Part shown: piece by piece, positions 1-64,000 of the stretch
How the letters are laid out: every line of letters starts with the position of its first letter
Position numbering within the stretch: position 1 is the first letter of the stretch
From: Lutibacter oricola
GTDB taxonomy: Bacteria; Bacteroidota; Bacteroidia; Flavobacteriales; Flavobacteriaceae
Reading direction: 5' to 3'
Length of the DNA stretch: 64,000 nt
Assembly (NCBI RefSeq): GCF_900106565.1
Contig: NZ_FNNJ01000004.1
Location: 186,001 to 250,000, forward strand
Translations under genes and position numbers: made by a program
The notes under the pieces: model-generated
Database searches by the model: none
What the model was told of the DNA's origin: nothing
Seen by the model: the letters and a program-made list of their open reading frames with translations, nothing else

Positions 1-8
1 AAAAAAAT

Positions 9-34
9 AAAAGTACATAAAAATATGTACTTTT
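9..34. terminator. Inverted repeat at left edge, possible terminator
   Basis: An 11-base arm (AAAAGTACATA) is followed by four A and the exact reverse complement ending in TTTT. It could terminate a gene lying left of the window or act as a palindromic operator for the HD/Pycsar-like gene that starts 22 bases downstream. The sequence alone does not decide between these. Confidence 0.45.
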
Positions 35-56
35 GAATAAACATATTTTAATTACC

Positions 57-1316
57 ATGTTAGAAAATAATTTCTTCAAAGAATTACAAGCTTTTGTATT
101 TAAAACATTTAAAAAGGAGCTTCCTGTAGAGGCAGTTTACCATAATTTTAATCACACTTTTGAAGTTGTAACTGCTGCAAATGAAATTGCGACTGCCCAA
201 GAAATTTCAGAAGAAAATAAGGAAGTTTTATTAATTGCTTGTTGGTTTCATGATATTGGCGTAATAAAAGGAGCAAGAGACCACGAAGAGATTAGCAAAA
301 AAATGGCTTCTAAATATTTAAAAGAAGCGGGTTTTTCAGAAGAGAAAATAACTAAAGTTTGTTCTGTTATTGACGCAACAAGAATGCCTCAACAACCAAA
401 AAATGCTTTAGATGAAATTATTTGCGATGCAGATTTGTTTCATATTGGTAGCGATGATTTTAAAGAAAAAACAAGCTTGCTTAGAATTGAATGGGAAGAG
501 TTTTGTAATAAAAGCTTTAATGAAATAGATTGGTTAAAAAAGAATCTTGAATTTTTAGAAGGTCATAAATATTTTACAGATTATGCTTTTAATAAATTAA
601 ATAAACAAAAAACACAGAATTGGCTAAAAATTAAAAAAGATTTAAAAAAGGCTGAAGAGAAAGCAGAGGAACAAAAACAAAAAAATAAGCTAAAGAAAAA
701 AGATTTAAAAAGAAAAAAAGCAAAAGAAGAACGACCAGAAAAAGGAGTAGAAACAATGTATAGAGTTACATTGAGAAATCATATAAAGTTAAGTGATATT
801 GCTGATACTAAGGCAAATATATTGCTTTCGGTTAGTGCAATTATTTTGTCTATTGCGCTTTCTAATTTATTTCCAAAGTTAGATAAGCCAGATAATGCGT
901 ACTTAATTTTTCCAACTATAATTTTCTTGTTAATTACTGTTGTAACTATGATATTTTCAATATTATCTACTAGACCAAAAGTTACTTCAGGAAAATTTAC
1001 AAAGGAAGATATAAAGAATAAAAAAGTGAACCTTTTATTTTTCGGAAACTTTTATAAAATGCCATTACAGGATTTTCAAGATGGTATGAGTGAATTAATG
1101 AATGATAAAGAATATTTATATAAATCGTTAAATATGGACTTGTATTATTTAGGGTTGGTATTACAACGAAAATATAAATTACTTAGAATAGCTTATAACA
1201 TTTTTATGGTTGGAATAGTTTTATCGGTCATAGCATTTATTCTTTCGTTTGAATTTTTTGGAGTGCCTGGAGCCGAAGATTTAATAAATGAAGTTACTAC
1301 AGCTGTAGAAGGTTAA
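57..1316 (+). CDS. HD-domain phosphohydrolase fused to Pycsar-type membrane effector domain
   Basis: The 419-residue protein has two parts. Residues 20-170 form an HD phosphohydrolase domain with the ligand set intact (H33, H65-D66, D124/D126). A Lys/Glu-rich, probably coiled linker (about 180-225) joins it to a C-terminal membrane domain matching the DUF5706/Pycsar effector family (SDIADTKANILLS signature, then about three membrane helices). HD domains usually hydrolyse nucleotides or phosphoesters; Pycsar TM effectors respond to cyclic nucleotides by disrupting the membrane. No cyclase gene is adjacent, so a defence role is not supported by context. I chose ATG 57 because the frame extends upstream only to a TTG inside the inverted repeat at 9-34. 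It ends at a strong bidirectional terminator. The domain calls are fairly sure; the cellular role is unknown. Confidence 0.85.
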   Translation: MLENNFFKELQAFVFKTFKKELPVEAVYHNFNHTFEVVTAANEIATAQEISEENKEVLLIACWFHDIGVIKGARDHEEISKKMASKYLKEAGFSEEKITKVCSVIDATRMPQQPKNALDEIICDADLFHIGSDDFKEKTSLLRIEWEEFCNKSFNEIDWLKKNLEFLEGHKYFTDYAFNKLNKQKTQNWLKIKKDLKKAEEKAEEQKQKNKLKKKDLKRKKAKEERPEKGVETMYRVTLRNHIKLSDIADTKANILLSVSAIILSIALSNLFPKLDKPDNAYLIFPTIIFLLITVVTMIFSILSTRPKVTSGKFTKEDIKNKKVNLLFFGNFYKMPLQDFQDGMSELMNDKEYLYKSLNMDLYYLGLVLQRKYKLLRIAYNIFMVGIVLSVIAFILSFEFFGVPGAEDLINEVTTAVEG

Positions 1317-1333
1317 ATAAATAAAGAAATAAA

Positions 1334-1376
1334 CTAAAAATAGCCTTGTTGACTTAATCAACAAGGCTATTTTTAG
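1334..1376. terminator. Strong bidirectional terminator
   Basis: A perfect 19-base stem with a 5-base loop (CTTAA) is flanked by A-tracts on one side and T-tracts on the other. It sits between the convergent HD/Pycsar-like and GAF genes and can serve both. Confidence 0.9.
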
Positions 1377-1391
1377 TTAAAAATCTAACTA

Positions 1392-3776
1392 TTATTTTTC
1401 TTCTTGAACAATATCAATAATATCATCTATAGAGGTGTCACTTTCGTTTGTTTTGCTATAGTTTACATTTACTCGTAAAGCTTTTAAACCAGTTATACCT
1501 TGCAGGTCTTGTAAATCTAAATATTCAACAGTATCAGATTTTAATAAACTATTAGCTTGTAAATAGTTTATGTATTTTAAATATTCTTGAATGTCTTTGT
1601 GTTGACTATAAACAATAGCTATTTTTCCCGGTTGGGTTAAACGTTCTTTAGTACCTTTAATTAAAGCTTTATCAATACGTTTTTTAATAATTTCATAACG
1701 AATATTATAAGCACCATCTACATCAAAACGTTTTTCATCCATTCTAAATTTAATAGAAAGAGGGTTGCTGTGTATTAAAATTAAACTAGCAACTTCTAAA
1801 GGATGTTGTAATTCTGATTTTAAATTATAAGCTATGTTTTCTAGTTCGCACATCATTTGTAACTGCCACAATCTTAAATTTTCTAAGTAAATTGGATTGT
1901 AGGTCTTATTTTTTACTAATGATTGGCCAATGTACATGTTGTAATCTACACCATCAGTTTTATAGCGTTCGAAATAATGAGGGAACATTTCTTGAGCTTC
2001 GTCTTGTTTTGTATCAATAAAATTAGCTAATACATCGTTTAATTTATTAACGCTTTTTTCATATTCTTTACGTTTTTCGTAAACAACATGAATTTCAGGG
2101 TCAATATGTGACATGTATTCATCTACAATTTCATTAAATTTAGGATCCAATTCTTTTAAATGATTAAAAGCTGGATAAATATCTTTTCTTAAAAAATCTG
2201 TTAAAGATACTTCATCACCAGAATTTAAACCTTTTCTAATGTTTTGTAGGCATTCTTTTATGCGGAATAACAAATCATTATATATAGGTAAATTATATGT
2301 AAGCTTTGCTTTTTCAATAACTTTTGAAGCAAGTTTTAATTGCTTCACTAAATCATGTTGAATAGCTTCGTTTCTGGCTGTAGATGACCCTTTAATATCA
2401 CTTTGACCATATAATGGAACAACATTTTCAAAAATAATATCCTTTAAATTAATGTCTGCTTTAGGGTTCGCATCTAATGTATATAAATAGTCTTCAACAT
2501 CTTCAAAAAACTTCCATTTAACCGTTGGGTGTAGAGAAGTGTAATTTTCTTGAATAACAGATTCTAATTTATTCTCGTATTCTTCCATATAGCGTTCAAC
2601 AGCTATTTTAAATACAGGAACAACATCGTTTAACTTATAAGCATTTACAGAGTTTAGCTCATGTTTTTGTGTAGAAACTAATTCTAAAATACCCATAACA
2701 CCTTCTTTAAGTTTAATAGGTACTAATATGATGCTTTCTATTAATTGATCTTTTAAACTTTTATAAAATCTATTGTAGTTAGATTTTTTTCCATATTTTT
2801 CTACATCAGAAATTGCAATTAAGTTTTGCTCTTTAAAAACGGTATCTATAACTCCTTCACAGAAAAAATCATCACAGGAGTCGCTGCAATCATTATGTTT
2901 TATATAACTTTTTTCTGTTTTATGATTGTCAAAAGTAATATCTGTTAGACCAGTATTGTAGGTAGAAAAACCTAATTTAATTGTTTGAGAGTGGTATAGT
3001 TTTGCTATACTTTTCTCTAATTCAATAAATGTATTTTCGTCTACACGTAATAAATCTTCTTTAATTTTTGAAATAGATTGATCTGCAGATACATCGAACA
3101 AATTAACAATTCCAAATCCTTCAAATAAATAACTTTCTGGAGGAAATTTTTCTAACCATAAATCTATATTGTCAAAATTATCCATTAAAAGTTCAATATC
3201 TTCTTTAGTAATTTCAGGAGCATTTTCTAATGGAGATACTTTTAAAAAGTCTGCATTATATAACGATCTGTAATATTTTTCCATTCCTTTATTGTCAGGA
3301 ATTTCATAATAAAAAGGCCTTCTAAAATCTATAGGTGCATCATAACAATAAGCTAAAATAAAAGTACACGACATAATGTATACTTTAGATTCGTCGTAAT
3401 TTTTTACTTTAAATTCATAATTGTCTCCAGCTTCACTAATAATATTCTCAAAACGTTTCGAAAGTTTAAACGTAGTAAAGTCAAAAGGAATAGTTATTCC
3501 TTTTATTTCATTTGTTTGCAATAAGTCTGGGAATAAAACATCAAGCAGTCTGTCAATTTGGCTATTATATTTTTCTAATAGAGATAAATCTTCAAAGCCA
3601 TCTTTTAATTCAGGGTAGGCTTTCATTTCATTTAGAAGATTTTTTGCAGAAGCATTTAAGTAATGTTTCTCATCTTTAGAAACCAATTTTAAATAATTGA
3701 AAACAGCCTTAAAACTAACTTTCATTTTTAAGGGTAATTTCCAATCTCTTTTATATGCAGACTTTAATATTTTCAT
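1392..3776 (-). CDS. GAF domain-containing protein, large cytoplasmic
   Basis: The 794-residue protein has no signal peptide or membrane segment. The middle (about 300-400) reads as a GAF-type sensory domain: a cysteine-containing stretch (CSDSCDDFFCEG), then alternating strands ending in SIILVPIKLKEGVMGILELV. The flanks are long, helical and charged, and residues 455-475 hold a conserved-looking SDIKGSSTARNEAI segment. No output domain (histidine kinase, GGDEF, HTH) is visible, so the signal partner is unknown. A -7 box on the minus strand (TAACTTTG, 3826-3819) lies just upstream. Proteins of this layout are known from flavobacteria as GAF domain proteins of undefined function. Confidence 0.75.
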   Translation of the reverse strand: MKILKSAYKRDWKLPLKMKVSFKAVFNYLKLVSKDEKHYLNASAKNLLNEMKAYPELKDGFEDLSLLEKYNSQIDRLLDVLFPDLLQTNEIKGITIPFDFTTFKLSKRFENIISEAGDNYEFKVKNYDESKVYIMSCTFILAYCYDAPIDFRRPFYYEIPDNKGMEKYYRSLYNADFLKVSPLENAPEITKEDIELLMDNFDNIDLWLEKFPPESYLFEGFGIVNLFDVSADQSISKIKEDLLRVDENTFIELEKSIAKLYHSQTIKLGFSTYNTGLTDITFDNHKTEKSYIKHNDCSDSCDDFFCEGVIDTVFKEQNLIAISDVEKYGKKSNYNRFYKSLKDQLIESIILVPIKLKEGVMGILELVSTQKHELNSVNAYKLNDVVPVFKIAVERYMEEYENKLESVIQENYTSLHPTVKWKFFEDVEDYLYTLDANPKADINLKDIIFENVVPLYGQSDIKGSSTARNEAIQHDLVKQLKLASKVIEKAKLTYNLPIYNDLLFRIKECLQNIRKGLNSGDEVSLTDFLRKDIYPAFNHLKELDPKFNEIVDEYMSHIDPEIHVVYEKRKEYEKSVNKLNDVLANFIDTKQDEAQEMFPHYFERYKTDGVDYNMYIGQSLVKNKTYNPIYLENLRLWQLQMMCELENIAYNLKSELQHPLEVASLILIHSNPLSIKFRMDEKRFDVDGAYNIRYEIIKKRIDKALIKGTKERLTQPGKIAIVYSQHKDIQEYLKYINYLQANSLLKSDTVEYLDLQDLQGITGLKALRVNVNYSKTNESDTSIDDIIDIVQEEK

Positions 3777-3818
3777 TCAATAGTATTGTAAATAAACGGT
3801 TAGTCGTACTTTATTTGT

Positions 3819-3826
3819 CAAAGTTA
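3819..3826 (-). promoter_or_regulatory. Predicted -7 box for the GAF gene
   Basis: The minus strand reads TAACTTTG, an exact match to the Bacteroidetes TAnnTTTG element, 43 bases before the start codon. No convincing TTG -33 element is found at the usual spacing. Confidence 0.45.
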
Positions 3827-3907
3827 CTGTTTTATTTTTTTTTCTTAGTTTCCATTAGTTACATTTCAAAATAAAATTAAAACAGCTAATAAAATATACT
3901 ATTAGAT

Positions 3908-3927
3908 AACCAATTATATAATTGGTT
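3908..3927. promoter_or_regulatory. 20-base perfect palindrome upstream of menB
   Basis: AACCAATTATATAATTGGTT is a perfect inverted repeat without a spacer, 73 bases before the menB start in the divergent menB/GAF intergenic region. It lacks a T-tract, so it looks more like a protein-binding site than a terminator. No regulator is assigned. Confidence 0.4.
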
Positions 3928-4000
3928 GCTTAACTGAAATTATTTTTTTTAAAATACACGTTCCTAAAAAATAAATTAGATTATTTTTACAGCTAAAATT

Positions 4001-4849
4001 ATGCCAATTATGACCGAAATTAAATGGGAAACTGTTAGAGAGTTTGAAGATATAACCTACAAGAAAAGTAATGGAGTTGCTAGAATAGCATTTAACCGAC
4101 CAAATGTTAGAAATGCTTTTAGACCAAAAACTACAAGCGAATTATTAGTTGCATTTCACGATGCTCAAGAAGATACAAGTATTGGTGTAGTTTTATTGTC
4201 TGCAGAAGGACCAAGTTCTAAGGATGGAGTTTATAGTTTTTGTAGTGGAGGAGACCAAAAAGCTAGAGGCCATCAAGGCTATGTTGGAGAAGATAATTAC
4301 CATAGATTAAATATATTAGACGTACAAAGATTAATTAGATTTATGCCAAAAGTTGTTATAGCTGTTGTGCCTGGTTGGGCTGTTGGTGGAGGTCATAGTT
4401 TACATGTTGTTTGTGATATGACTTTAGCTAGTAAAGAACACGCAATATTTAAGCAAACAGATGCGGATGTAACAAGTTTTGATGGTGGTTATGGATCTGC
4501 TTATTTAGCAAAAATGGTTGGGCAAAAGAAAGCTCGAGAAATATTTTTCTTAGGAAGAAATTACTCTGCACAAGAAGCTTTTGAAATGGGAATGGTAAAT
4601 GCTGTTGTTCCTCATAATGAGTTAGAAGCTACAGCTTACGAATGGGCGCAAGAAGTTTTAGGTAAATCTCCAACATCTATTAAAATGTTAAAATTTGCTA
4701 TGAATTTAACTGATGATGGAATGGTTGGACAACAAGTTTTTGCTGGTGAAGCAACTCGTTTAGCATACATGACAGATGAAGCTAAAGAAGGAAGAGATGC
4801 CTTTTTAGAAAAGCGTAAACCAAACTTTGAAAAGAAATATTTACCATAA
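4001..4849 (+). CDS. menB: 1,4-dihydroxy-2-naphthoyl-CoA synthase
   Basis: MenB is a crotonase-fold enzyme that cyclises o-succinylbenzoyl-CoA to DHNA-CoA in menaquinone synthesis. The frame has the family landmarks: SGGDQKARG, the oxyanion stretch GWAVGGGHSLHVVCD, SFDGGYG and VGQKKAREIFFLGR. Where the bicarbonate-dependent enterobacterial enzyme has a glycine before SFDGG, this one reads TDADVTSFDGG. That acidic residue is typical of bicarbonate-independent MenB. Length (282 aa) fits the family. A second in-frame ATG lies at 4010 and could be the true start. No other men gene is in the window. Confidence 0.96.
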   Translation: MPIMTEIKWETVREFEDITYKKSNGVARIAFNRPNVRNAFRPKTTSELLVAFHDAQEDTSIGVVLLSAEGPSSKDGVYSFCSGGDQKARGHQGYVGEDNYHRLNILDVQRLIRFMPKVVIAVVPGWAVGGGHSLHVVCDMTLASKEHAIFKQTDADVTSFDGGYGSAYLAKMVGQKKAREIFFLGRNYSAQEAFEMGMVNAVVPHNELEATAYEWAQEVLGKSPTSIKMLKFAMNLTDDGMVGQQVFAGEATRLAYMTDEAKEGRDAFLEKRKPNFEKKYLP

Positions 4850-4881
4850 TAAATAAATTTTTATAATTATTAACCTTTGTT

Positions 4882-4901
4882 ATTCCTGCAAATGCAGGAA
4901 T
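4882..4901. repeat. Short dyad resembling dispersed intergenic repeats
   Basis: ATTCCTGCA and its exact complement TGCAGGAAT are separated by AA, between menB and the next gene. The ATTCCTGC...GCAGGAAT form resembles short palindromes scattered through many marine bacterial genomes (from memory). It is single-copy in this window and lacks a T-tract, so it is a poor terminator. Confidence 0.4.
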
Positions 4902-4915
4902 CTATTTTAATCTAA

Positions 4916-5527
4916 ATGAAACTAATTTGTATAGGGCGTAATTACGCCAAACATATAGAAGAGCTACAAAATGAAAAGCCTGATAATCCAGTAGTTTTTC
5001 TAAAGCCAGATTCTGCAGTTTTGTCTAAAAATATGCCCTTTGTAATACCTTCATTTTCTAATGAAGTGCATTATGAAGTTGAAGTTTTAGTAAAAATATG
5101 TAAGGTTGGTAAGCATATTCAACCAAAATTTGCCGCTAATTATTATAATGAAATAGGTTTAGGAATCGATTTTACTGCTAGAGATTTACAAAACGAATTA
5201 AGAGCTAAAGGCCTATCTTGGGAAAAATCTAAAGCATTTGATGGAAGTGCCAAAATAGGTGAGTTTGTTGCTAAAGATAAATTAGGCGATTTAGAAAATT
5301 TATCATTTTCATTATTAAAAAATGATGAGCTCGTTCAAGATGGTAATTCAAGTGCAATGCTTTGGAAAATTGATGAAATTATTACTTATGTTTCTCAATT
5401 TTTTACATTAAAAATTGGTGATATTATTTTTACGGGCACACCAGCAGGAGTTGGTAAGGTAAGTGAAGGAGATACTTTGGTGGGAGTTTTAAATAAAAGT
5501 GAAAATTTTATGGTTAAAATTAGGTAG
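4916..5527 (+). CDS. Fumarylacetoacetate hydrolase family protein (copy 1)
   Basis: The 203-residue protein has the FAH/2-hydroxyhepta-diene-dioate isomerase fold: N-terminal MKLICIGRNYAKHIEEL, metal-binding residues in EVHYEVEVLVKI, GIDFTARDLQ, KAFDGSAKIG, and the C-terminal DIIFTGTPAGVGKV. Family members cleave C-C bonds or decarboxylate oxaloacetate-like 2-oxo acids using Mg2+. The substrate here cannot be read from sequence. It lies 66 bases after menB and may be co-transcribed. A diverged paralogue of nearly equal length lies at 56192-56806. Confidence 0.9.
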   Translation: MKLICIGRNYAKHIEELQNEKPDNPVVFLKPDSAVLSKNMPFVIPSFSNEVHYEVEVLVKICKVGKHIQPKFAANYYNEIGLGIDFTARDLQNELRAKGLSWEKSKAFDGSAKIGEFVAKDKLGDLENLSFSLLKNDELVQDGNSSAMLWKIDEIITYVSQFFTLKIGDIIFTGTPAGVGKVSEGDTLVGVLNKSENFMVKIR

Positions 5528-5581
5528 TATTTAGCCTATTAATAAACCAATTGTAACCATAAATAACATAATTGTTTTCCT

Positions 5582-5623
5582 ATTTAAATTTAGACTTGAG
5601 TAGTTTTGAGTCAAAATTTAAAT
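5582..5623 (+). promoter_or_regulatory. Leader hairpin directly before the beta-helix gene
   Basis: A 15-base arm pairs with a downstream arm (14 of 15 pairs, 12-base loop) that ends three bases before the ATG at 5627. If transcribed, it would hide the translation start region. No thermometer or riboswitch family is recognised. Confidence 0.35.
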
Positions 5624-5626
5624 TAA

Positions 5627-8359
5627 ATGAAAGTAAAAAATACATTGTTTTTACTGGCTGCATTTTTTGTGTTCAGTAATATTTTTTCAAAAGACATTTA
5701 CGTTGCCAAAAACGGAAATGATTCTAATCCTGGCACAGAAGCTGAGCCGTACTTAACTATTAGCAAAGCAGCTAGTGTTGCAGTTGCAGGTGATATTGTT
5801 TTTATTAAAGAAGGAACTTATGAAGAAACAGTTGCACCTTCAAATTCAGGTTCAGCAGGTAATCCTATTGTTTTTCAATCTTATCCTGGAGATCAAGTAA
5901 TAATTTCAGCAATGGAAGCCTTATCGGGTTGGACTCAAGAAGGAGGAGGTATTTATAAAACTACAATTCCATTTGCTAGTTTAGGAGATGATAATTTTGT
6001 TATGAATGGAGAAACAGCTTGTGTTTTAGCAAGGTGGCCAAACAAAACAAGTAGCAATCCTTTCGAGTTAAATTCAATTAGAAATACTGGTGGAAGTGAT
6101 GGATCTGTATCCAATGGCGCATATTTAACCGAGAGTTCTATACCTGGGATAGACTGGACAGGTGGTGCAGTTTTCTTTTATGGAGATAAAGCTGGTTCTG
6201 GTTGGTTAGCTTGGAAAGAAACAGTTACAAGCAGTTCTTCAGGAAGAGTTAATTTTAATTTGAATAAAAGCCCAGATTGGATTCGAACTTTTCACGCTCC
6301 TGCAGATTTAGGAGATTTTTATTTAGAAGGTGTAAAAGAAGCTTTAGATTATGAAAATGAATGGTATTTCGATTCTTCAACAAAAGAATTATTTATTCAA
6401 TTGCCAAATGGTGGTGCTCCGGTAGATGGTGTTGTTAAAATGAGACGTAGAAGTGAAACTATTAATATAAAGGATAAAAAATATATAGAAATTAAAAATT
6501 TAGCTGTTTTTGGTGGAAGTATTAATATGGAAGATTCTTCTACTTGGCAAAATGGAGGAAATAACAGGACAACTAATAATAAATTGTATGGTGTTTCTTC
6601 TTTTTATGGAAACCATACTTTAGGTGTTTTTACAGGTTCGCATTCTGGTAAAGCCAGTTTAAATATGCAAGGCTCTAATAATATTGTAGAAAGATGTGAA
6701 GTTGCGTTTGGAGCTGGATCTGGATTACAGGTTAGAGGTAATAATCATCAAATAATAGATTCTCGTATTCACGACTTTAATTATTTAGGCTCTTATGATG
6801 CTCCTTTAGTTATTAGAGGAATTTACAATACTAAAATTAAGAACAATGAAATTTTTAACGGAGGTAGAGATGGTATTGGCTATTATGGAGAAAATAATGA
6901 ATTGTCTTATAACGATATTTCTAGAAGTAATTTAATTGCAGATGATTGCGCGTTATTTTATACTGTTGGTAGACAAGATAATACTGAAATTCATCATAAC
7001 TGGTTCCACGATGCCGCTTCTAGTGGTACAAAAACAAAAGCTGCAGGTATTTATTTAGATAATGACGCTGCTGGTTTTTCAGTACACCATAATGTAGTTT
7101 GGAATACGGAGTGGTCTAGTATTCAAATAAATTGGAATGGTGAAGATATAGATATATTTAACAATACACTTTGGAATGGCTCGCAAGTTATGGGAGCTTG
7201 GCATAAAGATGGAACTTCATTTACAAATGTTAAAGTATGGAATAACTTAGGTAGTGATGATAATTGGGAACCACAATCTGATAAGCAAAATAATTTAATG
7301 GTTGAATCTACTGTTTTTAATAATGCAGATAGTGGAGATTTCAATTTAAAAGCAGGCTCTACTCCAGTAGATGCTGGTAGAGTTATTGATGGAATTACAG
7401 ATGGTTATATTGGAGCAAATCCGGATGTTGGTGCTTATGAACATGGAGGAGATAATTGGGTAGCAGGTATAACTTGGGATGCTAATTATGGACCAACTGG
7501 ATTAGGTTGTTACGGTCTTCCTGGTGAAGAGTGTATACTTTTACCTAAAGATGATCAGGATAATGATGGTGTTGCAGATGCAAATGATGATTGTCCAGAT
7601 ACACCTGCAGGTACAACTGTAAACACTAGTGGATGTCCTGTATTTGATTTAGCTGCAGAAAATTTTAAAGTTTTAGTTTCAGGAGAAAATTGTGCAAGTA
7701 GTAATAATGGTTCAATTTCAATAACTTCAGTAGAAAATTTATCCTTTACTGCTAAGTTAGAAGAAACTGGAGTTGAAAAGAATTTTACTACAAATGTAGA
7801 GTTTACAGATTTATCAGCTGGAGATTATAAGGTATGTATAACAACAACTGAAAATGCTGAATATATACAATGTTTTAATATTACAGTTAAAGAGCCTGAA
7901 GCTTTAAGTGTATCTTCAAAATTTAGTAAGTCTAGTGGAGAAGTTACTTTAACATTGGATGGAGCTGATAAGTACAAGGTTGAATTAAATGGCGTGACGA
8001 CTATTACAGATAAAAGTGAGTTGAAATTAAATTTAAGTTTTGGACAAAATAATATAAAAGTTACTACAGATTTAGATTGTCAAGGTGAGTATTTAGAAAA
8101 AATAAGCCTTTTTGATACAGTATTAATTTATCCAAATTCAGTTCAAAATAATTTAACAATTGCTTTACCTAATTCTAGTCTAGAAGATGAGGTAACTTAT
8201 AAAATAGTTTCATTTTCGGGGCAAATAATTTTAAGTAAAACAGAAAAACCAACTAGTAATAAAATAACTGTAAATGTTGAAAATTTAATAAATGGAATTT
8301 ATTTCATTCATATAACATCTTCAACTTTAAACACTCAATCTAAAATTATAAAACAATGA
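5627..8359 (+). CDS. Secreted right-handed beta-helix protein with T9SS sorting domain, putative polysaccharide-active enzyme
   Basis: The 910-residue protein has a signal peptide (1-22), then a right-handed parallel beta-helix (about 25-600). Its opening, IYVAKNGNDSNPGTEAEPY, is typical of beta-helix lyases and glycosidases. An inserted stretch, LEGVKEALDYENEWYFD, is common in such enzymes. Thrombospondin type-3-like calcium-binding Asp repeats follow (about 641-668, DQDNDGVADANDDCPDTPAG). The last about 80 residues are a type A T9SS sorting domain (IYPNSVQNNL to SKIIKQ). It is probably released or attached at the cell surface. I cannot assign a PL or GH family or a substrate. Its stop overlaps the next start. 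Confidence 0.8.
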   Translation: MKVKNTLFLLAAFFVFSNIFSKDIYVAKNGNDSNPGTEAEPYLTISKAASVAVAGDIVFIKEGTYEETVAPSNSGSAGNPIVFQSYPGDQVIISAMEALSGWTQEGGGIYKTTIPFASLGDDNFVMNGETACVLARWPNKTSSNPFELNSIRNTGGSDGSVSNGAYLTESSIPGIDWTGGAVFFYGDKAGSGWLAWKETVTSSSSGRVNFNLNKSPDWIRTFHAPADLGDFYLEGVKEALDYENEWYFDSSTKELFIQLPNGGAPVDGVVKMRRRSETINIKDKKYIEIKNLAVFGGSINMEDSSTWQNGGNNRTTNNKLYGVSSFYGNHTLGVFTGSHSGKASLNMQGSNNIVERCEVAFGAGSGLQVRGNNHQIIDSRIHDFNYLGSYDAPLVIRGIYNTKIKNNEIFNGGRDGIGYYGENNELSYNDISRSNLIADDCALFYTVGRQDNTEIHHNWFHDAASSGTKTKAAGIYLDNDAAGFSVHHNVVWNTEWSSIQINWNGEDIDIFNNTLWNGSQVMGAWHKDGTSFTNVKVWNNLGSDDNWEPQSDKQNNLMVESTVFNNADSGDFNLKAGSTPVDAGRVIDGITDGYIGANPDVGAYEHGGDNWVAGITWDANYGPTGLGCYGLPGEECILLPKDDQDNDGVADANDDCPDTPAGTTVNTSGCPVFDLAAENFKVLVSGENCASSNNGSISITSVENLSFTAKLEETGVEKNFTTNVEFTDLSAGDYKVCITTTENAEYIQCFNITVKEPEALSVSSKFSKSSGEVTLTLDGADKYKVELNGVTTITDKSELKLNLSFGQNNIKVTTDLDCQGEYLEKISLFDTVLIYPNSVQNNLTIALPNSSLEDEVTYKIVSFSGQIILSKTEKPTSNKITVNVENLINGIYFIHITSSTLNTQSKIIKQ

Positions 8360-9063
8360 TACATATATTAAAAAAAATAGTACCAATTGTGGTATTTACT
8401 ATAGTGTTAACTGCCTGTGGAGGTGGAGGCGGAGACGATGAGCCTGAAGTACCAGAAGTTAAAGCGCCTGAAGCGGCAATACTAAAATCTCCTTTAAAAA
8501 ATGAAGAATGTAACCAAGGAAACATAATTTCAGATACAGAAAGCGATGTTGTTTTTAAGTGGAATGCTGCTAACAATACAACAGGTTATAAAGTGGTTTT
8601 AAAAAATTTAAATTCTAATAAAACTGTTGAAACTTCAACAACAGGAACTCAATTAACACTAACATTATTAAGAGGCGTTGCTTATTCTTGGAATGTGGTT
8701 TCAGTAGCAACAGGGACAACTAAAACGGCTACTAGCGAAACTTGGAAGTTATTTAATGCAGGTTTACCAGTAGAAAATTATGCGCCGTTTCCTGCAGAGG
8801 TTGTAAGCCCACCAATGGGAGGTTTAACAAATTCTACAGTAACATTAGAGTGGAATGGAAGTGATGCTGATAATGATATTGAATCTTATGATGTGTATTT
8901 ATCAACAGATAATCCTCCAACAACTTTGTATCAAAATACAACAACTTCAAAAATCGAGAATATTACTTTAAATAGCGATGAAATTTATTTTTGGAAAGTT
9001 GTAACAAAAGATTCACACGGAAATAATTCTGAATCACAAATATTTGATTTTAGAACTCAATAA
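8356..9063 (+). CDS. Lipoprotein with two fibronectin III-like domains
   Basis: This 235-residue lipoprotein has a lipobox (LTAC, Cys21), then five Gly and an acidic DDEPE stretch resembling the lipoprotein surface-export signal of Bacteroidetes. Two beta-sandwich repeats follow, each with the FN3-like pattern (VVFKWNAANNTTGYKVVLK and VTLEWNGSDADNDIESYDVY). Its ATG overlaps the TGA of the beta-helix gene, so the two are translationally coupled and likely act together at the surface. A glycan-binding or scaffold role is inference. A hairpin terminator follows. Confidence 0.8.
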   Translation: MIHILKKIVPIVVFTIVLTACGGGGGDDEPEVPEVKAPEAAILKSPLKNEECNQGNIISDTESDVVFKWNAANNTTGYKVVLKNLNSNKTVETSTTGTQLTLTLLRGVAYSWNVVSVATGTTKTATSETWKLFNAGLPVENYAPFPAEVVSPPMGGLTNSTVTLEWNGSDADNDIESYDVYLSTDNPPTTLYQNTTTSKIENITLNSDEIYFWKVVTKDSHGNNSESQIFDFRTQ

Positions 9064-9081
9064 ATGCTAAATATAAAACAA

Positions 9082-9113
9082 AAAAAAACAGCTGATAATT
9101 CAGCTGTTTTTTT
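9082..9113. terminator. Bidirectional terminator
   Basis: A-tract plus CAGCTGA pairs with TCAGCTG plus T-tract across a four-base loop, between the convergent lipoprotein gene and the following minus-strand gene. Confidence 0.85.
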
Positions 9114-9115
9114 GT

Positions 9116-9532
9116 TTAACAATTAAAAAGAATAGGTCTTTTTTCTTTAGGCTCTTCTTTTCTGTGTTCCTTTAATATATTGTATCCATAGTGTGTTTTT
9201 ACCAAGTTTTGAAAGTTGAATTTCAATCTAGGAAACTCTCTTATAACTTTATCAAAATTATTTGGCGTAGCAGATAACTCCATAAAGTGATGCAAAATTT
9301 CAGTATAAGCTTTTGTTAGTGTTTTGTTGAATTTATCACTATTCATAGCTTTAATAAAAAACTGTTGTTTAAGTTCAATGTTTTTTACAATAGCTTGTTT
9401 TACTCCATATTTTCGAATTAAAATCCACGAAATTTTTAACATAACTTCGTGTGTTAATTCTTCTGGAGGTAAGCTGCAATTTTCAAATTGTACTAATAAT
9501 TCTCGATCACTTAAGGAATCTGTGTATGGCAT
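9116..9532 (-). CDS. Conserved hypothetical protein, 138 aa
   Basis: The protein is soluble, mostly helical by composition and has no signal peptide. The N-terminal part (SDRELLVQFENCSLPPEELTHEV...LKISWILIRKYG) resembles small uncharacterised Bacteroidetes proteins with an F/L-x-H-x(6)-W pattern. I do not recognise a function. It lies between a convergent terminator and the divergent cinA gene, and the start (MPYTDSLSD) is the first ATG of the frame. Confidence 0.6.
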   Translation of the reverse strand: MPYTDSLSDRELLVQFENCSLPPEELTHEVMLKISWILIRKYGVKQAIVKNIELKQQFFIKAMNSDKFNKTLTKAYTEILHHFMELSATPNNFDKVIREFPRLKFNFQNLVKTHYGYNILKEHRKEEPKEKRPILFNC

Positions 9533-9614
9533 AGCTGGTAGTGGTTTGTAGAGTGTTACTTTTTCTTTTCAATAAATAGATACAAAAAACAGAAAAAGGT
9601 TGCGTGGATAATTG

Positions 9615-9622
9615 TACTTTTG
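9615..9622 (+). promoter_or_regulatory. Predicted -7 box for cinA
   Basis: TACTTTTG matches the Bacteroidetes TAnnTTTG element exactly, 18 bases before the cinA ATG. The nearest TTG (9600-9602) is too close for the standard spacing, so the -33 element is weak. Confidence 0.5.
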
Positions 9623-9640
9623 AAAAATAATAGTTGAATA

Positions 9641-10885
9641 ATGAAAGCTGAAATAATAACAATTGGTGATGAAATTTTAATTGGTCAAATTTTAGATTCA
9701 AATTCTAAGTGGATTGCTGAAGAATTAAATAAAATTGGAGTTTCGGTGTATCAAATAACATCAATTCAAGACAATAAAGAGCATATTTTAAAGGCTTTGT
9801 GTGAAGCGCAGGCAAATGCAGATATAGTTATTTTAACAGGTGGTTTAGGTCCTACAAAAGACGATATTACAAAACATACATTGGCAGAATATTTTAATGA
9901 TACCCTACTATTAAATGAAGATGTTGTTGAGCAAATAAGAGGAATGTTTGCAAAAATAGATTACCCTTTTACTGAGTTAAATAAATTGCAAGGTATGGTA
10001 CCTTCAAAATGTACAGTTTTAAAAAATAATTGGGGAACTGCTCCTGGAATGTGGTTTGAAAATGCGAATAAGGTAGTAGTTTCATTGCCCGGAGTTCCAA
10101 ACGAAATGAAAGGTTTAATGGCTGATGAGGTGCTTCCAAAGATTAGAAATACTTTTAAGTTGCCATTTATATTGCATAAAACAATACTAACCTATGGAAT
10201 GGGAGAAAGTATGGTTGCTGAAAGATTAGAAGGTTGGGAAAACGCATTGCCAAATCATATAGCATTGGCATATTTACCATCTTATGGAAGTGTTAAGTTA
10301 AGATTGTCAGCTAAGGGAAGTGACAAAAATTTTATTGAAAATACGGTAAATAATGAGGTAGAAAAACTAACAAAGTTAATACCTGATATTATTGTTGGTT
10401 TTGATGAAAGTGAAACAATTGAGGTTGAAATTGGAAAATTATTATCTAAAAAAGAGTACACAATTTCAACAGCCGAAAGTTGTACAGGAGGAAGTATTGC
10501 CGCTATGTTAACTAAAATTCCAGGTGCTTCGGCGTATTTTACAGGTTCTGTAATTGCATATAATGTACAAGTAAAGTTAAAAGAGTTAAATGTTTCTGAA
10601 AAAATTATAAAAGAGAATACTGTAGTAAGTACAAAAGTTGCTGAAGCAATGGCTTTAGGTGTACAAAAAAAGTTAAATACAGATTTTTCTGTTGCAACAA
10701 CAGGTAATGCTGGACCAACAACAGATAAGACCGATAAATCAGTAGGAGTAGTATGTATAGCTATTGCTACACCTCAAGGTGTTGTTTCTGAAGAGTTTTA
10801 CTTTGGGAAACCAAGAATTAAGGTAATTGAAAGAGCCTCAGTTAAGGCTTTGGAAATGTTAAAGAAAGAAATTTTAAAAAACTAA
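9641..10885 (+). CDS. cinA: CinA family protein: molybdopterin-binding-like domain plus NMN amidohydrolase domain
   Basis: The 414-residue protein has full-length CinA architecture. Residues 1-170 are the MoaB/MogA-like COG1058 domain (GDEILIGQILDSNSKW, LTGGLGPTKDDITK, SLPGVPNEMKG). Residues about 255-414 are the PncC-type nicotinamide-nucleotide amidase domain (STAESCTGGSIAAMLT, GSVIAYN, TTGNAGPTTDK). The family removes pyrophosphate from ADP-ribose-like nucleotides and recycles NMN to NaMN in NAD salvage. An exact -7 box precedes it. It is followed by the rpmB group, which has its own promoter. Confidence 0.95.
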   Translation: MKAEIITIGDEILIGQILDSNSKWIAEELNKIGVSVYQITSIQDNKEHILKALCEAQANADIVILTGGLGPTKDDITKHTLAEYFNDTLLLNEDVVEQIRGMFAKIDYPFTELNKLQGMVPSKCTVLKNNWGTAPGMWFENANKVVVSLPGVPNEMKGLMADEVLPKIRNTFKLPFILHKTILTYGMGESMVAERLEGWENALPNHIALAYLPSYGSVKLRLSAKGSDKNFIENTVNNEVEKLTKLIPDIIVGFDESETIEVEIGKLLSKKEYTISTAESCTGGSIAAMLTKIPGASAYFTGSVIAYNVQVKLKELNVSEKIIKENTVVSTKVAEAMALGVQKKLNTDFSVATTGNAGPTTDKTDKSVGVVCIAIATPQGVVSEEFYFGKPRIKVIERASVKALEMLKKEILKN

Positions 10886-10895
10886 TAAAATAAGT

Positions 10896-10926
10896 TTGTG
10901 TAATTAGAATGAATGTTATAATTTTG
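10896..10926 (+). promoter_or_regulatory. Bacteroidetes-type promoter for rpmB operon
   Basis: TTG (10896-10898), a 20-base spacer and TAATTTTG (10919-10926) fit the -33/-7 consensus well. A transcript from here carries a leader of about 30 bases before rpmB. Confidence 0.7.
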
Positions 10927-10963
10927 CATCTCGTTTCAGATTACACTAAATAAGGTATAGATT

Positions 10964-11203
10964 ATGTCAAGAGTTTGCGAACTTACAGGTAAAAAAGCAA
11001 TGGTAGGGAATAATGTTTCTCACGCATTGAATAGAACAAAAAGAAAATTTGGCGCTAACTTAGTTAAAAAGCGTTTTTATATTCCAGAAGAAGATAAATG
11101 GGTAACACTTAAAGTGTCTACTTCAGCTTTAAAAAATATTAATAAAAAAGGAATCTCTGCTGTTTTGAAAGAAGCAAGAGCAAATGGTTTCTTAAAAAAG
11201 TAA
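10964..11203 (+). CDS. rpmB: 50S ribosomal protein L28
   Basis: At 79 residues it has the typical L28 length and opening (MSRVCELTGKKAMVGNNVSHA), the NRTKRKFGANL stretch, and the C-terminal ISTAL-like segment (VSTSALKNINKKGISAV). L28 is a component of the large ribosomal subunit. It heads the rpmB-rpmG-DUF4295 cluster usual in Bacteroidetes, with 7 bases before rpmG. Confidence 0.97.
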   Translation: MSRVCELTGKKAMVGNNVSHALNRTKRKFGANLVKKRFYIPEEDKWVTLKVSTSALKNINKKGISAVLKEARANGFLKK

Positions 11204-11210
11204 TTAAGTA

Positions 11211-11396
11211 ATGGCAAAGAGTAAAGGTAATAGAATTCAAGTAATTTTAGAGTGTACAGAGCACAAAGGAACTGGGTTACCAGGAACTTCTAGATATATT
11301 ACTACAAAGAACAAAAAGAACACTCCGGATAGAATGGAAATTAAAAAATTCAACCCTATCTTGAAGAAAATGACTGTTCATAAAGAAATTAAATAA
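11211..11396 (+). CDS. rpmG: 50S ribosomal protein L33
   Basis: This 61-residue protein matches L33 ([40 protein letters not shown]). It has a single cysteine, so it is the zinc-independent form rather than the CxxC-containing one. It is co-transcribed with rpmB and followed after nine bases by the DUF4295 gene. Confidence 0.97.
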
Positions 11397-11405
11397 TATT
11401 GAATT

Positions 11406-11558
11406 ATGGCAAAGAAATCAGTAGCATCGTTACAGACAGGATCAAAAAGATTAAGTAAAGCTATCAAAATGGTAAAATCTCCAAAAACTGGAGCTTACAC
11501 ATTTGTTGAAGCTATTATGGATCCTTCAAAAGTTAAAGAGTTTTTAAGCAAAAAATAA
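11406..11558 (+). CDS. DUF4295 family small basic protein
   Basis: A 50-codon frame, too short for most ORF cut-offs, reads MAKKSVASLQTGSKRLSKAI and ends in VKEFLSKK. It matches the DUF4295 family that follows rpmB-rpmG in Bacteroidetes. The lysine-rich composition and location suggest a ribosome-associated protein, but no function is established. A hairpin terminator follows at 11580. Confidence 0.9.
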   Translation: MAKKSVASLQTGSKRLSKAIKMVKSPKTGAYTFVEAIMDPSKVKEFLSKK

Positions 11559-11579
11559 ATTTTTGTTCATAAAAATACT

Positions 11580-11611
11580 AAAGCTACTTTCAAATTATTG
11601 AGAGTAGCTTT
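11580..11611 (+). terminator. Terminator after ribosomal protein cluster
   Basis: AAAGCTACT pairs with AGTAGCTTT around a 14-base loop and is followed by a T-rich stretch, just before ftsY. Confidence 0.75.
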
Positions 11612-11643
11612 TCTTTTATATATTTACATTATAAATTGAATAT

Positions 11644-12597
11644 ATGAGTTTATTTAAAAGAATATTTTCTAAAGAAAAAAAGGAAACTTTAGATAAAGGT
11701 TTAGAAAAAAGTAAAACAACTTTTTTTTCTAAATTATCTAAAGCCGTTGCAGGTAAAGCAAAGGTAGATGATGATGTGTTAGATAACTTAGAAGAAGTTT
11801 TAGTATCATCAGATGTTGGTGTTGAAACTACACTTAAAGTTATTGATAGAATTGAAGCTAGAGTAGCTAAAGATAAATATTTAGGTACAACAGAGCTAAA
11901 TGCTATTTTAAGAGAAGAAATTGCTGGTTTATTAGCAGAAACAAATGTTGGTAACGAAACCGATTTTACCATTCCAGAAGGAAAAAAACCTTATGTAATA
12001 ATGGTAGTTGGTGTTAATGGTGTAGGTAAAACTACAACCATTGGTAAATTGGCTTCACAATTTAAAAAAGCAGGTAAAAAGGTTGTTTTAGGTGCCGCCG
12101 ATACATTTAGAGCTGCAGCAATTGATCAATTGCAAGTCTGGGCAGATAGAGTAGATGTGCCAATTGTACGTCAAGATATGGGAAGTGATCCTGCTTCGGT
12201 AGCTTTCGATACTCTTACTTCTGCTGTTTCTCAAAATGCTGATGTTGTTATTATAGATACTGCTGGTAGACTTCATAATAAAGTTAACTTAATGAATGAG
12301 TTGACGAAAATTAAGCGAGTAATGCAAAAAGTTGTTGCAGATGCTCCACACGAAGTATTATTGGTGTTAGATGGTTCTACAGGTCAAAATGCATTTGAGC
12401 AAGCTAAACAGTTTACGTTAGCTACAGAAGTTACTTCGTTAGCCGTTACTAAATTAGATGGTACAGCTAAAGGTGGTGTTGTTATTGGAATCTCAGACCA
12501 GTTTCAAATACCTGTTAAATATATTGGTGTTGGAGAAGGTATAGAAGACTTACAAGTATTTAATAAAATTGAATTTGTAGATTCTTTCTTCAAGTAA
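11644..12597 (+). CDS. ftsY: Signal recognition particle receptor FtsY
   Basis: FtsY is the membrane-docking GTPase that receives SRP-ribosome complexes. The 317-residue frame carries the NG domain: P-loop GVNGVGKTTTIGKLA, the insertion-box DTFRAAAIDQLQVWA, DTAGRLH, and TKLDGTAKGG. The N-terminal acidic A-domain of enterobacteria is reduced to a short Lys-rich stretch, as is usual in Bacteroidetes. It has its own short leader after the upstream terminator. Confidence 0.97.
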   Translation: MSLFKRIFSKEKKETLDKGLEKSKTTFFSKLSKAVAGKAKVDDDVLDNLEEVLVSSDVGVETTLKVIDRIEARVAKDKYLGTTELNAILREEIAGLLAETNVGNETDFTIPEGKKPYVIMVVGVNGVGKTTTIGKLASQFKKAGKKVVLGAADTFRAAAIDQLQVWADRVDVPIVRQDMGSDPASVAFDTLTSAVSQNADVVIIDTAGRLHNKVNLMNELTKIKRVMQKVVADAPHEVLLVLDGSTGQNAFEQAKQFTLATEVTSLAVTKLDGTAKGGVVIGISDQFQIPVKYIGVGEGIEDLQVFNKIEFVDSFFK

Positions 12598-12618
12598 GCT
12601 TTAAAAATATAATTTAAT

Positions 12619-12649
12619 AAATCACACTTTACTAGTTAGGGTGTGATTT
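12619..12649. terminator. Terminator between ftsY and LuxR-type gene
   Basis: AAATCACAC and GTGTGATTT form a 9-base stem with T-tracts following on the plus strand. It lies between convergent genes. Confidence 0.75.
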
Positions 12650-12656
12650 TTTGTTT

Positions 12657-13688
12657 TTAGAAGAATTGATCTACCTCTTTTCTAGAATTAATATTTAGTT
12701 TTGAATAAATATTGTTAATATGAGTTTTTACTGTGCTTATACTTATAAATAATTCGCTTGCTATATTTTTATTTTGAAGTCCTTTTTGCATTAATTCAAA
12801 TACTTTTTGCTCTTGAGTAGAAAGTACTTTTTTATAATTTAATTTAGATTTTTTCTTTTTGTTTTTTCTGAAAAGAAAAACGTTTAGCCCAATTGAAGCA
12901 AGAAGTAAACATAGCAGTACAAGAGTGTAATTTACAGATTTTTTTAGAGGAAGGTCATTTTTTAAATCACTTTTATACTGTTTTAAGTAGTCAGAATTTG
13001 GGTATTTCTCTTCAAGTCTACTTAATAAGCTATTATAGTAATCAGATTTTTTAATGTTTTTTAAATAGTAATCTCTTCCAAAAGAATTTCTCGAAGCATA
13101 TAATTTATATGCATAAAGTTCAGCCAAGGGTTCATTTAAGCTTTTACTAAAGTTTTGAATATTTACTAGGTAGTTTTCGAAAATTATATTTCTTTGAGTA
13201 TCACTTTTAGTGTCGTGTAGGTCCATCAATAAATAATCTTGAATGGAGTCAATTTTTTGAACAGCTGCTGTATGTTCTTTTACGTGTGTTATAGAACAAA
13301 ACATTTGTCCTAAACTATTTAAAGGGAAATAAATGGAATCTTTATTATTTGCTATAAATACAACAGATTGGCTAGTGCTACACTCGTTTAGTAAGTGTTT
13401 ATAATCTGTAATATCGTTATTGCATTGATCCAAATGTATTTTATAAAATTTATTTTTTTCAGATAAAAAATTTCCCGAAAAATTAAACTCTCCAATACTA
13501 TCAACTTTAATTTCTTGAATAATATTACTTGCCAATACTAAATCACTCTTAGAATAATCTTCAACATTTAATAAATAAACTTTAGTGCCTTGAAAATTAG
13601 AATTAATTTTTCCTTTAAATTCAAATTGTGCATAAACTTGAGTTGAAAATAGAAAGCAGCAAAAAATTAAATGAGAAATATATTTCAT
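12657..13688 (-). CDS. Membrane-anchored LuxR-type regulator with periplasmic DUF4369-like domain
   Basis: This 343-residue protein has a signal peptide (1-20) and a periplasmic region whose first strand pattern (FEFKGKINSNFQGTKVYLLN) resembles the DUF4369 beta-sandwich. A single membrane helix (about 252-275) and a cytoplasmic LuxR/GerE helix-turn-helix at the C-terminus (LSTQEQKVFELMQKGLQNKN, ISTVKTHINNIYSKL) follow. It is a one-component sensor: the periplasmic part would have to pass its signal directly to the DNA-binding domain. No kinase partner is nearby. The topology is seen in the sequence; ligand and target genes are unknown. Confidence 0.8.
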   Translation of the reverse strand: MKYISHLIFCCFLFSTQVYAQFEFKGKINSNFQGTKVYLLNVEDYSKSDLVLASNIIQEIKVDSIGEFNFSGNFLSEKNKFYKIHLDQCNNDITDYKHLLNECSTSQSVVFIANNKDSIYFPLNSLGQMFCSITHVKEHTAAVQKIDSIQDYLLMDLHDTKSDTQRNIIFENYLVNIQNFSKSLNEPLAELYAYKLYASRNSFGRDYYLKNIKKSDYYNSLLSRLEEKYPNSDYLKQYKSDLKNDLPLKKSVNYTLVLLCLLLASIGLNVFLFRKNKKKKSKLNYKKVLSTQEQKVFELMQKGLQNKNIASELFISISTVKTHINNIYSKLNINSRKEVDQFF

Positions 13689-13746
13689 TAAACAATTAAG
13701 TACAGATTGATTATAAACAAATATAAGTTTATTTATTAAAAAGTAA

Positions 13747-13768
13747 ATAGCCCTTTTTAAAGGGCTAT
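13747..13768 (-). terminator. Terminator for DUF1573 gene
   Basis: ATAGCCCTTT and AAAGGGCTAT form a 10-base stem with a 2-base gap, followed on the minus strand by a T-rich tail, nine bases after the DUF1573 stop. Confidence 0.8.
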
Positions 13769-13776
13769 ACCATTTG

Positions 13777-14184
13777 TTACTTTATAGTTGTTGAAGCAAT
13801 ATTTTTTTTCGAAGAATTAACAATTCCTTTAATTCTAACTACTTTTCTAGCTTCTGAAGCATTAGAATAAACAGTAATCATTTTCGAAAATCCGCCAATG
13901 CGATTCGTAGCGTAATTAACTTTTATTTTAGCTGTTTTATTAGGTAAAATAGGTTTGTCTGGTTTTGATACAACTGTACAGCCACAACTGCTTTTTATTT
14001 TTTCAATAATAATAGGTTGGTTTCCAGTATTTGTGAGCACAAAATATCTGTTACCATCTGCATTTTGTTCGATGTTACCATAATCTATAGTTTCAGATTC
14101 AAAAGATAAAATGCCTTGGTTATTTTGCGAATAAGATAAAGTGCAAAAAGCGATAGCCAATAAAAATAAAATGTTTTTTTTCAT
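13777..14184 (-). CDS. DUF1573 domain protein, secreted
   Basis: This 135-residue protein has a signal peptide (1-19) and one DUF1573 domain (an ASH-like immunoglobulin fold). The diagnostic stretch is YFVLTNTGNQPIIIEKIKSS followed by CGCTV, with IKVNYATNRIGGFSKMITVYSN after it. The family is abundant in Bacteroidetes, is exported and has no known biochemical activity. A -7 box on the minus strand (TATGTTTG, 14217-14210) lies 26 bases upstream. It is monocistronic, with its own terminator. Confidence 0.9.
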   Translation of the reverse strand: MKKNILFLLAIAFCTLSYSQNNQGILSFESETIDYGNIEQNADGNRYFVLTNTGNQPIIIEKIKSSCGCTVVSKPDKPILPNKTAKIKVNYATNRIGGFSKMITVYSNASEARKVVRIKGIVNSSKKNIASTTIK

Positions 14185-14348
14185 AATTAATAATTTTAAT
14201 GTTATTGGGCAAACATAACGTAGTTTCTATGTTTTTATGGAATATAGAGGGTTGAATAAGGGTTTAGTCCTAGGTTGAATTAATAAAAAGTATAGTAATT
14301 CTTATAGATTAAAGGTAATTTTATTAAAATAGAAGAGTATAAAATTTT

Positions 14349-15413
14349 TTAATTTAAAATGTCATTTATTTTTTTCCAAAGTTCATTATCAAAACTTGAG
14401 AGTGCTAAATTACTTGAATTCGCATTTTCACCCATTCTAATAATTACCAATTTTTTACTAGGAACAACATAAATTTTTTGATCGTTTTTACCTAGCGCAG
14501 CATACATTTCATCTGGTGCATTTGGTATTAATTTTCCAGAATATACTTGTTGAGATTGTGGTAAATAAAAACTCTCCTTACCATTTAACCACCATAAATA
14601 ACCATAGGCTTTGTTAATGGTTTGAGATGTGTTTGTTGAATTATTAAAATATGTAGTATTAACTATTTCGTTCGAATCCCAAACGCCATTATTCATTGCT
14701 AATAATCCAAAGCGAGCCATACTACGTGTATTACTTAAATAAAGATTGAAATTTCCTGTAGATACCCAAGTTCCAGTCATTCCAATTTTATTTTTTAATT
14801 GATTGTTAAAGTAGTTTTCAAATGTTGTATTAGTTGCGCTAGCAATTACATCTTGCAATTTTTTGTAAACATTGTGGTATGCCCATCTAGAACCTGCGTC
14901 AGTTTTGTAAATTAAATTTGTTGGTTCAACGCTATCACCTAAACTATCATCTAAACCACTAGTCATAGTAAGTAAGTGTTTACAAGTAATTAAATTTTCT
15001 TTTTCAAGTAATGTTTTTGTCCAACCTGTACCAATATGTTTAGAAACTTTATCATTTATATTAATATAGTTCTGTTCTTCAGCAATACCAACTAGTGTTG
15101 AAGTAATTGTTTTTCCTGCACTAGCCCAATACCAAGCTTTAGAAGCAGAATGGTTGTTAAAGTATTTTTCAATAACAATTTTTCCATTATAAAGTGTTAT
15201 AAATCCTTTTGTGTTTGTAGTTTCTAAGTAATTGTATAGTTGGTTAATATTAGTAGTGTTCCAATTTAATTCTTCCGCAGAAATTGTTTCCCAAATATCA
15301 CTATTTATAGGCGGAAAATAAATATTTTCTGGTGTGTTTTCTATTTCAATAATGTTAGACTCGCTAGTACAAGATGTAATTATAATTAAAAGAAGCAAAA
15401 CAATATATTTCAT
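14349..15413 (-). CDS. Serine hydrolase lipoprotein, class C beta-lactamase fold
   Basis: This 354-residue protein has a lipobox (IITSC, Cys15) and a beta-lactamase/DD-peptidase fold. The catalytic S-x-x-K is SAGK (98-101); the Y-x-N element is in RWAYHNVY, and YGYLWWLNG follows. Proteins of this family (often called beta-lactamase family or EstB-like) include esterases, D-amino peptidases and penicillin-binding proteins; resistance should not be inferred. A second family member without a lipobox lies at 32713-34236. It is transcribed alone, divergent from rimO. Confidence 0.88.
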   Translation of the reverse strand: MKYIVLLLLIIITSCTSESNIIEIENTPENIYFPPINSDIWETISAEELNWNTTNINQLYNYLETTNTKGFITLYNGKIVIEKYFNNHSASKAWYWASAGKTITSTLVGIAEEQNYININDKVSKHIGTGWTKTLLEKENLITCKHLLTMTSGLDDSLGDSVEPTNLIYKTDAGSRWAYHNVYKKLQDVIASATNTTFENYFNNQLKNKIGMTGTWVSTGNFNLYLSNTRSMARFGLLAMNNGVWDSNEIVNTTYFNNSTNTSQTINKAYGYLWWLNGKESFYLPQSQQVYSGKLIPNAPDEMYAALGKNDQKIYVVPSKKLVIIRMGENANSSNLALSSFDNELWKKINDILN

Positions 15414-15470
15414 AAAGTTAGATATGTTGAGTATTATTATTTAGACTACATTAAATTAAAAAGGTTTGAT

Positions 15471-15478
15471 TACTTTTG
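15471..15478 (+). promoter_or_regulatory. Predicted -7 box for rimO
   Basis: TACTTTTG matches TAnnTTTG exactly. It contains the TTG at 15476 that opens the longest reading frame, so that TTG cannot be the start of translation; GTG 15506 is favoured. Confidence 0.6.
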
Positions 15479-15505
15479 CCAAAAGTAATTTCAAAATACA
15501 AATTT

Positions 15506-16816
15506 GTGCGTACAAAATCGAAAAAAGAGAATAAAATTAACGTAGTAACGCTTGGGTGTTCTAAAAATGTTTACGATAGTGAGGTTTTAATGGGGCAATT
15601 AAAGGCGAATGACAAAAATGTTGTACACGAAGATGAAAATGATGATGGTAATATTGTTGTTATAAATACTTGTGGTTTTATTGGAGATGCTAAGGAAGAG
15701 TCGGTTAATACAATTCTTCACTATGTAAATAAAAAAGAACAAGGTGAAGTAGATAGAGTATATGTTTCTGGATGTTTAAGTGAACGTTACAAGCCAGATT
15801 TAGAAGAAGAAATACCAAATGTAGATGAGTATTTTGGAACACACGATTTACCGAACTTATTGAAAGTTTTAGATGCAGATTACAAACACGAATTAGTTGG
15901 GGAACGCTTAACAACTACACCAACTCATTATGCGTATTTAAAAATTGCTGAAGGTTGCGATAGACCATGTTCTTTTTGCGCAATTCCGTTAATGCGAGGA
16001 AAACACGTGTCTACTCCAATTGAAAATTTGGTAATTGAATCGGAAAAGCTAGCTAAAAAAGGAATTAAAGAACTTATTTTAATAGCTCAAGATTTAACCT
16101 ATTACGGTTTAGATATATATAAAAAACGTGCACTTGCCGATTTGTTAAAGGAATTGGTGAAAATTGATGGTATCGAATGGATTCGTTTACATTATGCATT
16201 TCCAACAGGTTTTCCGTTAGATGTTTTAGAGGTTATACATAACGAGCCAAAGGTTTGTAATTATTTAGATATTCCATTACAGCATATAAACGATGCCATT
16301 TTAAAATCTATGCGTAGAGGAACTTCACATGAAAAAACTACAAATTTAATTGCTGAATTTAGAAAGTCGGTACCAAATATGGCAATTAGAACAACTTTAA
16401 TTGTTGGGTATCCTGGAGAAACCGAAGAAGCTTTTCAAGAATTAAAAGATTGGGTTACTGAAATGCGTTTTGAGCGTTTAGGTGCTTTTGCTTATTCTCA
16501 CGAAGAAAATACGCACGCTGCAAGCTTAGAAGATAATATTCCAGACGAAATAAAACAACAACGTGTAAATGAAATTATGGAACTACAAAGCCAAATTTCA
16601 TTTGATGTAAATCAAGAAAAAGTAGGTAAAGAACTTAAAGTTTTAATTGATAGAAAAGATGGAAATCATTTTATTGGTAGAACAGAATTTGATTCACCAG
16701 ATGTGGATAATGAAGTTTTAATAGATGCTACTAAGCATTATGTACAAGTTGGTAAATTTGCTCAAATAAAAATTACTTCGGCCACAGAATTTGATTTATA
16801 TGGAGAGCCAATATAA
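15506..16816 (+). CDS. rimO: Ribosomal protein S12 methylthiotransferase RimO
   Basis: RimO is a radical-SAM enzyme that methylthiolates the universally conserved aspartate of ribosomal protein S12. From GTG 15506 it is 436 residues. It has the N-terminal MTTase domain with three cluster cysteines (VTLGCSKNVYDSEV, INTCGFI, VSGCLSERY), the radical-SAM CxxxCxxC (EGCDRPCSFCAIP), and a C-terminal TRAM domain. The SEV after CSKN and the SCAIP-type motif favour RimO over MiaB. The start was chosen because the longer frame begins inside the -7 promoter box. Confidence 0.95.
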   Translation: MRTKSKKENKINVVTLGCSKNVYDSEVLMGQLKANDKNVVHEDENDDGNIVVINTCGFIGDAKEESVNTILHYVNKKEQGEVDRVYVSGCLSERYKPDLEEEIPNVDEYFGTHDLPNLLKVLDADYKHELVGERLTTTPTHYAYLKIAEGCDRPCSFCAIPLMRGKHVSTPIENLVIESEKLAKKGIKELILIAQDLTYYGLDIYKKRALADLLKELVKIDGIEWIRLHYAFPTGFPLDVLEVIHNEPKVCNYLDIPLQHINDAILKSMRRGTSHEKTTNLIAEFRKSVPNMAIRTTLIVGYPGETEEAFQELKDWVTEMRFERLGAFAYSHEENTHAASLEDNIPDEIKQQRVNEIMELQSQISFDVNQEKVGKELKVLIDRKDGNHFIGRTEFDSPDVDNEVLIDATKHYVQVGKFAQIKITSATEFDLYGEPI

Positions 16817-16835
16817 TTATGAAGATTTATAAAAT

Positions 16836-16866
16836 AAAAAAAGGGAACACATTGTTCCCTTTTTTT
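16836..16866. terminator. Bidirectional terminator between rimO and SDR gene
   Basis: A 14-base stem (A-tract plus GGGAACA, with its complement) and a 3-base loop lie between convergent genes. It ends the uronate/gluconate operon on the minus strand. Confidence 0.88.
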
Positions 16867-16888
16867 TATTGAATAAGTTAACTATTAA

Positions 16889-17659
16889 TTACATATTATA
16901 AACACCGCCATTTATATCTAGTGTTGCTCCAGTAATAAAACCGTCATATTCAGATGCTAGAAATAATACAGCTCTAGCTACATCTGCAGCGTTTCCTGCT
17001 CTTTGAATTGGTATGCTTGCTGTAGTTTCTGCTGCAGATTCTTTAGTTGTATGTGTATTATGGAACGAAGTACCAAGAATAAGCCCAGGTGCAACAGCGT
17101 TAACTCTTGTTCCTTGTGCCCCTAATTCTGTAGAAAGCGCTCTTGTAAATGTTAGAATAGCACCTTTACTAGTTGAATAAACTAACGATCCAGGATGACC
17201 ACCTTTACGGCCAGCAAGAGATGCTAAATTTACAATACTACTATTTTTATTTTTGGCTAAATAAGGAGCAGCAGCTCTTGATACAAACATCATAGAGGTT
17301 AAATTTATATCCATTACTTTATGCCAAAAACTAGCTTCCATTTCATTTAACATTCTACGAGCAACTAATGATCCTGCGTTGTTAATTAAAATGTCTAGTC
17401 CGCCTAATTCTATTATTGTGTTTTCTACCAAAGCTTTTGCATCTGCTTCTTTAGTAAGGTCACCATTTATTGCAATTGCTTTTAAACCTTTATCTCTAGC
17501 GTATTCTACCAATTGATTCGCAGTTTCAGCACTAGAAAAATAATGGATTGCAACATTAGCTCCGTTATCTATAAAGTGTTTGGTAATTGATTCTCCAATT
17601 CCTTGTGCACCAGCAGTTATTAATACATTTTTGCCAGCTATTTTATTTTTGTAGTCCAT
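16889..17659 (-). CDS. SDR family oxidoreductase, candidate DEH reductase
   Basis: This 256-residue classical short-chain dehydrogenase has a cofactor loop TAGAQGIGE, INNAG, catalytic Ser in NLASLAG and YSTSK, and a C-terminal ITGATLDINGG. In alginate catabolism an SDR of this type reduces 4-deoxy-L-erythro-5-hexoseulose uronate (DEH) to 2-keto-3-deoxygluconate. Because this gene is last in an operon with a PL7 alginate lyase and a FadR-type regulator, that reaction is the best guess. A gluconate 5-dehydrogenase role is an alternative, given the gluconokinase in the same operon. There are 62 bases between the lyase stop and this start. Confidence 0.88.
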   Translation of the reverse strand: MDYKNKIAGKNVLITAGAQGIGESITKHFIDNGANVAIHYFSSAETANQLVEYARDKGLKAIAINGDLTKEADAKALVENTIIELGGLDILINNAGSLVARRMLNEMEASFWHKVMDINLTSMMFVSRAAAPYLAKNKNSSIVNLASLAGRKGGHPGSLVYSTSKGAILTFTRALSTELGAQGTRVNAVAPGLILGTSFHNTHTTKESAAETTASIPIQRAGNAADVARAVLFLASEYDGFITGATLDINGGVYNM

Positions 17660-17721
17660 TTTTTGTAGTATTTATAAATTGAAATTTTATAGAAAGTCTA
17701 ATTGTATTCTTTTTTTTAAAT

Positions 17722-18825
17722 TTATTTTTTCTTATATAATTCATCATTTTTACTGAAATATCCATCATTTGAATATGCATCATCGCTTACAGTTATACGG
17801 GCTGTTTTAAACCATACTTCAGTATAATTACCATCTTTATATTGTTTTTGAATATCACCACCGTGAGTTTCAGCTCCTGAACACCAATTTTTATTTATTT
17901 CAGGAGATTTTCCATTTGTTTGATTATAATTTCCTAGTTTAAAAAAACAACCTTCACTACTGTATGCTTCTGCGCGCTCTACACCGTCTTGACCAATTGG
18001 TACAAATAATTTTTTAGTTTGTTCAGGAATGTCTTCTTTAGTTGTATATTCTGATGCTATTATGTTTTTTGTAAATATTTTGGTTTCGTGTCCTTCACTT
18101 GTAAATATCAGGGTCATAATACCATTTTTAACATCTATTTCATAAGTAAATTCTTCACCTAAAGCAATTCCATCTGTAGGTTCTTCAGGATAAGTACTTA
18201 CATCTGTACCAACAACAGATAAGTCGTAGCCCCACACGGCTGTTGAAAAATCCCATCTTCCAGAATTATCGTCACCGTCTGTATTAATTTCATAATCCCA
18301 AAACACTGAGCCTTTGGTATGACCAGGAAATTTTTTGTAAAATATTTTAAGAGGTTCATTTTCGTGCCCATCAGCACTATGAATTTGACCTATAACTACG
18401 GAATAAGAAGCTGCTACACGTGCATCTCCAGTGACAGATACATTCATTACTTTTAATGTAGCTTTTAAATTTGCATTAGATGTTGGAGCCCACTTTTTTG
18501 ATTGTGCTAATTCGGTTCTAGTGTTGTTAGAAGTTCCGTGTGTATGACCCGCATTTGGCGTTTTAAATACAACCCAGTTGTTTTTACCATCGTTATTGGT
18601 GTAAAAAAAATCTTTATTTTCAAAATTATTTGCAATACCTGCATTTGAACCATCACCTAAAATTAATTTCCAATGATCAAAAAATGGTATAACATCACTT
18701 GCGTAAACTGTTTTTACAGCTTCATTTTCTTTCGTTTTTTTTACTTCATCTTTACAGCTATTAAGTGTTAGGAAAACTCCAAGAATTAGTAGCGTAGTTA
18801 CAGGTTTGAAAATTTTGTTTTTCAT
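17722..18825 (-). CDS. PL7 family alginate lyase, lipoprotein
   Basis: A 367-residue polysaccharide lyase with a lipobox (LNSC, Cys24), so probably anchored in the outer membrane or inner leaflet. The three PL7 signatures are present: RTEL (103-106), QIH (147-149) and FFKLGNYNQ (294-302), the last carrying the catalytic Tyr300. PL7 enzymes cleave alginate by beta-elimination. In this family QIH rather than QVH is generally linked to guluronate-containing substrates. A frame extension to ATG 18846 exists, but ATG 18825 gives a normal lipoprotein signal. It follows the GntR gene closely in the operon. Confidence 0.92.
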   Translation of the reverse strand: MKNKIFKPVTTLLILGVFLTLNSCKDEVKKTKENEAVKTVYASDVIPFFDHWKLILGDGSNAGIANNFENKDFFYTNNDGKNNWVVFKTPNAGHTHGTSNNTRTELAQSKKWAPTSNANLKATLKVMNVSVTGDARVAASYSVVIGQIHSADGHENEPLKIFYKKFPGHTKGSVFWDYEINTDGDDNSGRWDFSTAVWGYDLSVVGTDVSTYPEEPTDGIALGEEFTYEIDVKNGIMTLIFTSEGHETKIFTKNIIASEYTTKEDIPEQTKKLFVPIGQDGVERAEAYSSEGCFFKLGNYNQTNGKSPEINKNWCSGAETHGGDIQKQYKDGNYTEVWFKTARITVSDDAYSNDGYFSKNDELYKKK

Positions 18826-18853
18826 TGTATTATATTTTGGTTTCATTTATATC

Positions 18854-19549
18854 TTAGTTTTCAATGTGTTTTTTTAATTTAAAAAAGTGGTCACTCATCA
18901 TTTTTGTTGCTAATTCAGGATTTTTAGCTTCTATTGCTAAATAAATGTCTTCGTGTTTTTTTATTTCAGAAATAGCAATATCACCTTCACAAACTGTATC
19001 TCTATCGTAAGTTGCAAGAATAGGAGGAGTTATTAACAGCATTAATGAAACCATTGTACTGTTTTTACTAGCTTTGGCAATTGCCAAATGAAATAATAAA
19101 TCTTCCTCTAAATAATCATCTCCAATAGAAATTTTAGCTTTAAAAGCATTTAAAGCTTTCTTTATCTGTTTTAAATCAGCACTAGTTCTTCTTTGTGATG
19201 CCAAGCCAACTGTTTTTAATTCTAATGAAATTCGGGTTTCTACAAGTTCGTTAAACGAAGGAGCGTCTAAAGAAATTATTTCATCTATCATACCATTAAA
19301 ACCAACTAAACCAATTGCTAGTATAGTGCCGCTTTGAGACATCGATTTTAACACACCATAAAATTCAAGCCTTCTTATAGCTTCTCTAATATGATTTCTT
19401 TTAACACCAAATTTTTCAGACATTATTCTTTCAGAAGGTAATTTATCACCACGCTCTAAATTTTTAGCGTTAATTAAATTACGAATCTTAATAATCACCT
19501 CATTTTGCAAAAGTCTATTTGCATTTTCATCTATTAGGCTTATTTTCAT
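18854..19549 (-). CDS. FadR-subfamily GntR transcriptional regulator
   Basis: A 231-residue regulator. Residues 10-80 are the winged helix of GntR proteins (GDKLPSERIMSEKFGVKRN then HIREAIRRLEFYGVL). Residues 95-225 are an all-helical FCD effector domain (VETRISLELKTVGLA; DDYLEEDLLFHLAIAKASKN). FCD regulators sense carboxylates such as uronates, gluconate or their keto-deoxy derivatives. It lies inside the operon it probably represses: two palindromes of GntR type overlap the promoter at 22767-22799, one close to the UxuR/ExuR operator. Confidence 0.92.
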   Translation of the reverse strand: MKISLIDENANRLLQNEVIIKIRNLINAKNLERGDKLPSERIMSEKFGVKRNHIREAIRRLEFYGVLKSMSQSGTILAIGLVGFNGMIDEIISLDAPSFNELVETRISLELKTVGLASQRRTSADLKQIKKALNAFKAKISIGDDYLEEDLLFHLAIAKASKNSTMVSLMLLITPPILATYDRDTVCEGDIAISEIKKHEDIYLAIEAKNPELATKMMSDHFFKLKKHIEN

Positions 19550-19569
19550 TTTTTACTAATTAGTTTGGT

Positions 19570-20844
19570 TTAAAAATATTCCGTAAGTGCTAAAATTCCA
19601 TTGTAAGAAATTACTAAAGAAAAGAACAATGCAGCATACATACCAATATATACACCTATACTTGTTTTGTATTCTTTCATAACTTTTTTATTGCTTAGCA
19701 TAAGTATAATTCCAAGTATTACAATTGGTAATACAAAAACATTAAATACTTGCGATAAAATTTGAATTTCAATTGGGTTTGCTCCAAATGCAGGGCCTAT
19801 TAATGCAACTAAACAAGCTATGGCTGTAATAATTCTAAATTGTTTTGAATTGGTATCTAAAGTTCCAGATTGGTAATCAGCTATTAATAAAGGAGCTATT
19901 AATAAACAAGGAAATATAGAGGATAACCCAGCACTTAATGCACCAAAAAAGAAAATGGTAACGGCCCATTTACCTGCAACAGGTTCTAATGTGTTTGCCA
20001 TATCTAAAACTTGAGTAACAGCTTTACCTTCATAAAACAATGCTCCAGCTGCAACAGCCATTATAACACCACTAATAACAAAAATTAAAATTGCAGCTGT
20101 AATGGAATCTTTTTTTTGTTGATCTAAATTTTTAATGGTCCAGCCTTTTCCTTTTACAAATAAAGGGCGAGATAAAAATGTAGCTGAAGCCATAGTTGTG
20201 CCAACAAATGCGGCAACCAACATTTTGCCTCCAGGAATGTCTGGTATAGTTGGTATTAACCCTTTAATAACATCTACAGGTAATGGTTGAACAAAGAATA
20301 ATGAAAGTAAAAAAGATAGCCCCATTAACGTTACAAATATGACTAATATTTTTTCAAAAAAAGTGTATTTACCAACTAGCATTAATAAGTAAAAAGTAAC
20401 AATTATAATTACAGCTGTTATTAATACTGTTTCATATTTATAGGTTGCTAGAGTTTCAAAATTTAGAGCTAGAATTTCAAATATTATGTTTGAGGATATA
20501 CCTAAAATACCCATTAACGAATTCCATTGTCCAAATGTAATACCAACAATAATAAGTATGGCTAAAATTTTACCGAATTTTAAATGTTTTTTGAAACCAT
20601 AAAGTGCAGTTTCACCTGTAATTAAGGCGTAATTTCCGTAGGCAAACATTAAAATACCAGAAAATGTACAACTTAATAATAGCACCCATAATAATTGCAT
20701 ATTAAACTTGCTTCCTGCAACAATCATAGACGTTACACTACCAGTACCTATGGTATAACCAATGGCAAAAATACCAGGGCCAAATGCTAAAACTATTGCA
20801 ATTATTTTTTGAAGTAAAGATTTTTTGTTTTCAGTTGAAGCCAT
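19570..20844 (-). CDS. Nramp-fold transporter lacking the metal-binding motifs
   Basis: A 424-residue membrane protein with about 11 hydrophobic helices and the Nramp/LeuT-like layout. The opening (FGPGIFAIGYTIGTGSVTSM, 21-40) aligns with Nramp TM1, but the metal-binding DPGN is replaced by roughly IGTG (32-35). In TM6 the canonical MPH is replaced in VGTTMASATFLSR (214-226). The protein therefore probably does not carry Mn2+ or Fe2+. It sits 3 bases after the gluconokinase/6PGDH stop and upstream of the GntR and alginate lyase genes. Uptake of an organic acid such as a uronate or gluconate is a reasonable inference. Databases may label it a divalent metal transporter. Confidence 0.85.
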   Translation of the reverse strand: MASTENKKSLLQKIIAIVLAFGPGIFAIGYTIGTGSVTSMIVAGSKFNMQLLWVLLLSCTFSGILMFAYGNYALITGETALYGFKKHLKFGKILAILIIVGITFGQWNSLMGILGISSNIIFEILALNFETLATYKYETVLITAVIIIVTFYLLMLVGKYTFFEKILVIFVTLMGLSFLLSLFFVQPLPVDVIKGLIPTIPDIPGGKMLVAAFVGTTMASATFLSRPLFVKGKGWTIKNLDQQKKDSITAAILIFVISGVIMAVAAGALFYEGKAVTQVLDMANTLEPVAGKWAVTIFFFGALSAGLSSIFPCLLIAPLLIADYQSGTLDTNSKQFRIITAIACLVALIGPAFGANPIEIQILSQVFNVFVLPIVILGIILMLSNKKVMKEYKTSIGVYIGMYAALFFSLVISYNGILALTEYF

Positions 20845-20847
20845 AGT

Positions 20848-22749
20848 TTAATTATTTTTCCAGTTAGTATGATAGAATTTTTTTGAAGGATCATTTACTT
20901 TTTGATAGGTATGAGCACCAAAATAGTCTCGCTGTGCTTGTATTAGATTAGCAGATGAATTTGCTATTGCAAAACTGTTTAAAAAATTAATAGATTCACT
21001 AAAATTTGGAATCGGTAATTCATTTAAAATACATTCAGCAACTACTTTTTTAGCAGTTGGTTTTAATGTTTTTATTTTTTGAATTATCTCATCATTAGTA
21101 AACAAGTTATTGGTTGTTTTAAACACCGTAACTAGCTCTACCATTAAATCCGATTTTATAATACAGCCATTAGTCCATATTCTAGATAGTTCGCTTAAAT
21201 TTAATTCCCATTTGTAATTGTTAGAAGCTTCTTGAATTAATTTAAACCCTTGATAATGATTAATAATTCTAGCAAATTGATAAGTTTTTAAAATATCTTC
21301 AACAGTTATATTTAGGCTAAAATTATTATTTGATTCAAAATTTTGATGAGCAGTAATTCGTTCTTCTTTATAAAATGAAGTGTAACGAGCAAATAAGGCA
21401 GTAGCAATCATAGTGCTTGGTACACCTAACTGAGCAGTTGCTATGGTTGTCCAGTTTCCTGTTCCTTTATTACCAGCTTTATCCATTATGTTGTTAACTA
21501 ACCAATCTTCACCTTCTTTAGTTCTTAAAATATCAATAGTTATTTCTAGTAAATAACTATTAGTCGTCTCTTTCCAAGATTCTAAAATATCGGCTATTTC
21601 ATCAGGGTTATTACCTAAAGCTTTTAGCATTACAAAAGCTTCGGCCAATAATTGCATTTCTACATATTCAATACCATTATGAACCATTTTTACAAAATGC
21701 CCACTTCCTTCATTTCCAATGTGAGTACAACAAGGCAAATTATTAGCATCTTTAGCTGCAATAGCTTCTAAAAAAGGTTGAATATTTTTATATATTTTTT
21801 TGTTACAACCAGGCATAATAGATGGTCCTTTTAAGGCTCCTTCTTCACCACCAGAAACACCAGTTCCAACAAAATGAATGTTTTTAGATTCTAAATATTT
21901 GAATCGTTCTTTTGTTTTATTGTAATTAGAGTTTCCACCATCTATTAAAATATCTCCAGCGTCTAAAAAAGGTAAAATATCTTCAATAACAGAATCAACA
22001 ATATTTCCAGCATTAACCATAAGCATAATTTTTCGTGGTTTTTGCAATGAATTAACAAAAGGTTCTATTGAATCAAATGGATTAGCAGATGATAATTCTT
22101 CAAATTCATTTTTAAAGTTTTTTGCAACATTTTCTTCTACACCTTCAACATGTCTATTAAAAAGGGAAATTTTAAACCCTTTGTTAGCTAGGTTTCTACT
22201 AAGGCTTTTACCCATAACTCCCAATCCAAACAAGCCAAATTCAGATTTATTTAATAGTTCTTTTTTTATCATTTTTACAATATTGTTAGGTGTTAAATTT
22301 ATGTCTATATCTATGGCGTTTTTTGGTTCTTCTAAAATATCAAATTGAGATTTTAACAAATCAGAATTCATAAAATGCCCCTTGCGATTATTTATACGTT
22401 CAGTTATTTGTTTAAAAGAACCGTTTAGAAAAACCCATTTTGTGTAATGTTTTATGTCTTCATTTAAAATATCACGGTATTTTTCTTTTAATGCAGAACA
22501 TACTATAACGCAACCTTCTTTATTTGTCAATTGTTTTATAGCTAGCTTGTTTAAGGTTTGTAACCAACCAAATCTGTCATTGTCATTTAAAGGTTTTCCT
22601 TTTGACATTTTTAAAATATTTTCTTCTGGATGAAAGTCATCTCCATCGAAAAAAGGAATATGTAACTCTTTAGATAATAAGTCTCCAATAGTGCTTTTAC
22701 CAACACCTGAAACTCCCATAATAAATATAATATTGGTCTCTTTTTTCAT
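20848..22749 (-). CDS. Bifunctional gluconokinase / 6-phosphogluconate dehydrogenase fusion
   Basis: The 633-residue fusion has a complete GntK-type kinase at residues 1-165 (P-loop MGVSGVGKST, FFDGDDFHPEENILKMSKGK, VCSALKEKYR) and a complete decarboxylating 6-phosphogluconate dehydrogenase from about 170 to 633 (FGLFGLGVMGKSLSRNLA, GTGVSGGEEGALKGPSIMPG, HNGIEY, DKAGNKGTGNWT). Together they would turn gluconate into ribulose 5-phosphate in one polypeptide, with ATP use and NAD(P)H plus CO2 release. Both halves have normal length and no missing motifs. It is the first gene of the operon, three bases from the transporter. Confidence 0.93.
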   Translation of the reverse strand: MKKETNIIFIMGVSGVGKSTIGDLLSKELHIPFFDGDDFHPEENILKMSKGKPLNDNDRFGWLQTLNKLAIKQLTNKEGCVIVCSALKEKYRDILNEDIKHYTKWVFLNGSFKQITERINNRKGHFMNSDLLKSQFDILEEPKNAIDIDINLTPNNIVKMIKKELLNKSEFGLFGLGVMGKSLSRNLANKGFKISLFNRHVEGVEENVAKNFKNEFEELSSANPFDSIEPFVNSLQKPRKIMLMVNAGNIVDSVIEDILPFLDAGDILIDGGNSNYNKTKERFKYLESKNIHFVGTGVSGGEEGALKGPSIMPGCNKKIYKNIQPFLEAIAAKDANNLPCCTHIGNEGSGHFVKMVHNGIEYVEMQLLAEAFVMLKALGNNPDEIADILESWKETTNSYLLEITIDILRTKEGEDWLVNNIMDKAGNKGTGNWTTIATAQLGVPSTMIATALFARYTSFYKEERITAHQNFESNNNFSLNITVEDILKTYQFARIINHYQGFKLIQEASNNYKWELNLSELSRIWTNGCIIKSDLMVELVTVFKTTNNLFTNDEIIQKIKTLKPTAKKVVAECILNELPIPNFSESINFLNSFAIANSSANLIQAQRDYFGAHTYQKVNDPSKKFYHTNWKNN

Positions 22750-22766
22750 TTATTCTATCTACTCTT

Positions 22767-22799
22767 AAATTGGTTAACCAGTTTGGGTACCCAAATATA
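22767..22799 (-). promoter_or_regulatory. Operon promoter with two adjacent palindromic operators
   Basis: The palindrome TTTGGGTACCCAAA (22782-22795) overlaps a minus-strand -7 box TATATTTG (22799-22792). A second dyad, AAATTGGTTAACCAGTTT (22767-22784), abuts it on the transcribed side. From memory, the second matches the UxuR/ExuR consensus AAATTGGTATACCAATTT at 15 of 18 positions. Binding there would block initiation. The cognate factor is probably the GntR protein of this operon. Confidence 0.65.
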
Positions 22800-22893
22800 T
22801 GTTATTTAAATTTAAAAAGAGCTTAAAAATAGAATTATTATAAATGTTTTGTTTTGAGGTTGTTAAATGGTGTTTTTAATTAAATAAAAAGAG

Positions 22894-22937
22894 TATAACA
22901 CAAAAAAAAGCTATTTACAGCTTTTTTTTGTGTTATA
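22894..22937. terminator. Terminator after M14 peptidase gene
   Basis: A perfect 19-base stem with a 6-base loop and long A/T tracts, 40 bases after the M14 stop on the minus strand, which also insulates the downstream operon promoter. Confidence 0.88.
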
Positions 22938-22976
22938 TACGATAAGAAAAAGTTGCCTATTTATGGCGTTGAAGGG

Positions 22977-25427
22977 TTAATTTAGAAAGATAGCATTTGC
23001 AAAAAACATCTTTCCATTTTCCCAAAAGGATCTAAATAAAGGATTGTCTACCATGTAAATAACGTTACCATTGCCAATATATTCACTTCCAAAAAGTAAG
23101 GAGTTTGGTATGTTTTTTAAAGCTTCGCTACCTGCAAAACCAGAAATATTTCTTGTGTTTTCAGAAAAATAGCCAATATTAATTCCATTTTCAAGTAATT
23201 GATACGATTTAGAGCTTAATTTTAAGCTGTTGTAATTATTTGAGTAACCAAAACCAAGAGGATGAGTATTATCAATTGTACTATTAAATATACTACCGGT
23301 AATCATATGTTCTATTTGAGTTCGATATTGCTCATTGTATGTTGGAGTAACTTCTTTTTTTATCTCCTTCTTTTTTAGTTTTAACGAGAATTCTTTTTTA
23401 TCTGCAAAATTGCTTAAAGAGCTGCCTATAGAAATTAATGTGCCACCATTTTTAGCGAATTCTGTAATTAGTTTAAATTGTTTTTCGTTAGCTCTAAATC
23501 CATTAGGAAGAATTAAAACATTATAACTAGAGAGGTTTGAGTATGCTAGATTATTCGAGTTTAAAACATTTAAAGGATATTTTAATTGCGTTTCAAAATA
23601 ATGCCAAATTTCACCAAAACTTAGCGATGAAGTACTTTTACCACCAATAACTGCTACTTTTTTAGGTTTTATTAATTGATAATTAGACGAGCCAAAATCA
23701 TTTCCTTTATCTACAAAACCTGTTAGAGCGGCTGTTAATTTTGCATTAGAATTATTAGCTATTTTTAGTAGTTCTTTATCAAAATTATCAATTCTAATGT
23801 TTTCACTTCTATTAATAATTAAAGTCCCTTGGTCGTAATTTTTACCATTAAGCGAAAATTTAGAATTCGAAAAACGAACATTGAATCCATTCTTTAATAA
23901 ATTACCTAGAAACAACGCGTCTTTTGTAGTATTCCAAGTTTTTATATAAGCTGTAGCTTTTGAGTTTAAATTATTTTTAATGTTTTTGTTAATTGATAAA
24001 ATAGATACTTTATTTAATTCAACTTCAGTAGAATAACAATCAATTCCGTAAGCATAAGGAAGACTCCAAGCAGTAATATCGTACGTGACAGAATCTACTA
24101 ATTTAGCTTCTGGTTCAAATAAAACTTTTACCATTTTTCCTTTTGGCTGGTTGGTTGGTATAATAATATCATTAGAAAAAATTTCGATACTTCTATTTTT
24201 TTCTAATTGGTAATCATAAGCTTTTACCTTAGTGCTTTCTGTTGTAAAATATGTTATTTCATGTTTAGTTAACAGTTTAAATAATGGCTCTAATTTATTT
24301 AAATTAGCTTTTAGAATATAGTTTTTAGTTTTAATTGAGCTGTTATTAAAGTAGTTTTTAAATTCACTCGTTAGCTTTTTAGCATTTTTTGAAGCAACTT
24401 CAACCGTAGATAAACCTGCAGTAGTATGGTGTGCAATTCTATCGAATAAGGTTAATTCTTGCCCGTTTTCAGTAATAATTCCTAAGCCAGCTTTTCCGTG
24501 CCCGGCTTGTTCGTAGGTCATACCAATAGCTCCCATATACGTTGGGTACGTATCGCCATAGCTTGGATAAAATAAATCGAAAGATTCTTTGGTAAAATAT
24601 CTCCAGCCTTCTTTATCAAAATATTTAGCGTGATTTTTACCTATTTCAATTTGAAAATCTCGTTGCCAATTGGTTATTATTTCATGAAAAGGCTCTGCAG
24701 CAGGAGGAAAGTAATAAGGGCTATTATAACCTTGCTCGTGAAAATCTACATGCACATGAGGCATCCAATTATTGTAAACCTTTAAGCGTTGTTGTGTTTC
24801 AACTTGTGTAGCCCAAGCCCAATCTCTATTTAAATCGAATAAATAATGGTTTGGTCTTCCAGAAGGCCAAGGTTCCTGGTGTTCAGTAACATTTGGGTTT
24901 GAGTTATAAGGTGTACTTTTGGTTTGGTTGTACCAATTTACATATCTATCTCTACCATCTGGATTTACACTTGGATCAATTATAACAACTGTATTATTTA
25001 ACCAATTAGTACTTGTAGTAACTAATTTATATAAAGTAAGCATTGCAGCCTCTGTAGCCGAAGCTTCGTTACCGTGAACATTGTAGCTTAACCATACTAT
25101 TCCAATATTTGTTGTTGGTTCACCATTTAAAATTCCAGTTCGTTTTAAGTTATCGGTTCTAATTTTATCTAAGTTTTTTATATTTTCTTCTGAAGAGATG
25201 TAAGAAATTATTAGTGGTCTATTTTCATTAGTAATACCATACTTTTTTACAATAACTTTAGAAGAGTTTGCACTTATATACTTAAAATAATCAACCACTT
25301 TATAGTTGCGTGTAAATGCCGTACCTAGTTCGTAACCTAAAAATTGCGACGGACTTTGAATTTTTTGTGCTTTAATTGAGAAGGTAATAAAAGCTAACAC
25401 TATAATTAGAACTAGATTTTTTTTCAT
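22977..25427 (-). CDS. M14 family zinc carboxypeptidase, secreted
   Basis: The 816-residue protein has a signal peptide (1-20) and an M14 peptidase domain. Zinc ligands are H118 and E121 (VHGNEAS), with the third in VHVDFHEQG (about 226-230). The substrate-binding Asn-Arg is in FDLNRDW (200-201). The C-terminal half contains a class I glutamine-amidotransferase-like domain (YNVLILPNGF, FAKNGGTLISIGSSL) found in many Bacteroidetes M14 proteins, without an obvious catalytic Cys. It probably degrades peptides in the periplasm or outside. It is monocistronic. Confidence 0.92.
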   Translation of the reverse strand: MKKNLVLIIVLAFITFSIKAQKIQSPSQFLGYELGTAFTRNYKVVDYFKYISANSSKVIVKKYGITNENRPLIISYISSEENIKNLDKIRTDNLKRTGILNGEPTTNIGIVWLSYNVHGNEASATEAAMLTLYKLVTTSTNWLNNTVVIIDPSVNPDGRDRYVNWYNQTKSTPYNSNPNVTEHQEPWPSGRPNHYLFDLNRDWAWATQVETQQRLKVYNNWMPHVHVDFHEQGYNSPYYFPPAAEPFHEIITNWQRDFQIEIGKNHAKYFDKEGWRYFTKESFDLFYPSYGDTYPTYMGAIGMTYEQAGHGKAGLGIITENGQELTLFDRIAHHTTAGLSTVEVASKNAKKLTSEFKNYFNNSSIKTKNYILKANLNKLEPLFKLLTKHEITYFTTESTKVKAYDYQLEKNRSIEIFSNDIIIPTNQPKGKMVKVLFEPEAKLVDSVTYDITAWSLPYAYGIDCYSTEVELNKVSILSINKNIKNNLNSKATAYIKTWNTTKDALFLGNLLKNGFNVRFSNSKFSLNGKNYDQGTLIINRSENIRIDNFDKELLKIANNSNAKLTAALTGFVDKGNDFGSSNYQLIKPKKVAVIGGKSTSSLSFGEIWHYFETQLKYPLNVLNSNNLAYSNLSSYNVLILPNGFRANEKQFKLITEFAKNGGTLISIGSSLSNFADKKEFSLKLKKKEIKKEVTPTYNEQYRTQIEHMITGSIFNSTIDNTHPLGFGYSNNYNSLKLSSKSYQLLENGINIGYFSENTRNISGFAGSEALKNIPNSLLFGSEYIGNGNVIYMVDNPLFRSFWENGKMFFANAIFLN

Positions 25428-25478
25428 CTATTTATTTTTTTTGAGTTTCAAATGTAATTAAATAAACTTTAATTAATG

Positions 25479-25509
25479 TTGTGTGCACTTATTAGAATGT
25501 ATAATTTTA
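25479..25509 (+). promoter_or_regulatory. Predicted promoter for Dph6-like gene
   Basis: TTG (25479-25481), a 20-base spacer, then TAATTTTA (25502-25509), which differs from the -7 consensus only in the last base. It overlaps the first codons of the longest frame, implying a later start. Confidence 0.5.
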
Positions 25510-25526
25510 CCATAAAATATTTAAAT

Positions 25527-26222
25527 TTGAAAAAAGCTTATTTTAACTGGAGTACAGGAAAGGATTCTGCCTTGGCATTTTATAAAATATTACAAAATAA
25601 AGATTATAACATTGGAAGTTTACTAACAACGGTGAACAAAAAATTTCAACGAGTTTCTATGCATGGTGTTCCAATTAGTTTATTAGACCAGCAAGCTAAA
25701 GAGCTAGGTTTACCATTGTATAAAATTGAGTTTCCAGAAGAGGTTTCTATGGAAAAATACAATGAAATAATGAAAGTTGGTATCGATAAACTTGTTCAAG
25801 AAGGATATAACTATTCGGTTTTTGGAGATATTTTTTTAGAAGATTTAAAAAAGTTTAGAGATGATAAATTAGCGGAACAAAATTTAGAAGGTGTTTATCC
25901 ACTTTGGAAAATAGACACTTCTGAAATAATAAAAGAATTCCTTTCTCTAGGTTTTAAAGCTATTACGGTAAGTGTAAATGCAAATTTATTAGACAAGAGT
26001 TTTGTTGGTAGAGTTATAGACAAACAGTTTATTAAAGATTTACCTGAAGGCGTTGATGTTTGTGGTGAAAATGGAGAGTTTCACACTTTTGTTTTTGATG
26101 GGCCAATATTTAAAAAACCTATTAATTTTGAAGTAGGAGATAAGGTTTTAAAAACTTACCCCGCAGAAGAGTCAGACACGTGGGACAATAGTTTTTGGTA
26201 CTGCGATTTACTTCCAAAGTAA
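25527..26222 (+). CDS. Dph6-like ATP-pyrophosphatase (diphthine-ammonia ligase family)
   Basis: The protein belongs to the DUF71/COG2102 branch of N-type ATP-pyrophosphatases. Its PP-loop reads NWSTGKDSALAFY near the N-terminus. Later motifs are MHGVP, FGDIFLEDLKKFRD, ANLLDKSFVGR and the C-terminal DVCGENGEFHTFVFDGP, which is diagnostic of the family. Eukaryotic Dph6 amidates diphthine on EF2; bacteria lack diphthamide, so the bacterial substrate is different and unknown. I prefer a TTG start at 25527 (231 aa) because the family begins at KKAYFNWS and the predicted promoter covers the ATGs at 25476 and 25497. This start is uncertain. Confidence 0.85.
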   Translation: MKKAYFNWSTGKDSALAFYKILQNKDYNIGSLLTTVNKKFQRVSMHGVPISLLDQQAKELGLPLYKIEFPEEVSMEKYNEIMKVGIDKLVQEGYNYSVFGDIFLEDLKKFRDDKLAEQNLEGVYPLWKIDTSEIIKEFLSLGFKAITVSVNANLLDKSFVGRVIDKQFIKDLPEGVDVCGENGEFHTFVFDGPIFKKPINFEVGDKVLKTYPAEESDTWDNSFWYCDLLPK

Positions 26223-26311
26223 AATTTAGTTAAAATACTGTTAGAAATTTTAGCGTGCTTCGACAAACAATGAAATTTGTTTACTTTTATAAAAATTAAT
26301 CTCATTAACTA

Positions 26312-26980
26312 ATGGACGAAAGTTTTTGTGAAAACAGTAATTCTGCCTATAATTTTGAAAAGCATTGGGAAAATGCTTATAGAAAAATACCAGTTAAAAG
26401 TTTAGGTTGGTACGAGTTCAAATCTAAGCCAACATTAGAGTTAATTGAACAATGTAATTTAGAGAAAGATGCATTAATATTTAATGCAGGAGTTGGAGCA
26501 AGTACTTTAATTAGAGATCTAATTGAGGCTAATTATTCTAATTTAGTTGTTAATGATATAGCTGTGAGCGCTTTAACTGAGTTGAAGCAACAAATTGGAA
26601 ACAACAAAAACACTTCTATAAAATTTATTGTAAGTGATTTAACAAATCCTTCTAATGAATTGTTAAAGTTGAAAAATGTAGATTTGTGGAACGATAGAGC
26701 TGTTTTACATTTTTTTACAACCAAAAAGCAACAAACAGCATATTTTAATTTACTTAAAAAAGTGGTTAAAAAAAATGGCTTTGTTATTTTGGCAGAATTT
26801 AATTTAGAAGGAGCAAAAAAATGTTGTGGTTTAAATGTTGTAAATTACAATGAAGCGATGCTGCAAGAACAATTAGGTAACGAATTTAAGTTGCTACAAT
26901 CATTTAATTATACATATACACAACCCAAAGGAGATACTAGAGAGTATGTGTATACACTATTTAAAAGAAGTACTATTTAA
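26312..26980 (+). CDS. SAM-dependent class I methyltransferase, possible bacillithiol N-methyltransferase
   Basis: The 222-residue protein opens with HWENAYRKIPVKSLGWYEF. The SAM-binding loop is IFNAGVGASTLIRDL, the acidic end of strand 2 is LVVNDIA, and LWNDRAVLHFF follows. A KKCCGLNVVNY segment near the C-terminus is typical of this subfamily. Its stop overlaps the bshC ATG by one base (TAATG), so translation is coupled. In Chlorobi a methyltransferase (NmbA) makes N-methyl-bacillithiol. The coupling here suggests the same role, but this is inference. Confidence 0.85.
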   Translation: MDESFCENSNSAYNFEKHWENAYRKIPVKSLGWYEFKSKPTLELIEQCNLEKDALIFNAGVGASTLIRDLIEANYSNLVVNDIAVSALTELKQQIGNNKNTSIKFIVSDLTNPSNELLKLKNVDLWNDRAVLHFFTTKKQQTAYFNLLKKVVKKNGFVILAEFNLEGAKKCCGLNVVNYNEAMLQEQLGNEFKLLQSFNYTYTQPKGDTREYVYTLFKRSTI

Positions 26981-28575
26981 TGAATATACATCAATTACCA
27001 TTTAAAAAAACAGGTTATTTTTCAGCCTTAATTTGTGATTATCTAGATAAAAAAGAAAAATTAGATAATTTCTACGGAAATTTCCCTGATTTAGATGGAT
27101 TTAAACAGCAATTAACACTTAGAAAAAAATCGAATTTAAATGTTGATTCTCGAAAAGTTCTGGTTTCATCATTAAATAAGCAATACAGTAATTTTAAAGT
27201 TACAGCTAATACACAAACCAATATTCAAAGTTTATTAGCTGAAAATACGTTTACAATTACAACAGGTCATCAGTTAAATATTTTTACTGGACCGTTATAT
27301 TTTTTATATAAAATTGTTTCAGTTATTAATTTAACAAAGCAATTAAAAAGAGAGTTTCCAGAAAATAATTTTGTGCCAGTTTATTGGATGGCAACAGAAG
27401 ATCACGATTTTGAAGAAATTAATTATTTTAATTTCAAAGGACAGAAAGTTCAATGGAATAGAGAGAGTAGTGGAGCTGTTGGTAGATTAGATTTACAAGG
27501 TTTTGATGAAATTTCTAAACAGTTTGGTTTTGAATTAGGAAATTCAGAAAATGCAAATTATTTAAAAACGCTATTTGAAAAAGCATACGTAAACCATACT
27601 AATTTAACTAATGCAACAAGGTATATTGTTAACGAACTTTTTGGAGATAATGGGTTGGTAATTATTGATGGAGATGCTATTGCTTTAAAACAGCAATTTG
27701 CACCAATTGTAAAAGATGAATTGTTGAACAATACTTCATTTAAAGAAGTTTCAAAAACAAATAAATTATTACAAGAAAAGTATAAAATTCAAGTAAATCC
27801 ACGTGAAATAAATTTATTTTATTTGGCTGAAGGTTTACGAGAACGTATAATTTTTGAAGATTCATTATTTAAAATTAATAATACGGCCATTGTTTTTTCT
27901 GAAGAAGAAATATTGGAAGAGTTAAACAAGCATCCAGAAAAATTTAGTCCAAACGTAATAATGCGACCTTTGTATCAAGAAACTATTTTACCAAACTTAG
28001 CCTACATTGGTGGAGGAGGAGAAATAGCTTATTGGTTTCAGTTAAAACAATATTTTAAAGCTGTAAACACAACATTCCCAATTTTATTATTGAGAAATTC
28101 TGTGCTAATGGCTTCATCCAAACAATTAAAGAAGCTTGATAAATTAGATGTTAGTTTACAAGAAATATTTGCAAAACAACAAGATTTAATTAATAAAAAG
28201 GTTAAAGAATTATCATCCTTTCCTATAGATTTTTCTCAACAAAAAACCTTTTTAAATGAGCAGTTTAAAGGTTTAAAACAATTAGCTCAAGAAACGGATG
28301 CATCATTTATAGGAGCTGTAAATGCGCAAGAGAAAAAACAGTTGAATGGTTTAGATAAATTAGAGAAACGTTTGTTAAAAGCTCAAAAACGTAAATTTAA
28401 TAACGAGTTAGAGAGAATAACATTAATTCAAAACGAATTATTTCCAAACAATAGCTTAGAGGAACGTTCTCGAAATTTTTCAACTTATTATTTAGAATTA
28501 GGAGAAGAATTAATTCCTATGTTATTGAAAGCATTAAATCCGCTTGAATTAAAATTTACCGTTATAGAATATTAA
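26980..28575 (+). CDS. bshC: Bacillithiol biosynthesis cysteine-adding enzyme BshC
   Basis: BshC joins cysteine to glucosaminyl-malate in the last step of bacillithiol synthesis. The 531-residue frame has the family features: N-terminal IHQLPFKKTGYFSALICDYL, TITTGHQLNIFTGPLYFLYK, VPVYWMATEDHDFEEINYF (HxxH-like nucleotidyl-transfer motif), and NVIMRPLYQETILPNLAYIG, then a coiled C-terminal arm. bshA and bshB are not in the window. The methyltransferase upstream is coupled. The 3' end overlaps the convergent EF-hand gene by four bases. Confidence 0.95.
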   Translation: MNIHQLPFKKTGYFSALICDYLDKKEKLDNFYGNFPDLDGFKQQLTLRKKSNLNVDSRKVLVSSLNKQYSNFKVTANTQTNIQSLLAENTFTITTGHQLNIFTGPLYFLYKIVSVINLTKQLKREFPENNFVPVYWMATEDHDFEEINYFNFKGQKVQWNRESSGAVGRLDLQGFDEISKQFGFELGNSENANYLKTLFEKAYVNHTNLTNATRYIVNELFGDNGLVIIDGDAIALKQQFAPIVKDELLNNTSFKEVSKTNKLLQEKYKIQVNPREINLFYLAEGLRERIIFEDSLFKINNTAIVFSEEEILEELNKHPEKFSPNVIMRPLYQETILPNLAYIGGGGEIAYWFQLKQYFKAVNTTFPILLLRNSVLMASSKQLKKLDKLDVSLQEIFAKQQDLINKKVKELSSFPIDFSQQKTFLNEQFKGLKQLAQETDASFIGAVNAQEKKQLNGLDKLEKRLLKAQKRKFNNELERITLIQNELFPNNSLEERSRNFSTYYLELGEELIPMLLKALNPLELKFTVIEY

Positions 28576-28853
28576 CTAATTTCTTTTACAGCTTTTTTAA
28601 ATTCTTTCCAGCTAATTTGTCCATCATCGTCGGTATCGTAACCTTCAATAAGTTTGCTAGAAACAATTCCGCGAATAAAACCACTAATTTCAGCTTCTTT
28701 TAAAAGTTGAACAATTTCTTTTTTAGATAAACTTCCAGAACCCTTTTTATCGAAAAAGTTGAAAGCTTCTTCTGGAGTTTCGAATTTATTGGTAATTAAA
28801 ATTTGAATTTTCTTTAATATTGATTTTTTAGATGCCATAATTTTTTTAGACAA
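28572..28853 (-). CDS. Small EF-hand protein
   Basis: This protein of 93 residues (88 from the second ATG at 28838, MASKKSIL) has two EF-hand calcium loops: DKKGSGSLSKKEI and DTDDDGQISWKEF. The second has the full ligand pattern; the first has Lys/Gly at two ligand positions and may bind weakly. There is no signal peptide, so it appears cytoplasmic, which is unusual for bacterial EF-hands. Its 3' end overlaps bshC. The 138-aa gene lies 15 bases upstream on the same strand, so the two may be co-transcribed. Confidence 0.82.
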   Translation of the reverse strand: MSKKIMASKKSILKKIQILITNKFETPEEAFNFFDKKGSGSLSKKEIVQLLKEAEISGFIRGIVSSKLIEGYDTDDDGQISWKEFKKAVKEIS

Positions 28854-28868
28854 TATAAAAAATAAATA

Positions 28869-29285
28869 TTAAACAGTTTTAAAGGCGTATACCGTATTTT
28901 TTAGCGTGTATTTTACTTCAGTAACATTATTAGCTACAATTTTTTTAGCATCACTTTCATCTAATTCAAAATCTACGGGAGTATAAAACACACCAGATTT
29001 ATTTATTTCGTTAGATTCTACAGTAGTATTGTCCGATGCTAATGTAATTTCTTCATTATTTAATACAAAACTAATAGTACAACCATTTTTTTTAATATTG
29101 GCTTTAGTATCTCCAATTAAAACAGTTTTTAAATATGGGAAACCTCCAAGTTCTTCAATATCTATATAAACTTTATTAGTATCGTTTTTAGCAAATAAAG
29201 TACCTTCTTTATAATCAATCTCCTTTATAATTTCTTCAGCGTTAGGCGCAGGTTTTGGTTTAAAAAATTTATCGAAAATTCCCAT
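28869..29285 (-). CDS. Conserved hypothetical protein, 138 aa
   Basis: The protein begins MGIFDKFFKPKPAPNAEEII and is otherwise rich in beta strands, with no signal peptide or membrane helix. I do not recognise the family. The amphipathic start (MGIFDKFFKPK) could associate with membrane. It is the first gene of a likely pair with the EF-hand gene. A minus-strand -7 box TAACTTTG (29314-29307) is 22 bases upstream. Confidence 0.65.
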   Translation of the reverse strand: MGIFDKFFKPKPAPNAEEIIKEIDYKEGTLFAKNDTNKVYIDIEELGGFPYLKTVLIGDTKANIKKNGCTISFVLNNEEITLASDNTTVESNEINKSGVFYTPVDFELDESDAKKIVANNVTEVKYTLKNTVYAFKTV

Positions 29286-29337
29286 TTGTTGTTTGTTTTA
29301 GAAATGCAAAGTTAGTTATTTATATCCTATTTAAACT

Positions 29338-29369
29338 AAAAAGCCCAAACTAGTAAGTTTGAGCTTTTT
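29338..29369 (-). terminator. Terminator after lpdA
   Basis: A stem of about 14 pairs with one G-T type mismatch and an AGTA loop, followed by T-rich sequence on the minus strand, 20 bases after the lpdA stop. Confidence 0.75.
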
Positions 29370-29389
29370 AATATATGTTTAACTTAATT

Positions 29390-30778
29390 TTATAAGTGAA
29401 TTACTTCATCATAAGCATCAGCAACAGCTTCCATTACAGCTTCACTCATTGTTGGATGTGGGTGAATTGCTTTTAATACTTCGTGTCCAGTTGTTTCTAA
29501 TTTTCTACCTAAAACTGCTTCAGCAATCATATCAGTTACACCAGCACCAATCATATGGCAACCTAACCATTCGCCATACTTAGCATCAAAAATTACTTTT
29601 ACAAAACCTTCTGGAGATCCAGCAGCTTTTGCTTTACCAGAAGCCGAGAATGGGAATTTACCAACCTTAATTTCGTAACCAGCTTCAATTGCTTTAGCTT
29701 CGGTTAAACCAACACTTGCAATTTCTGGAGTAGCATATGTACAACCAGGAACATTACCATAATCGATTTTTTCTGTATGTAAACCTGCAATTTTTTCAAC
29801 ACAAGTAATTCCTTCAGCAGAAGCAACGTGAGCTAAAGCTTGCCCAGGAACAACATCTCCAATTGCATAGTAACCAGGAATGTTAGTTTGGTAAAAATCA
29901 TTAACTAAAATTTTATCTCTGTCTACAACAATTCCAACATCTTCTAAACCAATGTTTTCAATATTAGATTTAATTCCAACTGCAGAAAGTACAATGTCTG
30001 CTTCTAAAATTTCTTCTCCTTTTTTAGTTTTTACAACAGCTTTTACACCATCTCCAGAAGTATCAACAGATTCAACAGAAGAATTAACCATTACTTTAAT
30101 TCCAGATTTTTTTAACGAACGTGCAAATTGTTTAGAAACATCTACATCTTCTACAGGAACAACGTTTGGCATAAACTCAACAATAGTTACATCAGTACCC
30201 ATTGAGTTGTAAAAGTGTGCAAATTCAACACCAATAGCACCAGAACCAACCACAATCATTTTTTTAGGTTGTTTTGGTAAAGTCATAGCTTGGCGATAAC
30301 CAATTACTTTTTTACCATCTTGTGGTAAGCTTGGCAACTCTCGAGAACGAGCTCCAGTAGCAATAATAATATGGTCTGCACTATATTCTGTTACGTTTCC
30401 TTCAGCATCGGTAACATCAACTTTTTTACCAGTTTTTATTTTACCAAAACCGTTAAGAACGTCAATTTTATTCTTTTTCATTAAGAATTGAACTCCTTTG
30501 CTCATTCCTTCAGCAACACCACGACTACGTTTAACTACAGCTTCAAAATCTTTATCAATAGCTTCAGCTTTTAAACCGTAATCATCAACATGCTTTAAAT
30601 AATCGTAAACTTGAGCACTTTTTAATAATGCTTTTGTAGGTATACATCCCCAGTTTAAACAAATTCCACCTAAGTTTTCTCTTTCAACTACTGCAACTTT
30701 AAAACCAAGTTGAGAAGCTCTAATTGCTGTAACATATCCTCCAGGACCACTACCAATTATAATTACATCGTATTTCAT
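29390..30778 (-). CDS. lpdA: Dihydrolipoyl dehydrogenase
   Basis: The E3 flavoprotein of 2-oxoacid dehydrogenase complexes reoxidises dihydrolipoamide with NAD+. The 462-residue frame has the FAD loop IIGSGPGGYVTAIRA, the redox disulfide GGICLNWGCIPTKALL, the NAD loop VVGSGAIGVEFAHFYNSMG, the second FAD motif GYYAIGDVV, and the C-terminal catalytic HPHPTMSEAV. It is transcribed alone with an exact -7 box upstream. The partial lipA at the right edge of the window supplies the lipoyl cofactor for the same complexes. Confidence 0.97.
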   Translation of the reverse strand: MKYDVIIIGSGPGGYVTAIRASQLGFKVAVVERENLGGICLNWGCIPTKALLKSAQVYDYLKHVDDYGLKAEAIDKDFEAVVKRSRGVAEGMSKGVQFLMKKNKIDVLNGFGKIKTGKKVDVTDAEGNVTEYSADHIIIATGARSRELPSLPQDGKKVIGYRQAMTLPKQPKKMIVVGSGAIGVEFAHFYNSMGTDVTIVEFMPNVVPVEDVDVSKQFARSLKKSGIKVMVNSSVESVDTSGDGVKAVVKTKKGEEILEADIVLSAVGIKSNIENIGLEDVGIVVDRDKILVNDFYQTNIPGYYAIGDVVPGQALAHVASAEGITCVEKIAGLHTEKIDYGNVPGCTYATPEIASVGLTEAKAIEAGYEIKVGKFPFSASGKAKAAGSPEGFVKVIFDAKYGEWLGCHMIGAGVTDMIAEAVLGRKLETTGHEVLKAIHPHPTMSEAVMEAVADAYDEVIHL

Positions 30779-30817
30779 GTTGTTCTAGTTTTTTTTAATT
30801 AATGCTGAATAAGTCAG

Positions 30818-30825
30818 CAAATTTA
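30818..30825 (-). promoter_or_regulatory. Predicted -7 box for lpdA
   Basis: The minus strand reads TAAATTTG, an exact TAnnTTTG match, 40 bases before the lpdA start. Confidence 0.45.
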
Positions 30826-30889
30826 CTCATTTTTTTAGTTACTTAAATTGAGTTTTTCCAATTGAAGTAAATTTTGATATTTTAATAAT

Positions 30890-32659
30890 TTACATTCTGT
30901 TAGGAACTTGAATTCCTAATAAACCAAATGCAGTTTTAATAATTTCTGAAACTTTTACTGAAAGTTGAACTCTAAATATTTTTTCTTGTTCATTTTCGCA
31001 AGCTAAAATTGGCACACTTTGGTAAAAAGAGTTATAACTTTTAACCAAATCATACGTGTAATTAGCAATTAGTGCTGGGCTATGGTTAGTAGCTGCATTT
31101 TGTATTACTTCAGGAAATAATTCTAATTGTTTTATTAATTCTTTTTCTTTACTGTGTAAATCTATATTTGTTATTTCAGAAGAATAATCGAAAGTTGCTT
31201 TTCTAATTATTGACTGAATACGCGCATAGGTATATTGTATAAATGGCCCTGTATTACCTGCAAAATCTACAGACTCTTCTGGGTCGAACAAAATACGTTT
31301 TTTAGGGTCTACTTTTAATATGTAATATTTTAAAGCCCCTAAACCTATTGTTTTATATAAAGCTTCTTTTTCGTTGTTAGAATAACCATCTAGTTTTCCT
31401 AAATCTTGCGAAATATCTCTAGCGGTATTTGTCATTTCAGCCATTAAATCATCAGCATCTACTACGGTTCCTTCTCTAGATTTCATTTTACCACTTGGTA
31501 AATCTACCATTCCGTACGATAAATGATACAAGTTTTTAGCCCAATCAAATCCTAATTTAGAAAGAATTAGAAATAATACCTTAAAGTGATAATCTTGTTC
31601 ATTACCAACTGTGTAAACTAATTCTTGAAGGTCAAAATCTTTACAACGTTCAATAGCAGTTCCAATGTCTTGCGTCATATAAACAGCAGTTCCATCGGCA
31701 CGTAAAACTATTTTTTCATCTAAACCTTCATCACTTAAATCTATCCAAACGGAACCATCTTCTTTTTTGAAAAAAATTCCTTTTTCTAAACCTTCTGCAA
31801 CTATATCTTTACCTAATAAGTAAGTATTACTTTCGTAATAGTTTTTATCGAAATCTACACCTAAATCTTTGTATGTTTTATCGAAACCAGTGTAAACCCA
31901 TTGGTTCATTGTTTTCCAAAGTGTAACTATTTCTTCATCACCTGCTTCCCATTTACGTAACATTGCTTGTGCTTCTACTAAAATTGGAGCTTCTTTTTTA
32001 GCTTCATCTTCAGTTTTACCTTCAGCAATTAATTCAGCAATTTCTTTTTTATAAGCCTTATCAAAAGCAACATAATAATTACCAACTAATTTATCGCCTT
32101 TTAGACCTGTACTTTCTGGAGTTTCTCCATTTCCAAAACGTTGCCAAGCCAACATACTTTTACAAATATGTATTCCACGATCGTTAATAATTTGTGTTTT
32201 ATAAACTTTTTTTCCTGAAGCTTTAATAATCTCTGCAACAGAATAACCTAATAAGTTGTTTCTAATATGACCTAAATGCAAAGGTTTGTTAGTGTTTGGA
32301 GAAGAATATTCTACCATTACAGCCTTATCATTTTTATTAGGTTCTACAACACCATAATTAGTTGTAGCATTTATAGTATTGAAGCTTGAAATAAACTGAG
32401 TATCAGAAATTACTAAGTTTAAAAAACCTTTAACTACGTTAAAATCAGAAACTTCGGTTACGTTTTCTTTTAAGTATTCTCCAATTTGAGTACCTATTTG
32501 TACAGGGTTTCCTTTTACGTGTTTTAAAAAGGCAAAAACTACAATAGTTATATCTCCTTCAAAATCTTTACGTGTTGCTTGAAATTCTACAGACTCAATG
32601 TCTTTTTCGAAAATTTCTTTGAACCCTTTTATTACAGCTTGTTCTAAACTATTTTGCAT
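30890..32659 (-). CDS. argS: Arginyl-tRNA synthetase
   Basis: This class I aminoacyl-tRNA synthetase has 589 residues. The HIGH motif is LHLGHIRNN. The KMSKS loop is present as KMKSREGTVV, the usual degenerate form in ArgRS. The N-terminal Add1 domain and the C-terminal DALR anticodon-binding domain (RIQSIIRKA, ending GLLGIQVPNRM) are complete. An exact minus-strand -7 box (TACTTTTG, 32694-32687) is upstream. Confidence 0.97.
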   Translation of the reverse strand: MQNSLEQAVIKGFKEIFEKDIESVEFQATRKDFEGDITIVVFAFLKHVKGNPVQIGTQIGEYLKENVTEVSDFNVVKGFLNLVISDTQFISSFNTINATTNYGVVEPNKNDKAVMVEYSSPNTNKPLHLGHIRNNLLGYSVAEIIKASGKKVYKTQIINDRGIHICKSMLAWQRFGNGETPESTGLKGDKLVGNYYVAFDKAYKKEIAELIAEGKTEDEAKKEAPILVEAQAMLRKWEAGDEEIVTLWKTMNQWVYTGFDKTYKDLGVDFDKNYYESNTYLLGKDIVAEGLEKGIFFKKEDGSVWIDLSDEGLDEKIVLRADGTAVYMTQDIGTAIERCKDFDLQELVYTVGNEQDYHFKVLFLILSKLGFDWAKNLYHLSYGMVDLPSGKMKSREGTVVDADDLMAEMTNTARDISQDLGKLDGYSNNEKEALYKTIGLGALKYYILKVDPKKRILFDPEESVDFAGNTGPFIQYTYARIQSIIRKATFDYSSEITNIDLHSKEKELIKQLELFPEVIQNAATNHSPALIANYTYDLVKSYNSFYQSVPILACENEQEKIFRVQLSVKVSEIIKTAFGLLGIQVPNRM

Positions 32660-32686
32660 ATTTTTCAGCTAAATTAATACGAAATG

Positions 32687-32694
32687 CAAAAGTA
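32687..32694 (-). promoter_or_regulatory. Predicted -7 box for argS
   Basis: The minus strand reads TACTTTTG, an exact match to TAnnTTTG, 27 bases before the argS start. Confidence 0.5.
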
Positions 32695-32712
32695 CTAAAT
32701 TCAATAGAATTT

Positions 32713-34236
32713 TCATTGCTTTATAAAATCAAATTCTGTAAAGTCGAAATCTGGGTTTGGTACATCTATATGAAGCTTAGCAATTTTACCATTTTTAGTT
32801 ACATCGAACCAAAGTTTTCCTTCAGGTAAAGAAGCTAATTTAGTATTAAACCTAAACGTAAAAATATGATCGTTCCAATGTTTTAATTCACCATAAAAAA
32901 TAGGTGTTTTATCCATTGTAAAATTAAGCTTGTTGTTTTTTAAAGTCACGGTAACAGTACCATACATTTTGTCTTTATAAACACCAGTATAGGTTTCTAA
33001 ATTTAAATGATTTTTATTGATGTTTCCTCTTTTAGATTCGTTGTTTTTTGCTTTGGTATTGGAAGCTTTGTCTTGTTGTTTTTTATAGCCTAAATAGTTG
33101 GAAGACCAATCTTTACCATTCAGTTTGTTAGTTAAAAGAACATCGAGAATTTTGTTGCTTAAAGCACTAGCAACCCAATTTATATTGTTAGTTAAAATTA
33201 CAACTCCTAGTTTTTTTTCAGGAATAAAAAGTGATTTAGAAATCATTCCGTCGTAACCACCTCCGTGAGAAACAATTTTAGAACCTTGATAATCGTTTAA
33301 ACTCCAACCTAAACCATAAGATTTAAAGTTTGTTTTTTCGTTGTTTTTTCTAACAGAAAAATTAATATGTGGTGTTGTTATTTTCTGAAAGCTTTGTTCT
33401 GAAAACAACTTTTCATCATTTAAACTTCCTTCATTTATATTTAGTTGTAGCCACTTAGCAAAATCGTTTACCGAAGAAATTAGCGCACCTGCAGGAGCAA
33501 TATTATCCCAATTAACCCATTTTAATTCGTTGTTTTTTCCATTCTCAAAAAAATAAGGCGTTGCAATATTTGTAGTGTTTTTTAATTGCGAAGTAGAAGT
33601 TAATGTTCTATTCATTTTAAGAGGTGTTAAAAAATGTTCACTTACATAAGTAGCCCAAGATTTTCCGCTCACTTTTTCTATAATTTGGCCAGCTGCTAAA
33701 AAAGAAATGTTTGAATAGCCATAGGTAGTTCTAAATTCGCTAGTAGGTTTTAAATATTCTTGTGCAGCTATAATTTCTTCTGGAGTTTTAGTTGTTCCGT
33801 ACCATAATAAATCTCCGCTAAAAGTAGCTAAACCATTTCTGTGGCAAAGTAAATCTTCGATAGTAGTGTTTTGCGTAACATAATCGTTATACATTTTATA
33901 ATAAGGTAGGTATTTTACTACTTTATCTGTCCATTTTAGTTTACCTTCTTCAACCAAATTAGCAATAGCTGTAGCTGTAAAAGCTTTAGAATTAGATGCA
34001 ACAGCAAATAATGTGTTGCCATCTACTTTTTGTTTTTTAGCAATATTGGCAAATCCGTAGCCTTTACTAAAAACTATGGAATCTGCATTTACAATTGCAA
34101 TTGCCATACCTGGTAGTTGCCATTCTTCTAGAGATTTTTCGAAATAAGCATCTAAATGATTAAGTTGTTCTTTGGTTTGTGAATTACTTGAAAAACTTAT
34201 TAATAATAGGAGCAGAGTTAGTTTAAAAAATTTCAT
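32713..34236 (-). CDS. Serine hydrolase, class C beta-lactamase fold with DUF3471-like C-terminus
   Basis: A 507-residue exported protein (signal peptide 1-19). The catalytic S-x-x-K is SNSK (81-84), the Y-x-N is YSN in TYGYSNIS, and the HGG element is SHGGGYDGM. After about residue 380 a Lys/Asn-rich linker leads to a beta-rich domain (ETYTGVYKDKMYGTVTV) of DUF3471 type. Such proteins are peptidases or esterases of unknown substrate. It is transcribed alone, divergent from the YkgJ gene. Confidence 0.9.
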   Translation of the reverse strand: MKFFKLTLLLLLISFSSNSQTKEQLNHLDAYFEKSLEEWQLPGMAIAIVNADSIVFSKGYGFANIAKKQKVDGNTLFAVASNSKAFTATAIANLVEEGKLKWTDKVVKYLPYYKMYNDYVTQNTTIEDLLCHRNGLATFSGDLLWYGTTKTPEEIIAAQEYLKPTSEFRTTYGYSNISFLAAGQIIEKVSGKSWATYVSEHFLTPLKMNRTLTSTSQLKNTTNIATPYFFENGKNNELKWVNWDNIAPAGALISSVNDFAKWLQLNINEGSLNDEKLFSEQSFQKITTPHINFSVRKNNEKTNFKSYGLGWSLNDYQGSKIVSHGGGYDGMISKSLFIPEKKLGVVILTNNINWVASALSNKILDVLLTNKLNGKDWSSNYLGYKKQQDKASNTKAKNNESKRGNINKNHLNLETYTGVYKDKMYGTVTVTLKNNKLNFTMDKTPIFYGELKHWNDHIFTFRFNTKLASLPEGKLWFDVTKNGKIAKLHIDVPNPDFDFTEFDFIKQ

Positions 34237-34312
34237 AATATAATTTTATAAAAACGAATTTAATAATAATTATAGTAGTTATGTACATAAATAAGAGTTA
34301 TATATTTGCAGT

Positions 34313-34810
34313 ATGAAAGAATTTTTGAAAGAATTGCCGGAATTAGCTGAAGAAAAGCGTTTAGAAAGTAAAAAGTACTTTGCGAGATTAAAAAAACGTG
34401 TACCTAAAAGGTTAGATTTAATAATGCAAGATTTACATGAAGAAGAGTTTAAAAAAACGGATTGTTTAACTTGTGGTAATTGTTGTAAAACTACGAGCCC
34501 AATTTTTACAGAAAAAGATATTGAACGTATTGCAAAGCATTTACGTATAAAAGTTGTAAAATTTATTGAGCAATATTTGGAACGTGATGAAGATGATTTT
34601 TACGTGTTAAAAAGTTCGCCTTGTACTTTTTTAGATTTGAATGATAACACGTGTTTTATTTATGATGTTCGTCCAAAAGCTTGTAGTGAATATCCGCATA
34701 CTAACAGACGTAAATTTATTCAAATTGCAGAATTAACTATAAAAAACACAGAAATTTGCCCTGCAGCATATAATATTGTAGAGGCTTTAAAAGTTAAATT
34801 ACCAAAATAA
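34313..34810 (+). CDS. YkgJ family cysteine-cluster protein
   Basis: A 165-residue cytoplasmic protein with the YkgJ/CxxCxxCC pattern: DCLTCGNCCKTTSPIF near the middle, then PCTFLDLNDNTCFIYDVRP and KACSEYPH. The eight-cysteine set is thought to bind zinc or an iron-sulfur cluster; the function is unknown. A TATATTTG box (34301-34308) ends only four bases before the ATG, so the transcript from it would be leaderless. It is followed after 25 bases by a signal-peptide protein. Confidence 0.88.
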   Translation: MKEFLKELPELAEEKRLESKKYFARLKKRVPKRLDLIMQDLHEEEFKKTDCLTCGNCCKTTSPIFTEKDIERIAKHLRIKVVKFIEQYLERDEDDFYVLKSSPCTFLDLNDNTCFIYDVRPKACSEYPHTNRRKFIQIAELTIKNTEICPAAYNIVEALKVKLPK

Positions 34811-34835
34811 TATTCATATTCTAAAGGTTGTTAAA

Positions 34836-36008
34836 ATGACTAAATTTTTTAAATTTTTAATTGTTTCCGTATTGTTTTTTTCGGTATCAATATTAAGTGC
34901 TCAAAATGTAATGTATGTTTATGGAGATGTTTCGGCAGATGGAGATATACCGTCTGGTGATAAAAAACCATTTCATCAAATGCGTTTAACAGATACAGGT
35001 AATTTAGGTATGAGTCAGTTTTTAGAAGCTTTGGAAGAAGTAAAACTTACGGTAACTGAAGTTTACGATCAAGAAATTGAATTTACTTTAAAAAGCTTAA
35101 AAAATATTGATGTTTTAATTTTAGCATCTAACCAGCGCGTATTTTCTAAAAATGAAGCAAAAGCTGTTGGAAAATGGGTAAATAATGGTGGAGGTTTAGT
35201 TGTTTGGTCGGATAGCGCTTTTGGAGGTGAATATAAATTAGTTGGAGTAGATAACCCTACAGGAAGAATTTCGGACAATATAATTACCGAACAATTTGGA
35301 ATGCACTTTTTAACAGATAATGGAGCCGGAAATTATCTAGTAAAAGAGTATACAAAAAATCACTTTTTAAATGCTAATAATAAAAATGGAGGTATTCGTT
35401 TTAGAGGAGAAGGGGTTAGTTTTGTTCGTATTTCTCCACCAGCAATTATGTTGGCAAAAGCTCAAGAAGGTGGATTAGGAGGTAAGCTGCGAGTTAATAA
35501 AAACGATGGTGTTTTTAATGCAGAAACCGATGCTGCTCTGGCTATAGCCAACATAGGTAAAGGTAGAGTAGTAGGTTTATTTGATAGAAACTTGTTTTGG
35601 AATGCTGGTGCAGGAACACGTATAAGTCATTCAGATAATAGAGAGTTTACACAGCGATTAATGTTGTATGCAGCAGGTATTGAAGATGAAAGTAGACTTC
35701 CTTCTGATAAAAAAAGTGTTTCAAAAGGAATAAATAATCCGCCAATAATTAACATTACCCACGTTTTAAAAGAAAATAAATTTGTATTTGTAACTTCTTC
35801 TATAGTTGATAATGATACAGATAACAAAGCTCCTGAAATTTTTTGGAAACAAGTTAAAGGGCCAGCTCAAGGTATTTTTGAAAACAACAATCCAAATACT
35901 TTAACACCAGTAATTGAATTGCCTAAGCAAGGTGTGTATCGTTTTCAGGCAATTATAAAAGATGGTGAATTTCATTTTAGAAAAAATATTGAGGTACAAA
36001 AGAAATAA
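34836..36008 (+). CDS. Secreted protein with glutamine-amidotransferase-like fold
   Basis: This 390-residue protein has a signal peptide (1-22). The body resembles ThuA/DUF4350-type domains: a strand ending NIDVLILASNQRVFS, VGKWVNNGGGLVVWSDSAFG, and a later GKGRVVGLFDRNLFWNAGAG. No catalytic cysteine is at the nucleophile position. The C-terminal about 90 residues look like an Ig/PKD-type sandwich (NPPIINITHVLKEN ... VYRFQAIIKDGEF). The substrate is unknown; carbohydrate metabolism is plausible from the fold. Confidence 0.6.
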   Translation: MTKFFKFLIVSVLFFSVSILSAQNVMYVYGDVSADGDIPSGDKKPFHQMRLTDTGNLGMSQFLEALEEVKLTVTEVYDQEIEFTLKSLKNIDVLILASNQRVFSKNEAKAVGKWVNNGGGLVVWSDSAFGGEYKLVGVDNPTGRISDNIITEQFGMHFLTDNGAGNYLVKEYTKNHFLNANNKNGGIRFRGEGVSFVRISPPAIMLAKAQEGGLGGKLRVNKNDGVFNAETDAALAIANIGKGRVVGLFDRNLFWNAGAGTRISHSDNREFTQRLMLYAAGIEDESRLPSDKKSVSKGINNPPIINITHVLKENKFVFVTSSIVDNDTDNKAPEIFWKQVKGPAQGIFENNNPNTLTPVIELPKQGVYRFQAIIKDGEFHFRKNIEVQKK

Positions 36009-36063
36009 TTTTTTTAGACGAGTAATTTATTGAGATTTTTATTATTTTTATTAAAAAAATAAT

Positions 36064-36900
36064 ATGAAAAAAATTGTTATGCTTGTATCAATAGTTTTAT
36101 TGATGCAGTCTTCCTTTGTTAAAGCAAATTCAAAATCTATTAACTGGATTCATTCTTATGAAGATGGACTTAAAATGTCAAAATTATTAAACAAACCTAT
36201 TTTGTTGGATTTTACAGCATTGTGGTGCGGACCATGTAGGAAAATGGATAGAGATGTTTGGAGTAAAGAGGATGTAAAATTAATTATGAATAATTTTGTA
36301 CCTGTTAAAGTTGATTTTGATACCGAAAAAGAATTGGTAAGAAAGTATAGTGTAAAAGGTATACCATATATTTTTATTATTGATGCTTGGGGTAGCGAGT
36401 TGTATTCATTTATAGGTTATCGAGATGAAATTCAAACACTTAAAATTCTTAAAAACTTCTCAATTAATATGAGTAGTATATATCAAGCTTTAACTATTTT
36501 AGAAAAAAGTAAAGATAATTTATACTCTAATTTAAGGGTGGCTCAAAAATTTCAAAATGTAGCATTTATGTTAACCGATGATTCGAAAAAGTCTTTTTTA
36601 AAGAGGAGTAATAAGTATTTAAGAGAATCTGAGAGTTTAGCAAAAAATAGTGAAAAGAAAGTTAAAGAAAAGATAGCTTTGTTACATTTGTTAAATAAAG
36701 CTTACAATAAAAGTTATAAAAGTGTACTAAAAAAATTACCAAAAGAATTTAAAGAAGTCGATAAATCTAACAAATGCTTGTATAATTATATTGAGTTTTA
36801 TTGTAATCAACTTCAGGGAAATACTGTGGAAGCCGAAAAATATTATCAATTAATAACAGGTTCTTACAAACAAAAGGCAGATTTTATATTGAAAGTATAA
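36064..36900 (+). CDS. Exported thioredoxin-like protein
   Basis: A 278-residue protein has a signal peptide (1-21) and a thioredoxin fold with active site WCGPC (54-58), followed by the cis-Pro strand KGIPYIFIIDAWG. The C-terminal 140 residues are helical and unassigned. In Bacteroidetes such DsbD-gamma/thioredoxin-7-like proteins act as periplasmic disulfide reductases. It ends at a strong terminator. Confidence 0.88.
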   Translation: MKKIVMLVSIVLLMQSSFVKANSKSINWIHSYEDGLKMSKLLNKPILLDFTALWCGPCRKMDRDVWSKEDVKLIMNNFVPVKVDFDTEKELVRKYSVKGIPYIFIIDAWGSELYSFIGYRDEIQTLKILKNFSINMSSIYQALTILEKSKDNLYSNLRVAQKFQNVAFMLTDDSKKSFLKRSNKYLRESESLAKNSEKKVKEKIALLHLLNKAYNKSYKSVLKKLPKEFKEVDKSNKCLYNYIEFYCNQLQGNTVEAEKYYQLITGSYKQKADFILKV

Positions 36901-36904
36901 AATT

Positions 36905-36941
36905 AAAAAGAGACTTCTAATTTAATTAGAAGTCTCTTTTT
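36905..36941. terminator. Strong bidirectional terminator
   Basis: A perfect 17-base stem with a TTA loop and flanking A and T tracts, between the convergent thioredoxin-like and DUF1080 genes. Confidence 0.9.
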
Positions 36942-36947
36942 AAAATA

Positions 36948-37745
36948 TTACAACTCCTTAATTTTAATTTCTTTAAATTCAACACCTTGTCCTTCAGATT
37001 GTAAACCAATATAACCTTCTGTTAATGCTTTACCATCAATTTTAATAGCTGGGTCGAAATTTTTAACAACTCTACCACCAATATGTGGTTTGCTGTACTG
37101 TAAAACTTCTTCTCCGTCTATAAAATGTTTAATTATAGAGTCTTTATAAACTATTAATTCAGCTTTTACCCATTGATTATAAGCATAAGTTTTAGATGAA
37201 GAACTAATACAATGTTTAGGCGAAACTTCACCTTCAAAATAAACTTCTGTAGCTGGCGAACACATATTTCCGGTTGGTCGTTCTCCTTTATTAGCATCTG
37301 CTAATAACTGAAATTCAATAGATATAGGCCAGTTTTGATCTTTTAAAATAGTTTTTGGATCTTGTGAGTGAAACATTACGCCGCTATTTCTATAAGTATG
37401 TATTGGTCCGTCTTCTAACCATTCGTTAGTAAACCTATACTCAAACTTTAAATGAAAAGAAGAGAATGATTTATTATAGAATAAATGCCCAAAACGCTCA
37501 TTTAATTTACCTTCATAACCATCATAATTAACGTGAATGATATTATCGGAAACTCTAAAGGTGTTTTTGTAATTATCGCCAATATTATAGTGATTAATTT
37601 TCGCAGTCCAATTATCTAAGTTTTTACCATTGAATAAGTATTCCCAATCATTTTGAGGAATAATTTCTGTTTTTTTTATCTTGAAATTACAAGAGGAAAT
37701 TAGTATTGTTAAACCTAAAACAATTAATACTTTAAGATTATTCAT
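36948..37745 (-). CDS. DUF1080 (3-keto-disaccharide hydrolase-like) lipoprotein
   Basis: From ATG 37745 it has 265 residues with a lipobox (ISSC). The body is a concanavalin-like DUF1080 domain: WEYLFNGKNLDNW, FHLKFEYRF, RNSGVMFHSQ, IEFQLLAD and the C-terminal EGYIGLQSEGQGVEFKEIKI. Some family members hydrolyse 3-keto-glycosides. The start overlaps the upstream NamZ-like gene by eight bases (17 if ATG 37754 is used), so the two are coupled. Confidence 0.87.
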   Translation of the reverse strand: MNNLKVLIVLGLTILISSCNFKIKKTEIIPQNDWEYLFNGKNLDNWTAKINHYNIGDNYKNTFRVSDNIIHVNYDGYEGKLNERFGHLFYNKSFSSFHLKFEYRFTNEWLEDGPIHTYRNSGVMFHSQDPKTILKDQNWPISIEFQLLADANKGERPTGNMCSPATEVYFEGEVSPKHCISSSSKTYAYNQWVKAELIVYKDSIIKHFIDGEEVLQYSKPHIGGRVVKNFDPAIKIDGKALTEGYIGLQSEGQGVEFKEIKIKEL

Positions 37746-38958
37746 ACAGTACATATTTTTTTCTAATTAATTTGAATTCTTCAATTTTTGGTTGCCAAGA
37801 TTTTCTAATTTCTGTTGAAGAAACACCAGATTTTAATTGGTTTTCTAAAATTGTATTTCCAGCGTGAATAGTAAAAGTACTACCAAAGAATTTTTCTGTT
37901 TTAGGTGTTTTTTTATAAGCATTAACCAACCAATTTATGTTTATACTATCTAGTTTTTTAGTATTTTTTAAATCTACACCATAACATAATTTATTTTTAT
38001 GTTTTGGGTATTTCGAACCAAAATTTGGTTGTGGAGTATAGGTAAACTCACTTTTAGGAAAAAAAGGAGCTCCATATTGTTGAAATTGTTGTTCGGTTCC
38101 TCTACCAGCGTTTATAGTAGTTCCTTCAAAAAAACCAAGACTTGGATACAAGTTAATGGAAACATTATTAGGTAAATTTGGAGATGGTCTAACAGGTAAA
38201 CTATAGCTACTTTTATGTGTATAATTTTTAAGCGGTATAACGGTTAAATCACAAATAACTTCATTTTTTAACCATTTTTCTCCGTTTATCATTTTTGCAT
38301 ATTCACCAATTGTCATTCCATAAACTAACGGTACAGTATGCATACCAACAAAGCTTTTATGTTCAATTTCTAAAGTAGGTCCATCTATATAATGTCCGTT
38401 TGGATTGGGTCTATCAAACACAATTACAGGAATATTTTGTTCAGCACAAGCCTCCATAACATAATGCATTGTAGAAATGTATGTGTAAAACCGAACGCCA
38501 ACATCTTGAATATCAAAAACAACCAAGTCAATATTTTGTAATTGCTCTTTGGTTGGTTTTTTGTTTTTTCCGTATAATGATGTTATAGGTAAACCAGTTT
38601 TGGTATCAATTCCATCTTCAACTTTTTCAGCAGCATCGGCTTTTCCTCTAAAACCATGTTCTGGAGAAAACACTTTTTTAATTGAAATATTTAACGCTAG
38701 TAAGCTGTCTATTAAGTGTATGTGTTTTTTGTTTTTGGTTGAAATTATTGTGGTTTGGTTGGCAACAACTGCAATATTTTTGTTTTTTAATAACTTTAAA
38801 TAGCTTTTTGTTTGTTGTGCTGCCGTTATAATTTCTATAGAAACTTTAGGCGTTTTTTGTTCTAATTTTTGAGCTTTAGATTCTTTACAAGAATTCAAAC
38901 TTAAAAATAAGCTTAAAACCAAATAGAAATATGTATTTTTGAATCGTTTATAAATCAT
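37738..38958 (-). CDS. NamZ-type exo-beta-N-acetylmuramidase (DUF1343, GH171)
   Basis: A 406-residue exported protein, with a lipoprotein-like signal (NSCKESKAQ). It carries the DUF1343/GH171 core: KNIAVVANQT, FSPEHGFRGKADAAEKV, SLYGKNKKPT, VVFDIQDVGVRFYTYISTMH, DRPNPNGHYIDGP and the SLGFFEGTTINAGRGTEQQF loop. NamZ enzymes release MurNAc from peptidoglycan ends. With DUF1080 downstream it may form a muropeptide or aminosugar salvage pair; that is inference. Its ATG is only five bases from the divergent permease start. Confidence 0.9.
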   Translation of the reverse strand: MIYKRFKNTYFYLVLSLFLSLNSCKESKAQKLEQKTPKVSIEIITAAQQTKSYLKLLKNKNIAVVANQTTIISTKNKKHIHLIDSLLALNISIKKVFSPEHGFRGKADAAEKVEDGIDTKTGLPITSLYGKNKKPTKEQLQNIDLVVFDIQDVGVRFYTYISTMHYVMEACAEQNIPVIVFDRPNPNGHYIDGPTLEIEHKSFVGMHTVPLVYGMTIGEYAKMINGEKWLKNEVICDLTVIPLKNYTHKSSYSLPVRPSPNLPNNVSINLYPSLGFFEGTTINAGRGTEQQFQQYGAPFFPKSEFTYTPQPNFGSKYPKHKNKLCYGVDLKNTKKLDSININWLVNAYKKTPKTEKFFGSTFTIHAGNTILENQLKSGVSSTEIRKSWQPKIEEFKLIRKKYVLYE

Positions 38959-38963
38959 ATAAA

Positions 38964-40199
38964 TTGAATTACGAATTATTTCTTGCTAAACGTATTATTG
39001 CTGCTAAAGAGTATAAAAGTAGCATTTCATCACCAATAATAAAAATTGCAATTATTGCTATTGCCCTGGGTATTATAATTATGATGATTTCTGTGGCTAC
39101 AAGTTTTGGGCTTCAAGAAAAAATACGTGAAAAAATTTCAGGATTTAATGGCCACGTGCAAATAACAAATTTCGATAATAATAATTCTGAAATTACGCTT
39201 GAACCAGTTTCTGTTGAACAAGATTTTTATCCAGAATTTACTTCAGTAGATAATGTTAATAATGTACAGGTTTTTGCTACAAAGGCTGGAATTATTAGAA
39301 CCGAAACAGATTTTGAAGGTATTATATTTAAAGGTGTTTCAAGCGATTATAATTGGTCTTTTTTTAAAGAGTATTTAGTTGAAGGTAATGTGCCAACTTA
39401 TACCAATGAGGCATCGAATGAAGTATTAATATCAACAATTATTTCTAAGCGTTTAAATTTAAAATTAGGCGATACTTTTAATATTTTATTTGTGAAAAAA
39501 GACACTAATAAACCGCCTTGGTTACGTGTTGTAAAAATTGTAGGTATTTATAATTCAGGTTTTCAGGAGTTTGATGAAAATTTTGTAATTGCTGATATTA
39601 AGCATATTCAAAAAATGAATAGATGGAAAGCTACCGAAGTTGGTGGTTTTGAAGTTATTCTAAATAATTTCGATGAAATAGAATCTAAGAGTGATGAAAT
39701 ATATAAAGAAACTTCATCAACTCTAAACACTGCTAGTATTTTAGAAAAACATCCTGGTATTTTTGAATGGATTAGTTTATTTGACAATAATACGTACTTA
39801 ATTATTGTTATAATGATTTTGGTTGCTGGTATTAATATGATTACTGCTTTATTAGTTTTAATATTAGAACGTACCCAAATGATTGGTATTTTAAAAGCCT
39901 TAGGTAGTAGTAATTTAAGTGTTAGAAAAGTGTTTTTATACAACGCTGCTTACTTAATTCTAAAAGGGTTGTTTTGGGGGAATTTAATAGGTTTTTCAAT
40001 ACTATTTATTCAAAAGCAATTTGAATTAATTTCGTTAAATCCTGAAACATACTATGTTAACACAGTACCAATTGCCATTAATTTTTGGACAATTTTACTT
40101 TTAAATGTTGGTACACTGCTATTATGTTTAATAATGCTAATTGTACCAACCATTATAATTTCAAAAATAAGCCCAGTAAAAGCTATAAAGTTTGATTAG
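38964..40199 (+). CDS. ABC transporter permease, LolC/LolE-like
   Basis: The 411-residue MacB/FtsX-type permease has a first helix (IIKIAIIAIALGIIIMMISVA), a large periplasmic domain (about 55-270), then three helices. Its end, PTIIISKISPVKAIKFD, is typical of LolC/E. This family extracts lipoproteins from the inner membrane with LolD. No ATPase gene is next to it. The start is a TTG; MNYELFLAKRIIAAKEYKSS matches the usual flavobacterial N-terminus, so this start is likely. Confidence 0.88.
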   Translation: MNYELFLAKRIIAAKEYKSSISSPIIKIAIIAIALGIIIMMISVATSFGLQEKIREKISGFNGHVQITNFDNNNSEITLEPVSVEQDFYPEFTSVDNVNNVQVFATKAGIIRTETDFEGIIFKGVSSDYNWSFFKEYLVEGNVPTYTNEASNEVLISTIISKRLNLKLGDTFNILFVKKDTNKPPWLRVVKIVGIYNSGFQEFDENFVIADIKHIQKMNRWKATEVGGFEVILNNFDEIESKSDEIYKETSSTLNTASILEKHPGIFEWISLFDNNTYLIIVIMILVAGINMITALLVLILERTQMIGILKALGSSNLSVRKVFLYNAAYLILKGLFWGNLIGFSILFIQKQFELISLNPETYYVNTVPIAINFWTILLLNVGTLLLCLIMLIVPTIIISKISPVKAIKFD

Positions 40200-40205
40200 A
40201 AAATT

Positions 40206-42452
40206 CTAGTTTTTTAGTTGTTTTTGTTTGAATATATTAAATGAATTATCTTTTTTTCTAGGCCAACTATTATTCATAACATCAACATCTGCAGTTTCTA
40301 AATCTGGGTCAATTGTAATATTTTTAATTGCTTTACTCGAAGGATATACTTTTGTTACTTCCTTATCATTTAACCTCCAAATTTGTGCAGGATATTGTTT
40401 ACGATCCTTTGTGCCATCTTCAAATTCAAATTCAACAATAATAGGCATTACTAAATCTCCGGGTTTGTTAAATGTAAGTTCGTAAAAATACTTAGGCGCT
40501 TTTATTTGTTGTTTTTCTTCTGAAGAAAAATTAGCATTTAAATAATCGTTAAGTACTTTAAAATCTTCAGGCTTTTTGTTTTTCAACTCTTTAGAAAATT
40601 GTTCGCTTTTTTCAGAAATTAAATATAACGATGGTGGTAATTGCTCGGCAGTTATACCATATTTTTTTGCCATTTTTATAGCCTTTTCTGTAGGCTTATC
40701 CGTAACATAATATTTTTTAACTTCTTTAATACCAATATCATTATTACCAGTTGTATAAAACCAACCTCTCCAAAACCAATCTAAATCCATTGCCGATGCA
40801 TCTTCCATAGTTCTAAAAAAATCTGCAGGAGTTGGGTGTTTAAATTTCCAACGTTTTGCATAGGTTTTAAAGGCAAAATCGAATAATTCAGGCCCCATAA
40901 TTGTATGGCGTAAAATCCATAAGCCGGCAGCAGGTTTTGCGTAGGCATTATTTCCAAACTCGTATAAATCCTCCCCTTGAGACATAATTGGCGATAATTT
41001 ACTTTGATCGCCTTTCATATAACTTACAATAGATTTTGGTAAACCTCTAGATAACGGATAATTTAACTCGTATTCTTGTTGTGCTAACATTTGAACAAAA
41101 GAATTTAATCCTTCATCCATCCAAGTCCATTGGCGCTCATCAGAATTAATAATCATTGGAAAAAAGTTATGCCCAACTTCGTGTATGGTAACTCCAATCA
41201 TTCTATACTTAGTTCTATCGGTATAGCTTCCATCAGGATTTGGTCTACCTGGGTTGAAACAAATTTGAGGATACTCCATACCCATTTGCCCATCTACAGA
41301 AATTGCTTTGTGATACGGATAATCGAACGTATGCTTTGAATAAGTTATTAACGCTTGCGCCGTAGCTCTTGTAGAGTGATCTCCGTATAACGGATTAGCT
41401 TCTTTAGAATAGTAAGAATATGCCATTACTGTTTTATTGTTAATTGGTACAGCCATTGCATCCCAAATAAATTTTCTAGATGAAGCAAACGCATAATCTC
41501 TTACATTTTCAGCATAAAACTTCCAAGTTTTAGTTTCTTTAGATTTTTGTTTTTCGTTTTGAGTAGCTTCTTCTTGCGTAACAATTAATACTGGATGTGT
41601 AAAAGTTTTTTTAGCTTTATCTAATCTACTTTTTTGAGTTTTTGTTAGTACTTCTTCTTCGTTAAGTAAAACACCAGTTGCACCTAGCATATGATCTTTA
41701 GGTGTTGTAATATTTACGTGGTAATTACCAAATTCTAAAGCAAATTCACTACGTCCCCAAAATTGCATATTTTGCCAACCTTCTACATTATCATACACAC
41801 AAAGTCTTGGAAAAAATTGAGCAATTACATAATTATTGTTATTGTCTTTTGGAAAATGTTCGAAACCAGATCTACCATTTTGAGTAACGTGGTTGTTTAT
41901 ATTGTACCACCATTTAATTTTGAAAGAATGTTTAGTGCCAGGAGCTAAAGGTTTATCTAAGTTTAAACGCATCATTGTGCGGCTAATCATATACGAAGCA
42001 TCGCTATTGTCAATGTTTTTTACGTATTCAATTTTAAAACCACCATCAAATTTATCTTGCATAAACTTTTTAGCAAATATTTTTGGTGTGTACAATGGCG
42101 CAACAGTATTTTGTCTAATATCTGGACTTTTTGAATCTGCAGCTCGCACATTTTGATCTAATTGAATCCATAAATAATCTAAATAGTCTTTAGAGTTATT
42201 GTGATATGTAATGGTTTCTTCACCATAAATTCGTTGGTTTTCATCATCAAGTATAATGTCCATTTTATAATCTACTTGCTGTTGCGTATACTCGTAACCA
42301 GGAGCTCCAGACGCTGTGTGCTGTGAGTTTGGTGTTGGTAACTCTTGCTTTAACTGTCTAAATTTACTGGTGTTGTAATGACTGTTTTGTTGTGCAAATG
42401 CTGTAGTTGAAATAAAAAAACTAACTAATAAAAATTGGTAAAAACCTCTCAT
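40206..42452 (-). CDS. M1 family metallopeptidase (paralogue 2 of tandem pair)
   Basis: A 748-residue protein with a signal peptide (1-20). The gluzincin site is HEVGH (424-428), with the distal Glu in WTWMDEGLNS. The exopeptidase motif GAMEN is replaced by GMEYPQICF, so substrate handling may differ from aminopeptidase N. It is very similar to the following gene, with some stretches nearly identical at base level, pointing to recent duplication or gene conversion. Confidence 0.93.
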   Translation of the reverse strand: MRGFYQFLLVSFFISTTAFAQQNSHYNTSKFRQLKQELPTPNSQHTASGAPGYEYTQQQVDYKMDIILDDENQRIYGEETITYHNNSKDYLDYLWIQLDQNVRAADSKSPDIRQNTVAPLYTPKIFAKKFMQDKFDGGFKIEYVKNIDNSDASYMISRTMMRLNLDKPLAPGTKHSFKIKWWYNINNHVTQNGRSGFEHFPKDNNNNYVIAQFFPRLCVYDNVEGWQNMQFWGRSEFALEFGNYHVNITTPKDHMLGATGVLLNEEEVLTKTQKSRLDKAKKTFTHPVLIVTQEEATQNEKQKSKETKTWKFYAENVRDYAFASSRKFIWDAMAVPINNKTVMAYSYYSKEANPLYGDHSTRATAQALITYSKHTFDYPYHKAISVDGQMGMEYPQICFNPGRPNPDGSYTDRTKYRMIGVTIHEVGHNFFPMIINSDERQWTWMDEGLNSFVQMLAQQEYELNYPLSRGLPKSIVSYMKGDQSKLSPIMSQGEDLYEFGNNAYAKPAAGLWILRHTIMGPELFDFAFKTYAKRWKFKHPTPADFFRTMEDASAMDLDWFWRGWFYTTGNNDIGIKEVKKYYVTDKPTEKAIKMAKKYGITAEQLPPSLYLISEKSEQFSKELKNKKPEDFKVLNDYLNANFSSEEKQQIKAPKYFYELTFNKPGDLVMPIIVEFEFEDGTKDRKQYPAQIWRLNDKEVTKVYPSSKAIKNITIDPDLETADVDVMNNSWPRKKDNSFNIFKQKQLKN

Positions 42453-42496
42453 AAATTATTTTTTAATGCGGCAATATAATAAAATTGATTTGTTAT

Positions 42497-42519
42497 AAAA
42501 AAGCCACTATTTAGTGACT
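42497..42519 (-). terminator. Terminator between M1 paralogues
   Basis: On the minus strand an eight-pair stem (AGTCACTA with TAGTGGCT, one G-T pair) and AA loop are followed by six T. It lies just after the stop of the upstream M1 gene. Confidence 0.7.
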
Positions 42520-42526
42520 TAGATTA

Positions 42527-44788
42527 TTATCCTTTAATTTGATTTTTTTTGAATGAATCAAAATTGTTTTCTTTGTTTTTTGGCCAGCTATTGTTAGATG
42601 TATCAACATCAGCGGTTTGTTTGTCTGGATCAACTGTTATGTTTTTTATGGCTTTGTTAGAAGGATAAACTTTAGTAACCTCATTGTCGTTTAACCTCCA
42701 AATTTGAGCAGGATATTGTTTTCTATCTTTTGTTCCATCTTCAAACTCAAATTCAACAATAATTGGCATAACTAAGTCTCCAGGTTTTTCAAAAGTTAAC
42801 TCGTAAAAATACTTAGGTGCTTTTAGTTGTTGTTTTTCTTCGGAAGTAAAATTAGCATCAATATAGTTACTTAATACTTTATAATCTTCAGGTTTGTTGT
42901 CTTTTACTTTTTTAGATAAATTTTTGCTGTTTTCAGAAACTAGGTATAGCGATGGAGGTAATTGACTAGCTGTAATACCGTAACGTTTAGCCATAGCTTT
43001 TGCTTTTTCTGTTGGTTTGTCAGTTACATAGTATTTTTTTACATCTTTTATACCTATGTCATTATTGCCAGTTGTGTAAAACCAACCTCTCCAAAACCAA
43101 TCTAAATCCATTGCAGATGCATCTTCCATAGTTCTAAAAAAGTCTGCTGGTGTTGGGTGTTTAAATTTCCAACGTTTAGCGTATGTTTTAAAAGCAAAAT
43201 CAAACAATTCTGGTCCCATAATAGTTTGGCGTAATATAAATAAACCAGCTGCAGGTTTGGCATATGCATTAGAACCAAATTGGTGAACATTATCGCCTTG
43301 TGACATAATTGGAGAAATATTACTTTGATCTCCTTTCATATATGGTACAATGTTTTTTGGGTATTTTGTCATTGGAAATAACTCTGGATTGTATTTGTAC
43401 TCTGCTAAAATTTCAACAAAAGAATTTAAACCTTCATCCATCCAAGTCCATTGGCGTTCATCAGAATTAACAATCATAGGAAAAAAGTTATGACCAACCT
43501 CGTGTGTAATTACTCCAATCATTCCTTTTCTTACTCTTTCAGAAACTTTTCCATTTCTAGGTCTACCATAATTCCAGCAAATCATTGGGTATTCCATACC
43601 TTGTTGTTTTGCGTTTACAGATGTTGCTTGTGGATATGGATAATCAAAAGTTTGTTCAGAATATACTTTTAATGTATTTGCTACAACTCTAGTCGAATGC
43701 TCTTCCCATAATGGGTTTCCTTCGTTTGGATATAGCGAATAAGCCATCGTATTTTTTCCATTTAACTGAACTGCCATTGCATCCCAAATAAACTTACGTG
43801 AAGATGCAAAAGCAAAATCACGAACGTTTTCAGCCTTTAAAGTCCAAGTTTTAGTTTCTTTAGAAAATCCTTTTTCTGAAGCTAAAGCTTCTTCTGGAGT
43901 AACAATAAAAACAGGATTATTGTATTCGTTTTTAGCATTTAAATAACGTTTATGTTGTGTTTTAGTAAATACGTCTTTTGGGTTTTGAATAACTCCTGTA
44001 CCATTTAAAATATGATCTTTAGGTGTTGTAATATTTACTTCGTAATTACCAAACTCTAAGGCAAACTCACTTCTTCCCCAAAATTGCATATTTTGCCAAC
44101 CTTCAACATTATTATAAACTGCTAAACGAGGAAAAAATTGAGCAATAACATACAATCTATTTCCATCAGGAAATGGCTCGTAACCCGATCTTCCTTGGCT
44201 TGTAGTATAATCGTTTATGTTATACCACCATTTTATTTTAAATTGATAAGATTCTCCACTAGCCAATGGTTTAGGTAAGTTAATACGCATCATTGTCCAG
44301 TTAATCATATAGTCAATTGAGTTTCCTGCTAAATCTTTTATGTATTCAATTTTAAAACCTCCATCAAAAGGTTTTCCCATAAATTTACCTGCAAATTTTG
44401 AAGGTCTGTATAAAACGTCTGGTCCGCCACCTTTTATAAGTTCGTTTCTAGAATGTGCTTCTCGAACATTTTGATCTAGTTGAACCCATAAATAATCTAA
44501 TACATCTTTAGAGTTGTTATGGTAAGTAATAATTTCTTCACCATATAATTTCTTATTAGCATCATCTAAAACAATATCCATTTTATAATCAACTTGTTGT
44601 TGCGTATACTCGTAACCCGGAGCTCCAGAAGCTGTGTGTTGTTTATTTGGTGTAGGTAATTCTTGTTTTAACTGCCTAAATTTACTTGTGTTTATATGTG
44701 ATTTTTGTGTGTTTAGTTCTTTTTCTTGTGCAAATAGCGATGAAGAAATAACTGTAATTGAAAGTACAGTTAGTAGTATTTTTTTCAT
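42527..44788 (-). CDS. M1 family metallopeptidase (paralogue 1 of tandem pair)
   Basis: From ATG 44788 it has 753 residues with signal peptide MKKILLTVLSITVISSSLFA; the longer frame to 44836 would place this signal internally and is rejected. The zinc site is HEVGH (429-433) with WTWMDEGLNS after it, and GMEYPMICW replaces GAMEN. N-termini of both copies share the ASGAPGYEYTQQQVDYKMDI segment. It is probably exported for peptide use; the need for two copies is unexplained. Confidence 0.93.
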   Translation of the reverse strand: MKKILLTVLSITVISSSLFAQEKELNTQKSHINTSKFRQLKQELPTPNKQHTASGAPGYEYTQQQVDYKMDIVLDDANKKLYGEEIITYHNNSKDVLDYLWVQLDQNVREAHSRNELIKGGGPDVLYRPSKFAGKFMGKPFDGGFKIEYIKDLAGNSIDYMINWTMMRINLPKPLASGESYQFKIKWWYNINDYTTSQGRSGYEPFPDGNRLYVIAQFFPRLAVYNNVEGWQNMQFWGRSEFALEFGNYEVNITTPKDHILNGTGVIQNPKDVFTKTQHKRYLNAKNEYNNPVFIVTPEEALASEKGFSKETKTWTLKAENVRDFAFASSRKFIWDAMAVQLNGKNTMAYSLYPNEGNPLWEEHSTRVVANTLKVYSEQTFDYPYPQATSVNAKQQGMEYPMICWNYGRPRNGKVSERVRKGMIGVITHEVGHNFFPMIVNSDERQWTWMDEGLNSFVEILAEYKYNPELFPMTKYPKNIVPYMKGDQSNISPIMSQGDNVHQFGSNAYAKPAAGLFILRQTIMGPELFDFAFKTYAKRWKFKHPTPADFFRTMEDASAMDLDWFWRGWFYTTGNNDIGIKDVKKYYVTDKPTEKAKAMAKRYGITASQLPPSLYLVSENSKNLSKKVKDNKPEDYKVLSNYIDANFTSEEKQQLKAPKYFYELTFEKPGDLVMPIIVEFEFEDGTKDRKQYPAQIWRLNDNEVTKVYPSNKAIKNITVDPDKQTADVDTSNNSWPKNKENNFDSFKKNQIKG

Positions 44789-44852
44789 AAAATTTGTTAA
44801 ATGTAATAAGTTTTCGAAATTACCTATTTTTAACAAAAATTGGCAATTTTTA

Positions 44853-45350
44853 TTATAATTTTAACAAACCTTTATCATTGTTTTTAGTTAAATAGAAGGT
44901 TTTATGGTAATCCTTTACTTTTATTTTAATAATATTCTGTTGTTCTTCAAAATAATTAAATAAGCAAGTGTTTTTGATTTCTAATTGTTGAAGTTGCTCA
45001 ATATTTTCTATTTCTAGGTAAAAACGTACAATATCATCGTCATATTCTTTACCAATATAGGTGAAGTTTTTAACAGTATTATTTATGGTTAAGTTAAAAT
45101 GCTTTTTAAGGTAATTATAATAAAGCGTATCAACATTTTTTATTTCTGAAGTTGTTGCTAAATTGGTTACTGTGTTTAAGTCTTTATCTAATGTATCTTC
45201 AATATCGTCTATAAATAAACCAAGTGTAATTTGTACGGATTTTTGTTCTTGCACATATTCAATTTCACACATACTAACATAATATTTATGTAGTGTAAAA
45301 GAGAGTAGAGGTAGCGTTATTAAAAGAAAAAATACTTGTTTAAATTTCAT
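44853..45350 (-). CDS. DUF6702 family protein, exported
   Basis: A 165-residue protein with signal peptide (1-20) and the DUF6702 opening FTLHKYYVSMCEIEYVQEQKS. The rest is a beta-rich fold (VQITLGLFIDDIEDTL) of unknown function. In flavobacteria this family usually lies between an M1 peptidase and carboxypeptidase-regulatory-like proteins, which is the arrangement here. Confidence 0.85.
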   Translation of the reverse strand: MKFKQVFFLLITLPLLSFTLHKYYVSMCEIEYVQEQKSVQITLGLFIDDIEDTLDKDLNTVTNLATTSEIKNVDTLYYNYLKKHFNLTINNTVKNFTYIGKEYDDDIVRFYLEIENIEQLQQLEIKNTCLFNYFEEQQNIIKIKVKDYHKTFYLTKNNDKGLLKL

Positions 45351-45410
45351 TGCGGTTATTTACTGTGCTAATAAACAAAAATTATTCCAAATAGTATTTA
45401 GTTATTATAG

Positions 45411-46196
45411 TTAAGGTTTTATTTGGTTGAATTTTTTACTTTGAGTTATTAGAAAGTTTTTTACTACAAATTCATTAGCGTTATAGTGCTTTTTTAAGTT
45501 ATTATCTTGGCAATAATCTATAAAAATGTAAATTTTATCAGGATGTATTTTTAGTTCTTTTGTGAAAAATTCTTCACTATAATTGGTAACAATATTATCT
45601 AGGAATTGAGTTTGTTTTTCAGTTTTTATTTTTAGTTTTTTTCTTTTTTCCTTCTTTTTTTCTCTTATTTTATTTAGAAAAAGTACATCAGCAAGTTTAA
45701 AAACAAGCCCAAGAATATTTCCGCCAGGAGCGTTAGCTGTTGGGTCTATACTTTTACGAATGTTAGGTGGTTCTCTGTAAAAATCGTCATCTCTATCTAG
45801 AGGCATACCTTTGTAAGTTAAAATTTTACTTGTATCAAACTTTATACGCTGATTTAAAGTTATTTCATCTAACTCATTATAGCCTTGCTCTAAATAAACT
45901 ACCATTTTTTTATGTTTAATATGGTAGTTAGATATTTTAATAGTGCGCCTTACATAACTTAGGGAAGAAAATAGAATTGAATCACCCAAGGCAGCATGAA
46001 TAATAAATTCACCTTTAGCATTACTAGAAGCACCAGTTTTTTTAGTTTTATTAATTATGTTAATGTCTTTTAGTAAAAGAGAATCGTTTTTTACTATTCC
46101 GTTTAGTCTAATTAGGTTTTCTTGAGCATTTAAATTTTGATGAATTATAAAGACTAAAATTAAGAGAATAGCATTGTAATAGTAACTCGTTTTCAT
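45411..46196 (-). CDS. Carboxypeptidase regulatory-like domain protein (copy 1)
   Basis: A 261-residue protein with a signal peptide (1-24) and a CarboxypepD_reg-like domain (RLNGIVKNDSLLLKDINIIN, GEFIIHAALGDSILFSSLSYV) of the kind that begins SusC-like proteins. After residue 110 it continues into a basic helical region with no barrel. It is a diverged paralogue of the next gene; both share the end pattern KI(Y/N)(I/L)F(I/L)xYC. Function unknown. Confidence 0.82.
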   Translation of the reverse strand: MKTSYYYNAILLILVFIIHQNLNAQENLIRLNGIVKNDSLLLKDINIINKTKKTGASSNAKGEFIIHAALGDSILFSSLSYVRRTIKISNYHIKHKKMVVYLEQGYNELDEITLNQRIKFDTSKILTYKGMPLDRDDDFYREPPNIRKSIDPTANAPGGNILGLVFKLADVLFLNKIREKKKEKRKKLKIKTEKQTQFLDNIVTNYSEEFFTKELKIHPDKIYIFIDYCQDNNLKKHYNANEFVVKNFLITQSKKFNQIKP

Positions 46197-46231
46197 AGCA
46201 AATTATATATAATGTTTTTTGGAAGAAAGGA

Positions 46232-47020
46232 TCACTCTATTTTTTTGAAATTTTTGCTTTCTTCAACTAAAATTTCAATTACTGTTAGTTTTTTATTATT
46301 GTCGTATAGTGTTATTAAGTTTCTAGGTTCGCAGTATGTAAGAAATAGGTTGATACTGTCTTTTGAAATTTTTAAATCGTTGGTAAAAAAGTGTTCACCA
46401 AAAGCTCTTACCAAGGTGTGAGAAAATTTTTTCTTCTTTTTCAATAGTGCTTTTAATTTTTTAGCTTTTTCATATCTTTTATCCGTAATGCCAAATCCAC
46501 CTCCCGCGCCTCCGCCACCCGCCATTGTTGGGTCGGTTAGTGCAATTGAACTTGGAGCAGAAGAGAAATCTTTGTTATAACTAGAAAAAGACCTTTTTTT
46601 AAGCATAGATGGATGGTAGAAAAAATTGGACTTAGGTTCAACTTCATCTGGAGTTCTCATAATATCTACAGTTAAATTACCCGATAACCCTTGTATAAAA
46701 ACTTCATCTAACTGTGTTACAGTTGGTATAAGTTCAATAATTATTTTTTTTGAAGTATATTGTTTTTTAGAAATACCAATTTTTTTTCGTTCAAATTGTA
46801 ATGAAGAGAAAAGCAGTGTGTCATTTAACTTTGCGAAAATTTTAAAATCTCCTTTTTCATTACTCACAGCTCCAAAACCAGAACTTAAATTAACAATATG
46901 TACATCGCTAATTGTTTTATTTCCACCAATAATTTTTCCTTCAATTTGTTCAGGAATGGTTTGCGAAAAACATTTTAGAGTAATAAAAATAAACACAAAT
47001 AAGTTGGTAGTTGTTTTCAT
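46232..47020 (-). CDS. Carboxypeptidase regulatory-like domain protein (copy 2)
   Basis: A 262-residue paralogue of the preceding entry: signal peptide (1-19), IEGKIIGGNKTISDVHIVNL, and DFKIFAKLNDTLLFSSLQFE. A Gly-rich stretch (MAGGGGAGGGFGI) precedes a Lys-rich helix. It is the first of a likely operon of two paralogues, then the DUF6702 and M1 genes. No enzyme motif is visible. Confidence 0.82.
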   Translation of the reverse strand: MKTTTNLFVFIFITLKCFSQTIPEQIEGKIIGGNKTISDVHIVNLSSGFGAVSNEKGDFKIFAKLNDTLLFSSLQFERKKIGISKKQYTSKKIIIELIPTVTQLDEVFIQGLSGNLTVDIMRTPDEVEPKSNFFYHPSMLKKRSFSSYNKDFSSAPSSIALTDPTMAGGGGAGGGFGITDKRYEKAKKLKALLKKKKKFSHTLVRAFGEHFFTNDLKISKDSINLFLTYCEPRNLITLYDNNKKLTVIEILVEESKNFKKIE

Positions 47021-47163
47021 GTATCTATTTTATTATTTTAATAGTTAACACGTATTGTTCGCTATTTATGGTTTCTTTATGTGTAAAGAATTTACATGCT
47101 CGTTTCATAGTAGCAAATAAAGAGTTTGAAATCTTAAAAATGTATTAATACAGTTGTAAACTT

Positions 47164-47192
47164 TTGTTAAAGCAGGTAAATATGTAACTTTG
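47164..47192 (+). promoter_or_regulatory. Bacteroidetes-type promoter for pepE
   Basis: TTG (47164-47166), an 18-base spacer and TAACTTTG (47185-47192), ending 14 bases before the ATG; one of the best-matched promoters in the window. Confidence 0.7.
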
Positions 47193-47206
47193 ATAAAACA
47201 CTAAAA

Positions 47207-47914
47207 ATGAAAAAATTATTAATTGCAAGTACTTCAACAGTACACGGTAAAAAATATTTAGAATATATACTGCCAGAATTATCGTTGTTTTTTAAAGGGG
47301 TGAAGGAAATTTTGTTTATTCCATATGCACGACCAAGTGGATTAACGCACAAGGCTTATACTGAAGTTGCTAAAACTGCTTTTGAAAAAATTAACATTGA
47401 AGTTAGAGGAATTCACGAATTCGAAAATGCAATTGATGCAGTAAACAATGCAAAAGGTATATTTACTGGGGGTGGAAATACATTTTTATTAGTAAAGGAA
47501 TTATACGATCATAAATTAATTTCAGCATTAAAAAATGTTGTAGAAAATGGAACACCATATTTTGGAACTAGCGCAGGTAGTAATATTACGGGATTAACAA
47601 TGCAAAACACCAATGATATGCCAATTATTTACCCGCCAAGTTTTAATACTTTAGGATTTATAAATTTTAATATTAATCCACATTATTTAGATCCAGATTT
47701 AAATTCTACGCATATGGGTGAAACGCGAGAAACAAGAATTAATGAATATCACACCATAAATTCAACACCAGTTTTAGGTTTAAGAGAAGGTAGTTGGTTA
47801 GCTGTTAATGGTAGTAAGGTAACTTTAAAAGGCGATTTAAATGCACGTTTATTTCAGCAAGGAAAAGCTGCTGTTGAATTACCAAGCGAAACCGATTTAA
47901 GTTTTTTAATGTAA
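47207..47914 (+). CDS. pepE: Dipeptidase E (alpha-aspartyl dipeptidase)
   Basis: A 235-residue S51 serine peptidase, which cleaves Asp-X dipeptides. The nucleophile elbow is GTSAGSNITG, with the preceding GIFTGGGNTFLLV strand and a catalytic His in INPHYLDPD. Length matches the enterobacterial enzyme, and it is cytoplasmic without a signal. Its 3' end overlaps the convergent DUF4369 gene by nine bases. Confidence 0.95.
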   Translation: MKKLLIASTSTVHGKKYLEYILPELSLFFKGVKEILFIPYARPSGLTHKAYTEVAKTAFEKINIEVRGIHEFENAIDAVNNAKGIFTGGGNTFLLVKELYDHKLISALKNVVENGTPYFGTSAGSNITGLTMQNTNDMPIIYPPSFNTLGFINFNINPHYLDPDLNSTHMGETRETRINEYHTINSTPVLGLREGSWLAVNGSKVTLKGDLNARLFQQGKAAVELPSETDLSFLM

Positions 47915-48619
47915 GTTTAATGTTGTTGCAATAGCAATAGCATCTGGACATTTTTTAACTTCAGAACTAAGTAGTTTGTAAGTGCTTTTAATTTTTAAAG
48001 TATCTACTGTTGAAGTTTTAAGCTGGTCTTTTAAAAGCATAGCGGCTAAAAAAGAGTTTTTATTGGTTTTTATATAATTGTAAGTGAAATTGGTGAATTC
48101 TGTTTCTATAGTTTTCATTTCACTACCAATTTCTTTTAGTTTTTCTGAATCATTTTCTAATCGCGCCTTTTGAAATTGAGGAAAAAGCTCATTTATTTTA
48201 CTAAAAATACGTTTAGATGATGTTTTGTAAGCATTTAATTCATCATTTAATGGAGAGTCTGCTATAAGAGGCTCACTTAAATGAAGACCATTAATTTGTA
48301 ATTGAAAGTTTTTGTTTTCTACAATTATAATACTTGTAGTAGCATAATTTTCATAAGTTAAAGCAAATCGTTCTGGATATTGAACAACACCTTTAAATGT
48401 AAAGCTGTTGTCTTTTACAAAAGCAGAATCAATAGGGTATAAAGACGATTCAATAATTTTATTTAGGTAAATTTTACGAGTAGAAAAGTTTTTTAAACTA
48501 CCAGATATTTCAAAACTAGACAGTAAGTTTTTTGCTGTACTATTGTTAATTTTATCGGTAGGTTTTTTACAAGAAACTATCGATAAAATTAACAAGCAGT
48601 AGATTACAGCATATTTCAT
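47906..48619 (-). CDS. DUF4369 lipoprotein
   Basis: A 237-residue lipoprotein (lipobox SIVSC). The N-terminal DUF4369 beta-sandwich (FEISGSLKNFSTRKIYLNKI, GVVQYPERFALTYEN) is followed by a long helical part, but the thioredoxin domain that commonly follows DUF4369 is absent. It is the last gene of the tpx-to-ribBA run, two bases after the ribBA-like stop. Confidence 0.85.
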   Translation of the reverse strand: MKYAVIYCLLILSIVSCKKPTDKINNSTAKNLLSSFEISGSLKNFSTRKIYLNKIIESSLYPIDSAFVKDNSFTFKGVVQYPERFALTYENYATTSIIIVENKNFQLQINGLHLSEPLIADSPLNDELNAYKTSSKRIFSKINELFPQFQKARLENDSEKLKEIGSEMKTIETEFTNFTYNYIKTNKNSFLAAMLLKDQLKTSTVDTLKIKSTYKLLSSEVKKCPDAIAIATTLNLH

Positions 48620-48621
48620 TT

Positions 48622-49764
48622 TTAATAGGTGTTATAATCTATAATTTCAATACCATAACCTGTCATTCCAACACGTTTTCTAAAGCTTTTTGCGTTTGAA
48701 AGTACTTTTAGTTTTGTAATATTTAAATCGTGTAATATTTGTGCTCCAATACCAAAATCTTTGTCATCCATTTTTAAGCTTGGTACGTAAGGGGCATCAT
48801 TTTTCTGACTTTCTTTTAAAATTTCAAGTCTAGATAATAAATTAAAAGATTGGTTTTCTTGATTGATAAAAACAACAGCACCTTTACCAGCATTGTTTAT
48901 AGCTTCAAAAACTCGTTTTAACTTTCCGTCAGGGTTTTTAGTTAAGGTTCCTAAAATATCGTTATTTACCAACGTAGAGTTAACTTTTACAAGTACTTCT
49001 TCATCTTTATCCCAAGAACCTTTAGTTAATGCTAAGTGTACTTGATTGTTGGTAGTTTGCTTATATGCACGTAAATCAAAAGTTCCAAAGCGGGTGTCAA
49101 TTTCAAATGAATCCGTTAGTTCAATTAACGAATCGTGTTGCATTCTATACTCAACAAGATCTTCAATAGAAATTAGTTTTAAATCTAGTTCTTTGGCAAT
49201 AGTAACTAATTCAGGTAAACGAGCCATTGTACCGTCTTCATTCATAATTTCTACAATAACACCAGCCGGTTGTAAACCAGCCAATCTTGCTAAATCTATA
49301 GCTGCTTCGGTATGTCCAGTACGTCTTAATACACCACCTTCTCTAGCTTTTAAAGGAAAAATATGTCCTGGTCTACTTAAATCATGCGGTCTTGTGCTTT
49401 TATCTGTAATTGCTTTAACTGTTAAAGCTCTATCTCCTGCAGAAATTCCTGTTGTTGCACCTTTACCGTTATAATCTATACTAACTGTAAATGCAGTACC
49501 AAGCGGATCGGTATTTAAACCAACCATTAAATCCAACTCTAATTCTTTACATCTACTTTCAGTAATTGGTGCGCAAATTAATCCTCTACCATTGGTAGCC
49601 ATAAAATTGATCATTTCAGGAGTAACCATTTCGGCAGCACCAATAAAATCTCCTTCATTCTCTCTGTTTTCATCATCTACAACAATAACAACTTTACCTT
49701 GCTTAATATCAGCAATAGCTTCTTCAATTGTATTTAATTTAATTGTATTATTTGAATTTCCCAT
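48622..49764 (-). CDS. ribB: 3,4-dihydroxy-2-butanone-4-phosphate synthase with degenerate GTP cyclohydrolase II domain
   Basis: Residues 1-205 form a complete RibB domain (VDDENRENEGDFIGAAE, DLSRPGHIFPL, TGHTEAAIDLARLAG), which makes the four-carbon precursor of riboflavin from ribulose 5-phosphate. Residues 210-380 align in position with GTP cyclohydrolase II (RibA) but lack its zinc cysteines: the usual VRVHSECLTGD and RCDCG segments are VKVNSTLVNND and TLTKNPDG. Cyclohydrolase activity is therefore unlikely, as in the RibBX type described in Proteobacteria. A functional RibA should exist elsewhere. Confidence 0.93.
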   Translation of the reverse strand: MGNSNNTIKLNTIEEAIADIKQGKVVIVVDDENRENEGDFIGAAEMVTPEMINFMATNGRGLICAPITESRCKELELDLMVGLNTDPLGTAFTVSIDYNGKGATTGISAGDRALTVKAITDKSTRPHDLSRPGHIFPLKAREGGVLRRTGHTEAAIDLARLAGLQPAGVIVEIMNEDGTMARLPELVTIAKELDLKLISIEDLVEYRMQHDSLIELTDSFEIDTRFGTFDLRAYKQTTNNQVHLALTKGSWDKDEEVLVKVNSTLVNNDILGTLTKNPDGKLKRVFEAINNAGKGAVVFINQENQSFNLLSRLEILKESQKNDAPYVPSLKMDDKDFGIGAQILHDLNITKLKVLSNAKSFRKRVGMTGYGIEIIDYNTY

Positions 49765-49767
49765 TTT

Positions 49768-51210
49768 TTAAGATTCCTTATTTTTATTGAATTTACTGAA
49801 GATTTTTTTAAATTTATCAAGGATGTTATCTATATTAAAAACACCCATTCCTGTTGTAGCTCTTCTTGTTAAAAGAATTCCAAAAGGAAGCATTATTATT
49901 GTTGAAACCCAGCTGGCTAAAGTTGCAGAAATTGCACTTTCTTCAGCTAAATTTTTTCCTAATTGTGAAATAAAGAAATAGATAACAAAAATTACAATAG
50001 ACATTATCATGGGTAAACCAAAACCACCCTTTCTAATAATAGAACCCAATGGTGCACCTACAAAAAACAATACTAAACAAGCTAATGAGAACGAAATTCT
50101 ATTGCTAAATTCAAAATCGTAAAGGTTTAATAATTTTCGTCTGTTTTTAAATGAGGTTTTTTGATTATCGCTTCTTTCTTTTAATCTATTAAGTAAGCTT
50201 AAAGATTGATCTACAACCAATAATTTATTATCGATATTAAAATTATCTAAAATTTCAGGTTGTAAATTAGTATATGTAGAGTCGTGATATTTGTAAAGTT
50301 TACCAGCTCGCATAGTTTTATATACATTTTTGGCGTTGTTATTTACATACTTATCAAAATCTATTTTTTTCTCTTTTGAAATATCGCTAAGTTGTTTAAT
50401 ACTTAACATACCTTGGTGTGTTGTAACCAAAGTATCGTTTAATTTTTCTGAATCGTTAAAAGATGAGATATCTATATTTATAGAGTATTTGTTAAAAGTT
50501 GCTCTCGAAGCAGGCATTTTAGCTCTGTCTTTAGGTAGCATTCCGTTTTTTACATGTTCTTCATAATAATTTCCGTTTTCGAGTGTAAGTGTCATATATT
50601 TACTTCCTTCATCACTAGAAATTATTCCTTTTTCGGCAGTAATAACTTTATGTTTACCTTTTCCAAGACTTAAATCTGCAATTTGAACATTTTTAAGCAG
50701 GTTTTCTTCTTCACCATATTTTTCTTCAAATTTAATGGTGTAACCAGGAATTTCGGTATTAAAAACACCTGGAACTAAAGCTAGCGCAGGTTTTTTCTTT
50801 TTCATATTTAAATATAAATTCTTTTGTTTTAAAGTGGCCCAAGGAAAAACATTGTTCATAAAAACAAAGTTTAGAGAGCTTAATAAAAGTGTAAGAATTA
50901 TAAGAGGTCTAATAACTCTTTTTAATGAAATACCAGCAGATTTAATGGCTGCTAACTCGTAGTTTTCAGATAAATTACCAAGTGCCATAATAGACGATAG
51001 TAAAATACCAATGGGTAGGGCAGTAGGTGTTAACGTTAATGCTAAATACCAAAGAAATTTTAGAATAAAAATAGTGTCAATTCCCTTACCTGCAATTTCA
51101 TCAAAGGCAAGCCAAACAGCCTGCATTATTAAAACAAAAAGAACCACAAAAAATGTGGCCAAAAAAGGTTGTAAAAAACTTTTTATAATGTATTTATCAA
51201 ATATTCTCAA
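49768..51210 (-). CDS. LptF/LptG family LPS export permease
   Basis: A 480-residue permease: N-terminal cytoplasmic helix FDKYIIKSFLQPFLATFFVV, three helices, a long periplasmic beta-jellyroll-like region (about 120-360), then three more helices (ISFSLACLVLFFVGAPLGSI). It forms the LptB2FG exporter that moves LPS to the periplasmic bridge. Whether it is LptF or LptG is not clear from sequence. It lies two bases after lolA. Confidence 0.9.
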   Translation of the reverse strand: MRIFDKYIIKSFLQPFLATFFVVLFVLIMQAVWLAFDEIAGKGIDTIFILKFLWYLALTLTPTALPIGILLSSIMALGNLSENYELAAIKSAGISLKRVIRPLIILTLLLSSLNFVFMNNVFPWATLKQKNLYLNMKKKKPALALVPGVFNTEIPGYTIKFEEKYGEEENLLKNVQIADLSLGKGKHKVITAEKGIISSDEGSKYMTLTLENGNYYEEHVKNGMLPKDRAKMPASRATFNKYSINIDISSFNDSEKLNDTLVTTHQGMLSIKQLSDISKEKKIDFDKYVNNNAKNVYKTMRAGKLYKYHDSTYTNLQPEILDNFNIDNKLLVVDQSLSLLNRLKERSDNQKTSFKNRRKLLNLYDFEFSNRISFSLACLVLFFVGAPLGSIIRKGGFGLPMIMSIVIFVIYFFISQLGKNLAEESAISATLASWVSTIIMLPFGILLTRRATTGMGVFNIDNILDKFKKIFSKFNKNKES

Positions 51211-51212
51211 TG

Positions 51213-51866
51213 CTAGTTAGTTTCAGAAATTGTATACTTTTTTTGTGTAGCGTATTTTGCTTTGTCAAAAGTAAATATTTGATCACTAATATTCTCATTA
51301 ACTCTAAAACTATTTACAGTTAATGTTGTAATTGTATTATTTGTACCTTTTTCTATAATATTATAAATGTGTTTAGTTTTTACATCAATACCAACTAGTA
51401 CACTTGTAATTTCGCTGTTAGAATCTATTGGCATTAATTGAACGTATTGAATTTTAACTCCTTTTATGTTTTTTAAGTCACCCATTTTATAAGTGTATCC
51501 ATTTTTGTAAAACGAAAACATTTTTGAAGGTGTTAAAGTTTCTTCTTCATTATCTCCTGGGTTTTGAATAATAACTTCTTCATCTTCGTGAATAATTAAG
51601 TACAATTTTTTTCCGTCAAAAATTTGTTCTGTACCCATATAATTAAGATGGTAAAAATCACCTTTTAACGTAACATTACCTTTTGTTTCTTGGTGCACAT
51701 CAGCATCATTGTTATCTAATTTATGGTTAAATTCAATATACATATTGTTATAACCTTCAACTTTTTGAGCAACTTCATCTAAAAGAGCTTTTGCTTCTGT
51801 TCCATTTTGGCTATAACCTACAACCGTTACACTTATAATTGCTACTAATAAAAATAATTTTTTCAT
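51213..51866 (-). CDS. lolA: LolA family outer-membrane lipoprotein carrier
   Basis: A 217-residue periplasmic protein: signal peptide (1-19) then the LolA half-barrel (AKALLDEVAQKVEGYNNMYI, GNVTLKGDFYHLNYMGTEQI, ETLTPSKMFSFYKNGY). LolA ferries lipoproteins from LolCDE to the outer membrane; a LolC/E-like permease lies at 38964. It is 11 bases after ftsK. Confidence 0.92.
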   Translation of the reverse strand: MKKLFLLVAIISVTVVGYSQNGTEAKALLDEVAQKVEGYNNMYIEFNHKLDNNDADVHQETKGNVTLKGDFYHLNYMGTEQIFDGKKLYLIIHEDEEVIIQNPGDNEEETLTPSKMFSFYKNGYTYKMGDLKNIKGVKIQYVQLMPIDSNSEITSVLVGIDVKTKHIYNIIEKGTNNTITTLTVNSFRVNENISDQIFTFDKAKYATQKKYTISETN

Positions 51867-51877
51867 GTTTAAATATC

Positions 51878-54304
51878 TTATGATCCTTCGTTATCTAATA
51901 ATTGATTTAAAGCCATTTCATCTGGAATTAAAACTTGTCTAGCTTTACTTCCTTCAAAAGGGCCTACAATACCTGCAGCTTCTAATTGGTCTATTAACCT
52001 ACCTGCTCTATTGTATCCTAATTTTAATTTACGTTGTAATAAAGATGCTGAACCTTGTTGTGCGTGTACAATTAATAATGCTGCATCTCTAAACAATTTA
52101 TCTCGTTCGCTTATGTTTATATCAAGACTTGTGCCAACTTCTTCACCTACATATTCAGGTAATAAGTGAGCTTCAGGATACGCGCGTTGCGAACCAATAA
52201 AATCGGTTATTTTTTCAACTTCAGGAGTGTCTACAAATGCACATTGTAAACGAATTACTTCGTTACCACCAGAGTATAACATATCTCCTTTACCAATTAG
52301 CTGATCTGCACCTGGAGCATCTAATATTGTTCTAGAGTCAATTTTTGAAGTAACTCTAAATGCTGCTCTTGCAGGAAAGTTAGCTTTAATAATACCAGTA
52401 ATTACATTAACTGATGGACGTTGTGTTGCAACAATTAAATGAATACCAATGGCACGTGCTAATTGTGCTAAACGAGCAATTGGCGTTTCAACTTCTTTAC
52501 CGGCAGTCATAATTAAATCGGCAAACTCATCAATTACTAAAACTATATAAGGTAAAAATTTATGTCCGTTTTCAGGATTTAGTTTTCGAGCTTTAAATTT
52601 AGCGTTGTATTCTTTAATGTTTCGAACCATAGCTAGTTTTAGCATATCGTAACGAGCGTCCATTTCTATACAAAGCGAATTTAAAGTGTTAATTACCTTT
52701 GTTGTATCTGTTATAATTGCTTCTTCAGAATCTGGTAATTTTGCTAAATAATGTCTTTCAATATGGTTGAATAATGTTAATTCAACCTTTTTAGGGTCTA
52801 CAAGTACAAATTTTACTTCAGCAGGATGTTTTTTATACAATAATGAAGTTAGCACAGCATTTAACCCAACCGATTTACCTTGTCCAGTAGCACCAGCCAT
52901 AAGCATATGTGGCATTTTAGCTAAATCAACTACAAATGTTTCGTTAGAAATAGATTTACCTAATGCAATTGGTAATTCCATTTCACTTTCTTGAAATTTA
53001 GCTGAAGAAATTACCGATTTCATAGAAACCATAGTTGGTTTTTTGTTTGGCACTTCAATACCAATAGTACCTTTACCTGGTATAGGTGCTATAATTCTAA
53101 TACCTAAAGCAGAAAGTGATAAGGCAATATCGTCTTCTAAATTTTTAATTTTTGAAATTCGAATACCAGCATCTGGTATAATTTCATAAAGTGTAACGGT
53201 AGGACCAACAGTAGCTTTAATTTTGGCAATACCTATTTTGTAATTATTAAGTGTTTCAACAATTCTATTTTTGTTGGCTTCGAGTTCTTCTTGGTTTACA
53301 GAAATAGTTTCGTTGTAGTCTTTTAGTAGATTTAACGTTGGAAAAGCATAACTACCAAGCTCTAGAGTAGGGTCAAACTCACCAAAATCCTTAACAATTT
53401 TATCCGATAAATTTTCTTCTACATGTTTTTCTTCAACAACTTGCTCTATTGCAATTTCTACATCTTCTGTAGTTTCATCTTTTGTGGTTTGTTCAGAGGG
53501 TTTAGTTGTAAGTGTTAATTCCAATTCTTTATCCTCAACAGTTTCACTTTTTGTAGTTGTAAAAGGTTCCTCTTTAATAATAGGTTCTATATTATCGACC
53601 TTAAGATCTAAGTTGTTTTTTTCTTCTGTTTTAGTTGAAGTAATTGGTTCTGAGACTGTTGTAGTATCAGTATTTTTTGAAGTGGTTTTATCTATTTTGT
53701 TAGCAGCAATAGTTGCGGCTGTTGTTTTTTTAATTTTTTCAGGCGTAATTTTAAATCGTACTACTAAATAAGCAACAAGTAAAAATAAAAGTGCTAATAC
53801 CAATCCTGTTTTTCCTAAAAACTGTTGAAGGTAATGGTTGGTTTCAAAACCAATAACTCCAGGTAGTAATGCACTTTTGTTGGCTAAAAATCCAAAAGCA
53901 ATAGAAAACCAAATAATACCTAAAATTCCCCAACCCCAATTATTTTTAATTCGGGCTAAGCTTCCTTTTAAAAATATTAATAGTCCAGAAAAGAATAAAA
54001 GAAATGGAAGGTATAATGATGATATACCAAAACTTTTGTAAATGAAAAAGTGACTTAAACCTGCACCAATTTTACCTAATAAGTTTTTTACAGTTGTTTT
54101 TTTATCTGCAAAGTTTGCTAACTGACTTTGATCTTCTTTCCAGCTAAATAAGTATGAGATAAAAGATATTAATAAGAATACTGAGAAAAACACAATAAAT
54201 GCACCAATAATGGTTTGTGTTTGTCTATTTCCAAAAAATGCTTTTATTTTTTGAAATCGAGGTTTACGCTCTTTTTTTACGGTTGTTTTTTTAGTTTTTG
54301 CCAT
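51878..54304 (-). CDS. ftsK: DNA translocase FtsK/SpoIIIE
   Basis: An 808-residue protein with four N-terminal membrane helices (about 25-185), a Thr/Lys/Glu-rich linker (195-310), and the RecA-like motor: Walker A GATGQGKSVGLN, Walker B VLVIDEFADLI, QLARAIGIHLIVATQRPSV, then a C-terminal gamma winged helix (FRDAALLIVHAQQGSASLLQ to AGIVGPFEGSKARQVLI) that reads KOPS polarity. It clears the chromosome terminus through the septum at division. It leads lolA, lptF and the ribBA-like gene. Confidence 0.97.
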   Translation of the reverse strand: MAKTKKTTVKKERKPRFQKIKAFFGNRQTQTIIGAFIVFFSVFLLISFISYLFSWKEDQSQLANFADKKTTVKNLLGKIGAGLSHFFIYKSFGISSLYLPFLLFFSGLLIFLKGSLARIKNNWGWGILGIIWFSIAFGFLANKSALLPGVIGFETNHYLQQFLGKTGLVLALLFLLVAYLVVRFKITPEKIKKTTAATIAANKIDKTTSKNTDTTTVSEPITSTKTEEKNNLDLKVDNIEPIIKEEPFTTTKSETVEDKELELTLTTKPSEQTTKDETTEDVEIAIEQVVEEKHVEENLSDKIVKDFGEFDPTLELGSYAFPTLNLLKDYNETISVNQEELEANKNRIVETLNNYKIGIAKIKATVGPTVTLYEIIPDAGIRISKIKNLEDDIALSLSALGIRIIAPIPGKGTIGIEVPNKKPTMVSMKSVISSAKFQESEMELPIALGKSISNETFVVDLAKMPHMLMAGATGQGKSVGLNAVLTSLLYKKHPAEVKFVLVDPKKVELTLFNHIERHYLAKLPDSEEAIITDTTKVINTLNSLCIEMDARYDMLKLAMVRNIKEYNAKFKARKLNPENGHKFLPYIVLVIDEFADLIMTAGKEVETPIARLAQLARAIGIHLIVATQRPSVNVITGIIKANFPARAAFRVTSKIDSRTILDAPGADQLIGKGDMLYSGGNEVIRLQCAFVDTPEVEKITDFIGSQRAYPEAHLLPEYVGEEVGTSLDINISERDKLFRDAALLIVHAQQGSASLLQRKLKLGYNRAGRLIDQLEAAGIVGPFEGSKARQVLIPDEMALNQLLDNEGS

Positions 54305-54356
54305 TTACAGTAATATGTCACAAAAATATAAAATTAATGCGACTGTGGTTAATTTC

Positions 54357-54725
54357 CTAAATAAATTTAGGTATGTAAATTATTAAACCAATAATTACGG
54401 CAAATATTGCAGCAAAAAATGCAGCTCCAGCAGAAATATCTTTTATTCTACCAATTTCTTTATGGTGGTCTGGATGTACGAAATCTGCCAATTTTTCAAT
54501 TCCAGTATTTAAAGATTCTGCTACCAAAATTAATGCAATTGCAAACAATTGAAACATCCATTCGGTAGCAGAAATATTCATTATAAACCCAACAATTACA
54601 ACAATTATAGCAATAATTACTTGGGCAATAATACTTTTTTCAGAAGTAATTAAAATCCAAAAACCTTTAGCAGCATATTTAAATGCTTTTATTCTGTTTA
54701 AAATAAAATTACTTTCTGTGTTCAT
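54357..54725 (-). CDS. dgkA: Diacylglycerol kinase / undecaprenol kinase family protein
   Basis: A 122-residue membrane protein with three helices and the family signature VAESLNTGIEKLADFVHPDHH. It phosphorylates diacylglycerol or undecaprenol in lipid recycling; sequence does not separate the two. It lies five bases after tpx and 52 bases before ftsK. Confidence 0.93.
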   Translation of the reverse strand: MNTESNFILNRIKAFKYAAKGFWILITSEKSIIAQVIIAIIVVIVGFIMNISATEWMFQLFAIALILVAESLNTGIEKLADFVHPDHHKEIGRIKDISAGAAFFAAIFAVIIGLIIYIPKFI

Positions 54726-54730
54726 ATGAA

Positions 54731-55228
54731 TTAGATAGCTTTTAAAGCAGCTTCATAATTAGGTTCATCAACAATTTCAGGAACTTGTTCAGTATAAACA
54801 ACTTTACCTTTTTCGTCAATAATAACAATAGCTCTTGAGTGTAAGTTAGCTAATGGTCCATTTTCTATAGTTAAACCATAAGCTTTACCAAATTTACCTC
54901 TAGCAAAATCAGATAGTGTAATTACATTTTCTAAACCTTCGGCACCACAAAAACGTGCTTGAGCAAAAGGTAGATCTCTAGAAATACATAAAACTTTTGT
55001 GTTTTCTAATTTACTAGCTTCTTCGTTAAATTTTCTAACTGAAGCTGCACAAGTACCTGTATCTATACTTGGAAATATATTTAAAATTACTTTAGAGCCT
55101 TTAAAGTCTTTTAGTTTTGCTTTAGATAAATCAGCTTTTATTAAGCTAAATTTAGGAGCTTCTTTTCCTACTTTTGGTAGTTTACCTACTGTTTTAAAAG
55201 GGTTACCTTTTAAAGTTATTTTTGCCAT
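54731..55228 (-). CDS. tpx: Thiol peroxidase
   Basis: A 165-residue atypical 2-Cys peroxiredoxin of Tpx type: peroxidatic Cys in PSIDTGTCAASVRKFNE, resolving Cys in DLPFAQARFCGAEGLENV. It reduces hydroperoxides with thioredoxin in the cytoplasm or periplasm. It is the first gene of a minus-strand run and is distinct from the Prx1-like gene upstream. Confidence 0.96.
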   Translation of the reverse strand: MAKITLKGNPFKTVGKLPKVGKEAPKFSLIKADLSKAKLKDFKGSKVILNIFPSIDTGTCAASVRKFNEEASKLENTKVLCISRDLPFAQARFCGAEGLENVITLSDFARGKFGKAYGLTIENGPLANLHSRAIVIIDEKGKVVYTEQVPEIVDEPNYEAALKAI

Positions 55229-55276
55229 AATTTAATTTTTTTAATTTTTTGAATACTCAAAGTTAGTTTAAAAACT

Positions 55277-55306
55277 AAAAACTCTCGAATTAATTCGAGA
55301 GTTTTT
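55277..55306 (-). terminator. Terminator after peroxiredoxin gene
   Basis: A perfect dyad, AAAAACTCTCGAA and its complement around TTAA, with T-tracts on either side; it separates ahpC from tpx. Confidence 0.88.
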
Positions 55307-55328
55307 TAAGTTAGTAGTAATATAATTC

Positions 55329-55961
55329 TTAGTTTTTAGAAAGGTAATCAGCAATACCTTCGTGTGTTGCTTTTAATCCTTCTTTTTCAGAATTCCAGTT
55401 TGCAGGACAAGCTTCACCGTTTTCTTCAGTAAATTGTAAAGCATCTACCATACGTAAAGCTTCATCAACGTTTCTACCTAAAGGTAAATCGTTTACTATT
55501 TGGTGACGTACAATTCCAGCTTTGTCAATTAAAAATAAACCACGGTAAGCAATTAATTCTCCGCTAGCTTGTAATTGATCTTCATCATCGTAAAAATAAT
55601 CTCCAGCTAAAACATCGTAGTTTTTAGAAATAGTTTTGTTTGTATCTGCAACTAATGGATAAGTAACACCTTGTATACCTCCGTTAGCTTTTGGCATTTG
55701 TAACCAACCCCAGTGAGATTGCTCAGTATCAGTTGAAACTGCAACTATTTCTACATTTCTTTTTTTGAAATCTTCTAATTTTTCTTGAAATGCAAATAAT
55801 TCGGTTGGACAAACAAATGTAAAATCTTTTGGGTAAAAGAATAAAACTACATACTTTTTACCTTCAAATTGTTCTAAAGAATAGTTTTCAACAAATTCCA
55901 TTCCGTTTACTACTGCTTGCGCATTAAATTTTGGTGCTTTTTTTCCTACTAATACAGCCAT
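55329..55961 (-). CDS. 2-Cys peroxiredoxin (Prx1/AhpC type)
   Basis: A 210-residue typical 2-Cys peroxiredoxin: peroxidatic Cys in YPKDFTFVCPTELFAFQ, resolving Cys in NGEACPANWNSEKEGLKAT. Typical eukaryote-like GGLG-equivalent segment and a helical tail are present. It reduces peroxide. Next to tpx it makes a two-peroxidase cluster, although each has its own promoter and terminator. Confidence 0.96.
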   Translation of the reverse strand: MAVLVGKKAPKFNAQAVVNGMEFVENYSLEQFEGKKYVVLFFYPKDFTFVCPTELFAFQEKLEDFKKRNVEIVAVSTDTEQSHWGWLQMPKANGGIQGVTYPLVADTNKTISKNYDVLAGDYFYDDEDQLQASGELIAYRGLFLIDKAGIVRHQIVNDLPLGRNVDEALRMVDALQFTEENGEACPANWNSEKEGLKATHEGIADYLSKN

Positions 55962-55998
55962 TTTATAATTTTTATATGGTTATTTAATTTTTGTGTTA

Positions 55999-56006
55999 CA
56001 AAAGTA
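55999..56006 (-). promoter_or_regulatory. Predicted -7 box for peroxiredoxin gene
   Basis: The minus strand reads TACTTTTG, an exact TAnnTTTG match, 37 bases before the start codon. Confidence 0.5.
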
Positions 56007-56191
56007 CATTTTTATATGTGTTTAAAAAGTTAACTTAATTTGATTGTTTTATAATGAAATAGATTTTTTTTATACTAGTTATTAAACAACTTGAAATTGT
56101 GATTTTTATGGTTTTTCCGTGTGGTGTTATTTGTTAATATTAATTAAATTTGTTCCTTTAAATAAGAAAACAACATATAAAAATTATAAAA

Positions 56192-56806
56192 ATGAAAATT
56201 TTAGCAATAGGTAAAAACTATGTAAATAATATTGAAGAAGTAGAGGGTTCAAAAAATGGACAACAAATTATTTTTTCTAAACCAGAATCAAGTATTGTTA
56301 CTAATAATAAAAATGTAGAATATCCTGCGTTTACTTCTAGCTTATTTTACGAAGTTGAGTTGGTAGTTAAAATAGGTAAAGAAGGTAAAAATATTGCTGA
56401 AGATACTGCTGCTTCATATATTTCTGAGATTGCAGTTGCAATAGATTATACAGCAAAAGATGTTTTAACTGCTTACAGAGATGTAAAAGGACCTTGGGAT
56501 TTAGCAAAAGGTTTTGATGGTGCTGCACCAATGTCTCCATTTCAACCAATTTCAAATTTTAAAAATCTAGCTGATATAAAGTTCGATTTAAAAATTAATG
56601 GAGAACAAAAACAAGTAGGAACTACAGAGTTAATGATTTATAATTTTGCTGAAATTATTGCGTATGTTTCTAAGTTTATGACATTACAGCCAGGCGATTT
56701 AATTTTTACTGGAACACCTGCAAAAGGTGCTGGTGAAATTTTTAAAGGAGATCATTTACAAGCGTCTTTAGAAGGTGATTTATTACTAGATTTTAAAATG
56801 GTTTAA
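56192..56806 (+). CDS. Fumarylacetoacetate hydrolase family protein (copy 2)
   Basis: A 204-residue protein of the same fold as the gene at 4916: MKILAIGKNYVNNIEEV, LFYEVELVVKIGKEG, VAIDYTAKDVLTAYRDVKG, KGFDGAAPM, and LIFTGTPAKGAGE. The two are clearly paralogous but diverged, so they likely have different 2-oxo acid substrates. A TAAATTTG box (56145-56152) is upstream and a terminator follows. Confidence 0.92.
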   Translation: MKILAIGKNYVNNIEEVEGSKNGQQIIFSKPESSIVTNNKNVEYPAFTSSLFYEVELVVKIGKEGKNIAEDTAASYISEIAVAIDYTAKDVLTAYRDVKGPWDLAKGFDGAAPMSPFQPISNFKNLADIKFDLKINGEQKQVGTTELMIYNFAEIIAYVSKFMTLQPGDLIFTGTPAKGAGEIFKGDHLQASLEGDLLLDFKMV

Positions 56807-56833
56807 TACTTAAGTTAAACCTTCAAAATAACC

Positions 56834-56870
56834 AAACAGGAAACTATTTTTTATAAAATGTTTCCTGTTT
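56834..56870 (+). terminator. Terminator after FAH copy 2
   Basis: AAACAGGAAAC and GTTTCCTGTTT form an 11-base stem around a 15-base loop, followed by T-tract. Confidence 0.85.
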
Positions 56871-56915
56871 TTTTGTAATTAAATTCTTGTATCTTCGCAC
56901 CCCAAATAAATAATT

Positions 56916-58274
56916 TTGAAATTAAGTAATTACACATCCGAATTTAAGAATAACTTAAAGTTAGCTACACCTGTTATGATGGGCTCTTTAGGGCATTTAT
57001 TGGTGGGCTTAATTGATGATATTATGGTGGGTAGGTTAGGTCCAGTTGAGCTAGCAGCAACTTCATTAGGAAATAGTTTAGTTTTTATTGCGTTATCTAT
57101 AGGTATTGGTTTTTCATTTGCTATAACTCCTTTAATTGCAGAGTCTGATGCCGAAGGTGATGATAAAAAGGGACGCTTAATTTTTCAGCACGGTTTATTG
57201 TTAACAACTATTATGGGAGTAGCTATGTTTATAATGCTACTTTTTATAAAACCTGTTTTGGGCTATTTAGATCAGCCAGAAGAAGTAGTTGTTTTGGCAA
57301 TACCATATTACGAGATTGTTTCTTTCTCAATGATTCCTTTAATGATATTTCAAGGGTTTAAGCAATTTACAGATGGTTTAGCCGAAACAAAATATGCCAT
57401 GTATGCCACTATTATGGCAAATGTTGTAAATGTACTTTTAAACTTTGCTTTAATTTATGGAATTTGGATTTTTCCTAGACTAGAATTGGTTGGTGCAGCT
57501 ATTGGTACTTTAATTTCTAGAGTTGCAATGGTGTTTTTTATATACATAGTTTTAAGCAGAAAAAACAAATTTGCAGTGTATATGAAGCGTATAAAGTTGG
57601 CCGAAATCAAAGAGCGTATATTTAAGAAAATTGTAGCTTTAGGTTTTCCAACAGCATTGCAAATGTTGTTTGAAGTTGGTTTATTTGTAGCCTCGGTATT
57701 GTTGGCAGGTACATTAGGTGCTTTTTCTCAAGCAGCAAATCAAATAGCGTTAAAACTGGCTTCTACTACTTTTATGATTGCTGTAGGTATAGGTGTTGCT
57801 TCAACAGTAAGAATTGGAAATCAAAAAGGATTAAAAAATTATATTGAATTACGTAGAATAGCGTTTTCGAACTTTTTATTAATATTTATAATTATGTTTG
57901 GATTTTCTATCTGTTTTATGCTGTTTAAAGATATTTTACCGCACATATTTACAGACAACATGGAAGTAATTGGAATTGCTTCTAGTTTACTGATTATTGC
58001 TGGTTTTTTTCAACTATCAGACGGAATACAAGCCGTAGTTTTAGGTGCTTTAAGAGGTTTGCAAGATGTAAATGTACCTTCAGCTTTAACATTTGTTGCT
58101 TATTGGATTATTGGTTTTCCTGTTTGTTATTACTTAGGAAGAACTTTAGAAATGGGTACCTTTGGAATATGGATAGGATTATTAACAGCCCTAACATCAT
58201 CGGCTGTTATGTTATTATTACGTTTTAATTATTTGTCTAATAAATTAATAAAAGAAAAAAATGAACTTACCTAA
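56916..58274 (+). CDS. MATE family efflux transporter
   Basis: A 452-residue, 12-helix MATE protein with duplicated halves (LATPVMMGSLGHLLVGLIDDIMVGRLGP; LGFPTALQMLFEVGLFVAS). The family exports cationic drugs and metabolites with Na+ or H+. The start is TTG at 56916, matching the usual opening KLSNYTSEFKNNLKLA. A TATCTTCG box (56890-56897) precedes it. Its last 14 bases overlap the next gene. Confidence 0.93.
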   Translation: MKLSNYTSEFKNNLKLATPVMMGSLGHLLVGLIDDIMVGRLGPVELAATSLGNSLVFIALSIGIGFSFAITPLIAESDAEGDDKKGRLIFQHGLLLTTIMGVAMFIMLLFIKPVLGYLDQPEEVVVLAIPYYEIVSFSMIPLMIFQGFKQFTDGLAETKYAMYATIMANVVNVLLNFALIYGIWIFPRLELVGAAIGTLISRVAMVFFIYIVLSRKNKFAVYMKRIKLAEIKERIFKKIVALGFPTALQMLFEVGLFVASVLLAGTLGAFSQAANQIALKLASTTFMIAVGIGVASTVRIGNQKGLKNYIELRRIAFSNFLLIFIIMFGFSICFMLFKDILPHIFTDNMEVIGIASSLLIIAGFFQLSDGIQAVVLGALRGLQDVNVPSALTFVAYWIIGFPVCYYLGRTLEMGTFGIWIGLLTALTSSAVMLLLRFNYLSNKLIKEKNELT

Positions 58275-58491
58275 ATTTTTAATGGGAGACAATACCGATT
58301 GTCCAAACGATATTTTTGTGCTTCATACAGAATTTCCACGCTTTCTAATTAATTTAGTGGATGATGAAATTGAATGGTTAGAAGATTTTGATAATGCCGA
58401 TCAAGAAGAACTAGAAGTTCAAGTTGCAACTTTAATAGAAGAGGCTAGTGAGTTTTACGACCGTGAAATGAAACGTTACGAGCAGGAGTAA
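58261..58491 (+). CDS. Conserved small acidic protein
   Basis: A 76-residue protein (MNLPKFLMGDNTDCPNDIFV, EEIEWLEDFD-type acidic core, EEASEFYDREMKRYEQ). It resembles a small family conserved in flavobacteria, often beside MATE or similar genes. No function is assigned. It overlaps the end of the MATE gene by 14 bases and faces the convergent HhH gene four bases away. Confidence 0.75.
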   Translation: MNLPKFLMGDNTDCPNDIFVLHTEFPRFLINLVDDEIEWLEDFDNADQEELEVQVATLIEEASEFYDREMKRYEQE

Positions 58492-58495
58492 TAAG

Positions 58496-59026
58496 TTATT
58501 GTTTTAATAATTCTTTAGCTTGACCAACCCAATTGTCACGATCAATTCTACCAGGAAAAAACTTGGTTAATTCGGTTACTTTTTCAATATCTTCAGCAGT
58601 AAATTTACTAATTTGTTGAAAGTTGTAAATACCTATGCTATTTAGTTTTTCTTCAATACCTGCGCCTATACCTTTTATAAGTTTTAGGTCGCTTTTATTG
58701 TTTTCATTTCCTTCTCCAAATCGACTAAAATTAAGACCATTTTCAATATTAGGGTCTTTTTGAGTAGGTGTAATATCTTCATCTAAAATAACTGTTTGAA
58801 TTGAAGTTTTTCCACCGCGTTCAAACGTTTTTGTTGCTCTAATTTGTGATATATCATCTTTTATTTGAAGGTCTTCATATTCTTGATCAAAATCTATAGT
58901 TGGGTTTTCTTTTTGTGCATAGAATTTTTTTCCAAAATAGAGGCCAATTAGAAAAGCACCCAACATCCAAAAGAAAATCTCTAAGAGATGTGTAAAAGTT
59001 TGATTTGTAAAAACGGATAATGTCAT
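58496..59026 (-). CDS. Membrane protein with helix-hairpin-helix domain
   Basis: A 176-residue protein with one N-terminal membrane helix (about 12-30), a charged linker, and a C-terminal HhH-type domain (LKLIKGIGAGIEEKLNSIGI, FQQISKFTAEDIEKV, IDRDNWVGQAKELL). This fold resembles the predicted 5' flap-endonuclease-like COG3743 domain; it is often found in OmpA/envelope operons and its nucleic-acid activity is unproven. Likely co-transcribed with the OmpA gene upstream. Confidence 0.83.
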   Translation of the reverse strand: MTLSVFTNQTFTHLLEIFFWMLGAFLIGLYFGKKFYAQKENPTIDFDQEYEDLQIKDDISQIRATKTFERGGKTSIQTVILDEDITPTQKDPNIENGLNFSRFGEGNENNKSDLKLIKGIGAGIEEKLNSIGIYNFQQISKFTAEDIEKVTELTKFFPGRIDRDNWVGQAKELLKQ

Positions 59027-59034
59027 GAGGTTGT

Positions 59035-59904
59035 TTAGTTGATTTTAATTTCAATTCTATTGTTTAAAGCTCTACCTTCAATTGTATATTTATTAGCAAT
59101 TGGAACAGCTTCACCTTTAGAAAAACTTTGCATTGGCATTTGTATGCCTTGTTTTGCAAAATAATTTTTTAGCGCATCTGCTTTTAGTTGACCTTTAATT
59201 AGATTTTTTTGGAAATACCCTTTGTTATCGGTATGCCCAGTAATACTTATCGTTTTTGTAGGGTGATTTTTTTGATATTGTTTTAATATATGTATGTAAT
59301 TTTTTAGTTCTGCATCTTCAATTAGAGTTTGGTTTTCTAACTGAGTGTGTAATATTTTTGTAGTAATTATAGTTTCTAAGCTATCAATTATTGAAGGAGC
59401 AAGGTCCTTTATATTTATTTGTATACCATTAAAAGCAATAGTTTTTTTATTAAACTTTATTGTAGTTTGCTTTGTTGCGGTGTTAATTAAGGAAGCTGTA
59501 AAACCTTTGGAGATTAATTCTTTTTTTAAATTGTTAGCTCTAGCTAAACCTATCGATTCTTTTTCGTTTTTTTCGTAATAACCTAAAATTTCCAACTGTT
59601 TTGTATAGTTGTTGTTAATTTTATTCTTTAAAAAATAGGTTAATTTATAAATGCTATCAATTGAAGAAATTGAGGTTTCATTATTTTTAATTTGAAAACC
59701 TTTGGTAGCTTTAAAAAGAGTGTCATTTTTATAAGCAATAATAAAATTATTAGCTGTTTTTATATTGTTTTGAGAGCCGCTAATTGTTGAATTTGTAATT
59801 GAAGTGCAATTATCAAAATTTCTATGCGTCAAAAAAAAATGTGAAGTTAGTGCAACTGCACTCCACAGTAAAAAAAATAGAAAAGCCTTAATAAAATTGA
59901 GCAT
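59035..59904 (-). CDS. OmpA-family protein anchored by an N-terminal helix
   Basis: A 289-residue protein: N-terminal membrane helix (about 5-25) and a C-terminal OmpA/MotB-like peptidoglycan-binding domain (SITGHTDNKGYFQKNL, ALNNRIEIKI). A weaker repeat of the fold lies at 95-160 (LEILGYYEKNEKESIGLARA NN). It lacks the beta-barrel of OmpA, so it is an inner-membrane or lipoprotein-like envelope factor. Eight bases separate it from the HhH gene. Confidence 0.88.
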   Translation of the reverse strand: MLNFIKAFLFFLLWSAVALTSHFFLTHRNFDNCTSITNSTISGSQNNIKTANNFIIAYKNDTLFKATKGFQIKNNETSISSIDSIYKLTYFLKNKINNNYTKQLEILGYYEKNEKESIGLARANNLKKELISKGFTASLINTATKQTTIKFNKKTIAFNGIQINIKDLAPSIIDSLETIITTKILHTQLENQTLIEDAELKNYIHILKQYQKNHPTKTISITGHTDNKGYFQKNLIKGQLKADALKNYFAKQGIQMPMQSFSKGEAVPIANKYTIEGRALNNRIEIKIN

Positions 59905-60007
59905 TTTTTAATTTTAGCAGGCTAAATTTAAAAAATATTTTAAATATATCAAACCATTTGGTCTTAAAATAGTGAGATTCGCAATGCGTTATACTGAAAT
60001 ATACGTA

Positions 60008-62212
60008 TTATTTTTTTGCAGATTTAACAAGTTCTAATTTATCTAAGCTTGTTTTGGTAGTAAAAAAACCATAATTAATAAATGCATTGTTTTTTTCAAT
60101 TTTGTCAATTGTACCACAAGTCTTACTATCTATTATTCTAACTTGGTCATTTATTTTAAAAACATAATCTGCTTTTTTCTTGGCTATTTTTTTAGCTTCT
60201 GTTTTTTTCTGTTCCCTAACTTTTACAACTTCAACTAAAACTTCTTTTTCGGTAACTTGTAATTTTTCTTCAGTTTTTTTCTTTTCTACTTTAACTTTTT
60301 TCTTTTGAGCCTTAGTTTTTGGTTTTGGAGGATTCTTTTTTAAGTGTTTTGTTTTTTCAATTGCAATCCATTTATTGAATTCGGCATTCAATTCTTTTTT
60401 ATTGTTGGTTTGAAAATATTTATTAGTAAGTTCGTTTAGCTTTCTACCATAAATTAGCATTTTTTGATTGCTGTCATACAATTCTTGAAAGCTTTCCAAT
60501 TTTTGCTGAATCTTATCCTGTTTTTCACTTAAAGAGCCAGAATGCTCAATAGCTTTTGTTTTTTCTTTTTCTAAAGTTTCAGATGTTTTTTGAAGTTTAT
60601 TACGTTCCTTTTGAAGTTTAGAAATGGTTTTATCCAATCTAATTTTTTCAGTTTCAACACGTTTTTTTGCTCTGTTTATGATGTTGTAAGGTATTCCATT
60701 TTTTTGAGCAACTTCAAAAGTAAAAGAGCTACCAGCTTGTCCAATAAAAAGTTTAAACAAAGGTTCTAAAGTGCGTTCGTTAAATTGCATATTTGCATTA
60801 ACTACGTTCTCTAATTCATTAGCTAAAACTTTTAAATTGGCATAATGAGTTGTAATAATTCCAAAAGCTTTTTTGTGGTAAAATTCTTCTAAAAAAATCT
60901 CTGCCAAAGCACCACCTAATTCAGGATCACTACCAGTACCAAATTCATCAATTAAAAATAGTGTGCTATTATTACATCTGCGTAAAAAAGTACGCATATT
61001 TTTTAAACGATAACTATAGGTACTTAGTTGATTTTCAATTGACTGGTTATCTCCAATATCTGTAAGTATTTCATCAAAAATATAGGTCGAAGAGCGCTCG
61101 TGAACAGGAATTAAAAATCCGCTTTGTAGCATTAATTGTAATAAACCTATGGTTTTTAGCGTAATACTTTTACCACCTGCATTTGGTCCAGAAATAACTA
61201 TAATTTGTTGCTGCTCGTTTAATTCTAGTGTTTGCGGAATTGTTTTAAGATTTTGCTCTTTGTTTTTTAACCAAAGAATTGGGTGGTAAGCATCTCTTAA
61301 AAATATTTTTTTCTCTTTTGTTATTTTAGGTAAACAAGCTTCTATTTTTTGAGCATATTTTGCTTTTGCTGCAACAACATCTAAATTAGTTAAATAGCTT
61401 TGATACTCAATAAGGTCAGGGATAAATTCGCGTAAATCATTAGTTAATTGTTTTAAAATTCTAACAATCTCTTCGTGCTCGTCGTATAGTAAATTTTGAA
61501 GTTCTCTACTTGCTTGTAGCGTAGCTTCTGGAGCAATATAAACAATGCTTCCAGTTTTAGAACTGCCCAATAAGCTACCTTTAACTTTTCGTCTGTGCAT
61601 TGCTAAAACAGCTAATACACGTTGGTGATCAATTACAGATTCTTTAATATCATCTAAATAACCTGCATTATGATATTTGCTTAGAGCTCTAGTAAAACTA
61701 CCTGCTATTTTTGCTCTTACATGGTTAATTTCTCGTCTAATTTCTTTTAATAAAGCAGAAGCATTTTCGTCAACTTCACCAAAAGGGGTTATTATTTTTT
61801 GAATTTGCTCGGTAATTGCTTTTTGAAGTTCTAATTCTTCTGAGCTAGCGAATAGGTGAGGGTAAATAGTTTTAAACTTGGTTAAAAATATTTTTAATTC
61901 AAAAATAGTGTTGGCATTGTTAAGTATTTTTAAAAATGCTGGCGGTTCTAGGTAGCTATTTTCAATATTTAAAAGATGTATTTCTTTTTGAATATCATCA
62001 AAATAATGATTTGGAATTCTATTATCGTTTACAAAAGAAGAATGGTACTCATTTACCTGTTTTAATTCTGTAATTAATAATTCTCTTTTCTTTATAGGTT
62101 TTATAGTTAGTGTGGCTTCTTTTCCAAGATCAGAAATACAGAATTCACTTACCGTATTTAAAATGGTATTAAATTCTAAATCAATGATTGTTTTTTCTGA
62201 AATTTTACTCAT
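60008..62212 (-). CDS. mutS2: Endonuclease MutS2
   Basis: A 734-residue protein from ATG 62212. The MutS core has Walker A (VISGPNAGGKSITLKTIGLL) and the ABC-type DEFGTGSDPELGGALAE Walker B, with a long coiled clamp (about 525-600) and a basic tail. The canonical C-terminal Smr nuclease domain is not evident. A C-terminal KOW-like segment (INDQVRIIDSKTCGTIDKIE) is present. MutS2 acts against recombination or rescues collided ribosomes. The frame extends to 62275, but that start would overlap ung and its own promoter. Confidence 0.93.
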   Translation of the reverse strand: MSKISEKTIIDLEFNTILNTVSEFCISDLGKEATLTIKPIKKRELLITELKQVNEYHSSFVNDNRIPNHYFDDIQKEIHLLNIENSYLEPPAFLKILNNANTIFELKIFLTKFKTIYPHLFASSEELELQKAITEQIQKIITPFGEVDENASALLKEIRREINHVRAKIAGSFTRALSKYHNAGYLDDIKESVIDHQRVLAVLAMHRRKVKGSLLGSSKTGSIVYIAPEATLQASRELQNLLYDEHEEIVRILKQLTNDLREFIPDLIEYQSYLTNLDVVAAKAKYAQKIEACLPKITKEKKIFLRDAYHPILWLKNKEQNLKTIPQTLELNEQQQIIVISGPNAGGKSITLKTIGLLQLMLQSGFLIPVHERSSTYIFDEILTDIGDNQSIENQLSTYSYRLKNMRTFLRRCNNSTLFLIDEFGTGSDPELGGALAEIFLEEFYHKKAFGIITTHYANLKVLANELENVVNANMQFNERTLEPLFKLFIGQAGSSFTFEVAQKNGIPYNIINRAKKRVETEKIRLDKTISKLQKERNKLQKTSETLEKEKTKAIEHSGSLSEKQDKIQQKLESFQELYDSNQKMLIYGRKLNELTNKYFQTNNKKELNAEFNKWIAIEKTKHLKKNPPKPKTKAQKKKVKVEKKKTEEKLQVTEKEVLVEVVKVREQKKTEAKKIAKKKADYVFKINDQVRIIDSKTCGTIDKIEKNNAFINYGFFTTKTSLDKLELVKSAKK

Positions 62213-62221
62213 AAAAAGTGC

Positions 62222-62229
62222 TACTTTTG
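62222..62229 (+). promoter_or_regulatory. Predicted -7 box for ung
   Basis: TACTTTTG is an exact match to TAnnTTTG, 38 bases before the ung ATG, and shows that the longer ung frame (to 62112) begins upstream of the promoter. Confidence 0.55.
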
Positions 62230-62239
62230 AACTGCGATA

Positions 62240-62268
62240 CAAAAATATAAATTTAAGACGAATAGCAA
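62240..62268 (-). promoter_or_regulatory. Predicted promoter for mutS2
   Basis: On the minus strand TTG (62268-62266), an 18-base spacer and TATTTTTG (62247-62240) fit the consensus. It overlaps the ung promoter head to head. Confidence 0.6.
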
Positions 62269-62936
62269 TGAACAATGTTGAATTAGCTGAAAGTTGGCAA
62301 CCTTATTTAAATGACGAGTTTGTAAAACCTTATTTTAAAGAATTATCGGCGTTTGTAAAAAGAGAATATGATACTCAAGTGTGTTACCCTCCAAAAAATC
62401 AGTTACTTGAAGCTTTTAATTTGTGTGATTTTAACAATGTTAAGGTTGTAATTATTGGTCAAGATCCATATCATGGAGAAGGGCAGGCACATGGATTGTG
62501 TTTTTCTGTTAATGAAGAAATAAAACATCCACCTTCATTAATAAATATTTTTAAAGAAATTGAAACAGATTTACAAATACCATACCCTAAAAGTGGAAAT
62601 TTGGTTCGTTGGGCAAAACAAGGAGTATTGTTGTTAAACGCTACACTTTCTGTTCGAGCGCATGAAGCTGGTTCGCATCAAAAAAAAGGGTGGGAAAAAT
62701 TTACGGATGCTGTTATTGCAGAAATTTCAGAAAACAAGGAGAATGTTGTGTTTTTATTATGGGGTGGATATGCAAAAAAGAAAGGTGCTAAGGTAAATAA
62801 ATCAAAGCATTGCGTGTTAGAAAGTGGACATCCATCTCCGTTAAGTGCAAATAGAGGGTATTGGTTTGGAAATAAGCATTTTAGTAAAGCAAATAACTAT
62901 TTAAAAAGTAAAGGTTTAGCAGTAGTACGTTGGTAA
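62268..62936 (+). CDS. ung: Uracil-DNA glycosylase
   Basis: A 222-residue family 1 UDG that removes uracil from DNA. It has the water-activating motif VIIGQDPYHGEGQAHGL, the uracil-binding LLNATLSVRAHEAGSH, and the C-terminal intercalation loop ESGHPSPLSANRGYW. From ATG 62268 the length is normal; the extra upstream frame is rejected. It is divergent from mutS2. Confidence 0.97.
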   Translation: MNNVELAESWQPYLNDEFVKPYFKELSAFVKREYDTQVCYPPKNQLLEAFNLCDFNNVKVVIIGQDPYHGEGQAHGLCFSVNEEIKHPPSLINIFKEIETDLQIPYPKSGNLVRWAKQGVLLLNATLSVRAHEAGSHQKKGWEKFTDAVIAEISENKENVVFLLWGGYAKKKGAKVNKSKHCVLESGHPSPLSANRGYWFGNKHFSKANNYLKSKGLAVVRW

Positions 62937-62958
62937 TTAATAATTGCAAAGAATAGGT

Positions 62959-62966
62959 TACATTTG
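62959..62966 (+). promoter_or_regulatory. Predicted -7 box for OB-fold lipoprotein gene
   Basis: TACATTTG matches TAnnTTTG exactly, 20 bases before ATG 62986, and lies downstream of the TTG that opens the longest frame (62944). Confidence 0.55.
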
Positions 62967-62985
62967 TAGCTTAAAACAGAATAAT

Positions 62986-63711
62986 ATGACGGTAAAAAAT
63001 AATGTAGTAGCACTTTTAGTAATGGTGTTAGTTTTTGTAGGGTGTAAGGATAAGCAAGGTTATTCGAAAGTAAAAAAGGAAGTTACAACAACAATTAGTT
63101 CTTCAGATTCTCATAAAATTGTTGTGAAAGAACTAATTCCTGCAGGAACTTATGCTTATTTAAATGTTGAAGAAAATAACAAAACGTATTGGATGGCAGT
63201 TCCTAATACTAAAATTGTAGTAGGTGATACTTATTATTATGATGGAGGTATGATGATGAAAAGTTTTGAAAGTAAACAGTTAAAAAGAACTTTTGATGAA
63301 ATTATTTTTGCTGAAGGTATAAGAACTTCTCCAACTTCAGAAAAGGTTGTAAAACCAAAAGCACATTCGCATAAAGAAACAAAACAAGTTGAAGTTGCTA
63401 AATTATCTAAAGAAAACGGGCAGTTATATTTAAATCAAATTTTATCTAACACTAAAAAATATGCTAACAAAAAAGTTGAATTTACAGGTGTTGTGATTAA
63501 AGTGAACAAGCAAATAATGAAGAAAAATTGGATTCATATTGTAGATGGTTCTGAATTTGGAGGTGTAAAAAGTTTAACTGTTACAACAGACCAATTAGCT
63601 AAAGTTGGTGATACTGTTACGGTGGTTGGAAAACTAATATTAGATAAAGATTTTGGTTATGGCTATGTGTATGATGTATTATTAGAAAATGCAAAAATAA
63701 AAAAGAACTAA
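62986..63711 (+). CDS. OB-fold lipoprotein
   Basis: A 241-residue lipoprotein (lipobox VFVGC). The middle has GTYAYLNVEENNKTYWMAVP and TYYYDGGMMMKSFESKQLKR, a beta-rich pattern, and the C-terminus a second OB-like repeat (VEFTGVVIKVNKQIMKKNWI, VTVVGKLILDKDFGYGYVY). Similar proteins occur near cytochrome and nitrite-reductase genes in some bacteria. The function is unknown. ATG 62986 is chosen because the -7 box is at 62959-62966. Confidence 0.82.
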   Translation: MTVKNNVVALLVMVLVFVGCKDKQGYSKVKKEVTTTISSSDSHKIVVKELIPAGTYAYLNVEENNKTYWMAVPNTKIVVGDTYYYDGGMMMKSFESKQLKRTFDEIIFAEGIRTSPTSEKVVKPKAHSHKETKQVEVAKLSKENGQLYLNQILSNTKKYANKKVEFTGVVIKVNKQIMKKNWIHIVDGSEFGGVKSLTVTTDQLAKVGDTVTVVGKLILDKDFGYGYVYDVLLENAKIKKN

Positions 63712-63728
63712 AACTTTAAAATTAGAGC

Positions 63729-63762
63729 AAAAAAAAGCACCTACTCAGGGTGCATTTTTTTT
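63729..63762 (+). terminator. Terminator after OB-fold lipoprotein gene
   Basis: GCACC and GGTGC with A-tract and T-tract flanks, 18 bases after the stop codon. Confidence 0.75.
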
Positions 63763-63899
63763 ATCTAAACTTAACCAAACAAAATTCAATTCTGAATTCT
63801 GATGGGTTTATATCAATATTCGTGCCAAAAACCAAACTCAATGCTAATTAAAAGTTAACAAGCTTATTTATTGTACATTAAATTAGCTTTATTTCAAAA
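63763..63899. other. Intergenic region without recognised feature
   Basis: An AT-rich stretch between the terminator of the OB-fold lipoprotein gene and the terminator of the right-edge gene. I see no reading frame with family resemblance, tRNA-like structure or repeat. Both flanking genes point into it, so no promoter is needed here. Confidence 0.5.
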
Positions 63900-63936
63900 A
63901 AAAATCATTTTAAACGGATAGCTTAAAATGATTTTT
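63900..63936 (-). terminator. Terminator for the partial right-edge gene
   Basis: AAAAATCATTTTAA and its exact complement form a 14-base stem with a 9-base loop. T-tract follows on the minus strand, 22 bases after the stop codon at 63959. Confidence 0.85.
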
Positions 63937-63958
63937 AATAATTCTATTTGTAAAAAGT

Positions 63959-64000
63959 TTATTCTAAATGTTTTTGTGCTTTGTATGATGACCTAACTAA
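63959..64000 (-). CDS. lipA: Lipoyl synthase, 3' end only (partial)
   Basis: The minus-strand frame entering from the right edge reads LVRSSYKAQKHLE then stop. The terminal RSSY motif is diagnostic of lipoyl synthase, whose serine is a ligand of the auxiliary iron-sulfur cluster that donates sulfur. Only the last 13 codons are in the window, so the identification rests on this motif and on the fact that LipA ends within a few residues of it. A matching terminator lies at 63900-63936. Confidence 0.7.
   Translation of the reverse strand, partial: LVRSSYKAQKHLE

Follow-up and report, generated by a model that had tools for sequence, protein, structure and literature searches.

An Nramp-related carrier without metal-binding motifs in an alginate-utilization operon of Lutibacter oricola

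The operon and its link to alginate

The window analyzed is a stretch of 64,000 nucleotides of the Lutibacter oricola genome (contig NZ_FNNJ01000004.1, positions 186,001 to 250,000). Within it, five genes lie on the reverse strand in the order gntK-gnd, Nramp-like carrier, FadR-type regulator, PL7 lyase, and SDR. The carrier gene starts 3 bp past gntK-gnd, and the following gaps are 20, 7, and 62 bp. Positions below are those of the window.

22894-22937, reverse strand: terminator-like hairpin at the end of the preceding M14 peptidase gene, the upstream operon boundary
22771-22794, reverse strand: tandem palindromic operator TTGGGTACCCAAACTGGTTAACCA upstream of the operon
20848-22749, reverse strand: gntK-gnd, operon gene 1, a fusion of gluconokinase (GntK) and decarboxylating 6-phosphogluconate dehydrogenase (Gnd)
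19570-20844, reverse strand: Nramp-related carrier of the GTGS clade, operon gene 2, 424 aa, intact ORF with an ATG start
18854-19549, reverse strand: GntR-family regulator of the FCD/FadR subfamily (PF07729 and PF00392)
17722-18846, reverse strand: PL7-type alginate lyase (PF08787, E = 5e-49)
16889-17659, reverse strand: short-chain dehydrogenase, SDR (PF13561)
16836-16866, reverse strand: terminator-like hairpin 3′ of the SDR gene, the downstream operon boundary

The gntK-gnd product scores above the cut-offs of both TIGR01313 (173.5 bits, cut-off 113.75) and TIGR00873 (524 bits, cut-off 426.7). It is a single protein of 633 aa in the window, as in most orthologous loci, and GntK and Gnd are encoded by separate genes in loci L045, L047, L049, L054, L067, L097, and L098. 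The SDR may be a DEH reductase-like enzyme; among the NCBIfam matches listed for it, none reached an equivalog cut-off, and the names SDR, KdgF, and NagA are given here from family matches and position.

The main alginate locus of the same genome sits on another contig (C14) and encodes two PL6 lyases, a PL17 lyase, a heparinase II/III-type protein, KdgF, SusC/D, a PL7 lyase, a FadR-type paralog of the operon's own regulator, an MFS carrier, and an SDR. With no mismatch allowed, TTGGNNNNCCAAANTGGTNNACCA occurs at only four promoters of the genome, that of the window operon and three in this alginate locus, ahead of PL6, PL17-KdgF, and SusC; at one of these three, the opposite strand can be read as a further site that overlaps the first. 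Of 80 orthologue loci, 30 contain the operator, in nearly every case directly ahead of alginate genes, and the reversed pattern was found in none. A copy with two mismatches precedes a pyruvate:ferredoxin/flavodoxin oxidoreductase-like gene (L205, about position 8060; G000, contig C15, 74059-74082) and may be due to chance. The FadR-type regulator of the operon may bind the operator at 22771-22794; a review describes AusR as a GntR-type alginate repressor in Zobellia (PMC8286568).

The original prediction had spoken of a sugar-acid operon. Sugar-acid enzymes do lie alongside the carrier, and the PL7 lyase and the operator common to the alginate locus narrow the description to alginate catabolism, so that the five-gene unit is more exactly an alginate-utilization operon. 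Encoded with an alginate lyase behind this operator, the carrier is probably a component of the alginate-utilization system.

The same context recurs in the 86 orthologue loci (68-93% identity), where PL7 (71 loci), GntK-Gnd (67), SDR (65), PL6 (46), and PL17 (40) are found within 4 kb; in 82 of the loci this range contains one or more specific sugar-catabolism genes, and the SDR gene is adjacent in most orthologous alginate loci. Among 397 Flavobacteriaceae genomes, 62 encode a member of the carrier's subclade. PL17 is present in 48 of these (Fisher p = 9e-27) and the alginate MFS in 58 (p = 3e-37), both p values ignoring shared ancestry, and in two congeners the carrier, PL17, and the MFS are all absent. 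The possibility that the Nramp-like protein replaces the alginate MFS was rejected because both are present in 58/62 genomes. Since the MFS also occurs in 81 of 83 PL17 genomes, the core carrier of monomers seems to be the MFS, with the Nramp-like protein as an addition to it. Alginate growth in general therefore does not depend on the Nramp-like protein, and its substrate is not fixed by elimination. All this gene-context evidence is correlative.

Fold and metal-site residues

The carrier matches PF01566 over its full length (217 bits, cut-off 29.8, E = 5e-64) and passes the cut-off of the NCBIfam model NF037982, "Nramp family divalent metal transporter" (80.4 bits, cut-off 50), bearing out the expectation that databases would call it a metal transporter. 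An AlphaFold model built with 61 homologues (pLDDT 88.4, pTM 0.87) aligned with DraNramp 8e60 at Z 45.4 (rmsd 2.5 Å, 379 residues) and with EleNRMT (PDB 7qia) at Z 44.6-45.1, and its TM1 and TM6 are broken (unwound), as in the LeuT fold. By this model, which answers the earlier suggestion of modelling against Nramp structures, the carrier has the Nramp (LeuT-type) fold.

The metal site was compared in a MAFFT alignment of 175 proteins, using DraNramp numbering for the reference residues of TM3, TM9, and TM10. The residues of interest are the following.

20737-20748, reverse strand: G33-T34-G35-S36 in TM1, where DPGN is expected
20182-20190, reverse strand: A219-S220-A221 in TM6, where M-P-H is expected
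20167-20169, reverse strand: R226 in TM6, invariant in the clade, at a position that is His in canonical proteins (EcMntH H216, DraNramp H237)
19750-19752, reverse strand: Q365 in TM10 (equivalent to Q378), the sole canonical metal-site side chain kept

The alignment agrees with the original reading of an Nramp frame without DPGN in TM1 and MPH in TM6, replaced here by GTGS and ASA. DraNramp E134 of TM3 pairs with I113 (MAFFT) or S109 (profile alignment), neither of them acidic, and R352/R353 of TM9 are replaced by I339/T340, so that the carrier lacks both the TM3 acid and the TM9 Arg of the proton pathway. It thus resembles canonical Nramp/MntH proteins of the SLC11 family (DraNramp, EcMntH, BfraNramp) in fold, overall topology, and TM10 Gln but differs from them in lacking DPGN, MPH, and the TM3 Glu and in having sugar enzymes rather than metal regulators as neighbors.

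These features are not peculiar to the window. GTGS occupies TM1 in all 142 members of the clade, which excludes a private mutation or sequencing error in the carrier, and DPGN/MPH is found in all 14 canonical Nramps. The second TM6 His position is Arg in 142/142 clade members and in 88/88 of the non-redundant ones, the TM6 Met position is A, S, G, or F, and the TM10 Gln is kept in 140/142. No conserved acidic residue was found at the site in the 88 non-redundant members; the acids that the clade does conserve lie near helix ends or in loops. None of the acidic or Met ligands, whose restoration by alignment had been named in advance as counterevidence, was therefore restored.

The GTGS clade, its relatives, and their neighbors

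In a maximum-likelihood tree, rooted by midpoint only and sampled mostly from Bacteroidota with additional plasmid records, the homologues fall into four main kinds: canonical (DPGN/MPH), NRMT-like (DAGG/DPSG), GPG[TS]/VPYN, and GTGS. We define the GTGS clade as a single clade with [IV]GTGS in TM1 and GTT plus an invariant Arg in TM6, and the window carrier shows all of these traits. The clade node has a support of 87 without and 90 with its most divergent member (L147); basal nodes are moderately supported (80-90), and the subclades well supported. EleNRMT has the same fold as the carrier and also lacks the metal-site Met, but it retains an acidic TM1 residue (NDAGG), moves Mg2+, and belongs to a different clade; the carrier has no such acid (DAGG or DPSG) and does not group with it.

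The GPG[TS] proteins adjoin pxpABC in Flavobacteriaceae (confirmed beside the GPGT protein of L151) and hydantoinase/oxoprolinase genes on haloarchaeal plasmids, so this kind is probably the PxpT/YcsG group, an equation that stems from the pxpABC neighbors and not from the PxpT and YcsG sequences. Like the carrier, this group is Nramp by sequence, lacks DPGN/MPH, and is found with a GntR-type regulator in an organic-acid catabolic operon. Unlike the carrier, which has GTGS/ASA and no pxpABC neighbors, it has GPG[TS] and VPYN, keeps the TM6 His, adjoins pxpABC, and forms a separate clade. Its function is contested, as B. subtilis YcsG was reported to be an Mn importer that raises cellular Mn (PMC10448178), whereas C. 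glutamicum cannot grow on 5-oxoproline without pxpT (PMC13274462). The original prediction had regarded metal transport by homologues as evidence against it, and on this point the literature on the other Nramp-related group is contradictory. The pxpT genetics offer a precedent, from another clade, for the use of a cyclic carboxylic acid depending on an Nramp-family protein.

Several other relatives were noted. GPG[TS] proteins lie beside pxpABC or hydantoinase/oxoprolinase genes in L150, L151, L175, and L178, the plasmid ones being annotated as metal transporters. Non-canonical Nramp-related proteins, likewise annotated, lie by CoA-transferase/thiolase genes on a Mesobacillus plasmid (L173, 2388-6203) and by a dihydrodipicolinate-synthase family gene on a Neorhizobium plasmid (L172, 3852-6239). 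An unannotated, frame-split homologue with 35% identity has CoA-transferase and enoyl-CoA hydratase genes in its vicinity in L177 (CP054241.1, 834 kb), a record labelled as an E. coli plasmid; this label is doubtful, as it carries usual chromosome genes (dnaB, dusA). The only other PF01566 match in the L. oricola genome has GVSH and no DPGN and lies just outside the window (G000, contig C15, 250968-251987; L002, 1384-2613), and the search of this genome gave no canonical Nramp.

Published mentions are few. A preprint (PMC12873925) describes diverse Nramp-related groups without metal motifs as "entirely uncharacterized", save an NRMT-like group and G-motif 3 (MntG); its "G-motif" groups lack the metal motifs as the carrier does, and no sugar context for them was found in its text. 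A figure legend (Fig. S3) of a study on the alginolytic system of Alteromonas sp. 76-1 lists an "Nramp, metal-ion transporter" gene in an alginate locus (PMC6431674), the same setting as here but labelled as a metal transporter and known from the legend rather than from sequence. This legend and PxpT were all that a literature search on Nramp sugar carriers, Nramp in alginate loci, and GapMind re-annotation returned.

GTGS proteins with 32-42% identity to the carrier lie between a NagA-like amidohydrolase gene and nagB, between UxaC-SDR and UxuA genes, or beside genes for GH20/NagB, mannose-6-phosphate isomerase (ManA), or KdgK/KDPG aldolase (Eda). Sugar-catabolism genes were found within 4 kb in 37 of 49 GTGS loci outside the main alginate groups and in none of 20 canonical and 4 GPGT loci, with probes drawn from the GTGS loci themselves; because of this bias, the control was repeated as an unbiased Pfam scan. 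Same-strand neighbors of canonical Nramps then showed Fe-dependent repressor and FeoA domains, and those of GTGS genes glucosamine isomerase, amidohydrolase, xylose-isomerase-like, glycoside hydrolase, and (KDPG) aldolase domains. The comparison of TM1 and TM6 across homologues and their neighborhoods that had been called for thus gave an unbroken GTGS motif and neighbors that are sugar enzymes.

By hydropathy count, no other same-strand polytopic ORF lies within 8 kb in 16 of 18 NagA/NagB-type and 3 of 3 glucuronate-type loci, and in the two exceptions the extra ORF is itself an Nramp homologue. The arrangement with a NagA-like amidohydrolase and NagB on either side was seen in L102 (7619-12133) and about 15 similar loci, where the amidohydrolase seems to carry a signal peptide and a DHDPS/NanA-like aldolase is present in places. 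The glucuronate operon UxaC-SDR-Nramp-UxuA was seen in L121 (6882-11434) and L122 (8062-12604), with no further carrier candidate nearby. The sister subclades in amino-sugar operons suggest that the GTGS clade is not confined to acids.

Proposed function and alternatives

The loss of nearly all metal ligands, together with the sugar-digestion gene clusters, makes a sugar-acid rather than a metal carrier probable. We propose, with a probability of about 75%, that the protein is an inner-membrane secondary carrier built on an Nramp chassis, in which the central site would have changed from binding metal to binding a small sugar acid, in an alginate context. The conserved TM10 Gln, a canonical metal ligand, is a point against this proposal. 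Transport of an organic substrate, its direction, its coupling ion, and its exact substrate are what we infer. The carrier would be made together with the alginate-degrading enzymes; lyases would cleave alginate extracellularly and in the periplasm, and the carrier would import one of the monomeric acids so released (DEH or some other uronate or aldonate derived from alginate being the most likely) into the cytoplasm for use by SDR reductases, KDG kinase/KDPG aldolase, and GntK-Gnd. It would probably work beside the alginate MFS and not instead of it. That its substrate is specifically an alginate-derived uronate has about an even chance. The idea of a repurposed organic-acid carrier thus gains from a fold without metal ligands set among sugar-acid enzymes, and the amino-sugar subclades argue against extending it, as an acids-only function, to the clade. 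For the GTGS clade as a whole, it is somewhat likely that its members are general sugar and sugar-acid carriers on an Nramp chassis, with individual subclades adapted to alginate monomers, to hexuronates, to amino sugars, or to mannose/KDG-type substrates, and that databases give the name "divalent metal transporter" to all of them.

A carrier of gluconate or another aldonate feeding the adjacent GntK-Gnd, to which the alginate linkage would be secondary, is an unlikely alternative: GntK-Gnd directly adjoins the carrier in most orthologues (67/86) and still does so in L099, a locus at 56% identity in which no alginate lyase was seen, and genes for DgoK, KDPG aldolase, and gluconolactonase are present in L133 (55%). 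The case for gluconate as the obvious substrate is weakened, however, by L098, where GntP (TIGR00791, 374 bits) adjoins GntK-Gnd, and by L097, which has a gene of the same cluster in that place; a second gluconate carrier would be needless in such loci. The group at 74% identity, moreover, keeps the alginate operon without GntK-Gnd.

We consider it improbable that the protein is a divalent-metal carrier (for Mg2+, Mn2+, or Ca2+) with an altered site, supplying cofactors for kinases and dehydrogenases or handling the Ca2+ that alginate gels release, although the assignment by PF01566 and NF037982, the retained TM10 Gln, and the lack of a canonical Nramp in the genome fit such a role. EleNRMT moves Mg2+ without the Met (PMC8806188, as described in PMC10185341), and YcsG, from a different clade, is the reported Mn importer (PMC10448178). 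EleNRMT-type proteins have an acidic TM1 residue that GTGS proteins lack, however, and the GTGS site combines the absence of a conserved acid with an invariant TM6 Arg. Sugar enzymes of several unrelated pathways, including amino-sugar ones, and not metal regulators, adjoin the GTGS genes. A transport-inactive sensor or transceptor that signals its substrate through the Nramp fold, the role proposed for the Nramp-like domain of plant EIN2, would suit co-transcription with a GntR-type regulator and the MFS carrier already present in most such genomes. This reading is very improbable, given a length of 424 aa with no extra soluble domain, the unwound TM1 and TM6 of a carrier retained in the AlphaFold model, and the lack of another carrier candidate near most NagA/NagB and all glucuronate loci.

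If the proposed sugar-acid carrier is real, one of the most thoroughly studied metal-transporter folds would also underlie a carrier family for sugars and sugar acids in marine Bacteroidota, and the entire GTGS clade would be misnamed by automatic annotation. For amino-sugar and glucuronate operons in which no inner-membrane carrier is otherwise visible, the clade would provide candidates, and it would bring a second carrier to the flavobacterial alginate pathway. The series DPGN, DAGG, GPGT, and GTGS would then be a natural one in which to study a change of substrate class in a LeuT-fold site.
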